Below are positions 1-34,683 of a stretch of 34,683 nucleotides of DNA, in pieces (positions within the stretch are counted from its first letter, which is position 1; each line of letters starts with the position of its first letter). The position numbers and the translations under genes are program-made. This DNA comes from a virus, in IMG/VR virus record IMGVR_UViG_3300009176_000054, positions 1 to 34,683 of that record; one strand, given 5' to 3'. The notes under the pieces were generated by a model. It searched no databases. It saw nothing but the letters and a program-made list of their open reading frames with translations, and was not told where the DNA came from.

Positions 1-1
1 A

Positions 2-232
2 GCACAAATGGTAACGTGTCTCTTAATGGGAATTCCGGTGGCCGGTGACTTTCAATGGGCGCAACATAGCGTCTGCGTATGTGATTTAGTATCGATTCGG
101 CCTTTTAGGATTCGTTTTTGGAACTCGTGGAGTGACCAATGGGGAACCGATGGAATGGGTATCGCTGAAGAGGATAAAGCGATTCCTAATGGTGCTTGTG
201 CTCCAAGAAACATTTATGCTTCTAAGGAATAA
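2..232 (+). CDS. C-terminal part of a papain-like (C1) cysteine peptidase, 5' truncated
   Basis: The frame is open from the window edge, so only the last ~76 residues are present. Visible are a histidine in the setting WAQHSVCVCD and, about 20 residues later, FWNSWSDQWGTDGMG. That His-then-Asn order with N-S-W..WG..G is the C-terminal half of the papain fold: catalytic His, then the active-site Asn. The catalytic Cys would lie upstream, outside the window. The usual NSWG reads NSWS here. The tail IPNGACAPR resembles the ends of phage-borne C1 peptidases. The family cleaves peptide bonds; in a phage the role could be virion maturation, host-protein cleavage or lysis, and the sequence does not decide. 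An HNH gene starts 3 nt after the stop. The internal ATG at 8 is not credible as the real start, because it would remove most of the domain. Confidence 0.72.
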   Translation, partial: AQMVTCLLMGIPVAGDFQWAQHSVCVCDLVSIRPFRIRFWNSWSDQWGTDGMGIAEEDKAIPNGACAPRNIYASKE

Positions 233-235
233 GAT

Positions 236-727
236 ATGCCGATTGAGAAGATTAGATTGAATCAAGGATATTATACAATCGTAGACAGACAAGATGCCGT
301 TTTTACTTGTATGCATAACTATTATGTAAAGAAATCCGAAGGATCTAGAATATTATATGCTCAAAGAAATGCAACAATTGAAAGAAAACATAAAAATTTT
401 ACACTTCATCATGATATCGTTGAACGCATGGGAATTATTGTTCCTAAAGGAATGGAAATAGATCATATAAATCGTGATGGCTTAGATAATACTAGAAATA
501 ATTTTAGAATCGTTAATAAGAGTCTACAATCTTTAAATAGAGATATTATTTCTACTAATACTTCGGGACATCGAGGAGTACATTGGGAGCAGTGGTCTCA
601 AAAATGGAGAGCCGCAATAGTAATAGATGGACGAGAATATAAATTAGGAAGATATACAGATATCGAAGATGCCATAGCAGCTAGGAAGGAAGCAGAGATT
701 AAATATCTCGGAGAGGAAATCCAATGA
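236..727 (+). CDS. HNH homing-type endonuclease with AP2-like DNA-binding domain
   Basis: 163 residues. The HNH core is around residues 57-95: LHHDIVERMG, then EIDHINRDGLDNTRNN, the His-Asn-Asn metal-binding and catalytic pattern of free-standing phage HNH nucleases. Residues ~108-155 (TSGHRGVHWEQ..KWRAAI...GREYKLGRY) match the AP2/ERF-like DNA-binding domain often fused to phage HNH. Such proteins nick or cut DNA at specific sites and spread by homing. The ATG follows an AAGGA-like site at the end of the peptidase gene and lies 3 nt after its stop. The stop TGA (725-727) overlaps the next ATG (724) as ATGA. The gene is visibly richer in A/T than thyX and looks like a mobile insertion, one of four HNH genes here. 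Confidence 0.9.
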   Translation: MPIEKIRLNQGYYTIVDRQDAVFTCMHNYYVKKSEGSRILYAQRNATIERKHKNFTLHHDIVERMGIIVPKGMEIDHINRDGLDNTRNNFRIVNKSLQSLNRDIISTNTSGHRGVHWEQWSQKWRAAIVIDGREYKLGRYTDIEDAIAARKEAEIKYLGEEIQ

Positions 728-888
728 CTGGATTCTTTGTCAGAACATCTGATGGTAGAACCGTTGAGATCGAGAATCTTAGCGAGGAGGAACTTAATAT
801 ATTCCTTAAGAATTTAAATCGAGCTCAAGCTAAGAAGTGGTTAGTAGGACTTATTAATTGGATCAAGACGAATGTCAAGGAGTTGTAA
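724..888 (+). CDS. 54-aa protein, paralogue of the gene at 1870
   Basis: A small unrecognised gene starting in an ATGA overlap with the HNH gene and ending in a TAATG overlap with the next gene, so translational coupling is likely. Residues ~20-45 (EEELNIFLKNLNRAQAKKW, then LVGLINWIK) closely resemble the product of 1870-2028 (KELIEFINKLTEAKAKRW, then LITIIKLIK). The pair share a pattern EL..F...L..A.AK.WL...I..IK, predicted as two amphipathic helices. The function is unknown; a small helical adaptor or binding protein is possible. Confidence 0.6.
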   Translation: MTGFFVRTSDGRTVEIENLSEEELNIFLKNLNRAQAKKWLVGLINWIKTNVKEL

Positions 889-1082
889 TGCCCTCCCAAG
901 AGCACGCTATAATAGTTAAATGGATAATCGAGAACGTAACAGAGGAAGACATTCCTCTTAATGGGAGTACCGATGCGCTGATCTGGAATCTAGTTCATTT
1001 GGCTACACAAGGTCGGCCATATGATCGTTATAACTATTCAACGGCACAGAAAGAAATAGTTGGAATTTGGAGAAAAGGATGA
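888..1082 (+). CDS. 64-aa hypothetical protein upstream of thyX
   Basis: Unrecognised. I chose the ATG at 888, which overlaps the upstream stop as TAATG, over an in-frame upstream TTG at 858 that would lie inside the preceding gene. The protein contains EEDIPLNGSTDALIWNLVHL and ends in a basic tail. Its stop overlaps the thyX start (ATGA at 1079-1082), placing it in a tightly coupled thyX operon. No domain is recognised. Confidence 0.6.
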   Translation: MPSQEHAIIVKWIIENVTEEDIPLNGSTDALIWNLVHLATQGRPYDRYNYSTAQKEIVGIWRKG

Positions 1083-1861
1083 AAGAAATAACCCCCAAAG
1101 TCTATCTGATTGGATATACTGTTGTTGATTTCGAGGGCATAAGTCAATATCTTCTAGATATTAAACAAAGCGATTGGGAGAGTAATGCGGACACCGAATC
1201 TGATCAATTAATTGAAGTAGCTGGGAGAATCTGCTATCGGAGTTGGGCACCGTTTGATGGTACCGAGGGAACTAATCCTAATATTACTAAAGTGAGAGAA
1301 GATAATAAAGAATATATTCAAAATATTATTAAGCAAAGTCATGGTAGCGTATTGGAACATAGTAATGTGAGTCTACTTTTTAGAGATGTAAGTAGAGTAT
1401 TTACTCATGAAATGGTGAGACACAGAGCAGGAATGGCCTACTCCCAAGAATCTCTTAGGTATGTCCGATTAGATAAGCTACGCTTCTTTATTCCGGAGGA
1501 GATTAAGCAAGATCCTGAGCTATATCAATTATATCAGAAGACGGTGGAGCACTTGGAAGCAGTACAAGAAACTCTTAGTCATAAGATTAAGAGCGGAAGC
1601 ACCTTCCATGATAAGAAAGTTTGGACCTCAAGGTTCAGGCGGCTAGCTCCACTGGGATTAGCCACCACTATCTTAGCTACCGGAAATCTTAGAGCTTGGC
1701 GGCATATTGTTAATATGAGAAGTTCAGCCGGAGCTGAAGAAGAAATTAGGATGGTGATGGATCAAGTAGTCCCGATCCTTAAACATATTTCCCCATCGGT
1801 ATTCGACGATCTAAATAAAATTGATGGGGTGTGGAAATATGAATTAAACGCCAAGCCGTAG
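1079..1861 (+). CDS. thyX: Flavin-dependent thymidylate synthase ThyX
   Basis: 260 residues. It catalyses FAD-dependent reductive methylation of dUMP to dTMP using methylenetetrahydrofolate and NADPH, supplying thymidine nucleotides for phage DNA synthesis. The ThyX signature is at residues 114-128: RHRAGMAYSQESLRY, an RHR..S..SxRY motif with one residue more between RHR and the last Ser than the commonest RHRx7S form. Further family features are SSAGAEEEIR near the C-terminus and HGSVLEHSNVSLLFRDVSR before the motif. The ATG at 1079 is preceded by GGAGAAAAGG (1069-1078) at good spacing and overlaps the upstream stop. An in-frame TTG at 1067 is less likely because the ribosome-binding site would lie inside the coding sequence. 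It is flanked by the two paralogous small genes at 724 and 1870. Confidence 0.96.
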   Translation: MKEITPKVYLIGYTVVDFEGISQYLLDIKQSDWESNADTESDQLIEVAGRICYRSWAPFDGTEGTNPNITKVREDNKEYIQNIIKQSHGSVLEHSNVSLLFRDVSRVFTHEMVRHRAGMAYSQESLRYVRLDKLRFFIPEEIKQDPELYQLYQKTVEHLEAVQETLSHKIKSGSTFHDKKVWTSRFRRLAPLGLATTILATGNLRAWRHIVNMRSSAGAEEEIRMVMDQVVPILKHISPSVFDDLNKIDGVWKYELNAKP

Positions 1862-1869
1862 GAGCGGAA

Positions 1870-2028
1870 ATGGACTACGAAGACTTCGAGAAACTTAATG
1901 ATAAGGAGCTAATTGAATTTATAAATAAACTTACTGAGGCTAAAGCTAAGAGATGGTTAATAACCATAATTAAATTAATTAAGAAAGAGGAAGATAATGA
2001 ACGAAGAAGAGATCAAAAAGAACTTTGA
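1870..2028 (+). CDS. 52-aa protein, paralogue of the gene at 724
   Basis: Too short to attract notice alone, but its core KELIEFINKLTEAKAKRW resembles EELNIFLKNLNRAQAKKW from the gene at 724-888. This supports it as a real gene and the pair as a duplication now flanking thyX and the 64-aa gene. GGAG at 1861-1864 is a plausible ribosome-binding site just after the thyX stop. It overlaps the next gene (ATG 1997) by 32 nt. The C-terminus is strongly charged (KKEEDNERRRDQKEL). Function unknown. Confidence 0.6.
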   Translation: MDYEDFEKLNDKELIEFINKLTEAKAKRWLITIIKLIKKEEDNERRRDQKEL

Positions 2029-2185
2029 ACAGTTTATCCATGATAATTTAGAAGGTAATGGCTACATCTTCATATTCGCTAAGAGTCAAGAAGAAGCAGC
2101 TTATATAACTAATACAAAGAAGCCCGAGATAATCGGGTTTCTAAAAGAAGTTATAGGACTTATAGAAAGTGAAAGCCCCAAATGA
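1997..2185 (+). CDS. 62-aa hypothetical protein
   Basis: Unrecognised acidic small protein with an AAGAAAGAGGAAG purine-rich stretch just before the ATG. It reads MNEEEIKKNFEQFI at the N-terminus and contains GNGYIFIFAKSQEEAAYI, a likely short beta-alpha unit. It overlaps the upstream 52-aa gene (32 nt) and the downstream gene (17 nt), so it belongs to the same transcription unit as thyX. No function can be assigned. Confidence 0.55.
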   Translation: MNEEEIKKNFEQFIHDNLEGNGYIFIFAKSQEEAAYITNTKKPEIIGFLKEVIGLIESESPK

Positions 2186-2603
2186 AATAGAAGCGATCTT
2201 AAGAGCTTTTGCTGATAAGATTAAATATAATCTTAATAGCGATACACATTTCTGTTTAATTATTTTCGATTCTTCTGAGGTAATATCTGTCTCTGATTCT
2301 TGGAGAAAGCCGATGAACAACCGACGTTTGAAATTGACATATATCAGTGAAAAAAGAATGCTTGAGATGTTCTCCGTTCCGAACATCAAGGTAGAAGATC
2401 GGGAAGTAATACTGAATCAGTGGATCTTCCCAGAGCTTCCCAAAGACTCCCAGATTAAGAGTGTTTATTATGATCCCCGATATCAAGCATTTGGAATCGT
2501 TATTTGGAGCAGTGAGTTTCCAGTGGCTAAAGAGGGAGATGCTTTGGAAGCTATTGAGACTAAAGTTAAACCAATCTTAGTTCATGGAGGTCATACCAAT
2601 TAA
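2169..2603 (+). CDS. 144-aa hypothetical protein (GTG start)
   Basis: Unrecognised. The frame opens at a GTG at 2169 (MKAPNEIEAILRAFADKIKY), with an AGGA-type element about 10 nt upstream inside the previous gene; the next in-frame ATG is about 48 codons in and would discard the conserved-looking N-terminus. The protein looks globular alpha/beta with no membrane segment. It overlaps the next gene's ATG by 20 nt. Function unknown. Confidence 0.6.
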   Translation: MKAPNEIEAILRAFADKIKYNLNSDTHFCLIIFDSSEVISVSDSWRKPMNNRRLKLTYISEKRMLEMFSVPNIKVEDREVILNQWIFPELPKDSQIKSVYYDPRYQAFGIVIWSSEFPVAKEGDALEAIETKVKPILVHGGHTN

Positions 2604-3549
2604 TAACTTTCCTGGCTATCTTCCTAGATCTAAGACTATGAAGAATCTAGCTACCTCAGCATATAATGCTGGGAGAGCTAAGATCGTATTCACTGCTAAC
2701 AACTATATTGATTGGTTTCGTACACTTCCTCCTGATCCTTTCGGAATTTTTACTGCTTCAGAAGCTAAATATCAAGAAGGAAATTATGGACATAAAAATT
2801 ATATTCTCCGCCCACAGCATGGAGTCTTATTCATAAACTCCTCAAGTATTTATTTTGGAGGTTTTGATATTGCTGTTACAAATCTTTCAGGCAATAATAC
2901 CGCTATCTCAGAAATAGCAGAATTCCTGAAGGATACGGGGATAGCTTTCGGTTCTGGAGATGCAAATCCTATAATAACAGAATCATCTCAAGGCAATCCT
3001 TATTTTCCTGTAGATGGTTGGGGAAATTATGAATTATCTCCAGGATCTTCCTTTCCACCATCATGGTGTTGGGCATTAACTGAAGGTATACCGGGTAACC
3101 CGTCTTTAATTGATGGCGGTGATCTACTTGTCTTCCTAGTTGCTTGGACAGATGAAGGATTTGTTACTCCCGATCTTCCTGTAGAAACTTATAATACTTA
3201 TCATGATGGTTATTTAGATGATCCTAATTTACCAGAAGGAAGTGGTACAGGAACAGTAACTACCCCAACTGAAAAGTTTAAAGTACATTATAATAGATTT
3301 GCTTCCCTGATCCCAAAGCTAGATCGATATCATGCTGTTATCTTCAGAAACAGTGATATGATTCCTGTAGCAAAAGCAGAACCGATTCTCTCCGCCCACT
3401 TTAATGAGGCTGTTAATGGTCTCGGGACTTACTCTGGTCTCGGTCCAAGCCTTAATTCTTTTGGCGTTGAGTTGATGGATATTACTGGATCGGTTAGCGG
3501 GGGAGTATGTATCGATATAATTCGAGACCATTTCAAACTGAGGAAATAA
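2584..3549 (+). CDS. 321-aa hypothetical protein, possibly structural
   Basis: Unrecognised. It is rich in Gly, Asn, Pro and aromatic residues (for example PVDGWGNYELSPGSSFPPSW), with no signal peptide or membrane segment; the composition suggests a beta-rich protein such as an accessory virion protein, but this is inference. The start is uncertain. The ATG at 2584 has no Shine-Dalgarno upstream, whereas a perfect GGAGG (2586-2590) lies just inside the frame, 8 nt before an in-frame ATT (2599) that overlaps the upstream stop. In light of the AUU/AUC starts proposed elsewhere in this window, ATT 2599 is a possible alternative. An ATG at 2638 is a third option. Confidence 0.65.
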   Translation: MEVIPINNFPGYLPRSKTMKNLATSAYNAGRAKIVFTANNYIDWFRTLPPDPFGIFTASEAKYQEGNYGHKNYILRPQHGVLFINSSSIYFGGFDIAVTNLSGNNTAISEIAEFLKDTGIAFGSGDANPIITESSQGNPYFPVDGWGNYELSPGSSFPPSWCWALTEGIPGNPSLIDGGDLLVFLVAWTDEGFVTPDLPVETYNTYHDGYLDDPNLPEGSGTGTVTTPTEKFKVHYNRFASLIPKLDRYHAVIFRNSDMIPVAKAEPILSAHFNEAVNGLGTYSGLGPSLNSFGVELMDITGSVSGGVCIDIIRDHFKLRK

Positions 3550-3550
3550 T

Positions 3551-3787
3551 ATGTCTCAAGACGAAGAATTGAAAATCGTCCAAGCGCATATGGCACAATT
3601 ATCTGAGCACTTCGAGACTGTTCAGATTTTTGTGACCATTAAGAAAGAAGAATCTACAACCTCAATGTTTGATGGTTGTGGTAACTACTTCGCTAGATAC
3701 GGCCAAGTTAAATCGTGGACTATAGCGGAAGAAAAAGACTTTGACGCTAAGAACAGAGTCGGAGGGGAGGAAGAAGAGGATGGATGA
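3551..3787 (+). CDS. 78-aa hypothetical protein
   Basis: Small soluble protein starting 1 nt after the preceding stop. It contains ETVQIFVTIKKEESTTSMFD followed by GNYFARYGQVKSW and a very acidic C-terminus (GGEEEEDG). The pattern QIFVT...GCGNYFARYGQVKSW is reminiscent of short conserved phage proteins of unknown function. The 3' end overlaps the following gene by 8 nt, and the GGAGGGGAGG run inside it (3761-3770) is that gene's ribosome-binding site. Confidence 0.65.
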   Translation: MSQDEELKIVQAHMAQLSEHFETVQIFVTIKKEESTTSMFDGCGNYFARYGQVKSWTIAEEKDFDAKNRVGGEEEEDG

Positions 3788-4445
3788 CTTCTATCTGCAT
3801 ACTCCTGAAGAGCGGGGAGAGATGTTCAATTCTAAGGTAATTAATCATAATTATCTTGCCGCTGTAGATATGCATCTAATAAAAAATAGCGATGAATTTA
3901 TTGAGATCTGCATCTTCCCACTTAATAATAAGTTTCAAGTATCTAGAACGATAACGCCATTCTATGCCGTTATCAAACCAAGGGTGAGTCCTTATAACCT
4001 TCAAGGCACCAATTTTAAGGAGAAGTTCGGGGTAAGTGAAACAAAATATACTAAAGCCTTCAATGTCGGTATAGATCGAACATCTCTAATGGACTTGTTC
4101 GAGGATTGGAAGGAGAATAAATTTAATATAAAGGAGGGCAAAAGAATATCTGTAGTTACCCATGATTGGTATCGGAAGAAAGAATATCTAATTCAGTGGT
4201 TGGGTAGACTTAACTTCGATTCCTTATTTTCATTTCAAGTTCGAGATATTCAGATGATGGCATTATATTTTAATGATTGGACATCCTTCAACGTTGAGGA
4301 GAACCAATTCGATGATTTAAGTCCAGGAATTATCTTAAGCAAATTAGATATTAGAGACTCAAGTACAGATACTCTCGTTAGAGCCGCCGGTATTGCTGAA
4401 GCGTATAAGAAGTTTATTAATAAAATTGCTGGTACTCGTTACTAG
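3780..4445 (+). CDS. Diverged DnaQ/RNase H-like 3'-5' exonuclease-fold protein
   Basis: 221 residues from ATG 3780 (GGAGG at 3766-3770 upstream); an in-frame TTG at 3741 lies before that site and is rejected. The layout resembles a DEDD exonuclease. There is an N-terminal strand YLAAVDMHLIKNSDEFIEIC where DxExTG...E.IEI is usual, then VVTHDWYRKKEYLIQWLGRL in the place of VgHN..FD..fL...l, a strand with RDIQMMALYF, and DTLVRAAGIAEAYKKF in the place of the last HxAxxDA helix. Several metal ligands appear changed (DMH for DxE, VRAAG for the final Asp), so catalysis is doubtful. Alternatives are an active but remote exonuclease or an unrelated fold. Assignment is by pattern only. Confidence 0.45.
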   Translation: MDDFYLHTPEERGEMFNSKVINHNYLAAVDMHLIKNSDEFIEICIFPLNNKFQVSRTITPFYAVIKPRVSPYNLQGTNFKEKFGVSETKYTKAFNVGIDRTSLMDLFEDWKENKFNIKEGKRISVVTHDWYRKKEYLIQWLGRLNFDSLFSFQVRDIQMMALYFNDWTSFNVEENQFDDLSPGIILSKLDIRDSSTDTLVRAAGIAEAYKKFINKIAGTRY

Positions 4446-4454
4446 GAGAAAAAG

Positions 4455-4568
4455 ATGCCCGATCCTGAAGTGGAAGAAGAAGTGGAAGTGGAAGAGGAAT
4501 TCGACGATTCGGATTCCGACCCCAAAGACGAGGAATCTGAGGAGGAGGAAGAGGAAGAAGATGAATAA
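4455..4568 (+). CDS. 37-aa polyacidic protein
   Basis: Strong ribosome-binding site AGGAGAAAAAG (4444-4454) directly before the ATG. 25 of 37 residues are Asp or Glu, with one Lys and no Arg. The stop overlaps the start of the next gene (ATGAATAA at 4561-4568). A DNA-mimic or cation-binding role is imaginable for such a composition, but nothing in the sequence proves it. The purine-rich coding strand also supplies the next gene's ribosome-binding site. Confidence 0.6.
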   Translation: MPDPEVEEEVEVEEEFDDSDSDPKDEESEEEEEEEDE

Positions 4569-4875
4569 AGAAAAGAAAGACCCCGTCATCGCGGGGCAAA
4601 AGAAACCATCAGCTTCCTTGAAGGAGGGCGAGAAGCCCTCTCAACAGGAAATTGAACTCGATGTTCTGAATATTATGGAGTATCGTAAAAAGATGCTCCA
4701 CGGGACTGAGTTCCCGTATGCTGAGAAGCTTAAGAAGTATAAATCGATGTCCACTAATAAGGAGCTATCAGCAAGTATCGATAAGCTTCTTAAAGAGCTT
4801 GAGGGAGAGAAGTCCGGGGACAAACCCGGTGAGAAACACACTCACTCAGAAAAAACCAGGCAAGCGCCGGGTTGA
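4561..4875 (+). CDS. 104-aa charged hypothetical protein
   Basis: It starts at ATG 4561, preceded by a long GAGGAGGAGGAAGAGGAAGAA purine tract and overlapping the acidic gene by 8 nt. A longer reading of the same frame from a TTG at 4393 gives only an Arg/Lys-rich shadow of the acidic gene and is rejected. The sequence is Lys/Glu rich with a likely helical centre (ELDVLNIMEYRKKML and ASIDKLLKELEGEK). It is the last plus-strand gene before the convergent terminator. Function unknown. Confidence 0.55.
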   Translation: MNKEKKDPVIAGQKKPSASLKEGEKPSQQEIELDVLNIMEYRKKMLHGTEFPYAEKLKKYKSMSTNKELSASIDKLLKELEGEKSGDKPGEKHTHSEKTRQAPG

Positions 4876-4890
4876 AGAACCCGTAAGAAG

Positions 4891-4940
4891 GAAACCCGTA
4901 AGAAGGAATCAGTTTTCCTTCTTACGGGTTTCTTTTTTTT
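4891..4940 (+). terminator. Rho-independent terminator at the convergent gene junction
   Basis: A perfect 18-bp stem (4891-4908 with 4915-4932) around a TCAGTT loop, followed by eight T on the plus strand (4933-4940). It closes the plus-strand operon. The stem is built from the ACCCGTAAGAAGGA repeat, which also occurs just upstream at 4879-4892, linking it to the TCCCTAAGAAGGA repeat family elsewhere in the window. Confidence 0.9.
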
Positions 4941-4952
4941 AGATTTTCCTTC

Positions 4953-7754
4953 TCAGTACCACTGGCTGATTACGAAAAAGTATGTGGCTTGACGTTCTGC
5001 ATCTGTTGCTGATTGACTTGTTGATCCCGGAAATCCAACAATAATTATAGCAGTTCCCGGCGGGATCGTCTCATCCTTACTTAATTGGAGGCATGTAGCG
5101 CTAACAGTGGTAGGAGGCGCTTTCATCCCACTAAAATGTGCAGCCACTTGATAAACTGTCCCCGAACCACCGATAATATATCCAGGAAATGCATTTCCAC
5201 CTTTTCCGGTTGATTTAGCTGGCTGAGATTTTGTCGGTTGGGCATAGCTCATTTGAAACAGTGGTGGGGGACCAACATCTTGGACCTCAATTGAATCTCC
5301 TAAAGAATATGTCGGAGAAATATAGTCTCCCAATGTACCACCGTAATCCCCAGTTACCGGAGTAGGAGTTTCCTTATCTAAGCCTATACCCTTTGGGCTC
5401 TGATTATCTAAATTAGCAATAAGCTCATCGGGAGTACGGAGACGTTGTGTATCCTCAGATTCTTGAATATCTCCTGGTCCTATACTTCCATTAGCGCTCT
5501 GTTCTCCCACCCCATCAATAATTACAGGTCCGAGATTGGCAATAGGAGTATATGAAATTCCATCCCAAAATACTGGTGGCTGAATATTATTATAAATTAA
5601 GTTCACTTCATTGCCGATCCACTGAAATGAACCTGATGGCCAATACTTCCAGTCTACGGTATTGGTGCCCAGCATAATTGGTAGCTCTAACTTTAAGTCG
5701 ATGGTGCTATCGTTACAAGTAATATCCATTACTACTGCCGGAGTAGGAGCCCCGTTGTTAATGTTGTATCTGGAGCAGGTATCTCTATCCAACATAATAA
5801 TATCATAGCTCTCTACCGCTATAAACTTTAACGGCACCGTAATCCTGATTTGTTTCCAAGAATTACCACGTCTGAACATCCAGAAGGACATTGACGCTTC
5901 AACAGCCTTCTGAGTATTGAAGCAGTAGTAGTCAGTGGTTTCTTCGATTGTTCCATACTTATTAATGTTATATCTGATAATAACTTTATTCTGTTTATCA
6001 TCGCTTAAGTCAACCCTCCATAAACCGATCATCTTAGTAATAAGCTGTTCTGTCGGAGTAAAAGTGAAGTAGAATGTGTCCTCAATTATGTCATTAAGCG
6101 TGATGAAGACTGAAGGTATGATGTACTTAGGAAGATAAGTAAAGTAGAATTTACCGTTTCTTAAGGTAGCCGCTACTTTATTTTGGTAACAGATCTCCTT
6201 AATGGCTACTAGAATATCTTTAAGCTCAAGATAAACGAAATTAAGTCTGAATCTGGGAACACTATTCAGGCTTTCGGTATCTACGTCATAGAGGGAGAAG
6301 GTGCGAACAATGTAAGTCAACACTTCCTGAAATGAATCTCCAATCGAAGATTCATATGTTACATAAACGTCATCAGTCCAATGCTGATTAAATAAAACGC
6401 TCAGTGGCCTAAAGAACTGGAGAGCAGTACATCTGAAAGTTCGATTAGGAAGTTGACGAACATTTTGAGCAACAACTGTTATAAGTTTATAATAACTCTT
6501 AGGAACCTTCATCCTCCGAGTTATTCCCTCGAAGGTTCTGTTGGCGTATACCCTAAGAATCTTCGAAGCAACAATATTAACTACATATCTGACTTTGAAG
6601 TCACCGAGATACTTCAATTGGGAGCCCGCTTCGATATAAACAAAATCATTTACGCCTCTAGTTATCGGACCCTCCAAAAGGGATGAAGTTTCATCGACAA
6701 CTGTTGCTTCAAAATCTTTTGGATCTAAGGAAGTCTGAAGACGGATATCTGCTGCGGTAGGATCGAAAGACATCTCGATTCGATTATGATAAACATACTT
6801 AAAACTAAAATAAGCTACTCCCTGCTGATGTTTAACCTTAGAAAGAGTTCCCACCACCCAAACCCCACCTACCTCGAACAGCCCACTTAAATTAAGCGGA
6901 GTATCAGTTAAAACATATGTATGTAATTTCTCTACGTCTAATTGTGCGGTAAGCTGATCTTGGATAGCACCCGTACTATTAAATTGCTCTTGTTGGGCGA
7001 TAAGAGCATTATTCATTTCCGTTTCAGCTTCCTCCTGACCTGCTGTATCTCCATTGAATGCGGCAATCGCTGCTCCCATCGCCCAAAATTGAGCGATAGC
7101 CATATAATCATATAATGCTTTCCCACTAGCCAATTGAGCATCGAGCCAATAATCGTGGATACCCATCGGCTCTGTAGTGATACCAACAGGAATATCTGTG
7201 ATTCGTACAGTGGGTGCCTTATAACAAAATCCGAAGCCCAACGGCCACGCCTGCCCAATCATACTCTCCTTAAGATTATCTACTGATCCTTGCTCCGGAG
7301 AAAAACCTACTTCATAGTTCTGGAACTGAGTCATCATAGTGAACTTGAAAGTCTTCTCTTTATCGCTCCACTCGAAGTCACTAACTAAGTGCCCCTCGAA
7401 GAGTTCCATAGCATCGCTAAAGGGGATACCAATAATATGAAGATATAACTTACATCCCACCATATGAATGTCAACGTTGTCCATTAATTTCAAGAAATAC
7501 TCGTCGCTATCATCGAGAACTACCTCAAGGGATACCGAGGAACCAGAAGTTTGAACATTCAAGATTGATTCGATAGTGGGCACAGATATTATTCTACCTT
7601 CGACAATGATGTCTCCCTTATCATTAAAGACTGTTTTATCACAATAATAAGCCCAATTACCGGAACGGGACCAATCTACTGCCACAATCAAGATCGGCTC
7701 AATAGCGTATTGAGTATTAATTGCATTAGCAAATGTTTGTGTAAATTTTCTCAC
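4953..7754 (-). CDS. Tail tip / baseplate hub protein, 933 aa
   Basis: Last large gene of the tail module, in the position where siphophages encode the hub or tip attachment protein. It starts at GTG 7754 with GAGG 7 nt upstream. The N-terminal ~400 residues (for example EPILIVAVDWSRSGNWAYYC, SVSLEVVLDDSDEYFLKLMD) look like a beta-rich hub domain, with a short helical insertion near 220-270 (GAAIAAFNGDTAGQEEAETE). The middle is beta-rich. The last ~200 residues are Gly/Pro/Ser rich, like an exposed linker plus a small C-terminal domain (GTAIIIVGFPGSTSQ). Role inferred from size, order and composition; no catalytic lysozyme motif seen. Confidence 0.7.
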   Translation of the reverse strand: MRKFTQTFANAINTQYAIEPILIVAVDWSRSGNWAYYCDKTVFNDKGDIIVEGRIISVPTIESILNVQTSGSSVSLEVVLDDSDEYFLKLMDNVDIHMVGCKLYLHIIGIPFSDAMELFEGHLVSDFEWSDKEKTFKFTMMTQFQNYEVGFSPEQGSVDNLKESMIGQAWPLGFGFCYKAPTVRITDIPVGITTEPMGIHDYWLDAQLASGKALYDYMAIAQFWAMGAAIAAFNGDTAGQEEAETEMNNALIAQQEQFNSTGAIQDQLTAQLDVEKLHTYVLTDTPLNLSGLFEVGGVWVVGTLSKVKHQQGVAYFSFKYVYHNRIEMSFDPTAADIRLQTSLDPKDFEATVVDETSSLLEGPITRGVNDFVYIEAGSQLKYLGDFKVRYVVNIVASKILRVYANRTFEGITRRMKVPKSYYKLITVVAQNVRQLPNRTFRCTALQFFRPLSVLFNQHWTDDVYVTYESSIGDSFQEVLTYIVRTFSLYDVDTESLNSVPRFRLNFVYLELKDILVAIKEICYQNKVAATLRNGKFYFTYLPKYIIPSVFITLNDIIEDTFYFTFTPTEQLITKMIGLWRVDLSDDKQNKVIIRYNINKYGTIEETTDYYCFNTQKAVEASMSFWMFRRGNSWKQIRITVPLKFIAVESYDIIMLDRDTCSRYNINNGAPTPAVVMDITCNDSTIDLKLELPIMLGTNTVDWKYWPSGSFQWIGNEVNLIYNNIQPPVFWDGISYTPIANLGPVIIDGVGEQSANGSIGPGDIQESEDTQRLRTPDELIANLDNQSPKGIGLDKETPTPVTGDYGGTLGDYISPTYSLGDSIEVQDVGPPPLFQMSYAQPTKSQPAKSTGKGGNAFPGYIIGGSGTVYQVAAHFSGMKAPPTTVSATCLQLSKDETIPPGTAIIIVGFPGSTSQSATDAERQATYFFVISQWY

Positions 7755-7763
7755 AAAACAGCC

Positions 7764-8210
7764 TCAAGAAGATTTCAAACCGAATCCTTGAGTAATGAGC
7801 TTGTTTCCCTTTAAACCGCTGATCGGAATAGTATTGCCGACCAGTTCTTTTAAGACCTCTATCTCCAGATTGATTCGATTATTATTTCTTCCAGGTTGAG
7901 TGAAGTCAGCAGATGGAGTAATTACTATTCCTCGATACACTAAATTATCATAATCTGTTACATCAATTGGACTTCCTACTGATACTCCTAGAAAATCTAA
8001 GAGCTGATTCCTAAGAATAGAGTCCAAATATTCGAACTCGTATGATACTGTCTTAACGCTATTAAGATAATCATAGCCAATCTTCTTAGAGACAATAAGC
8101 TCATTACCACGATTCTTATTAATGATCTTACGGTAGTTAATAGAAAGTTTATCATTGAATAGTGGTGAAGGTAATGTGATCGAAGTGGCGTGCCACTTTA
8201 ATGTTAACAT
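7764..8210 (-). CDS. Minor/distal tail protein, 148 aa
   Basis: Start set at ATG 8210 (MLTLKWHATSITLP). An in-frame upstream ATG at 8240 would add ten residues encoded entirely by two copies of the intergenic TAAGAAGGA repeat; the nearer copy instead supplies the AAGAAGGA ribosome-binding site 6-7 nt before ATG 8210. The pattern VKTVSYEFEYLDSILRNQLL...DVTDYDNLVYRGIVI resembles small siphophage tail proteins that sit between tape measure and hub. The C-terminal half of the gene at 25977-26792 has a similar layout (RHLKYEFQIRKRKYIELQNF...IHLTNWKG.HWAVVL), suggesting a shared fold. Confidence 0.6.
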   Translation of the reverse strand: MLTLKWHATSITLPSPLFNDKLSINYRKIINKNRGNELIVSKKIGYDYLNSVKTVSYEFEYLDSILRNQLLDFLGVSVGSPIDVTDYDNLVYRGIVITPSADFTQPGRNNNRINLEIEVLKELVGNTIPISGLKGNKLITQGFGLKSS

Positions 8211-8215
8211 TTTAT

Positions 8216-8316
8216 TCCTTCTTAGGGTTTCCTTCTTCATAAAAAGGAATCAAGGATTCCGTCTTAGGGACTCCTTCTTATGAATCGAGGATTCCTTCTT
8301 AGGGATTCCTTCTTCA
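8216..8316 (-). repeat. Intergenic cluster of TCCCTAAGAAGGA repeats (minus orientation)
   Basis: Read on the minus strand, degenerate copies of TCCCTAAGAAGGA occupy the gap between two tail genes: plus-strand positions 8216-8228, 8230-8237 (half), 8258-8270, 8272-8283, 8293-8305 and 8307-8316. They are separated by GGAATC/GATTCC palindromes able to form small hairpins. One copy acts as the ribosome-binding site of the gene starting at 8210. Confidence 0.75.
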
Positions 8317-8796
8317 ACAGATGGTACCAGTTGGCATAACCATATAGACAAATATAGATTGTAAGTTTAAGTTATCATTAATTGAATTACCAAATGATCC
8401 AGTTAAGTGAAACGAGTCGGTGAACAAGATAGTTTGCTGCATATTCCAAACGCTACTAAATAAGAAGGAATCAGTTAGGGGGAGAGTATCATAGATAATA
8501 AGAGGATTCCAAACATCCACTAAGAATAAGACATCAGTGAAGATTAAATTCGATACATTCTTCCAACTCTCTCGAAAAGAGAGATTGTCGGAGATCGGGA
8601 GATTAAGCGGAATAACGTGGAACTCATCGTGAGGAAATAACTGATCTTTAAGAATAAAGTCTTGATACTGATGATCGAAGGAGTCATTTAAGGGAAGAGT
8701 ATCCCCGAAGGAGAGATAGACGAACTGATTCTTGAATCTATCTAATAGAGTCAAGATATCGATAAAGGATTCATACTTTGCAATCGGATTTGGCAC
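8314..8796 (-). CDS. Repeat-containing tail protein, 160 aa
   Basis: GTG start at 8796 behind a GGGGGG run. The protein is made of degenerate repeats centred on D-x-L-x-L-x-D-S-F: DTLPLNDSF (~32-40), DTLPLTDSF (~103-111), ILFTDSFHLTGSF (~123-135), DNLNLQSIF (~141-149). The spacing suggests beta-strand repeats. Comparable repeats (DNLSFTSTF, DSLIFTDEF) occur in the protein at 25977-26792, so the two probably share an ancestor or a structural role. Position between the distal tail gene and the 188-aa gene suggests a virion component. No enzyme motif. Confidence 0.6.
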   Translation of the reverse strand: MPNPIAKYESFIDILTLLDRFKNQFVYLSFGDTLPLNDSFDHQYQDFILKDQLFPHDEFHVIPLNLPISDNLSFRESWKNVSNLIFTDVLFLVDVWNPLIIYDTLPLTDSFLFSSVWNMQQTILFTDSFHLTGSFGNSINDNLNLQSIFVYMVMPTGTIC

Positions 8797-8800
8797 TAAA

Positions 8801-8812
8801 TCCCCCCAGTAA
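8801..8812. repeat. Left copy of 12-bp near-direct repeat flanking an HNH gene
   Basis: TCCCCCCAGTAA here and TCCCCCCGGTAA at 9363-9374 differ at one base and bracket the only plus-strand gene of the minus-strand tail module. This could be a target-site duplication or recognition-site remnant left by insertion of the HNH gene. Confidence 0.5.
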
Positions 8813-8882
8813 TGGAAAATAATCTTTTACTGCTTTATGTATTAGTAGAGGAAAATCTGAGTACCCTTACGGGAGAAATATT

Positions 8883-9359
8883 ATGGCATGGATACAATTG
8901 AGCAATGGTTTATTTACAGAGGTAGATGACGAAGATGCAATAGAATTAATGTGTATATGTACTTGGAATTACAATCCCTATCGTGGAGGGTATGTTCAAG
9001 GAAGATTAAAAGATGGAAAGAATATTTATATGCATTTAATAATAGCAAAGAGAATGGGACTAGCAGGTCCAGAGATCGATCATATTGATCATGATCCTTT
9101 AAATAATAAAAAGAATAATCTTAGAAGTGCAACACATAGTGAACAGTGTAGAAATTCAGGAATACGCAGTGATAATACTTCAGGATATAAAGGAATTAAT
9201 TGGCATAAAAAAGATAAAAAATGGAGAGTTAGAATTTGGATTAAGAGTACAGAAATTTATATTGGAGAATTTGAATCTCTTGAATATGCAATTGCAATGC
9301 GAAGACAGGCCATAAAATATCATTATGGAGAATTTGCTAATCCTGATGAATTTAAATAA
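8883..9359 (+). CDS. HNH-AP2 homing-type endonuclease, antisense to the tail operon
   Basis: 158 residues. The HNH core is EIDHIDHDPLNNKKNN at ~64-79, with HLIIAKRMG before it as in the gene at 236. An AP2-like domain follows (DNTSGYKGINWHKKDKKWRV, ~98-117, then IYIGEFESLEYAIAMRRQA). GGGAG lies 7 nt before the ATG. It is the only plus-strand gene after 4875, visibly AT-rich, and flanked by the near-direct repeats at 8801 and 9363. All three facts fit a mobile, free-standing endonuclease inserted between two tail genes. It shares domain order with the 236-727 gene but is a different member. Confidence 0.9.
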   Translation: MAWIQLSNGLFTEVDDEDAIELMCICTWNYNPYRGGYVQGRLKDGKNIYMHLIIAKRMGLAGPEIDHIDHDPLNNKKNNLRSATHSEQCRNSGIRSDNTSGYKGINWHKKDKKWRVRIWIKSTEIYIGEFESLEYAIAMRRQAIKYHYGEFANPDEFK

Positions 9360-9362
9360 TAT

Positions 9363-9374
9363 TCCCCCCGGTAA
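9363..9374. repeat. Right copy of 12-bp near-direct repeat flanking an HNH gene
   Basis: TCCCCCCGGTAA, eleven of twelve bases identical to the left copy at 8801-8812. It lies 3 nt after the HNH stop codon and just beyond the stop of the minus-strand tail gene at 9381. Confidence 0.5.
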
Positions 9375-9380
9375 CTCAGA

Positions 9381-9947
9381 CTAGGATGCGAGGTTGTAGA
9401 CCAAGCGAAGTTGGTCTGTCGCGGAGGTCACGTTGGTCGGGCTGGGGAAGCTTCCCGAACTCCATAAGGTTCCCCCTGTACCACCAATCACGGAGTCCGA
9501 AACAATAAATCCGCCATATACAATCCCAGACACTCCGATGTCAAACTGACACAGTGTCGGGTTAGTTAGGAGTTGTGCGGTCGAAGTAGCTGGATTCCAC
9601 TTCGGTCTGCTGGTCTGAGTATATCCGGTAAACTCCTGCCACTGTTTCGTTGACATTGTATCGCCGGAAGATAGAGCAATAAAACCGGCATTATCGATTA
9701 GGGACATACACCAGTTAGCTGTCAGAATCTGGGTTCCGGAAACAAACCCACAATTGAGGAGATAGTTCTTACCCTGATTAGATATCCCGTTATGGAACGG
9801 GAAAGTATCGATAAGCTCTCCCGATCTCCAATGTTCAACACCCCAAAGACCCTCAAGACCCAAAAAGTCTGTTGGAGTCTCTGGGGCTTTTTTCTTGATA
9901 ATCTGGAACCCGAACAGATCCCGAAATGGAAATTTCTCTAGCATCAT
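9381..9947 (-). CDS. Structural (tail/fibre-type) protein, 188 aa
   Basis: It reads GLWGVEHWRSGELIDTFPFH, then NGISNQGKNYLLNCGF, NWCMSLIDNAGFIALSSGDT and WQEFTGYTQTSRPKW. This order (G.WGVEH.R.G..ID...NGI.N.GKNYLL, then a DTM....W.E...Y) is found in small structural proteins of many tailed phages, annotated variously as minor tail or fibre proteins. AGGAG lies 4 nt before the ATG at 9947 and 7 nt before a second ATG at 9944; either may be used. It lies directly downstream of the tape measure. Exact virion location not shown by the sequence. Confidence 0.65.
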   Translation of the reverse strand: MMLEKFPFRDLFGFQIIKKKAPETPTDFLGLEGLWGVEHWRSGELIDTFPFHNGISNQGKNYLLNCGFVSGTQILTANWCMSLIDNAGFIALSSGDTMSTKQWQEFTGYTQTSRPKWNPATSTAQLLTNPTLCQFDIGVSGIVYGGFIVSDSVIGGTGGTLWSSGSFPSPTNVTSATDQLRLVYNLAS

Positions 9948-9966
9948 TTCTCTCCTAAAATCTGAA

Positions 9967-10105
9967 TCCCTAAGAAGGAGTCCTGAATCCCTAAGAAGTA
10001 ATCGAGGATTCCTTCTTATGAGTCCCTAAGAAGGAGTCCCTAAGAAGGAGTCCTGAATCCCCAAGAAGGAGTCCCTAAGAAGGATTCAGGACTCCTTCTT
10101 AGAGA
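9967..10105 (+). repeat. Array of TCCCTAAGAAGGA repeats ending in a hairpin
   Basis: Between the 188-aa gene and the tape measure gene lie six forward units (9967-9979, 9988-10000, 10023-10035, 10037-10049, 10058-10070, 10072-10084) and inverted units at 10010-10021 and 10093-10105. Starts of adjacent forward units are 14 or 21 bp apart except across the inverted unit. The last forward and inverted units form a stem of about 13 bp (one mismatch) around TTCAGGAC. It begins 6 nt after the tape measure stop codon, so it may terminate or protect that transcript. Confidence 0.85.
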
Positions 10106-10110
10106 CCCTC

Positions 10111-13100
10111 TTACTGAAACTTAATGTTTCCTCGTCGAATCTCTCTATTGATCTCCCGCCCAAGCTGACGGGCAACATTCTCAGGAGTATTATTAGGCAC
10201 TGTAACATTAATAGTATTACTAACACTTCCTCCTGTCGATTTAACTCCTCCACCAGAGCTGAATCCTCGATTCATTCCTACCACTTGAGGAGTGAATGAT
10301 CCCTCTCTCATCGCTTCAAGAATATTATAATATTTATCAGTAGCATTTTTCGGCATAACATATTCGCCAGGAGACAACCAAGCCGGTATAGTATCTGTTC
10401 CACTTGGTCCACCCTTAGCAAATCTTACTCTCCCACCATATTTAAATCCTCCCTCAACTGTTCCACTGGCTGCTCCCATCAATGCATTAGCAGCGGCTAT
10501 TAATGCATTTCCTCCTCCTAGTATTGCAGCCGCAGCTTGCATTTGTTCATTTGCAACTTGTCCTTGAGCACCAATAACTTGTGCCTGCTGAGGAATCAAA
10601 GCATTAAAATTAGCTACTACGCCAGCAAATTGTTCTGTAGTTAAACCAAACTTTGCGGCACCTTGGTCAAGCTTCTCTGCGGCAGGACCGAAAGTAACAT
10701 TCCCACCACTTACTCCAATAGGCTGAGCATTTAGAGCACCACCTAATGCTGTATTAGTCCCAGAAAGTGCTCCGCTAACTCTTCCAAATTGACTCACCAC
10801 TGCATCGGCCCAATTCTTACTATTCTTTGCATATTTCTCCCAGGCTTCATCAGTAGCCAATAATATCTGCGGTACAGTATTAGCGAAACTCTGAAGTTGA
10901 GTTCTAGCGGCTTCAACTCCTAGAGCCTGGATTCCGGTTTGAGTCTTTCTACCAACAACTGCTTCATTATATTGATCTGCTAATGTTCTAGCTTCAGTGT
11001 AAAAGTTAATAAGCTGCTGTAGATCCAAAGACTTAACAGCCCCTTCATTTGCTGCTTTAAGTTCTTGAAGTTTCTGTACTAAGAGTCCTACACTCTCTGC
11101 CGCATTCTCTGGGGCGGTACTTATATCCTTATTAGCTTTAGCTATCTCCGCACTTAAAGCAGCTACCCCTTGAGCTATCGGTTGTTGATCCGAAGTAACA
11201 ACCATTCCACTGGCATCAGTAGCACGACCAAAATCAAAAGTTGGGGCTCTAAGAGCACCCATTTGCCCCGAGAGCTTATTAATACTGGTACTATACTCAT
11301 CAATCTTAATCTTAGCGTCTGCTGCCGCTTTCTCCATCTTCTTCAAATTTTCTATTACAGTATTACTATTCTTATCAAATTCATCTTTCTCTATTTGAAG
11401 CCTAATTATTGTATTTTCACTGGTATTAAATACCCCAAGTTGTTTCTGAAGATTAGCTAAGATAGCATCAGCTTCTTGAGTCAAGCCAAGTTTATCAATC
11501 TGTGGTTTAATCTTCGATACATCAGCGATACCTTTTCTTAATGTCTCTTTAATAGGCTGGAATGCTCTCTCATATGCTGCTGCCTTTGTTTCTCCTGGCT
11601 TCTGTACTGCATCCTCAAGAAGTTTTTGACGATCTACAACTGCTGCATCCTGAGCGGCAGTAGCTTTGGCTATAGTATCAAGAACAATCTTTAACTCTTC
11701 TGCTGCGGTATCTCTTGCTAATTTAAGTTTTTGTTGTGAATCAGCTTTCTCATATTCTCTTAATGCCTTCCGCTCACCAATTTCTTGAGCGAGAAAATCA
11801 CGAGAAGGTAATCGATATCCCTCTTTGCCTTGATTGATAGCAGTTTCAACGCCCAATTGACGGAGTATATCAACTTGCCGATCTAAAAGATCTGCTGCCT
11901 TAGCTGATGCCGCATTAGCTTCACTAATATTTCCAGCCTTAAAATACTCATTCTTCTTTCTAATCAAATCATCATAGATATTTTTCTCTTCCTCGAATTG
12001 CCTTAATCGAATATTTGTTATTGCTACAAGATCCTGACCACCACCAAGACCTTGAACAACCGATATCTGATCCTCGAAGAAGCTCCCTACATCTTTGAGT
12101 TTATCCTCCATATTCTTAGTATTAAGGTCTTTAAGCCCCTGATTTGCATCTTGAATGGTGCTCTCAAGTTTAGACTTAATTTTCTCAAGGAAACCAATTA
12201 ATTCTTTAAATGCAGATTTAACATGCTCTTTAAGTTCGGTAGTCTTTTTCTTCTGATTATCAATCATGGCGGAATAGGCTTGATTCATTCTAATAGTAGC
12301 TGTCTGTACTGAGGTGCCAAGAGCATCCCGATAGCCTTTACCTAATGCCTCATTCAATTGAGCTTGAGCATTAGCCTTAACATTAACAGGACTAAATTTA
12401 CTCGCCTCTTCAGCAACTCTCCTTTGATCTTCAATAACTTGCTTCAAATGTTTATCGTAAAGGTCTAAGACCTCAATAAGAGAAACCAATCCAACAGTAA
12501 GAACGCCGATACCAAGAATCCAAGGATTTATTGTTGATGTTACTGCTATAGATCCAAGACTAAAAGTATGAATAGCATTATAGGCCGCACCAAGCACATC
12601 AATTAAAATGAAAAGTGACCCTTTAACCAAAACTATTGCAGCAGCAACAGCACCAGCAACTTTAACAATAAGCCACAACGACTCCGCTACAGCTTCAATA
12701 GCGCTAGCGAGTCCACGATTTCCGAATATCTTATTAAGTTCATTGAAGGCATCAATAAATTTAGTACCGAAGCCAACAGTAAATACATTCTTAATCTGCT
12801 CAATGCTCTTCTGAAATTGTTGAGAAGGAGTAAGAACTTCTTGTATCGCTCCTTTATAATTTGCCATATTATCGGTAGTAGTAGCGATGGCTTTAATAAA
12901 TTTCTCTAGATTATCTCCAGATAATCCAAAGTAGCCACCCAGAGTTCTGATCTCAGGGAATAGTTTTTGAGCTGAGGCACTACCACTCCTAATAGCTTTA
13001 TCAAACTCTTGAAGCGCCCCAGAGAGACCCTTAACTTGAATAAGCTGTTGGCCACTCGTTACTCCCATTTCTCCGAACAGTTCTTTCATATCTTTCGTAG

Positions 13101-15357
13101 GATTATATATCTTAATTAAAAGATTATTTAATCTAGTGATAGCATCTTCACTAGATAGACCGGTCTGCGTGAGTACGGAGAGGGCAGCCAACAGCTCCCC
13201 CGTTGATACCGATAGGGCATGAGCAGTGTTTCCTACTCTACCAAGAATATTACCGATATCTTTAAGCTTCAAACGACCAATATCAACAGCAGCAAAGAAC
13301 TGACTACTCAACTTCTCAGCTTCATTAACATTCTTAGAATAAGCATTTAGTGTTACTGCCAAGATATTACCAGCTTCAGGCAATGTTGCTCCGGTAGTTC
13401 TCGCTAAATCGCTAGCAACTTTGATAAACTTCTCAGTATCTTCAGTGCTCTTAACAATCTGATTACTCAAAGCATCATATGCCGCTACAGAAACTTCACC
13501 AATAGCTCTACCAGTCTCATCAGAGAGATTTCTAAGTGATGAAATCCAGTCAGCCGTTGTCTTATTTGCGTCTTGAGTTATAGCTTTAATTAAACCAATC
13601 TGAACATGAAGCTCTTGAGCGGAGGTAACTGCCCCAGTGAAGAGTTGTCTGATGCCAGCTATCAATTGATAAATTTCAGATACCACAGCAAGTCGGAGTG
13701 CATTCCGTAATGTAATAAGTCGATTACCAAGTTTATTAACACTATTATTTACTCCATCAACTGCTCCCATTACCGTTGCAGCGTCTCTACCAACTTTCTC
13801 TAATTCTGGGGTCTGCGGCGGAGTAAATTTTCTGGCACTAATAGCAGCAAGTGCTCGCTCAAAATCTTGAAGGTTATGGGTGCCCTTACTAATATTAATA
13901 GCAGTTTCATTTATAATATCATTTATTCTCTTAAAATCTGCTACCTTTAGGTCCTTTAATGGAACATTAAGTTTAGATTGAATCATTCCCTGAAGTTGAC
14001 TGGCAATGCCTTGAGTAGATCCACCAAATGGCGTAGCCGCTCCCACCCCCTTATTAGCGGCGGCAGCGGCTTGATTAATTGCTGTCGTAAAATCATGAAC
14101 GAGATTATTAGTAACTTTAAATTTATCTGCTAATTCACGAATTCTTCTATCATAATTATTAAAGAAATCAGTAACACTTGCTTTAGACGCTGCAATAGCT
14201 TTTTGAATTTCAGTATCATCAAATTTTCCTTTTATAACGTGTGTATTAATATCTTCAATAGCATTTGTCCAAGCTCTCCTAAGTTTTTCAGCTTTCCCAA
14301 TATCAACATCTGAACCAAGAACTGGTGGTGCCCCAACCAATCCTGATATTTTTTGTCCACCAGTAGAAAGATTTTTCATTAATACTGCATGTTGTTCAAT
14401 AGCAGCATTAGCTTTTTCAAGTTGTTCAATTGCAGTTCTAGCATATTTGAAAAGTACACCCTCCATACCTTGAAAGCTATTAGCAGCAGTACCATAAGCA
14501 CTATCTACTATCTGTTTGAAGCGATCCAAACTGATATTGTTTAAAGTCTCATATTTATCTACTACCTTAGTAATAGCAGAATCAATATTAGCTTGCTGTT
14601 CTGCTGGAACACCCTTAGGAAATATTCCTGAAAAAACAGTATCTAATTTCCTCCTCGCACCGGCTAAATCACCAGAATCGGGACTAAATGCTTTAGCAAT
14701 ACCGCTCCTAAAATCAGCACCAATATTAGAGATATTCTTTTTAACATTATTCAAAGAATCAATAAGAGGAGCAAACCTCTCATCAGCCATCTTACCCATG
14801 TCGCCAGCAGCAAATGCTTTAGCTACATCTTGTGCTTCAGCAGCAGTTATTTGTTGAGTAGAAATTAGATGTTGTAAAGTAGTATTATATGAAGCTGCTG
14901 CCTTCTGTGCTCTAACAAGTTCTTCTGAAGTACCTTGCTTAAGAGCAGTAGGAGAAGTAAATTGTTCAATAAAAGTTGGCTTGCTTGCCTTTGAAACATA
15001 ATCGCCCTGCCTCTTACTCAGGGTCATTAAACTTTCACCGAGATCTTTAACATCTTGATTAACAGCTTGATATTGCTTTGCTGTATTTTTTAAAGATGTT
15101 CCAACCTTCTCTATTCCCTGCGGTACTCCTTTATCATCAAAAGTTCTTCTAAAAGTTTCTGATAAAGTTCTAAAAGCATCAATCTGAGTTTTAACAGTAA
15201 CAGTAAGTGCATCAAGATTTTTATCGAAAGTAGCAGTAGTACCACCAAATGACTTCATGCGCTTATCGACCGCGGCAAGAACGTCATTGACTTCTTGCAT
15301 CGGAGCGATAAAATCATTTACATCTATGCCAAGACTACTAACTACTTGGTCAGCCAT
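10111..15357 (-). CDS. Tape measure protein, 1748 aa
   Basis: The longest gene in the window. Residues ~580-790 match the phage minor tail / TP901-type core region (GRAIGEVSVAAYDALSNQ, LARTTGATLPEAGNILAVTL, GELLAALSVLTQTGLSSEDA). Hydrophobic segments lie at ~890-925 (LIVKVAGAVAAAIVLVKG) and ~940-962. Long helical, coiled-coil-rich regions precede and follow. The C-terminus has the typical GGRVRFAKGG then DTIPAWLSPGEYVM motif (~1640-1670) and a basic tail. The protein sets tail length, scaffolds tube assembly and probably enters the host envelope on injection. ATG 15357 has AAGGA upstream; an in-frame TTG at 15360 is the other candidate. The tail chaperone pair lies about 2.5 kb upstream. Confidence 0.95.
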   Translation of the reverse strand: MADQVVSSLGIDVNDFIAPMQEVNDVLAAVDKRMKSFGGTTATFDKNLDALTVTVKTQIDAFRTLSETFRRTFDDKGVPQGIEKVGTSLKNTAKQYQAVNQDVKDLGESLMTLSKRQGDYVSKASKPTFIEQFTSPTALKQGTSEELVRAQKAAASYNTTLQHLISTQQITAAEAQDVAKAFAAGDMGKMADERFAPLIDSLNNVKKNISNIGADFRSGIAKAFSPDSGDLAGARRKLDTVFSGIFPKGVPAEQQANIDSAITKVVDKYETLNNISLDRFKQIVDSAYGTAANSFQGMEGVLFKYARTAIEQLEKANAAIEQHAVLMKNLSTGGQKISGLVGAPPVLGSDVDIGKAEKLRRAWTNAIEDINTHVIKGKFDDTEIQKAIAASKASVTDFFNNYDRRIRELADKFKVTNNLVHDFTTAINQAAAAANKGVGAATPFGGSTQGIASQLQGMIQSKLNVPLKDLKVADFKRINDIINETAINISKGTHNLQDFERALAAISARKFTPPQTPELEKVGRDAATVMGAVDGVNNSVNKLGNRLITLRNALRLAVVSEIYQLIAGIRQLFTGAVTSAQELHVQIGLIKAITQDANKTTADWISSLRNLSDETGRAIGEVSVAAYDALSNQIVKSTEDTEKFIKVASDLARTTGATLPEAGNILAVTLNAYSKNVNEAEKLSSQFFAAVDIGRLKLKDIGNILGRVGNTAHALSVSTGELLAALSVLTQTGLSSEDAITRLNNLLIKIYNPTKDMKELFGEMGVTSGQQLIQVKGLSGALQEFDKAIRSGSASAQKLFPEIRTLGGYFGLSGDNLEKFIKAIATTTDNMANYKGAIQEVLTPSQQFQKSIEQIKNVFTVGFGTKFIDAFNELNKIFGNRGLASAIEAVAESLWLIVKVAGAVAAAIVLVKGSLFILIDVLGAAYNAIHTFSLGSIAVTSTINPWILGIGVLTVGLVSLIEVLDLYDKHLKQVIEDQRRVAEEASKFSPVNVKANAQAQLNEALGKGYRDALGTSVQTATIRMNQAYSAMIDNQKKKTTELKEHVKSAFKELIGFLEKIKSKLESTIQDANQGLKDLNTKNMEDKLKDVGSFFEDQISVVQGLGGGQDLVAITNIRLRQFEEEKNIYDDLIRKKNEYFKAGNISEANAASAKAADLLDRQVDILRQLGVETAINQGKEGYRLPSRDFLAQEIGERKALREYEKADSQQKLKLARDTAAEELKIVLDTIAKATAAQDAAVVDRQKLLEDAVQKPGETKAAAYERAFQPIKETLRKGIADVSKIKPQIDKLGLTQEADAILANLQKQLGVFNTSENTIIRLQIEKDEFDKNSNTVIENLKKMEKAAADAKIKIDEYSTSINKLSGQMGALRAPTFDFGRATDASGMVVTSDQQPIAQGVAALSAEIAKANKDISTAPENAAESVGLLVQKLQELKAANEGAVKSLDLQQLINFYTEARTLADQYNEAVVGRKTQTGIQALGVEAARTQLQSFANTVPQILLATDEAWEKYAKNSKNWADAVVSQFGRVSGALSGTNTALGGALNAQPIGVSGGNVTFGPAAEKLDQGAAKFGLTTEQFAGVVANFNALIPQQAQVIGAQGQVANEQMQAAAAILGGGNALIAAANALMGAASGTVEGGFKYGGRVRFAKGGPSGTDTIPAWLSPGEYVMPKNATDKYYNILEAMREGSFTPQVVGMNRGFSSGGGVKSTGGSVSNTINVTVPNNTPENVARQLGREINREIRRGNIKFQ

Positions 15358-15368
15358 CAAATTCCTTT

Positions 15369-15899
15369 TTAAAATGGAACATGAGTTTCATAAGCAACAT
15401 ATTTAGCAAAATATTTCTTTATTTTAGGTAGTCCCGGTATCAAAGTTGATTCTACATATGCTTTAAATGCTTCCGCACCGGCTTCAAATGAATGCCAAGG
15501 CGTAGGATTGATAAGATGTAAATATGATGGAGCAACATTTAATTCGTTCTCCATATAATGTTCTACATCGGTAGAAAAATGAAATCGAAATTGTGTCCGG
15601 GTAAATCTAAATTGAAATTTTCCTAATGGAATTCCATCCCAAAATCCACGATCAATCAAACCATGAGCATCAGCAGAAGGATTTCTATCAATCGGAATAG
15701 GAACATTAAGAAATGCACCCAATGGAATTAATGAGCCACGAGCCATTCCTGTCCAAACAGGGACTAGTGGATAAACGGCTAGGAGCCACTCCCTGGCAGC
15801 AGCGTGCATATGCTTCTCAATATCTTTATCAAATTGCTTCCTATAATTTTCTCGAGATAGTTTAACATTATGAAGTTTCATTCGAGTCTTGATAGGCAT
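15369..15899 (-). CDS. HK97 gp10-like minor tail/neck protein, 176 aa
   Basis: An N-terminal helical part (HMHAAAREWLLAVYPLVPVW, TGMARGSLIPLG) fits the gp10-like family, where a helix is followed by VPVxTGxxRxS. Proteins of this family take part in head-tail joining or tail completion. The C-terminal helix KAYVESTLIPGLPKIKKYF is also typical. AAGGAG lies 6 nt before ATG 15899. It lies 11 nt upstream of the tape measure. Position between the Pro-rich protein and the tape measure is a little unusual, since gp10-like genes more often sit near the connectors. Confidence 0.6.
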   Translation of the reverse strand: MPIKTRMKLHNVKLSRENYRKQFDKDIEKHMHAAAREWLLAVYPLVPVWTGMARGSLIPLGAFLNVPIPIDRNPSADAHGLIDRGFWDGIPLGKFQFRFTRTQFRFHFSTDVEHYMENELNVAPSYLHLINPTPWHSFEAGAEAFKAYVESTLIPGLPKIKKYFAKYVAYETHVPF

Positions 15900-15914
15900 T
15901 GGAATCTCCTTAAA

Positions 15915-15936
15915 CGGAGCCCCTCCCTGGGCTCCG
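15915..15936 (-). other. GC-rich hairpin before the gp10-like gene
   Basis: Perfect 8-bp stem CGGAGCCC/GGGCTCCG with a CTCCCT loop, just downstream of the -1 frame stop (15946) and just upstream of the ribosome-binding site of the next gene. There is no T tract, so it is more likely a processing or translation-control element than a terminator. Confidence 0.5.
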
Positions 15937-15945
15937 ACCCCCGAC

Positions 15946-16751
15946 TCACTTTTCTTTCTTCTTCTCTGTTTCCTCTTCCTCCGATGGAATCCAAGCCAAA
16001 GCCGAGTCAGGAGGATCAGAAGAGTAGACTGAGATCCACTCTCCAGGCAGTCCTTTCTCCGGCGGCTTAGCTTCGTGATCGGGGGAAGTATTTACGGCGA
16101 TTTGAATATACGCCAATTTGAATTTTCCGTCCTTGAAAACCGTACACCAGAATCCTGGACTCCCTAGATCAGGAGGCTCGGCAGGATTGGCAGGAGGGAC
16201 GGAATAATTCTCTGGCAAAGACTGATAAATCGGCGGTCTATCAGTCTCTACTGAGGGGGGCGGGGTGGCCAAACTTCCGGTGGATAATAAATAGGGTGTG
16301 AAGGATAATTTCCTGTTCCTGGGGGTCTGCTCCCTCCTCCCGGCGGCTGCGGCCAAATCTCTGGAGGATAAATTGGTCCACCACCGATTGTGGGCGGACG
16401 ACCACCACTACCCGGCGGCTGCGGCCAAATTTGCGGCGGATAATAGATCGGATGGCTTGGTCTTTCTCCTCCTCCTGGAGATCCTCCTCCTCCTCCAGGT
16501 GGCTGCGGCCAGATCTCAGGAGGATAATAAATCGGATGGCTCGGTCTTTCTCCTCCTCCTCCTGGAGATCCTCCTCCGCCTCCTGGGAATCCTCCTCCTC
16601 CTCCCGGCGGCTGTGGCCAAATTTGCGGCGGATAAATTGGCCCACCACCGATTGTTGGGGGCTGACCGCCACCGCCACCCAATCCAGGAGGAACTCCTGA
16701 TTGATCTGGCACAAAAATTACCAACTTAACCCAAACCTCTTGCAGACCCAT
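15946..16751 (-). CDS. Pro/Gly-repeat protein with probable -1 frameshift extension (167 aa / 268 aa)
   Basis: The zero-frame gene runs from ATG 16751 (GGAG 7 nt upstream) to TAG at 16248. It encodes at least five PIY(Y)PP-E/Q-IWPQPPGGG repeats separated by Gly-rich linkers. At 16260-16254 the minus strand reads C_CCC_CCT, a -1 slippery heptamer in the right frame. Slippage skips the TAG and continues in a frame open to 15946. That frame adds 102 residues: more Pro-rich sequence (PPIYQSLPENYSVPP), then a compact domain (GFWCTVFKDGKFKLAYIQIA), then an acidic/basic tail. The Pro-rich composition continues across the junction, so the two frames belong to one protein. Programmed frameshifting, natural indel, or a homopolymer sequencing error can each explain this. 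Function unknown; a tail-associated spike or linker is possible. Confidence 0.6.
16254..16260 (-). promoter_or_regulatory. Candidate -1 ribosomal frameshift site C_CCC_CCT
   Basis: Zero-frame codons are CGC CCC CCT CAG TAG. The heptamer fits X_XXY_YYZ exactly, and the stop follows after one further codon. Re-pairing one base back leads into the 102-residue extension. Run-length polymorphism of the six C is the main alternative. Confidence 0.5.
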
Positions 16752-17370
16752 TCACGTTCTCCTTGAATTGAAGAAACTTCTCACCGATGTATTGTGTGTA
16801 CTTCGGAGGGATCGCTTGAATAATTTGGGCTCGATTCATCCACCAAATACCAGTAGCTAATTGATAATTGTAAAGTTTATAAGAACTTGCTGTACCACCA
16901 TTACCAGCGAGAGTAACATATCTACTAATATAATCTTTATATTTTCTTAGTTCAGGTTGCGAGCACTGCCAATTAACCTCGAAGAGCCTTCTTCTAACAA
17001 TAGGAAGATTAAACATATTTCCTTCAAGAATAATAGGATCAATAAGTGGAGCATCTCTCACATTTTCAATAACATAATAACAATTATTTTGATCAAAGAA
17101 TTCTCTTAACTCTTTGATATAACAATCATGATTATCTCTATTTTGGGATCGGGTAGCTAAAGAGTGCTGTTGGCAAGGAGGAGAAGCATGAATAAGATCG
17201 AAAGAAGTAATATCACATTCCTCTAAATATTCTATAGCATCAGCTTGAATAAAATGATAAGGATAATTCAATATCGGTTCTGAATCTACTCCGATAATAA
17301 AATCAAAACCAGCTAACTCATATCCACGAGCCGCACCTCCCGATCCACAAAATAGATCGAGGAGTCTCAT
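16726..17370 (-). CDS. C5-cytosine DNA methyltransferase, 214 aa
   Basis: Transfers a methyl group from S-adenosylmethionine to C5 of cytosine in DNA. Motif I DLFCGSGGAARG is at residues 5-16, motif IV SPPCQQHS at ~63-70 with catalytic Cys66, motif VI ENV at ~102-104, and motif VIII RRRLFE at ~126-131. A C-terminal AIPPKYTQYIGEKF corresponds to motifs IX/X. Length is short for the family, with a compact target-recognition region. No restriction gene is nearby, so it is an orphan enzyme, probably protecting phage DNA from host restriction. It lies inside the tail module: its ATG overlaps the upstream stop (ATGA) and its 3' end overlaps the Pro-rich gene by 26 nt. Confidence 0.92.
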   Translation of the reverse strand: MRLLDLFCGSGGAARGYELAGFDFIIGVDSEPILNYPYHFIQADAIEYLEECDITSFDLIHASPPCQQHSLATRSQNRDNHDCYIKELREFFDQNNCYYVIENVRDAPLIDPIILEGNMFNLPIVRRRLFEVNWQCSQPELRKYKDYISRYVTLAGNGGTASSYKLYNYQLATGIWWMNRAQIIQAIPPKYTQYIGEKFLQFKENVNGSARGLG

Positions 17371-17471
17371 TTCTTTTTTGTTTCCTTCTTTGATTCCTTC
17401 TTAGGAAAATTTGTTACCTCTTTACCTTTCTTCTGTACTTCCTTCTGTACCTTGGACTTCTCTTTGGCCAT
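17367..17471 (-). CDS. 34-aa lysine-rich protein
   Basis: It starts at ATG 17471, 1 nt after the stop of the 39-aa gene, with AAAGGA upstream. More than a third of its residues are Lys (KEKSKVQKEVQKKGKEV, then FPKKESKKETKKK). An upstream in-frame start at 17555 would run through the 39-aa gene and is rejected. Its 3' end carries TAAGAAGGAATC, a match to the intergenic repeat family, and its stop overlaps the methyltransferase start. Function unknown; it could bind nucleic acid. Confidence 0.5.
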   Translation of the reverse strand: MAKEKSKVQKEVQKKGKEVTNFPKKESKKETKKK

Positions 17472-17472
17472 C

Positions 17473-17592
17473 TTACTTTCCTTTCTTCTTGGGAAGGGAC
17501 TTGATGCTTTTGGTTTTCTTTGCGAATTCCTTCGCAATCTTCGGATGCTTCGCAAACAAATATTTTGCTTGAGCCTTTGATTTAAAGGGCAT
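17473..17592 (-). CDS. 39-aa conserved small phage protein (KSKAQxxYxxxHPxxAK type)
   Basis: MPFKSKAQAKYLFAKHP then KIAKEFAKKTKSIKSLP. This pattern (FKSKAQ..YLFA.HP..AK.F...T....LP) recurs as a 35-45 residue protein in many tailed phages; its role is not known to me. AAAGGAG lies 7 nt upstream. The ATG (17592) overlaps the stop of the frameshifted tail chaperone (TGATG), suggesting coupling. It has no longer frame. Confidence 0.75.
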   Translation of the reverse strand: MPFKSKAQAKYLFAKHPKIAKEFAKKTKSIKSLPKKKGK

Positions 17593-18283
17593 CACATCGC
17601 TCCTTTCGGTGCTCCAATCTTTGCTTTTTCTAATTCAAACTCTTCGTGCGATTTTATCTGGTCAAAAGCTAAGATAAGAGCCATTGTCCAGATATCATTC
17701 TTTTTATCTAACTCATCCCAACTCTCTGGTACTCCAGGAGGTCTTACTCCGAGTCTGTAGCAAGCACACCAGATAGCGTAGAGTTGGGTTCTTCCTGGAG
17801 GGAAGATGATGTGTCTTGTGCCTGCTGCGTAAGTAAAAAACGATCTCTGGCCTCATCCAATCTACTCTCATCCAAGCAATTAGCCCGCATTACGCACTGA
17901 ATAATTCTCATAATTTCAATATTAGAGAAACCGCCATCTCTAAGTTCCTTCTCATAATTCTCCCAAGTTTCGGGATTATTGAGATCAACGGTTTCCCACT
18001 CTAAGCCTTCCGTAGCTTCTAGAGACTTAATAATAAGATATCCGATTCTCCTTCTATTATGATCGGAAACCTTCTTCTTAAACATTGGGCTATCTACGTC
18101 TTCAACCTTCTTTCCGCCTTTGACTATTTTCATCGGGGCAGATGGGGTTGGATATGCTTTATCGAAAGTATCCATATCAAGGACTGCTTTAGCTTTAAAT
18201 ATAATATCCTCATTATCTCCGCCTCTAGGAATAATTAAAATTTCGATATTTGGTTCAGATAGTTTCTTCCCAGCGATTCTCAT
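17592..18283 (-). CDS. Tail assembly chaperone, -1 frameshift form (gpGT-like), 230 aa
   Basis: Slippage at T_TTT_TTA (17840-17834) joins 150 zero-frame residues to 80 residues of the -1 frame. That frame reads TYAAGTRHIIFPPGRTQLYA, then IWCACYRLGVRPPGVPESWD, then NDIWTMALILAFDQIKSHEE. The W-C-A-C..(LG)VRPPGV.ESWD part is the usual T domain of siphophage chaperones, which binds tail tube subunits. The -1 frame has no usable start of its own. The stop TGA (17594-17592) overlaps the next ATG. As in lambda, the ratio of short to long form would control tail assembly. Confidence 0.82.
17744..18283 (-). CDS. Tail assembly chaperone, short form (gpG-like), 179 aa
   Basis: It lies just after the tail tube gene and before the tape measure, the standard place for the gpG-type chaperone that binds tape measure protein while the tube assembles. 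The sequence has NPETWENYEKELRDGGFSN, a helix IEIMRIIQCVMRANCLDESR, then LDEARDRFLLTQQAQDTSSS, typical of the C-terminal part of the family just before a frameshift. ATG 18283 has GGAG 7 nt upstream. The slippery heptamer lies near codon 149, and the zero frame then ends after ~29 low-complexity residues. Confidence 0.82.
   Translation of the reverse strand: MRIAGKKLSEPNIEILIIPRGGDNEDIIFKAKAVLDMDTFDKAYPTPSAPMKIVKGGKKVEDVDSPMFKKKVSDHNRRRIGYLIIKSLEATEGLEWETVDLNNPETWENYEKELRDGGFSNIEIMRIIQCVMRANCLDESRLDEARDRFLLTQQAQDTSSSLQEEPNSTLSGVLATDSE
17834..17840 (-). promoter_or_regulatory. -1 ribosomal frameshift site T_TTT_TTA
   Basis: Zero-frame codons are CGT TTT TTA CTT. The heptamer is a textbook -1 slippery sequence, and the -1 frame immediately downstream encodes the recognisable T domain of the tail chaperone. 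Confidence 0.85.
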
Positions 18284-18319
18284 GTCCGTCTCCGGTAATT
18301 AAGATTTTGAAATCATGAT

Positions 18320-18332
18320 TCCTTCTTAAGGA
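18320..18332 (-). repeat. Single palindromic copy of the TAAGAAGGA repeat
   Basis: TCCTTCTTAAGGA lies between the tail tube gene (stop at 18337) and the chaperone gene (start 18283). It is one more member of the intergenic repeat family and could form part of a short stem, GAATCC/GGATTC-like, after the tail tube transcript. Confidence 0.5.
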
Positions 18333-18336
18333 TTCT

Positions 18337-19029
18337 TTAACTGGTGCCGTGAGTGACAGTTGCAAAAGCAATATTACAATTGCCTTTGACGCTCACTTGC
18401 CCAGCCTTAAGATCATGATCGAGAGATTCCCAACGGAAGTCAGCGAGTTCGATTCGTTCGCTATCTCCGCAAGGAGGAACGTAGCAAATAGTAATATTAA
18501 CGGCATACGGCTCGCACGGATCGGAAGAGGAAGATACCCAATCCGAAGCTTCTCCGATATTCTTGAGAGCCTCTTCGACGGTGGGCGGATCTCCAGTTGC
18601 CGCTCTGAGGAACTCCCAGATAAAATCTAGGGATACTTCAACCGGAGAGTCATCTCCTAGTTTGACTGTATAAATCTTTCCACGATTGAGGACATAGGTT
18701 ACAGCTCGCTTCTCGGAGTAAGTTAGCGTTCCTTCTCCGATCTTTACCTCAAGCATATTTCCGATCGCTTCAACAGGATCTGTTGAAGCCGCATCTTCAA
18801 CTAGTGGAGGAACAATCGTTACCGATGTTCCTGCCACTGCCTCAATAACATAATACTCTAAAGAATCTCCGATAGTGATACCGAGCCCCGGTATATAGCC
18901 GGTAGCTGAAGTAAGCGCAAGAACTGTTGACCCTCTAGCAGCATCAGCACTAAGTGTAGTCGCTGCAACGGCAGAAACACTACCATCGCTTATAAAAACT
19001 GTAGCAGCTCTTAGATCAATTACCGCAAT
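18337..19029 (-). CDS. Major tail tube protein, 230 aa, probable ATT start
   Basis: Tube-protein-like: an N-terminal region of small residues and strands (SVSAVAATTLSADAARGSTV), then KIGEGTLTYSEKRAVTYVLN RGK, PVEVSLDFIWEFLRA and a C-terminal RIELADFRWESLDHDLKAGQ, followed by VSVKGNCNIAF. It comes directly before the tail chaperone, as expected. The only conventional start in frame, TTG 19044, precedes an AGGAGG that would then lie inside the gene and itself has no ribosome-binding site. The shared leader GGAGGTGTGTC puts ATT 19029 at the start position, giving MAVIDLRAATV. It begins after a strong hairpin (19069-19135). Confidence 0.75.
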   Translation of the reverse strand: MAVIDLRAATVFISDGSVSAVAATTLSADAARGSTVLALTSATGYIPGLGITIGDSLEYYVIEAVAGTSVTIVPPLVEDAASTDPVEAIGNMLEVKIGEGTLTYSEKRAVTYVLNRGKIYTVKLGDDSPVEVSLDFIWEFLRAATGDPPTVEEALKNIGEASDWVSSSSDPCEPYAVNITICYVPPCGDSERIELADFRWESLDHDLKAGQVSVKGNCNIAFATVTHGTS

Positions 19030-19040
19030 GACACACCTCC
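19027..19040 (-). promoter_or_regulatory. Leader motif GGAGGTGTGTC-ATT (copy 1 of 3)
   Basis: On the minus strand GGAGG, six bases, then ATT. The 13-nt core GGAGGTGTGTCAT is identical in three places (also 25144-25156 and 25352-25364), always in frame with a gene that lacks a sensible ATG, GTG or TTG at that spacing. Confidence 0.7.
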
Positions 19041-19068
19041 TCAAGTAGGACTTGGTTAGCGGCGTCTA

Positions 19069-19135
19069 ATACGTCATTGCCCCATTGAAAAGGAGAAACG
19101 GGCAGATTCTCTTAATCATAGCGGCAACGACGTAT
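19069..19135 (-). other. Long hairpin upstream of the tail tube gene
   Basis: Arms 19069-19081 and 19123-19135 pair over 13 positions. The single difference is an A-C mismatch on the plus-strand RNA but a G-U pair on the minus-strand RNA, so the minus transcript pairs fully. A smaller inner stem (GAGAA 19093-19097 with TTCTC 19107-19111) lies in the loop. There is no T tract. It fills most of the 113-nt gap between the PEP-CTERM gene and the tail tube start and may act as a transcript-stabilising or processing structure. Confidence 0.6.
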
Positions 19136-19142
19136 ACACAAA

Positions 19143-19787
19143 CTATCCGGAAATATATTTAAACAGCGGGAGAAGCATTATCCCGAGCCCAAAGAGAATT
19201 ACCGATTTGGGCTCCGGGATCGCTTGAGAAAACGATCCATTACCGACAGCAACCGCCCCAGAAGTAGCAAAGAAACTGGCAAAGTCCGTTGCCCCGTTAA
19301 AGGCGGTAGCAGTAAATGTAAAATTAATAGTTCCTGTACCGGCACTAAATAAACTAAAATCATAATTGGGATTCAAGTTTGCTTCTAGTCCAGTTACGAT
19401 ACCAGAAGCATTAAAGAAATTTGCTAGTGGAGTTACTCCTGTTTGGAGATTAAAATTTAAGATAGCTTGAGCCCCAGGAGTATCACCGATAACTTTTTGA
19501 TACTCAGGAGGATCAAGTCCCAAAGAATAAGTATTTACTCCGGTGGAAGTGACCAATAGGGTGATAGGCCCAGGAACAGAAATAGCCTCAGGAGCAATAA
19601 AGCTCCCATTAACGGTATTCATCTGGGAACTAAGATTTGGTACCGAAAATACAATAGTAGCGGTACCATCAACAATACCAGTATTAGTAGCTCTGAACTC
19701 TCCGATGTTGCCAGAGTCATTGTATACCAAAGTACCAGCTTTGGCATTGACTGCAAACAACATCAGAATAATCAAAAACTTCTTCAC
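19143..19787 (-). CDS. PEP-CTERM sorting-domain protein, 214 aa
   Basis: N-terminal Sec signal peptide (MKKFLIILMLFAVNAKA, likely cut after AKA). A beta-rich, Gly/Ala/Thr/Asn-rich body follows (YDFSLFSAGTGTINFTFTAT). At the C-terminus (residues 190-214) is AIPEPKSVILFGLGIML, then LPLFKYISG: a P-E-P motif, a hydrophobic segment and a short basic end. This tripartite tail is the exosortase (EpsH/XrtA) recognition signal of bacterial PEP-CTERM surface proteins. GTG start at 19787 with AGGAG 7 nt upstream. The gene sits between the secreted protein (19799) and the tail tube gene, inside the virion operon. The basic end is weaker than the usual RRR cluster. It may alter the host surface or have been acquired from the host. 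Confidence 0.8.
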   Translation of the reverse strand: MKKFLIILMLFAVNAKAGTLVYNDSGNIGEFRATNTGIVDGTATIVFSVPNLSSQMNTVNGSFIAPEAISVPGPITLLVTSTGVNTYSLGLDPPEYQKVIGDTPGAQAILNFNLQTGVTPLANFFNASGIVTGLEANLNPNYDFSLFSAGTGTINFTFTATAFNGATDFASFFATSGAVAVGNGSFSQAIPEPKSVILFGLGIMLLPLFKYISG

Positions 19788-19798
19788 TTTCTCTCTCC

Positions 19799-20161
19799 TT
19801 AGAAACAGCCGTTAGGTCCGCAAACGCGACCACGCATCTTGAACTTTTGTTTGAACCTAGAGAATCTCGGAGCCGAATAGACTGACGGAGCAGCAGAATA
19901 AATTTGAGAAGAAAACACCGGTGCTGAATAACGAACTATTGGTGCTGAGTAGATAGGAGTAGCAACCTGAGGAGTGGCTTTAGAAGGAAGCTGTGGTGTG
20001 GCCTTAGAAGGAATATCGGGGATCGCTTCGAGTTCAAATATTACCGAGGGGCCAATAGTAGCAGTCGGAGGAAGCTCCGAAGAATATGCTTGAGAGTAGC
20101 AGCTCTGTGCGAAGGAGGTTCCTGGAATAAAAACCAGGACCAGGAACAGAAAACGTTTCAT
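19799..20161 (-). CDS. Secreted 120-aa protein with PSKATPQ and YSAP repeats
   Basis: Sec signal peptide MKRFLFLVLVFIPGTSFAQ. The mature part has Cys near its start (QSCYSQAYSS), two PSKATPQ copies, several YSAP-type repeats (IYSAPIVRYSAPVFSS, VYSAPRFS), and a basic C-terminus ending RGRVCGPNGCF with two Cys. The low-complexity middle suggests an extended linker, and the Cys pairs may form disulfides outside the cytoplasm. Its stop is 12 nt before the PEP-CTERM gene's GTG, so both are co-expressed. Its ATG overlaps the upstream stop (ATGA). No enzymatic motif; function unknown. Confidence 0.65.
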   Translation of the reverse strand: MKRFLFLVLVFIPGTSFAQSCYSQAYSSELPPTATIGPSVIFELEAIPDIPSKATPQLPSKATPQVATPIYSAPIVRYSAPVFSSQIYSAAPSVYSAPRFSRFKQKFKMRGRVCGPNGCF

Positions 20162-20652
20162 CTTTGTCTCCTCGGAAGGTGGAAAGCCGGGCTCTTAACA
20201 TCTTTTAATAGCATCTCATAATCACTACTCATTACGCTTCTTTGCATATGAGTATCTTGTTGTATAAGACCAAAGTTAATAATATTTATTCTGTTGTTGT
20301 TTCGGGGCGTTAACTTAAGCTCAGAAACAAGACCATGATCGTCCTCAAGACTATCTCCGTATTTATAAACACAAATATCCATATATGCAGCAGCAAAAGC
20401 ACCAGTCATCCTACTCATGAGGTACTGATCTTTCTCAACAAATGCAGTAAGCATTAAATCTACACTACATAAAATGAGATAAGTGCTCCGACTAAGCTGA
20501 TTAATACTAGGACCAATAAATCTTAGCTCAACCCAAGAAGTATTCCTATCATACCGATCTATATAGAGCGGAATCGAAGCCTCTTCAGCAGCCAACATAA
20601 AATGTTTGACTACTGAGGCATAAATCCAGCGGTTAAGATTTGGATTAAGCAA
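20158..20652 (-). CDS. Putative tail terminator / completion protein, 164 aa
   Basis: A head-tail joining protein is expected between the connector (20784) and the tail tube gene. This product, with an N-terminal helix then WVELRFIGPSINQLSRSTYL, ILCSVDLMLTAFV and a strand-rich C-terminus, fits the size and layout of tail terminators. The frame starts at TTG 20652 with GAGGA 6 nt before it; no ATG is available nearby. The 131-bp gap upstream (20653-20783) contains no supported gene. Assignment is by order and size, not by a diagnostic motif. Confidence 0.5.
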   Translation of the reverse strand: MLNPNLNRWIYASVVKHFMLAAEEASIPLYIDRYDRNTSWVELRFIGPSINQLSRSTYLILCSVDLMLTAFVEKDQYLMSRMTGAFAAAYMDICVYKYGDSLEDDHGLVSELKLTPRNNNRINIINFGLIQQDTHMQRSVMSSDYEMLLKDVKSPAFHLPRRQR

Positions 20653-20783
20653 TCGATTTCCTCTTAAGAATTTCTATGCAATCATTAAGCTCTTATTTTC
20701 TTGTTCCCAAGGAACTGCTGACCTTTCTCTTGTTTTATAATGGTGCTAATATTTCGTAAAACTGTTTTGCTAATTCTTCTGCT

Positions 20784-21311
20784 TTAGATCTCGATTATTA
20801 AGAAGGAATCAATAAACTCTAATTCATCTTCAAATCCTGGACCCAAAAGAGTAAAATTAAAGGTCTGAGCAAGAACTAATTGATCCCAAATAATTTGATC
20901 GGCCTGTTTATTTAGGAGGGACGTTGATGTTTTACGAGCAGTAATAAACCAACCAAAAACTTTATTATTCTTATCTATAGGGGCTATCTTGGAGATGTCA
21001 TAGCGGGAGTTATTATAATCAATATAATCATTAAGATTCGGAGGTACCCTAACGTCCTTAGAATCTATTACAAATTCAGTAATATCAGTTTCAACCATAC
21101 CGGAGTTCTTTGAGATTTTATTTCCTAGAGTAGAAACCCAATTATACAAAGATTTAGTTACTACTACTGCTTTCCGAATATGTTGTTTACCAATAGAAAT
21201 AATATTCTTTCCGGTCTCAGGGTTTAAGACCGGAGGCGTAGGACTATAAATATCAACGGGAGTGCCGAAGCGATGCTTCATTGCATAAATTACTTCTCTA
21301 AGATTGTTCAT
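20784..21311 (-). CDS. Head-tail connector / head closure-like protein, 175 aa
   Basis: Start set at ATG 21311 (MNNLREVIYAMKHRFGTPVD), 14 nt inside the end of the upstream Tat gene; the upstream start at 21374 would add 21 residues in overlap. The protein reads as a small beta-rich connector: VDIYSPTPPVLNPETGKNI, a segment DSKDVRVPPNLNDYIDYNNS, and KVFGWFITARK near the middle. The pattern of a nucleation segment then R-PPN..D.I......Y.I........ is like head-closure or neck proteins that follow the major capsid gene. The C-terminal codons include TAAGAAGGAATC by chance or by shared origin with the repeats. Confidence 0.6.
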   Translation of the reverse strand: MNNLREVIYAMKHRFGTPVDIYSPTPPVLNPETGKNIISIGKQHIRKAVVVTKSLYNWVSTLGNKISKNSGMVETDITEFVIDSKDVRVPPNLNDYIDYNNSRYDISKIAPIDKNNKVFGWFITARKTSTSLLNKQADQIIWDQLVLAQTFNFTLLGPGFEDELEFIDSFLIIEI

Positions 21312-21585
21312 AAAAAATCTTCTTTGATTTTGCTCTTTGAATGCGGAATTTACCGCCCCAGAAACCAATAGCAAATGGAATCCTTCCCTTCTTCCAATTA
21401 TTATACCAACAGAGACATCGTTTACCGGGTTCCCAATAAAGAGTTAAGCAAGAATATGTCTTCCAATTAGTTAAAAAACGCAGATTTTTATAAGTAGAAT
21501 ATTCATAACCGAAGAGGGAAAATATTGGCGGCTTAAGGAGGGCCGCAGTGATAGAAGACCCTAGAAATTCTCGACGACTAATCAT
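21298..21585 (-). CDS. Tat-signal small protein, 95 aa
   Basis: The N-terminus MISRREFLGSSITAALLKPP is a twin-arginine signal: S-R-R-x-F-L followed by a short moderately hydrophobic stretch. It therefore looks destined for export in folded form by the host Tat system. The remainder is rich in Trp, Tyr and Lys (YEYSTYKNLRFLTNWKTYSC, GFWGGKFRIQRAKSKK), with Cys at three places. No domain is recognised. The ATG (21585) overlaps the upstream stop as ATGA. Tat signals are uncommon in phage genes, so this may be a host-derived gene or a surface factor. Confidence 0.65.
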   Translation of the reverse strand: MISRREFLGSSITAALLKPPIFSLFGYEYSTYKNLRFLTNWKTYSCLTLYWEPGKRCLCWYNNWKKGRIPFAIGFWGGKFRIQRAKSKKIFYEQS

Positions 21586-22013
21586 TTTCTACGCTCCTGA
21601 TCTAATTCTGCCCTTCTCTTAATTAGTTCTATCTCTACCCGCTTGAGTATTTCTTGAATCTCTTTATAATTTGTTTTCTCCATTTCAAATCTTTGATTAA
21701 CAATATTCTTTACTTGCTGAAACTCTTCAAAATGTCTATTTATCACTTCAGCAGCAGCCGCAGCACGAAAAGTATTATGTATTAGACCGCCTAAAATTAA
21801 AATACTCAAAGAGACAATTAAGAGAGAATCTTTACTATTAAATGTTGCCCTAAATGCTTCCTTAACATCCTTTCCAAAAGAATCTACTCCTTTTTCCTTA
21901 TCTACTACATCCTCATTCCTTTTAATTTCTCTCCACTTCTGGTAAACTGGTATTAATGCTAGAACTGCAGCACTCAAAGAGGTTGCAATACTAACAAGAT
22001 ATTGCGGTTCCAC
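21582..22013 (-). CDS. Two-TM membrane protein with C-terminal coiled coil, 143 aa
   Basis: GTG start at 22013 after AGGAGG. Two hydrophobic stretches are visible: YLVSIATSLSAAVLALIPVY near the N-terminus and SLLIVSLSILILGGLI around 63-78, separated by a charged linker. After ~90 the protein is a long charged helix (EEFQQVKNIVNQRFEMEKTN, YKEIQEILKRVEIELIKRRA) typical of a coiled coil. The layout could fit a spanin- or holin-related lysis protein, or a membrane anchor, but no diagnostic motif is present. It lies just after the major capsid gene. Confidence 0.55.
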   Translation of the reverse strand: MEPQYLVSIATSLSAAVLALIPVYQKWREIKRNEDVVDKEKGVDSFGKDVKEAFRATFNSKDSLLIVSLSILILGGLIHNTFRAAAAAEVINRHFEEFQQVKNIVNQRFEMEKTNYKEIQEILKRVEIELIKRRAELDQERRK

Positions 22014-22047
22014 AAATCCTCCTAAATTTTCTTCTCCTAAATTTTAT

Positions 22048-22083
22048 TTATGAGTGTGGTAGGTTATTCTACCACACTCATAA
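22048..22083 (-). terminator. Strong hairpin downstream of the major capsid gene
   Basis: Perfect 15-bp stem (22048-22062 with 22069-22083) around a 6-nt loop, 31 nt past the capsid stop. There is no clean T tract on the minus strand (it continues ATAAAATTTAGG), so it may be a weak or partial terminator or an RNA-stabilising structure that keeps capsid mRNA abundant. Confidence 0.7.
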
Positions 22084-22113
22084 GAAATTATACCTTTAAT
22101 CCTATCATATGGA

Positions 22114-23478
22114 TCATCCCAACATAAGCACGCCGTTAAGAGGCTCCAACATTGCAACCCCCATCAGCATATCAAGGGTGACCAGAGTACCCTGATCGAA
22201 CCCATCGTACGACATAACTACTCGCATCGCGAGATTATTAAAGTTTACGACAGCGGCCAAAGCACCCATACCATTCCGAGGAATAGCAAGTGGGCGATTG
22301 ACGAAAGCAATCGCGGTCCTATGAAATGCAAAATTGTAGGAACCCGCTGGACCGAGGTTAACAGCATCGCCATTGGCTAGAGCAAGTACCAAGGGCCGAT
22401 CGACAGTAATATAAGTAGAACCATCAGTATCGATGATTCCATAAATATTAGTGGAATCGGTACCAAAAGTTACCGGCTGACCGACAACCGGAGTACCACC
22501 AGAAATTAGAATATCTTGGGCATATCCGGCAGCATACCCAGCAACCAAATTAACGGTGGCCTTACCATAAACAGTAACCACCGCAGAGTTAGCGACGGTA
22601 CCAGAGGAACCCGTAGAAGTGGTAATAGAGGTGGGAGTAGCACCACCAACCGTAGATACCACCTGAAGTGGAGAGTCGTCTCCAGCGAATGTAACCCACT
22701 GTCCAGCAGTGATAGCGGCTGAGAGACCAGCCACAACAAATGTGCTGGTTCCTGGAGTATAACCACCGACCTTATTCACAGTGCCGGTGACAGTAGTCGT
22801 AGTTCCAGGAGGAACATACGGGGTATTCTGAGCCATAAAGATATTGAAGCCGAACTTTCGCCCCAAGGACGCTTCCCTCAAGGCGGTACCGTCATCACCA
22901 ACCCTATTGGCATCGGTGAATTGGGTATTCTTAAGAAGAGCACCCTCAGATACCGTAGTCAGAACTAGATTCCGATCATTATCTTCCAAAACCTTATTCT
23001 GATTCATCTTAGTCCGAGTATCGATAAGAATATTACCGGCATTGGTACTAGTTAGAGTACCAAGACCACCAGAACAATATTTACGGAATCGGTGACACTG
23101 CACCGACAAAATAATATCGACCTGCCTCGCTATTGCTAGCGCAGCAGGTCGCAGATAAACCTGAGTTAGCTCTTGGAAGGACTTCGACTCCTCACCATCT
23201 CTAACGAGGAAAGAGACGTGCGGGTGCTGATCTAGAGGAACAGGAATATTAACGGCGGTTGCCGCTTGGACGGTAACAGCGTCCTGTTCGGTCTTCCTCT
23301 TCGACTTAAACTCACCCGGCTTGCGGGTATTTACTACGTCGCCGTAGGCAGCGATATCGTCAGAGAAATCTCGATATACGAGGTTCCCCATAACCATATT
23401 TTCTTCAAGGATAGCAAGAGCTTCCTGAGCCCAAAGTTCGGGAACGAAAGCATCAACAGTATTCGGTGGCAGCGCCAT
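22114..23478 (-). CDS. Major capsid protein, P22 coat-like HK97 fold, 454 aa
   Basis: It reads ALPPNTVDAFVPELWAQEAL, AILEENMVMGNLVYRDFSDD, then NTRKPGEFKSKRKTEQDAVT. The combination of an E-loop-like basic stretch with DVVNTRKP, then PVPLDQHPHVSFLVRDGEES, matches the P22 coat family. It continues with an insertion-type beta domain (~235-380, GGYTPGTSTFVVAGLSAAIT, AGQWVTFAGDDSP, VVGQPVTFG) before the C-terminal strands (AFHRTAIAFVNRPLAIP, LNGVLMLG). AGGAG lies 6 nt before ATG. It follows the scaffold gene and has two hairpins in its leader. The codon content is higher in G+C than its neighbours, as often seen for highly expressed capsid genes. Confidence 0.9.
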   Translation of the reverse strand: MALPPNTVDAFVPELWAQEALAILEENMVMGNLVYRDFSDDIAAYGDVVNTRKPGEFKSKRKTEQDAVTVQAATAVNIPVPLDQHPHVSFLVRDGEESKSFQELTQVYLRPAALAIARQVDIILSVQCHRFRKYCSGGLGTLTSTNAGNILIDTRTKMNQNKVLEDNDRNLVLTTVSEGALLKNTQFTDANRVGDDGTALREASLGRKFGFNIFMAQNTPYVPPGTTTTVTGTVNKVGGYTPGTSTFVVAGLSAAITAGQWVTFAGDDSPLQVVSTVGGATPTSITTSTGSSGTVANSAVVTVYGKATVNLVAGYAAGYAQDILISGGTPVVGQPVTFGTDSTNIYGIIDTDGSTYITVDRPLVLALANGDAVNLGPAGSYNFAFHRTAIAFVNRPLAIPRNGMGALAAVVNFNNLAMRVVMSYDGFDQGTLVTLDMLMGVAMLEPLNGVLMLG

Positions 23479-23506
23479 GGGAGTCTCCTGAGAATAGGAA
23501 GCACTC

Positions 23507-23562
23507 CCGACTAATGTCGGTGTCCGTAAGCGGAGATAAGAACATCTTATTTTATCCGCTTA
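23507..23562 (-). other. Two hairpins in the leader of the major capsid gene
   Basis: A long imperfect stem (23527-23562; arms TAAGCGGA 23527-23534 and TCCGCTTA 23555-23562, with an inner ATAAGA/TCTTAT pair) is followed on the minus strand by a short stem CCGAC TAAT GTCGG (23507-23520). Both lie between scaffold stop and capsid start. They may control capsid translation or mark a transcript end or processing point. Confidence 0.6.
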
Positions 23563-23593
23563 AAGATAACCCTGATTAAGGATTCAGGTCTCC

Positions 23594-24376
23594 TTATCTC
23601 TTTAAGCCGGAGGCTTTCCTCCACAGACGATACGCCGCTGGATCGTCTAGTGGTGGACCATTCTTAGGAACAGTAGAAGCACTATTGCCTCCCACTCCAG
23701 AATGTGCCCCAGACTTAAAGAGATTGCCATGCTCTTGCATCTCTTTCATTTGCTTAATTGCATCTGAAGGAGATAACTCAAGCATAACATTGTTTCCGTC
23801 TTTATCTTTCGATGCTAGACGGATTTTAGATACCAACTTTCCGGTCGGCTGATTATCCTCGTTGAGTTCTTCAACGAGTCGTGTGAGCGGTCTCAAAAGG
23901 TTCACGACTTGCATCGGATTATAAGCATCCTGTGCTGCTGCTGTATAAATATCTTGCTCGATAGCATAAGTAGTATAACGATCCTTCCATGCATCACGAT
24001 CTTTAGCAAGATCCTCTTCTTTCTTCTTAGCTTCCTTTCTAAGTTTATCTTGTTCTTTCTTACTCAGCTCTTCCTTGGTTAGATACTCATTCCTGAGATC
24101 CTCAATTCTAGACTCAAGCTTCTCCTTCTCTTCAGAAGTAAAAGGATGAGTCTTCTTAAGTTCCTCAAGTTGCTTAATAGTTCGTTCGTTAGCCTTTTGA
24201 GCCTTACGCCGCTCCTCAGCCAGGAACGTATTAAGTTGTTCTTGGGTAAACGTTTTTCCTGGCGGCGGAGTTGGCGGTGGTTCCGGATCAGGATCGGGAA
24301 CCGGCGGATCTTCATCTGGCATCGGTATCTCCCCGGCACTCAGTAGCCGGTCACTTAATTGAGAGAGCATATCCAT
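23594..24376 (-). CDS. Capsid scaffolding protein, 260 aa
   Basis: Directly upstream of the capsid gene. It has an acidic Pro-rich N-terminus (MPDEDPPVPDPDPEPPPTPP), then a long charged coiled coil (LNTFLAEERRKAQKANERTI, KEELSKKEQDKLRKEAKKKE), then a helix AIEQDIYTAAAQDAYNPMQV. This is the normal layout of phage scaffold, which guides coat assembly and is later expelled or degraded. No protease domain is seen. The ATG at 24376 lacks a good Shine-Dalgarno; ATG 24370 is equally possible. It overlaps the end of the adaptor gene by 26 nt. Confidence 0.8.
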   Translation of the reverse strand: MDMLSQLSDRLLSAGEIPMPDEDPPVPDPDPEPPPTPPPGKTFTQEQLNTFLAEERRKAQKANERTIKQLEELKKTHPFTSEEKEKLESRIEDLRNEYLTKEELSKKEQDKLRKEAKKKEEDLAKDRDAWKDRYTTYAIEQDIYTAAAQDAYNPMQVVNLLRPLTRLVEELNEDNQPTGKLVSKIRLASKDKDGNNVMLELSPSDAIKQMKEMQEHGNLFKSGAHSGVGGNSASTVPKNGPPLDDPAAYRLWRKASGLKR

Positions 24377-25145
24377 CTTTAAGATAAGGCTTGAGATATA
24401 ACCAAGCCCTATTACTAATTATACCAGCCCGCTTTGCCTCATTAACACTTACACCACGATAAGTCTCACTTACCCCAGAAAATCTCTGATCTTCAATAAT
24501 AATTCTGTTAATTTCAGCCTCAAGCTCGATACCATCTAAATAAGAATACGCTATCTCACAACAAGCATACTTAATCTGTGGCGGATTAATAGGAGCATCT
24601 AAGAGACCGGTCTTTCTAGGGAAAGCAAGGGATTGCTTCGGATCAGCCTGACAACCAATAAAATTTAATTGTTCAATGTCTCTAGTTGCCATCACCAAAG
24701 CAGTAATTTTATCTTCTTGAGAAGCATTAATCCAGGCATCAGAAGCAAATCTAGTTGCAAAATATTGTTCTGCTTCCGGCAGAGAAAGGTAAGTCAAAAC
24801 AGTTGAAGGAGAAAGCGGATCTTCAAATATCGGAATTAAACTTAAATTCTGTACTACTTGAACAGGTTCGCCTTGGGTATCAGTAGTATGATCTGATTCA
24901 AAATGAGATAATATTATACTCCCTGCCTTAGATACAGCATTATCCGCCAAGAAGGCTCTGTAGTTGCCATATCCCACAGCCTCCAAATACGAAATATCAA
25001 TATTCTGCCACCCAGTATTATCAATATTGATCTCAGGAATCCCACCTTCTTCATCTAAAGCCGGAGTAACACCATCAATAAGATAAATAAGAAAATAAAT
25101 ATATCTAAGATTAAGATTCGGTTCATTCACAATGATTTGACGGAT
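24351..25145 (-). CDS. Adaptor/DnaT-like protein fused to an N-terminal domain, 264 aa, probable ATC start
   Basis: The C-terminal half has YFATRFASDAWINASQEDKI, TALVMATRDIEQLNFIGCQA, DPKQSLAFPRKT and IKYACCEIAYSYLDGIELEA. This is the pattern of a phage protein family annotated as DnaT-like or head-tail adaptor; the adaptor reading fits its place between portal and scaffold genes. The N-terminal ~95 residues (IYFLIYLIDGVTPALDEEGG, GNYRAFLADNAVSKAG) look like a separate domain. The shared leader GGAGGTGTGTC places ATC 25145 at the start position, five codons before GTG 25130, which lacks a properly spaced ribosome-binding site. Start confidence is moderate. Confidence 0.7.
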   Translation of the reverse strand: MRQIIVNEPNLNLRYIYFLIYLIDGVTPALDEEGGIPEINIDNTGWQNIDISYLEAVGYGNYRAFLADNAVSKAGSIILSHFESDHTTDTQGEPVQVVQNLSLIPIFEDPLSPSTVLTYLSLPEAEQYFATRFASDAWINASQEDKITALVMATRDIEQLNFIGCQADPKQSLAFPRKTGLLDAPINPPQIKYACCEIAYSYLDGIELEAEINRIIIEDQRFSGVSETYRGVSVNEAKRAGIISNRAWLYLKPYLKDGYALSIK

Positions 25146-25156
25146 GACACACCTCC
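25143..25156 (-). promoter_or_regulatory. Leader motif GGAGGTGTGTC-ATC (copy 2 of 3)
   Basis: Same 13-nt core as at 19028-19040 and 25352-25364. ATC follows six bases after GGAGG and is in frame with the adaptor gene. A 12-bp hairpin ends 3 nt before the motif. Confidence 0.7.
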
Positions 25157-25158
25157 AA

Positions 25159-25188
25159 TAAAAGGGGGAATTCCCTTTCCCCCTTTTA
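25159..25188 (-). terminator. Hairpin after the 53-aa gene
   Basis: A perfect 12-bp stem (25159-25170 with 25177-25188) around TTCCCT, rich in G and C at its centre and flanked by AAAA/TTTT. On the minus strand it is followed by TTTTATT, so it could be a weak intrinsic terminator. It lies between the 53-aa gene's stop (25192) and the leader of the adaptor gene. Confidence 0.65.
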
Positions 25189-25191
25189 AGA

Positions 25192-25353
25192 TTAGCCCTT
25201 CTTCACATAGCTCCCGATGGCAACCTCAAGCATCTTGACCATGAGAGGGGCCAGCTTCGAAAATTCTGGCTCCTTATTCTCGTCCTTGGTCTCCTCTCTG
25301 AATTGCTTAATCAGTTGTTTGAAGCTCTCTCGTTGGTCTCTGTCAGGTCCGAT
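25192..25353 (-). CDS. 53-aa helical protein with probable ATC start
   Basis: Between the HNH gene stop (25366) and a hairpin lies a frame without any ATG, GTG or TTG near its beginning. The leader GGAGGTGTGTC (SD, six bases) positions ATC 25353 as start, overlapping nothing else. From there it is open for 53 residues, with a plausible soluble helical sequence (PDRDQRESFKQLIKQFREET, KDENKEPEFSKLAPLMVKML, EVAIGSYVKKG). The next possible conventional start, an ATG 37 codons later, would leave a 16-residue peptide. Function unknown. Confidence 0.6.
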   Translation of the reverse strand: MGPDRDQRESFKQLIKQFREETKDENKEPEFSKLAPLMVKMLEVAIGSYVKKG

Positions 25354-25364
25354 GACACACCTCC
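25351..25364 (-). promoter_or_regulatory. Leader motif GGAGGTGTGTC-ATC (copy 3 of 3)
   Basis: Third identical copy of the 13-nt core. It lies just after the stop codon of the HNH gene (25366-25368) and in frame with the 53-aa gene. Confidence 0.7.
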
Positions 25365-25365
25365 C

Positions 25366-25968
25366 TTATTTTGTTAAAGCCCGTTCAATCGACCACCCCG
25401 CCCTCAAACGTTCACGAATTACTCCCGATTTAAATCCTAAATATTTTTCCCAGCGTCTAGTTGACATATATTTATCATTATAATAAACAAATGTTGTACT
25501 TGTTTTATTATTAGCTTGTTCCTCAATAGTTGACCAGACACAATTATCATTATAATAATTATCATTAACATCAAGACGATCAAGCGTTTTTCCTTCTGGT
25601 CGTAAACCCATATCTTTAAAGAAAGTTTCAAAAATATGCCATTCTTCACAAACTTTTATACCTCGACCACCATAATCAGAATAACTTAAATGATTTTTAT
25701 TATAACATCTTTGATGCATAGCTTGCCAACTTGAATAAGTTGGTGTATCTGTCATACCATGTGTAATAATACCATGACAATTATAAATTCTTAAACAACC
25801 ACAAGATTGAACTCCACCATTTTTTAAATGACTCGCTAAAACTAAAGTATATCGCCCACAAATACATTCACATTTCCAACGCGCATTACCTCTATATACA
25901 TCATAAAAAGATTTAACAGTAAGATAATTAAATGTTTGATCTACAAGATCAATAATCGGTCGTCCCAT
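25366..25968 (-). CDS. HNH-type putative endonuclease with N-terminal zinc ribbon, 200 aa
   Basis: It contains an N-terminal Cys cluster (WKCECICG ~31-38; SCGCL ~55-59). THGMTDTPTYSSWQAMHQRC follows, then YSDYGGRGIKVCEEW (~96-110) and TLDRLDVNDNYYNDNCVWST. This arrangement (zinc ribbon, THG....Y..W..M..RC, Y.DYGGRGI.VC..W, L.R.D.N..Y...NC.W) is a well-known family of phage HNH-like proteins. It is very AT-rich beside its neighbours. It starts 8 nt after the previous gene, with AGGAG about 5 nt before ATG 25968. A paralogue lies at 33981. It probably acts as a homing nuclease inserted between structural genes. Confidence 0.85.
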   Translation of the reverse strand: MGRPIIDLVDQTFNYLTVKSFYDVYRGNARWKCECICGRYTLVLASHLKNGGVQSCGCLRIYNCHGIITHGMTDTPTYSSWQAMHQRCYNKNHLSYSDYGGRGIKVCEEWHIFETFFKDMGLRPEGKTLDRLDVNDNYYNDNCVWSTIEEQANNKTSTTFVYYNDKYMSTRRWEKYLGFKSGVIRERLRAGWSIERALTK

Positions 25969-25976
25969 AACTGCTC

Positions 25977-26792
25977 CTATTCTTTACACCGATAATCACC
26001 ATTGAGAAATTTATAGCCTTCAAATTCGAGTATCACACTGTACCAGTCTTGACTAATCGCTGAATATTCAATCGGATTATTGGCAAGAACTACAGCCCAA
26101 TGCTCGCCCTTCCAATTAGTCAGATGAATAAAATTAAGATTATTATTGTCTATAAAATTTTGTAACTCTATATATTTTCGTTTCCTGATCTGAAATTCAT
26201 ATTTTAAATGTCTTAGGGCTGAAGTCTTATTGTAAGAGTATCTTCTTCCACCAACAGTAAGAGAAATTTTAGTTTCATTTAATGGTGCTTCACTATCACC
26301 AAAGATCGGAGAATCTAAAACAATCATAGATTGGATAGATAATAGAGTTACATAAGGATAAGGCCCATTCTTAAATACTTGAAATGATGGAACAGGAACA
26401 AAAGTACGATCATAACGATAAGGAAATGTTGGACCATCTGATAAGGTTAAGGTATCATGGAGGGCTAAGGTTAAAGATTGATATAAAACCCAATTATCTC
26501 GAAGATAGAGTAAGTTACTTAAACGAGTTTGCGGAGAAACAGAGATATCGAATCTTTGAATAAGTTGAAAGACATCGGTGAAAGCAATCTTTGATACATG
26601 ATCTTGAAATTCATCAGTAAAGATTAAAGAATCAGAAAAAAGGGAAATATTAGAGAAAGATTCAAAAGTGCTCGTAAAAGATAAATTATCCTGAAATACC
26701 TCAACTAAAAGTCCGGGCTGCGGCGGAATATAACCGAGTTCTATCTCTCCAAGAGTACAATTTAGGGTACCAAGTTGAGCCGATCCAATCAA
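25977..26792 (-). CDS. Structural protein with D-x-L repeats, 271 aa
   Basis: The first ~110 residues carry repeats DNLSFTSTF (~35-43), DSLIFTDEF (~54-62), KIAFTDVF (~68-75) and DTLTLSDG, like those of 8314-8796. The C-terminal part (RHLKYEFQIRKRKYIELQNF, NLNFIHLTNWKGEHWAVVLA) resembles the small tail protein at 7764-8210, so the gene looks like a fusion of the two module types found together near the distal tail. The start is TTG 26792, overlapping the upstream stop as TTGA; AGGA lies about 9 nt upstream. Virion component, location unknown. Confidence 0.6.
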   Translation of the reverse strand: MIGSAQLGTLNCTLGEIELGYIPPQPGLLVEVFQDNLSFTSTFESFSNISLFSDSLIFTDEFQDHVSKIAFTDVFQLIQRFDISVSPQTRLSNLLYLRDNWVLYQSLTLALHDTLTLSDGPTFPYRYDRTFVPVPSFQVFKNGPYPYVTLLSIQSMIVLDSPIFGDSEAPLNETKISLTVGGRRYSYNKTSALRHLKYEFQIRKRKYIELQNFIDNNNLNFIHLTNWKGEHWAVVLANNPIEYSAISQDWYSVILEFEGYKFLNGDYRCKE

Positions 26793-27805
26793 GTTAAGAT
26801 GTCCTGCACAGTGTAATAGTCATAAAGGAGGTAAGAAGAATTAGCTTGTCGTGCATTAACAAAATAACCACAATACTCCGGAGCAAGAATAAAATCTGAC
26901 TTATCCATACTGAAAATTTGAGTCATATGTGTAGGATCTGGACCAATAAAAAAGAGCATATTTGTATCTGCGGGAGACGGCTTAAACTTTATTCTTAAGT
27001 ATTTTACTTGCTCCAAAAACACTGCCATATTAAAGTAATTACCAGCAACTGTAGTTGGATTTGACCACTTATCACATCTAAGTTGTGGGGAAACTGTATC
27101 ACCGATTCGTATTGATAGGGTAACGAACTTAGTAGAAGATGCATCGGAGAAAAAGAGACCATACTCATAATAATCTGTTACTATTTGCTTGGGGATGCAT
27201 AAGAGTCTTGAGGTTAGATAACCTTGAACAGATAATTGATATCTTAGTCCTGTTAAATGGTCATGAAGCGTTGAACCACTATTGATCTGTAAGGAATTCG
27301 GGTAGCTAGGAGTAATTTTAGAAGAGGTTCCTTGATTCACCCAATCAATTAAAGTATAATATAAGTATAAATTATGCCACCGTTCAAATTGAAGTAAGTC
27401 ACTGCCACCCTGATCCATAAAAAGAACTGGAGCATCATTTGCAAGAAAGATTCGGCCAGCACCCTTTGGAGTCACTTCAAAGGTATCAGAAATAGAGCCA
27501 TATTGAATAATATTAGAGAGTCTATTTTCTAAACCTCCGGCTGTTATAACAGCAGTAACTAGAGTACCAACTATATGAGGAGCTTCAATAGTGGCTTCAT
27601 AGGCGCGAGTTACTTGAATTATTGCCGCAGGGGCCGGAGTGGTGGCTGCTTTAGAAGTAGCCAAAAAGAGTTCATTATCAATAAGTAAGACAGTAGGAAA
27701 ATGAGTGAAAGTAGAACCATTAGCAACTGTTATTGAAGTGGCACCAACACTAACATTAGTGCTTAAATTAGATTGTGCCCTCGTTAAGAAGTTAATAAAA
27801 TCCAA
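26789..27805 (-). CDS. Structural protein, 338 aa, paralogue of its upstream neighbour
   Basis: TTG start at 27805 with AGGAG about 8 nt upstream. It is related along much of its length to the 352-aa protein at 27819-28877: both have SSTTFxxLIDNEL-type N-terminal strands (here HFPTVLLIDNELFLAT) and then EQVKYLRIKFKPSPADTNML, FFIGPDPTHMTQIFSMDKSD. The C-terminal domain around EQVKYL...IGPDP...KIF looks like a jelly-roll/LamG-type sheet domain. It is encoded between portal and capsid genes, so a head decoration or fibre role is possible; there is no catalytic motif. Confidence 0.6.
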   Translation of the reverse strand: MDFINFLTRAQSNLSTNVSVGATSITVANGSTFTHFPTVLLIDNELFLATSKAATTPAPAAIIQVTRAYEATIEAPHIVGTLVTAVITAGGLENRLSNIIQYGSISDTFEVTPKGAGRIFLANDAPVLFMDQGGSDLLQFERWHNLYLYYTLIDWVNQGTSSKITPSYPNSLQINSGSTLHDHLTGLRYQLSVQGYLTSRLLCIPKQIVTDYYEYGLFFSDASSTKFVTLSIRIGDTVSPQLRCDKWSNPTTVAGNYFNMAVFLEQVKYLRIKFKPSPADTNMLFFIGPDPTHMTQIFSMDKSDFILAPEYCGYFVNARQANSSYLLYDYYTVQDILT

Positions 27806-27818
27806 CCAAATTCTCCTA

Positions 27819-28877
27819 TTAAAGCGGCAAATATTTGCTATAATAATCGTATATCTTCAAATCTCCATAAGATCCAAAATTATAATTTCTCGCATAAATC
27901 CCAAAGAAATTTAAATTAGGAATAAAATCAGTTCTAGAAACTGTAAATATCTTAGTTAAATTATGAGGATCGGGACCGATATAAAAAGAAAGCATAGAAG
28001 TATCTTCAGAATCATCAAAAATAGAAAGATATTTTACTTGCTCATAAACAACCGGCATAGTTTTATAAGTACCAACGAGATCATAATAAGGACCATATTT
28101 ATCTATTCTAAGAACAAGTTTCCCGGAAGAAAGAATTCGGACAGCAAGAGTAATAAATTGTGCTATACCACTAGGATTCTCTCCAATTGCTATTCCATAT
28201 TCATACTCAGAGAATAAGATATTATCAGTTATCGGGAGAAGTCTTGATATAAATTGACCGCCAGTTTGAGGAATATAAGTTATTGCAATATTAGTATAAT
28301 CATAATCAAGACTCGGAATAAAAAAGACTCCGATACCGTTTTCTACGAAGTAGTGTCCCGCCTCATTAATAGAGAAGTCAATAAATGGGAAAGGAGATAT
28401 CTCCAACCAAGGTTCATACTGAGTATTATTCGGAAAAGATACCGGAGGAGAAGGAAAAACCGTATTAACTAAAGTAGCATCAGTCGCAATAGAAAGATAA
28501 CCAGGAAGACCAGGAGTAAAAGTCAAAGAGCCGTTAGCAGGATCGAGATTGGTAGCGATGTCAGAAAATAAGATATAAGAGAGACGAGTATTAAGAATAT
28601 TAGCAGTTAGAACCAAGACAATTTCAGCTCCGGCGGAGTGGGCTGCTGCGGTGGTTCCTTCTTGAGCCCTAAGACAATCATAAGATGATACAGGCGGGGG
28701 AATCCCAGAAACTGCAATAGGACCATTAATGGCGATAAAAAGTTCATCATCAATTAAAAAATAAAATGGATCATTAATAAGCCCAGTAATATCTGTAAAT
28801 TCTATGTTAGTAACAACCGAATTAATGCCGGAGCGAAGAGTAGTTTTAAATGTATTTTGTACATTAAACCATCTCAT
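27819..28877 (-). CDS. Structural protein, 352 aa, tandem paralogue
   Basis: ATG 28877 overlaps the portal stop (TAATG). The protein has FYFLIDDELFIAINGP, LRAQEGTTAAAHSAG, EYEYGIAIGENPSGIAQFIT and EQVKYLSIFDDSEDTSMLSF, then YIGPDPHNLTKIFTVSRTDF. Each of these matches a counterpart in the downstream neighbour (LLIDNELFLAT, EYGLFFSDASSTKFVTLSIR, EQVKYLRIK, IGPDPTHMTQIF), so the two arose by tandem duplication and have diverged. The LIDDE and RAQEGT parts resemble phage fibre-type beta modules. Role inferred as virion surface protein. Confidence 0.6.
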   Translation of the reverse strand: MRWFNVQNTFKTTLRSGINSVVTNIEFTDITGLINDPFYFLIDDELFIAINGPIAVSGIPPPVSSYDCLRAQEGTTAAAHSAGAEIVLVLTANILNTRLSYILFSDIATNLDPANGSLTFTPGLPGYLSIATDATLVNTVFPSPPVSFPNNTQYEPWLEISPFPFIDFSINEAGHYFVENGIGVFFIPSLDYDYTNIAITYIPQTGGQFISRLLPITDNILFSEYEYGIAIGENPSGIAQFITLAVRILSSGKLVLRIDKYGPYYDLVGTYKTMPVVYEQVKYLSIFDDSEDTSMLSFYIGPDPHNLTKIFTVSRTDFIPNLNFFGIYARNYNFGSYGDLKIYDYYSKYLPL

Positions 28878-30520
28878 TAAAACTTATTCCCATTAAATGC
28901 CGGTTGTTTAGGTGGCTTACCATTGGTTTCCTTACTCTTCAAAGCTACATTTGCTGCTCCAACTGGTCCGGTAGTCTGAGCTTCAGCAATAAGAGCAAGC
29001 TTTTCGGCATGTTCTTGCTTTGCCTTCTCTACCTCTCCAGCGGGATAACCACGAATATTAGAAGCAGTTTTCAAGGAGACTAAGCCGCTTTCAACATCAT
29101 CAGATAGTATTTTTGGATCAGAATAAGGAATAGTAGAGGAATCGATCTCTGAGTACATCTTCTGAAGAAGTTCTAAGGATACCTTCCGGCCAATAGTTAA
29201 GTCCACGATACGCTTTGAAGCTTCTTTCTGAAACGTTCTAGATGGAATTTGAGGAATAAGCTCTTCGAGTTTTTTAGCTTCATCTTGCTTTGCTTGATCT
29301 GACGGGAGAATATATTCACTTGGATAGTTAACTGTGGCAACATTAACTACACCCTCGTAAAGCGACCAAAAGTAAGCTAATAAGCGCTCAGCGTGCTCCA
29401 ATTCCATTCCAACAGTAGCGAGACCGGCCTCCAAAGGACGTTCGTCAACAATTTTGGAGGCAGCTGAAGCCCTCCTGGGCTGAAGATTCTGAACAGAGAG
29501 TTGAACCAAGGCCCGAATATCTCTCTTAAGTTGTTCCTCCTTCTCCATAGCGATCTTCAAGGGCTCGGAAGAAGGATTAATAAATCCAGGTCGCTCAGCA
29601 CCAATAGGATATCTACGTCCTGAAGCTGCTCCAACAGTTACTTCATTAGTTTCTTGTTCTTGATTAACTAAGTAAGTTGAGATTGTCTTAGGATCAAATT
29701 GTTCAGTATAGAAAGGATAATTACTTTTTAAGGCATACATTAAGTCCGATGATTCAAGATTCAAGAGTGCTATTTGATAATCGGCAACATCAGCGAGAAG
29801 AGACGATGATAGCTCTAAGATAACGAAAGGAATCCTAGGGATATCTAAGGTTCTAATCTCTGAGGAGGGGTCCCCCTTTGTATTATAGGATTGATAAGAG
29901 ACAGTTTGCTGTTCATTAATCCAAAGTCTTCGGAAGGAGGTGGCTACAGAAGAAGTTAATCCAGTTAAGGCATCAGTACCAAATTGAAAATCTTCAAGGA
30001 AAACCGCTAGAAGGATATCAGGATTTTGTGTGTCATAAGTCCAAGAACGTATTTGTTCAGCACGATAAGTATAAAAATAAGGGTGTTCATCACCTTTATC
30101 AGCAATTGTAGGACCAAATAATTGAGGCATATCGCAAAAAATGCCAACACGACCCATAATTAAAAGTTCAATAATCACAAAACGGGCAATAAATGAGGAC
30201 ATTGAGTTTCCAGCTTTATCTACTCCTCCATCCTTGCCTAAGGAAGCATCAATAAAAGATTTTGGACCGCCATCTCTAACAATTTCATCTAAACGCTGGA
30301 TAATTGCATTTTTTATTTCGGAAATAGCAGCTTTAGCGAAAGAAGGACAGTAAGAAATGCTTCTTCGGAGATTAAAATCTTCGGAACTCTCTCTTTTAGA
30401 GAGTGGTTTGAGATAAGTTCTTACAAACTGTGAACCACCACCATAAGTGGCTCGATATTTCGGCCAACTTATCATATCATTGATATAATTCGGATGATAA
30501 ATTGATAAAATATTACTCAT
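28877..30520 (-). CDS. Portal protein, 547 aa
   Basis: It forms the dodecameric ring at the DNA-packaging vertex. Visible are SWPKYRATYGGGSQFVRTYL, RRSISYCPSFAKAAISEIKN, AIIQRLDEIVRDGGPKSFID, an internal region with SSLLADVADYQIALLNLESS and DLMYALKSNYPFYTEQFD, and a C-terminal EEQLKRDIRALVQLSVQNLQ. The layout (R..R......F...I......I, then a wing, then PF......) matches DUF4055-type portals. It ends in a Lys-rich tail. Size 547 fits the family. The gene lies downstream of TerL, with small accessory genes between. Confidence 0.88.
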   Translation of the reverse strand: MSNILSIYHPNYINDMISWPKYRATYGGGSQFVRTYLKPLSKRESSEDFNLRRSISYCPSFAKAAISEIKNAIIQRLDEIVRDGGPKSFIDASLGKDGGVDKAGNSMSSFIARFVIIELLIMGRVGIFCDMPQLFGPTIADKGDEHPYFYTYRAEQIRSWTYDTQNPDILLAVFLEDFQFGTDALTGLTSSVATSFRRLWINEQQTVSYQSYNTKGDPSSEIRTLDIPRIPFVILELSSSLLADVADYQIALLNLESSDLMYALKSNYPFYTEQFDPKTISTYLVNQEQETNEVTVGAASGRRYPIGAERPGFINPSSEPLKIAMEKEEQLKRDIRALVQLSVQNLQPRRASAASKIVDERPLEAGLATVGMELEHAERLLAYFWSLYEGVVNVATVNYPSEYILPSDQAKQDEAKKLEELIPQIPSRTFQKEASKRIVDLTIGRKVSLELLQKMYSEIDSSTIPYSDPKILSDDVESGLVSLKTASNIRGYPAGEVEKAKQEHAEKLALIAEAQTTGPVGAANVALKSKETNGKPPKQPAFNGNKF

Positions 30521-30529
30521 TTTACTCCC

Positions 30530-31399
30530 TTATGCATTAGATATTAAAGTAAAACCGTGAAGTGAAACAGAATTTGCTGGATCTGTATTAGCAAACATGG
30601 TTTGCAAATCAAAAATATGAGGAATTGAGAGATCTATAGAAAGAGACATATTAATAACATTAACAGTATTTACTCCAACTAAAGAACCAGCAGCAGAAAG
30701 TAATCCAGAAGTACCAATAGTACGACAATTAGTAGAAATTAAGAGATAAGCATTATATGCTCCAACAAGGGTTGGAGTAGTTAAAGTAATAACAGGAACA
30801 GAATCTAAAAGCATACGAAAAGAAATCGGACCAGTCCGGCCAAAATTCATAGTTGGCCAACCAGTAAGCGTTAGATCTCTACCTTGAGCCCAAAATTGGG
30901 GTGGAATAACTAAGGTACCGGGAGCTGGAAATGCTTGATTTCCCACTAAGAGGGAAGCATAAGTTTGAGGATTAACGAGCGGATTAGCGGGACTAAATTG
31001 TCGATAAATAGAGCGATTAATTTGTTGTTGAAGCCCGCCAGAAGAAACAACAGGAATTTTTCTAGTTGAATCAAACCAAAAATCACCATCTATCTTATTT
31101 GTGGGAGCAGCAACAGGAGGAAAGTTAACTTGACCATTAGGTCTCATTAAGAGAGAACTAGTTCCAGAAATAACAGAACCGGCACCAGCATAATATGCAA
31201 ATTGATCTACTGTTCCCGGATTAACATTTCCCCCAGATGGAGCACCACCAGTTAATGGAGCAAAATTATCAATCTGATATTTTGAATGATTGCCGCAAAA
31301 ATCATCCACATCCTTCGGAACATCAGTCTTAGGATCATATTTACACGATTGAGATTGATCGTAGAAGTCACAATTACCACACTTATATTTTTTATCCAT
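30530..31399 (-). CDS. Zinc-finger/structural fusion protein, 289 aa
   Basis: The N-terminus KKYKCGNCDFYDQSQSCKYD, then DVDDFCGNH, forms a small Cys/His zinc-binding module (C..C......C..........FC..H). Similar small modules occur alone in many phages. A Gly/Ser/Pro linker follows, then a beta-rich body (INRSIYRQFSPANPLVNPQT, LVIPPQFWAQGRDLTLTGWP, VSLHGFTLISNA) like a head decoration or tail fibre domain. AGGAG lies 7 nt before ATG 31399. It sits between the CAP-domain gene and the portal. Function inferred only. Confidence 0.6.
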   Translation of the reverse strand: MDKKYKCGNCDFYDQSQSCKYDPKTDVPKDVDDFCGNHSKYQIDNFAPLTGGAPSGGNVNPGTVDQFAYYAGAGSVISGTSSLLMRPNGQVNFPPVAAPTNKIDGDFWFDSTRKIPVVSSGGLQQQINRSIYRQFSPANPLVNPQTYASLLVGNQAFPAPGTLVIPPQFWAQGRDLTLTGWPTMNFGRTGPISFRMLLDSVPVITLTTPTLVGAYNAYLLISTNCRTIGTSGLLSAAGSLVGVNTVNVINMSLSIDLSIPHIFDLQTMFANTDPANSVSLHGFTLISNA

Positions 31400-31413
31400 C
31401 TAATTCTCCTAAT

Positions 31414-31755
31414 CTAATTCTTGGCGTATAATAAACACCAATATCTTGAGTCAGAATCGAAAAAAGCATGACCTAAATAGGTGAAATTTCCGTAGATTTT
31501 AGCAGATTTATCCGGATTTCGGAGGAAATGATTCATAATTGTCTCTTCATTTGGTCCACGAGCAATATTATAATCTAAATCTTTAAAATAATTGAGTTGC
31601 TTTCTAGTTTGATCAAAATTCCAGAAGACATTAAATCTTCTTCTGGCCATCCACTTAGCACTCTTTAAGGCATAATCTGATAAAACTTTAGAGAAAATTA
31701 GTGGAGGTAAACCGTTCTCAGACCGAAAATTATTATGAAAATCTAAGATATTCAT
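31414..31755 (-). CDS. CAP-superfamily (SCP/PR-1-like) protein, 113 aa
   Basis: The N-terminus NILDFHNNFRSENGLPPLIF, then SDYALKSAKWMARR, matches the start of a CAP domain (HN..R...G.PPL....L...A...A..MA). Further on, IARGPNEETIMNHFL corresponds to GENIA.G..T....V..W, NPDKSAKIYGNFTYLGHAFF to SPGHR.NIL...FT..GVG, and SRYWCLLYA to the terminal YW...FA strand. The catalytic-like His of S-x-G-H is Lys here (PDKSAK) and other His ligands are missing, so metal or peptidase activity is unlikely. There is no signal peptide. It could bind a ligand or act within the virion. ATG overlaps the upstream stop (TAATG at 31755). Confidence 0.68.
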   Translation of the reverse strand: MNILDFHNNFRSENGLPPLIFSKVLSDYALKSAKWMARRRFNVFWNFDQTRKQLNYFKDLDYNIARGPNEETIMNHFLRNPDKSAKIYGNFTYLGHAFFDSDSRYWCLLYAKN

Positions 31756-31946
31756 TACGGAGAACCAATGATTCTAACCACTATTTTAACCGCCAAGGCA
31801 CAAATTATTGCACCAATAACAATCCAGAAGATTGTTAAGAGAATACTAGGGATTTGAACTCCCGACCATACAACAAAAGCATAAACTATTGCTGCAACAG
31901 CTATCACAGCAATAAAGAGGAGAGCGTATCTCTGTAGATCACCCAT
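31755..31946 (-). CDS. Small two-TM protein, holin-like, 63 aa
   Basis: Two transmembrane segments, YALLFIAVIAVAAIVYAFVV and ILLTIFWIVIGAIICALAVK, with a short loop and a short basic C-terminus (VVRIIGSP). Size and topology fit class II-type holins, but no lysin gene is identified next to it, so another membrane role is possible. ATG 31946 lies 8 nt inside the end of the Acb2-like gene, with AGGAC upstream. It is co-translated with the CAP gene. Confidence 0.6.
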   Translation of the reverse strand: MGDLQRYALLFIAVIAVAAIVYAFVVWSGVQIPSILLTIFWIVIGAIICALAVKIVVRIIGSP

Positions 31947-32154
31947 TTGTTTGTCCTAAAATTGAAGCATTGGCCCACATAACTGTAGCTCTAAGGTGGG
32001 CTAAAGCAATATCTAATTCCTTAGATGGGGGACAACTATTCTCTAAGAATAAAGCGTAATCTCTGGCTTGCTCACTGATTTGAAATAAGATATCAATTTG
32101 ATACTCCTTCGGAGGATGATAAGTGAAAGCATTTTTTATTTGTTCTGAGGTCAT
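31939..32154 (-). CDS. Acb2/Tad1 hairpin-type protein (putative cyclic-nucleotide sponge), 71 aa
   Basis: The sequence FTYHPPKEYQIDILFQISEQ, then DYALFLENSCPPSKELDIAL and VMWANASILGQ, matches the conserved layout F.YH.PK..Q......R..A..LA..I...CP.S.E...A...L..AVMWANA.I. This is the small family (formerly a DUF) now named Acb2/Tad1 hairpin, whose studied members bind cyclic-dinucleotide or gcADPR-type signals and block CBASS or Thoeris immunity. The protein is short (71 aa), basic to neutral, with no membrane segment. ATG 32154 overlaps the upstream stop by ATGA. Specific ligand cannot be read from the sequence. Confidence 0.75.
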   Translation of the reverse strand: MTSEQIKNAFTYHPPKEYQIDILFQISEQARDYALFLENSCPPSKELDIALAHLRATVMWANASILGQTNG

Positions 32155-32309
32155 GTTATTACCCTTGACAAGATAGTTTTAATGTATTTTCTTCTATCAA
32201 TGGGAGTATCTAGGTTCCAGGAGGGCTCCTCTTTATCTAGGAACTGGATAGCCATCGTTATAAGATCTCTATACTTTTCCCCGAACTCTTTAATTAACTC
32301 TTCTATCAT
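32151..32309 (-). CDS. 52-aa hypothetical protein between TerL and the Acb2-like gene
   Basis: ATG 32309 overlaps the TerL stop (ATGA, 32309-32306) and its own TGA overlaps the Acb2-like ATG (32154), so it is a real link in the chain of coupled genes. The sequence MIEELIKEFGEKYRDLITMA, then EPSWNLDTPIDRRKY, is likely helical. Unrecognised. Confidence 0.6.
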   Translation of the reverse strand: MIEELIKEFGEKYRDLITMAIQFLDKEEPSWNLDTPIDRRKYIKTILSRVIT

Positions 32310-33988
32310 AGAATGTTCCCGATAGATTGAGAAGAAGCTAAAGAGAGAGCTAAAGGAAGAGCAATTTCGGCGTAATTTCGAGCGTGAGCATAGTGGTCAG
32401 CTTTAACATTAATATATTCACCGATTGGGTTCCCAGAACGATCTTTCTTATATTGTCTAACTGGAGCTTTTAAATGATCTTTATATTCTAAATCTGTGTT
32501 TGCTGGAAGAGTAATTAATTGGGACTTGAATCGGCCGAGGGATAGATCAAGCCATGAGGTTCTATCAACTGAGAGAGTTGGTTCATCCTCATTAGAGATA
32601 TGGATCTGCTTCCCCGTGATTCCGGTAGCGTAGAAGGCTAACCTAACCTTACCATAGAAGCGTGAAGAAAATTCATAAGCTTTCCTTCTCTCAGGATGGG
32701 CATCGATAACACAATAACGAACATGATAATCGTGCATTAAATGATCCAACTCCTCCATCTCTCTAACTTTTCCGTAAGCAATAACTCTAGGTTTACATTG
32801 GAAATTTAAATCGGTAGAGATACTTGAGACCCTACTAGGAATACTCCACTCATCAATCTCATAATGTATTGACGGATAACCAACGTCTACACCCATAGTA
32901 TGTATGCCGTGGGTGGCTGATTCCTTCTTTAAATAGGTTCCGATTACTCTCTCTAAATCTGAATCAGTTATTCTAGAGCCTTTGACCTCATGAGTTAAAC
33001 CAAGCTTAGAATTATAAAATTCTTGTTCGGAAGTAGGGTCTTGAAGAGCAGCAAAATAAGAAGTAGCTATCTGAGCCGGAGTAACCTTCATAGAATAAAG
33101 TTGGGAGATATGCCACCCTTTAATATCTCGATCTGAGTAAGATTCAATCCACTTAGAATTATTGAGGAAGTTAACTTTATCCTCATGATAAAGGACATTT
33201 TTGCAATGCTTACAGATTAAGTGAGACTTCTCAATATCCGGATCTGAGATATGAGTTCCGGTAAAGACAATATTATCTGGATATTCTAAATTCTCGAATC
33301 TAGAGCACGAGGGGCACCGGAAGTAGAAGATATTTTGTGAGGAACGGTTAAAATATTTAGAGATACCGGAATCATCAATTGTTGGAGTTGAAACCATCCA
33401 CGCATAATGTTCTCTTTGTCCAGAGAGACGTTCAAGGGCTAAAGGAATATTAGCCTCATTCATCTCATTAAGTTCATCGAGAATTAATACATTAACCGGG
33501 ATAGACTTAAGACCAGCTCTCGATTTAGAACCACGGAGATAAAAGTTAGCAGAACCAGCACGTTTATGTCCGATATTTTTAGTGTCTGAGAATAGATTCT
33601 CTAAGTAAGGTGATAATTCTAGGGCTGAATCAAACCGAGCAGCTGAGAAGTCTGAGGCATCAGGAGTTCTTGATGGAAGGACATAAAGAACATCGAAAGA
33701 GTTTACATCTATATGATAGAAAGCTATATTTATTAAGGTCTCAGTGAAGCCTATTTGGGCACATTTTGCCCCCAGATTTAGCTCAGCTTCAGAATCATGC
33801 ATTTCCTTAAGCCAAGGATACCACTTAAAATCCCAAGGTCCACGATAAAGTTCTGAATCCATGACACGGTACTTGGTCGCCCAACTAGATGCCTTATTAA
33901 TAGTTTTTCGTCCAAGCCCCTTCTGAATTGATTTAAGAAATTCTTCTTTAAGTGTATTTTTAATATTTGAATTGAAGCCTCTATACAT
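32306..33988 (-). CDS. terL: Terminase large subunit, 560 aa
   Basis: ATPase and nuclease that pumps and cuts phage DNA into the prohead. Walker A-like CAQIGFTETL is at ~76-85 (a GpA-type QxGxTE loop), Walker B VLILDELNEM at ~167-176 and a zinc-ribbon pair CPSC/CKHC at ~225-262. The nuclease carboxylates sit at GVDVGYP (~366-372), CVIDAHPERR (~426-435) and KADHYAHARNYAE (~529-541). This fits the GpA/lambda-type TerL family. ATG 33988 has GGGAG 8 nt upstream; an upstream in-frame GTG at 34003 is less likely. It overlaps the HNH gene by 8 nt. Confidence 0.92.
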   Translation of the reverse strand: MYRGFNSNIKNTLKEEFLKSIQKGLGRKTINKASSWATKYRVMDSELYRGPWDFKWYPWLKEMHDSEAELNLGAKCAQIGFTETLINIAFYHIDVNSFDVLYVLPSRTPDASDFSAARFDSALELSPYLENLFSDTKNIGHKRAGSANFYLRGSKSRAGLKSIPVNVLILDELNEMNEANIPLALERLSGQREHYAWMVSTPTIDDSGISKYFNRSSQNIFYFRCPSCSRFENLEYPDNIVFTGTHISDPDIEKSHLICKHCKNVLYHEDKVNFLNNSKWIESYSDRDIKGWHISQLYSMKVTPAQIATSYFAALQDPTSEQEFYNSKLGLTHEVKGSRITDSDLERVIGTYLKKESATHGIHTMGVDVGYPSIHYEIDEWSIPSRVSSISTDLNFQCKPRVIAYGKVREMEELDHLMHDYHVRYCVIDAHPERRKAYEFSSRFYGKVRLAFYATGITGKQIHISNEDEPTLSVDRTSWLDLSLGRFKSQLITLPANTDLEYKDHLKAPVRQYKKDRSGNPIGEYINVKADHYAHARNYAEIALPLALSLASSQSIGNIL

Positions 33989-34604
33989 TTTTATAACTCC
34001 CACTTATAATTTCTTCAATACTATATCCTTTTTTCAACCACCAATAAATAATACTATAATTTAAATTATATTTCTTACAAATATCAGTTATATTTATTTC
34101 TTCTCCATTTATATTAAATTTTCTACTTCTGGTTGTGTTTTTAGCTTGTTCTGCATCAGTTGCCCAAGTACAATTTTCTGGTTCATAGTGCCAATTACAA
34201 TCAATACGTTCTATTGAATATTCTAAAGAAGGTCTTGGATGCATATCTTTATAAAAATTATTAAAATCATGCCAACTTTCACATACAATAATTCCTCGAT
34301 TTCCATAATCTGAATAAGATGTATCGTTTTTATTATAGCACCTATTCATCATACAATTCCAAGGCTTATATTCTAAAGTACGCCATCCTCCATGAATATA
34401 ACATTTTTCAATATCCATTTCTTTTTTTAAACAACCACAAGATCTTATCCCACCATCTCGTAATGAATCACCACGAACAATACAAAGTTTTCCACACTCA
34501 CATATGCACTTCCATTTTGTTCTTTTTTCAAATCTATGATAAAAAGAAAGAACAGTAAGTCGACCATAAACATGACCAGTAAGATCTAAAATAGATTTAG
34601 GCAT
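33981..34604 (-). CDS. HNH-type putative endonuclease with zinc ribbon, 207 aa, paralogue of 25366
   Basis: Same order as the 25366 gene: zinc ribbon with WKCICECGKLC and RSCGCL, then IHGGWRTLEYKPWNCMMNRC, YSDYGNRGIIVCESW, FYKDMHPRPS, YSIERIDCNWHYEPENCTWA. A C-terminal helix-turn-helix-like part (ITDICKKYNLNYSIIYWWLK) may bind DNA. It is very AT-rich, interrupts the expected small-large terminase junction, and its 3' end overlaps terL by 8 nt. The only spacer to the upstream gene is 2 nt. Confidence 0.85.
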   Translation of the reverse strand: MPKSILDLTGHVYGRLTVLSFYHRFEKRTKWKCICECGKLCIVRGDSLRDGGIRSCGCLKKEMDIEKCYIHGGWRTLEYKPWNCMMNRCYNKNDTSYSDYGNRGIIVCESWHDFNNFYKDMHPRPSLEYSIERIDCNWHYEPENCTWATDAEQAKNTTRSRKFNINGEEINITDICKKYNLNYSIIYWWLKKGYSIEEIISGSYKNV

Positions 34605-34606
34605 AA

Positions 34607-34683
34607 TTAGAACGGAGTCCTAGAAGTTGGCTCTTCAATATCGTCTACCACGAATTGTTTGGCAAGACTACCATCATAATTAT
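34607..34683 (-). CDS. C-terminal fragment of the upstream gene, possible small terminase subunit
   Basis: From the window edge the minus strand is open to TAA at 34607-34609, with 24 residues visible (NYDGSLAKQFVVDDIEEPTS, then RTPF). There is no motif to recognise. A gene directly upstream of terL (with an HNH gene inserted between) is most often the small terminase subunit, so that is the guess from position only. Confidence 0.4.
   Translation of the reverse strand, partial: NYDGSLAKQFVVDDIEEPTSRTPF

Follow-up and report, generated by a model that had tools for sequence, protein, structure and literature searches.

A PEP-CTERM-like exported protein as putative envelope cargo in the late operon of an uncultivated phage

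Does a gene lying among the virion genes of an uncultivated tailed phage encode a protein that the exosortase of its host could sort? Exosortase substrates are known as surface or matrix proteins of bacteria, and an earlier note on the 34,683-nt stretch of viral DNA analyzed here (hereafter the window) had read a 214-aa ORF as such a substrate, encoded inside a phage virion operon. As an IMG/VR record the window is linear, and most of it is also contained, at 99.9% identity, in the 58.4-kb record IMGVR_UViG_3300025934_000025; the 214-aa protein sequence is identical in both. We confirmed the ORF at 19143-19787 on the minus strand, with a GTG start codon and the ribosome-binding site AAGGAGAGAG. 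The features of its product are as follows.

19143..19787, minus strand: PEP-CTERM-like exported protein, 214 aa (translation, partial NCBIfam/Pfam matches, composition)
19737..19787, minus strand: signal peptide MKKFLIILMLFAVNAKA (sequence and hydropathy rule)
19146..19220, minus strand: C-terminal IPEP and hydrophobic tail IPEPKSVILFGLGIMLLPLFKYISG (sequence, profile scores, TIGR02595/PF07589 matches)

The N terminus, MKKFLIILMLFAVNAKA followed by GTL, displays the KK, hydrophobic core and A-K-A of a classical Sec/SPase I signal, as judged by eye and with a crude hydropathy rule, which bears out the signal peptide claimed earlier, and the protein runs from there to SQAIPEPKSVILFGLGIMLLPLFKYISG at its other end. 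The IPEP lies 25 residues from the C-terminal end and is directly followed by the hydrophobic stretch SVILFGLGIMLLPLF, with a mean hydropathy of 2.66 over 14 residues. True PEP-CTERM tails end in RRRR/KKR clusters; here the hydrophobic stretch is followed by KYISG, with one Lys and no basic cluster. The IPEP-hydrophobic-basic tail described in the earlier note is thus present in its first two parts but not in its basic end. The single-sequence model of the protein (pLDDT 42) was too poor for a fold search, and its best portion is the terminal helix 194-212, itself of low confidence. The ectodomain is rich in T (12%), N (10%) and S (9%), with N/S/T/G amounting to 42%, no Cys and a K+R content of 1.2%, which falls outside the range of 18 other proteins of this phage (at least 4.8%) and within that of PEP-CTERM proteins from the MAGs in which related phages occur.

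We compared the protein with the curated models of PEP-CTERM/exosortase (EpsH) substrates, TIGR02595 and PF07589, a class whose described composition bias (Haft et al. 2006, PMC1569441) is matched by the ectodomain. With TIGR02595 (cut-off 16 bits), the isolated 28-aa tail scored 16.1 and a 41-aa tail 14.5, and the full protein went unreported; with PF07589 (cut-off 20.7 bits), the isolated tail scored 17.9 and the full 214-aa protein gave nothing. A PEP-CTERM model match, by which the earlier note would have its reading judged, is therefore obtained with TIGR02595 on the tail alone, but neither on the full protein nor with PF07589. On the full-length protein, PEP-CTERM families rank best, with scores of up to 20 bits that stay far under their own cut-offs. 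A signal peptide, a C-terminal hydrophobic stretch and a PEP occur together in none of the 4,298 ORFs of related phages, 36 of which have the first two features only, and when the last 40 residues were shuffled 200,000 times, the PEP was correctly placed in 145 cases. With a custom profile built from 21 PEP-CTERM tails of two MAGs carrying related phages, the tail scored 8.3 bits vs 6.1 for the best of 4,298 control tails; among 2,000 shuffled tails, one reached 9.3 and another 8.2. The combination of features thus appears far from chance, which is an unlikely source for it, and we consider the protein PEP-CTERM-like, a marginal case and no clean member of the class.

The surroundings of the gene, including the capsid gene that served as query for finding relatives, comprise the following features.

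22114..23478, minus strand: major capsid protein (P22-type coat), query for finding relatives (PF11651, phrog_283)
20158..20652, minus strand: neck / tail-completion gene, upstream border of the insertion (IMG/VR relatives; function by position)
19799..20161, minus strand: second exported-protein gene, 120 aa, signal peptide MKRFLFLVLVFIPGTSFA, Pro/Ser/Tyr-rich, ending in CGPNGCF
19070..19134, minus strand: hairpin between the 214-aa gene and the tail tube, outer stem of 12-13 bp (folding)
18337..19029, minus strand: tail tube, downstream border of the insertion (relatives; function by position and from the earlier note)

The 214-aa gene lies, as claimed, in late-gene orientation (minus strand) between the neck/tail-completion gene and the tail tube. 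It shares this slot with the 120-aa gene, which begins with an ATG overlapping the neck-gene stop codon (ATGA) and is separated from the 214-aa gene by an 11-bp gap. Relatives of the neck gene in IMG/VR contigs are ~23-33% identical and always adjoin the tail tube. Among the candidate stretches from IMG/VR, the P22-type coat family counts 489 relatives, and both the neck and tail-tube genes were readable in 63 of the fetched loci. In all 63, the neck-to-tube distance is at most 134 bp with no gene between, so that the extra gene is missing from the same slot, as expected of a moron or cargo gene; we found neither a PEP-CTERM ORF nor a relative of either inserted gene in the loci of the fetched relatives. 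The 214-aa gene is therefore no normal part of the virion operon to which it had been assigned, and the two genes are best described as lineage-specific cargo in the late operon. Codon usage and GC3 of the 214-aa gene resemble those of late genes, suggesting that this cargo is either old or adapted.

As for the expression of the insert, its promoter-like sites are no better than the shuffle background, and we found no clear terminator, the single downstream hairpin (19070-19134) having no terminator T-run. The insert is therefore more likely to be expressed together with the late operon, by read-through, than independently. The hairpin has a fold z of -3.5, none of 200 shuffles folding equally well, and could possibly act as an attenuator or processing element; an Rfam search gave no match. 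Further downstream, the tail tube has no well-placed ATG, GTG or TTG start (window 19027-19044) and most likely begins at a rare ATT codon at 19029-19027 (AVIDLR...), because both the relatives and an AGGAGG 6 nt upstream point there.

Other genes of this phage were noted in passing. HNH endonuclease-like ORFs, probably mobile homing-type endonucleases, are scattered among the phage genes (236-727, 8883-9359, 25366-25968 by inspection only, and 33981-34604), and two of them were scored for composition and proved to be low in GC. The phage also encodes two proteins of the CAP-domain (cysteine-rich secretory) type, at window 31414-31755 and L017:16594-17097, the latter with a likely signal peptide; together with a papain-like protease (L018:4084-4872), they give this phage an unusual secreted-type set. 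The tail genes include a C5-cytosine methyltransferase-like ORF (window 16726-17370), which at 214 aa falls short of the length of the Pfam model, and the tail region also holds a Gly/Pro-rich repetitive ORF (window 16248-16751) with PPGGGGG / IYYPPEIWPQ repeats.

Relatives of the inserted genes were then sought in phages and hosts, as the earlier note had proposed, and the 214-aa gene was found again only in the near-identical record, its sole match in IMG/VR. The 214-aa protein has no relatives in INPHARED, PLSDB or 392 Planctomycetota genomes, nor in 84,980 species genomes in an exact-word seeded search that detects close relatives only, and it has no PHROG match. A weak match in a Phycisphaeraceae MAG (L102, E 0.002) could not be reproduced and was rejected as a homologue. 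Similarly, the 120-aa partner has no relatives in IMG/VR apart from the near-identical record, and one doubtful match, with internal stops, in Planctomycetota.

Clues to the host come from three MAGs in which capsid relatives are present, one each of Planctomycetota, Phycisphaeraceae and Anaerolinea. A 444-kb Planctomycetota contig harbors the nearest integrated relative and, at 375,235-375,813, a PEP-CTERM gene; the genome to which it belongs has an exosortase (E 1e-57) and ~60 PEP-CTERM matches above cut-off. The Phycisphaeraceae MAG has two exosortases and the Anaerolinea MAG none, so that two of the three MAGs with phage relatives encode exosortase. In the Anaerolinea bin, the relative forms the start of a 63-kb contig; because this contig does not exceed a phage genome in length and the bin has no exosortase, it is possibly a mis-binned phage, the alternative being a Chloroflexota host devoid of exosortase. 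The presence of exosortase in both Planctomycetota genomes carrying relatives is suggestive only, because just 154 of 392 sampled Planctomycetota genomes have one. Among Planctomycetota, we found only weak, partly low-complexity matches at the DNA level or as possible CRISPR spacers, and no exosortase turned up in the window itself, searched with the EpsH model. The view that the gene ties the phage to an exosortase-bearing lineage thus agrees with the presence of phage relatives in Planctomycetota MAGs equipped with both exosortase and PEP-CTERM proteins, but the patchy occurrence of exosortase in this phylum makes it a tentative one.

A scan with canonical PEP-CTERM tails identified 60 IMG/VR contigs, in most of which the pattern applied picked out a readable PEP-CTERM ORF. 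This count is an upper bound for phage contigs, because some of them (e.g., L141 and L145, with several PEP-CTERM genes each) may include bacterial flanks and because the low-GC L179/L182-184, not counted as proven phage, have bacterial-looking neighbors, the one tested being without a phage match. Eight representatives all scored above the TIGR02595 cut-off (19.5-24.3 vs 16), two of them also above that of PEPxxWA-CTERM. One family (...ATLQIEVFDNGALIDNVTGITTGAASLT...VPEPSTWAM...) is found in 66 IMG/VR contigs and is ~80% identical, its fetched stretches ranging from 39 to 65% GC. Example loci are given below.

L139:5452-6090, L158:5455-6099, L232:10001-10651, others in L196-L260: 66-contig PEP-CTERM family

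The PEP is kept in 44 of 53 readable ORFs of this family, and the others mostly have PES, PEA, PET or PEL with the hydrophobic and basic end intact; pairwise dN/dS among eight members is 0.06-0.25, mostly 0.1-0.2. In the loci tested, the neighbors are genes for endolysin, ejection protein, tail fiber, RecE/RecT, DNA polymerase and helicase, with the endolysin gene of L232 lying 133 bp from the PEP-CTERM gene, and a different PEP-CTERM gene adjoins a large terminase. The predicted fold of the family is all-beta (pLDDT 75) and has weak matches only, to carbohydrate-binding modules and phage tail/tailspike domains (TM at most ~0.5), so we claim no function from it. With the queries used, the family has no match in isolated-phage or plasmid records, three PEP-CTERM proteins tested had none in INPHARED, PEP-CTERM tails had none in PHROGs, and we found no literature report of phage-encoded exosortase substrates. 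Like the window protein, the members are phage-encoded, exported and beta-rich, with a PEP tail and a phage gene neighborhood; unlike it, they have canonical VPEPSTWAM...RRR tails over the TIGR02595 cut-off, are well conserved and belong to other phage types, without sequence homology to it. The recurrence of PEP-CTERM proteins that pass a curated model on phage contigs is thus a stronger result than the window gene. The earlier suggestion that a phage exploits the exosortase gains from these other uncultivated phages, but for the window protein, whose tail is marginal, it stands less firmly.

Based on these results, we propose that the insert is lineage-acquired envelope cargo, expressed late, exported by Sec and probably passed to the host exosortase, a reading that we hold with about even confidence. 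According to this model, the two exported-protein genes (19799-20161 and 19143-19787) would have been acquired as cargo and placed in the late operon, where they would probably be co-transcribed with the tail genes, the 214-aa protein being made alongside late proteins or from the prophage. It would be exported by Sec and its signal peptide removed. Past export, we infer that the C-terminal hydrophobic tail holds the protein in the inner membrane with the PEP at the periplasmic face, where the host exosortase would probably cut it and sort it to the cell surface or matrix. On the infected or lysogenic cell, it would most likely alter the envelope, with receptor masking, exclusion of superinfecting or re-adsorbing phage, or help in envelope remodeling as possible effects; we infer surface masking or exclusion as its purpose.

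The main rival to this proposal is a plain membrane anchor, in which Sec exports the protein and an uncleaved C-terminal helix keeps it in the inner membrane, the PEP being coincidental or decayed and the exosortase uninvolved. The lack of a basic cluster, the Pfam score under threshold and the missing TIGR02595 match of the full protein all speak for such an anchor, which we nevertheless find rather unlikely, given how seldom shuffling places a PEP at the membrane boundary (145/200,000) and given an ectodomain composition that is that of PEP-CTERM proteins. The two adjoining exported genes also recall a spanin-like lysis pair, with the Pro-rich product of 19799-20161 as outer-membrane and that of 19143-19787 as inner-membrane partner. 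Consistent with this, the 120-aa protein has a Cys two residues past its predicted cleavage site, the relatives bear small membrane proteins, holin-like by inspection, between the capsid and neck genes, and an endolysin gene neighbors the PEP-CTERM gene in one other phage. However, Cys and lipobox are both missing from the 214-aa protein, which anchors C-terminally, whereas two-component inner spanins anchor N-terminally; its 120-aa partner has no good lipobox, and the pair is missing from the relatives. The missing lipobox and the anchor topology make a spanin-like role improbable. A unimolecular spanin combines a lipobox cysteine with a C-terminal transmembrane segment; this candidate was rejected, as the 214-aa protein has such a segment but zero Cys.

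Were the gene instead a host PEP-CTERM-type gene captured by accident and decaying as a neutral passenger, its restriction to one known lineage and its degenerate basic end would be accounted for, but not its intact ORF, good ribosome-binding site, close spacing to the partner gene, late-gene-like codon usage and identity over 214 aa in two records, which leave this explanation a slim chance. A virion structural protein, such as a tail decoration, is very improbable: the gene is located among virion genes, but the signal peptide would take its product out of the cytoplasm, where virions are assembled, and it has neither a counterpart in the 63 relatives nor a PHROG match.

Beyond this locus, phages may use the surface-sorting machinery of their hosts. 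In the broader form of the proposal, which we rate slightly below even, exosortase substrates are encoded by uncultivated tailed phages of several unrelated groups, which rely on the exosortase of the host to display phage proteins at the surface of infected cells, the window protein being a divergent, Planctomycetota-associated case of a class that is unreported. If so, the exosortase would be an interface between phage and host that is open to testing (for exclusion, receptor masking or biofilm matrix), PEP-CTERM genes would hint at the host range of uncultivated viruses, and the highly conserved 66-contig family would offer a handle on the purpose of exosortase sorting.

Compared with known PEP-CTERM substrates (PMC1569441), the 214-aa protein differs in being phage-encoded, in having no basic cluster and in scoring at or under the curated cut-offs. 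It resembles them in its signal peptide, the absence of any other membrane span, the PEP followed by a hydrophobic stretch at the extreme C terminus, and an ectodomain that is Thr/Ser/Asn-rich, Cys-free, basic-poor and without homologues. Prophage morons and lysogenic-conversion genes provide the other comparison: in contrast to morons, the insert showed no clear promoter and terminator, but like them it adds non-structural genes to the late operon of one phage lineage, and its product is predicted to act on the host envelope.
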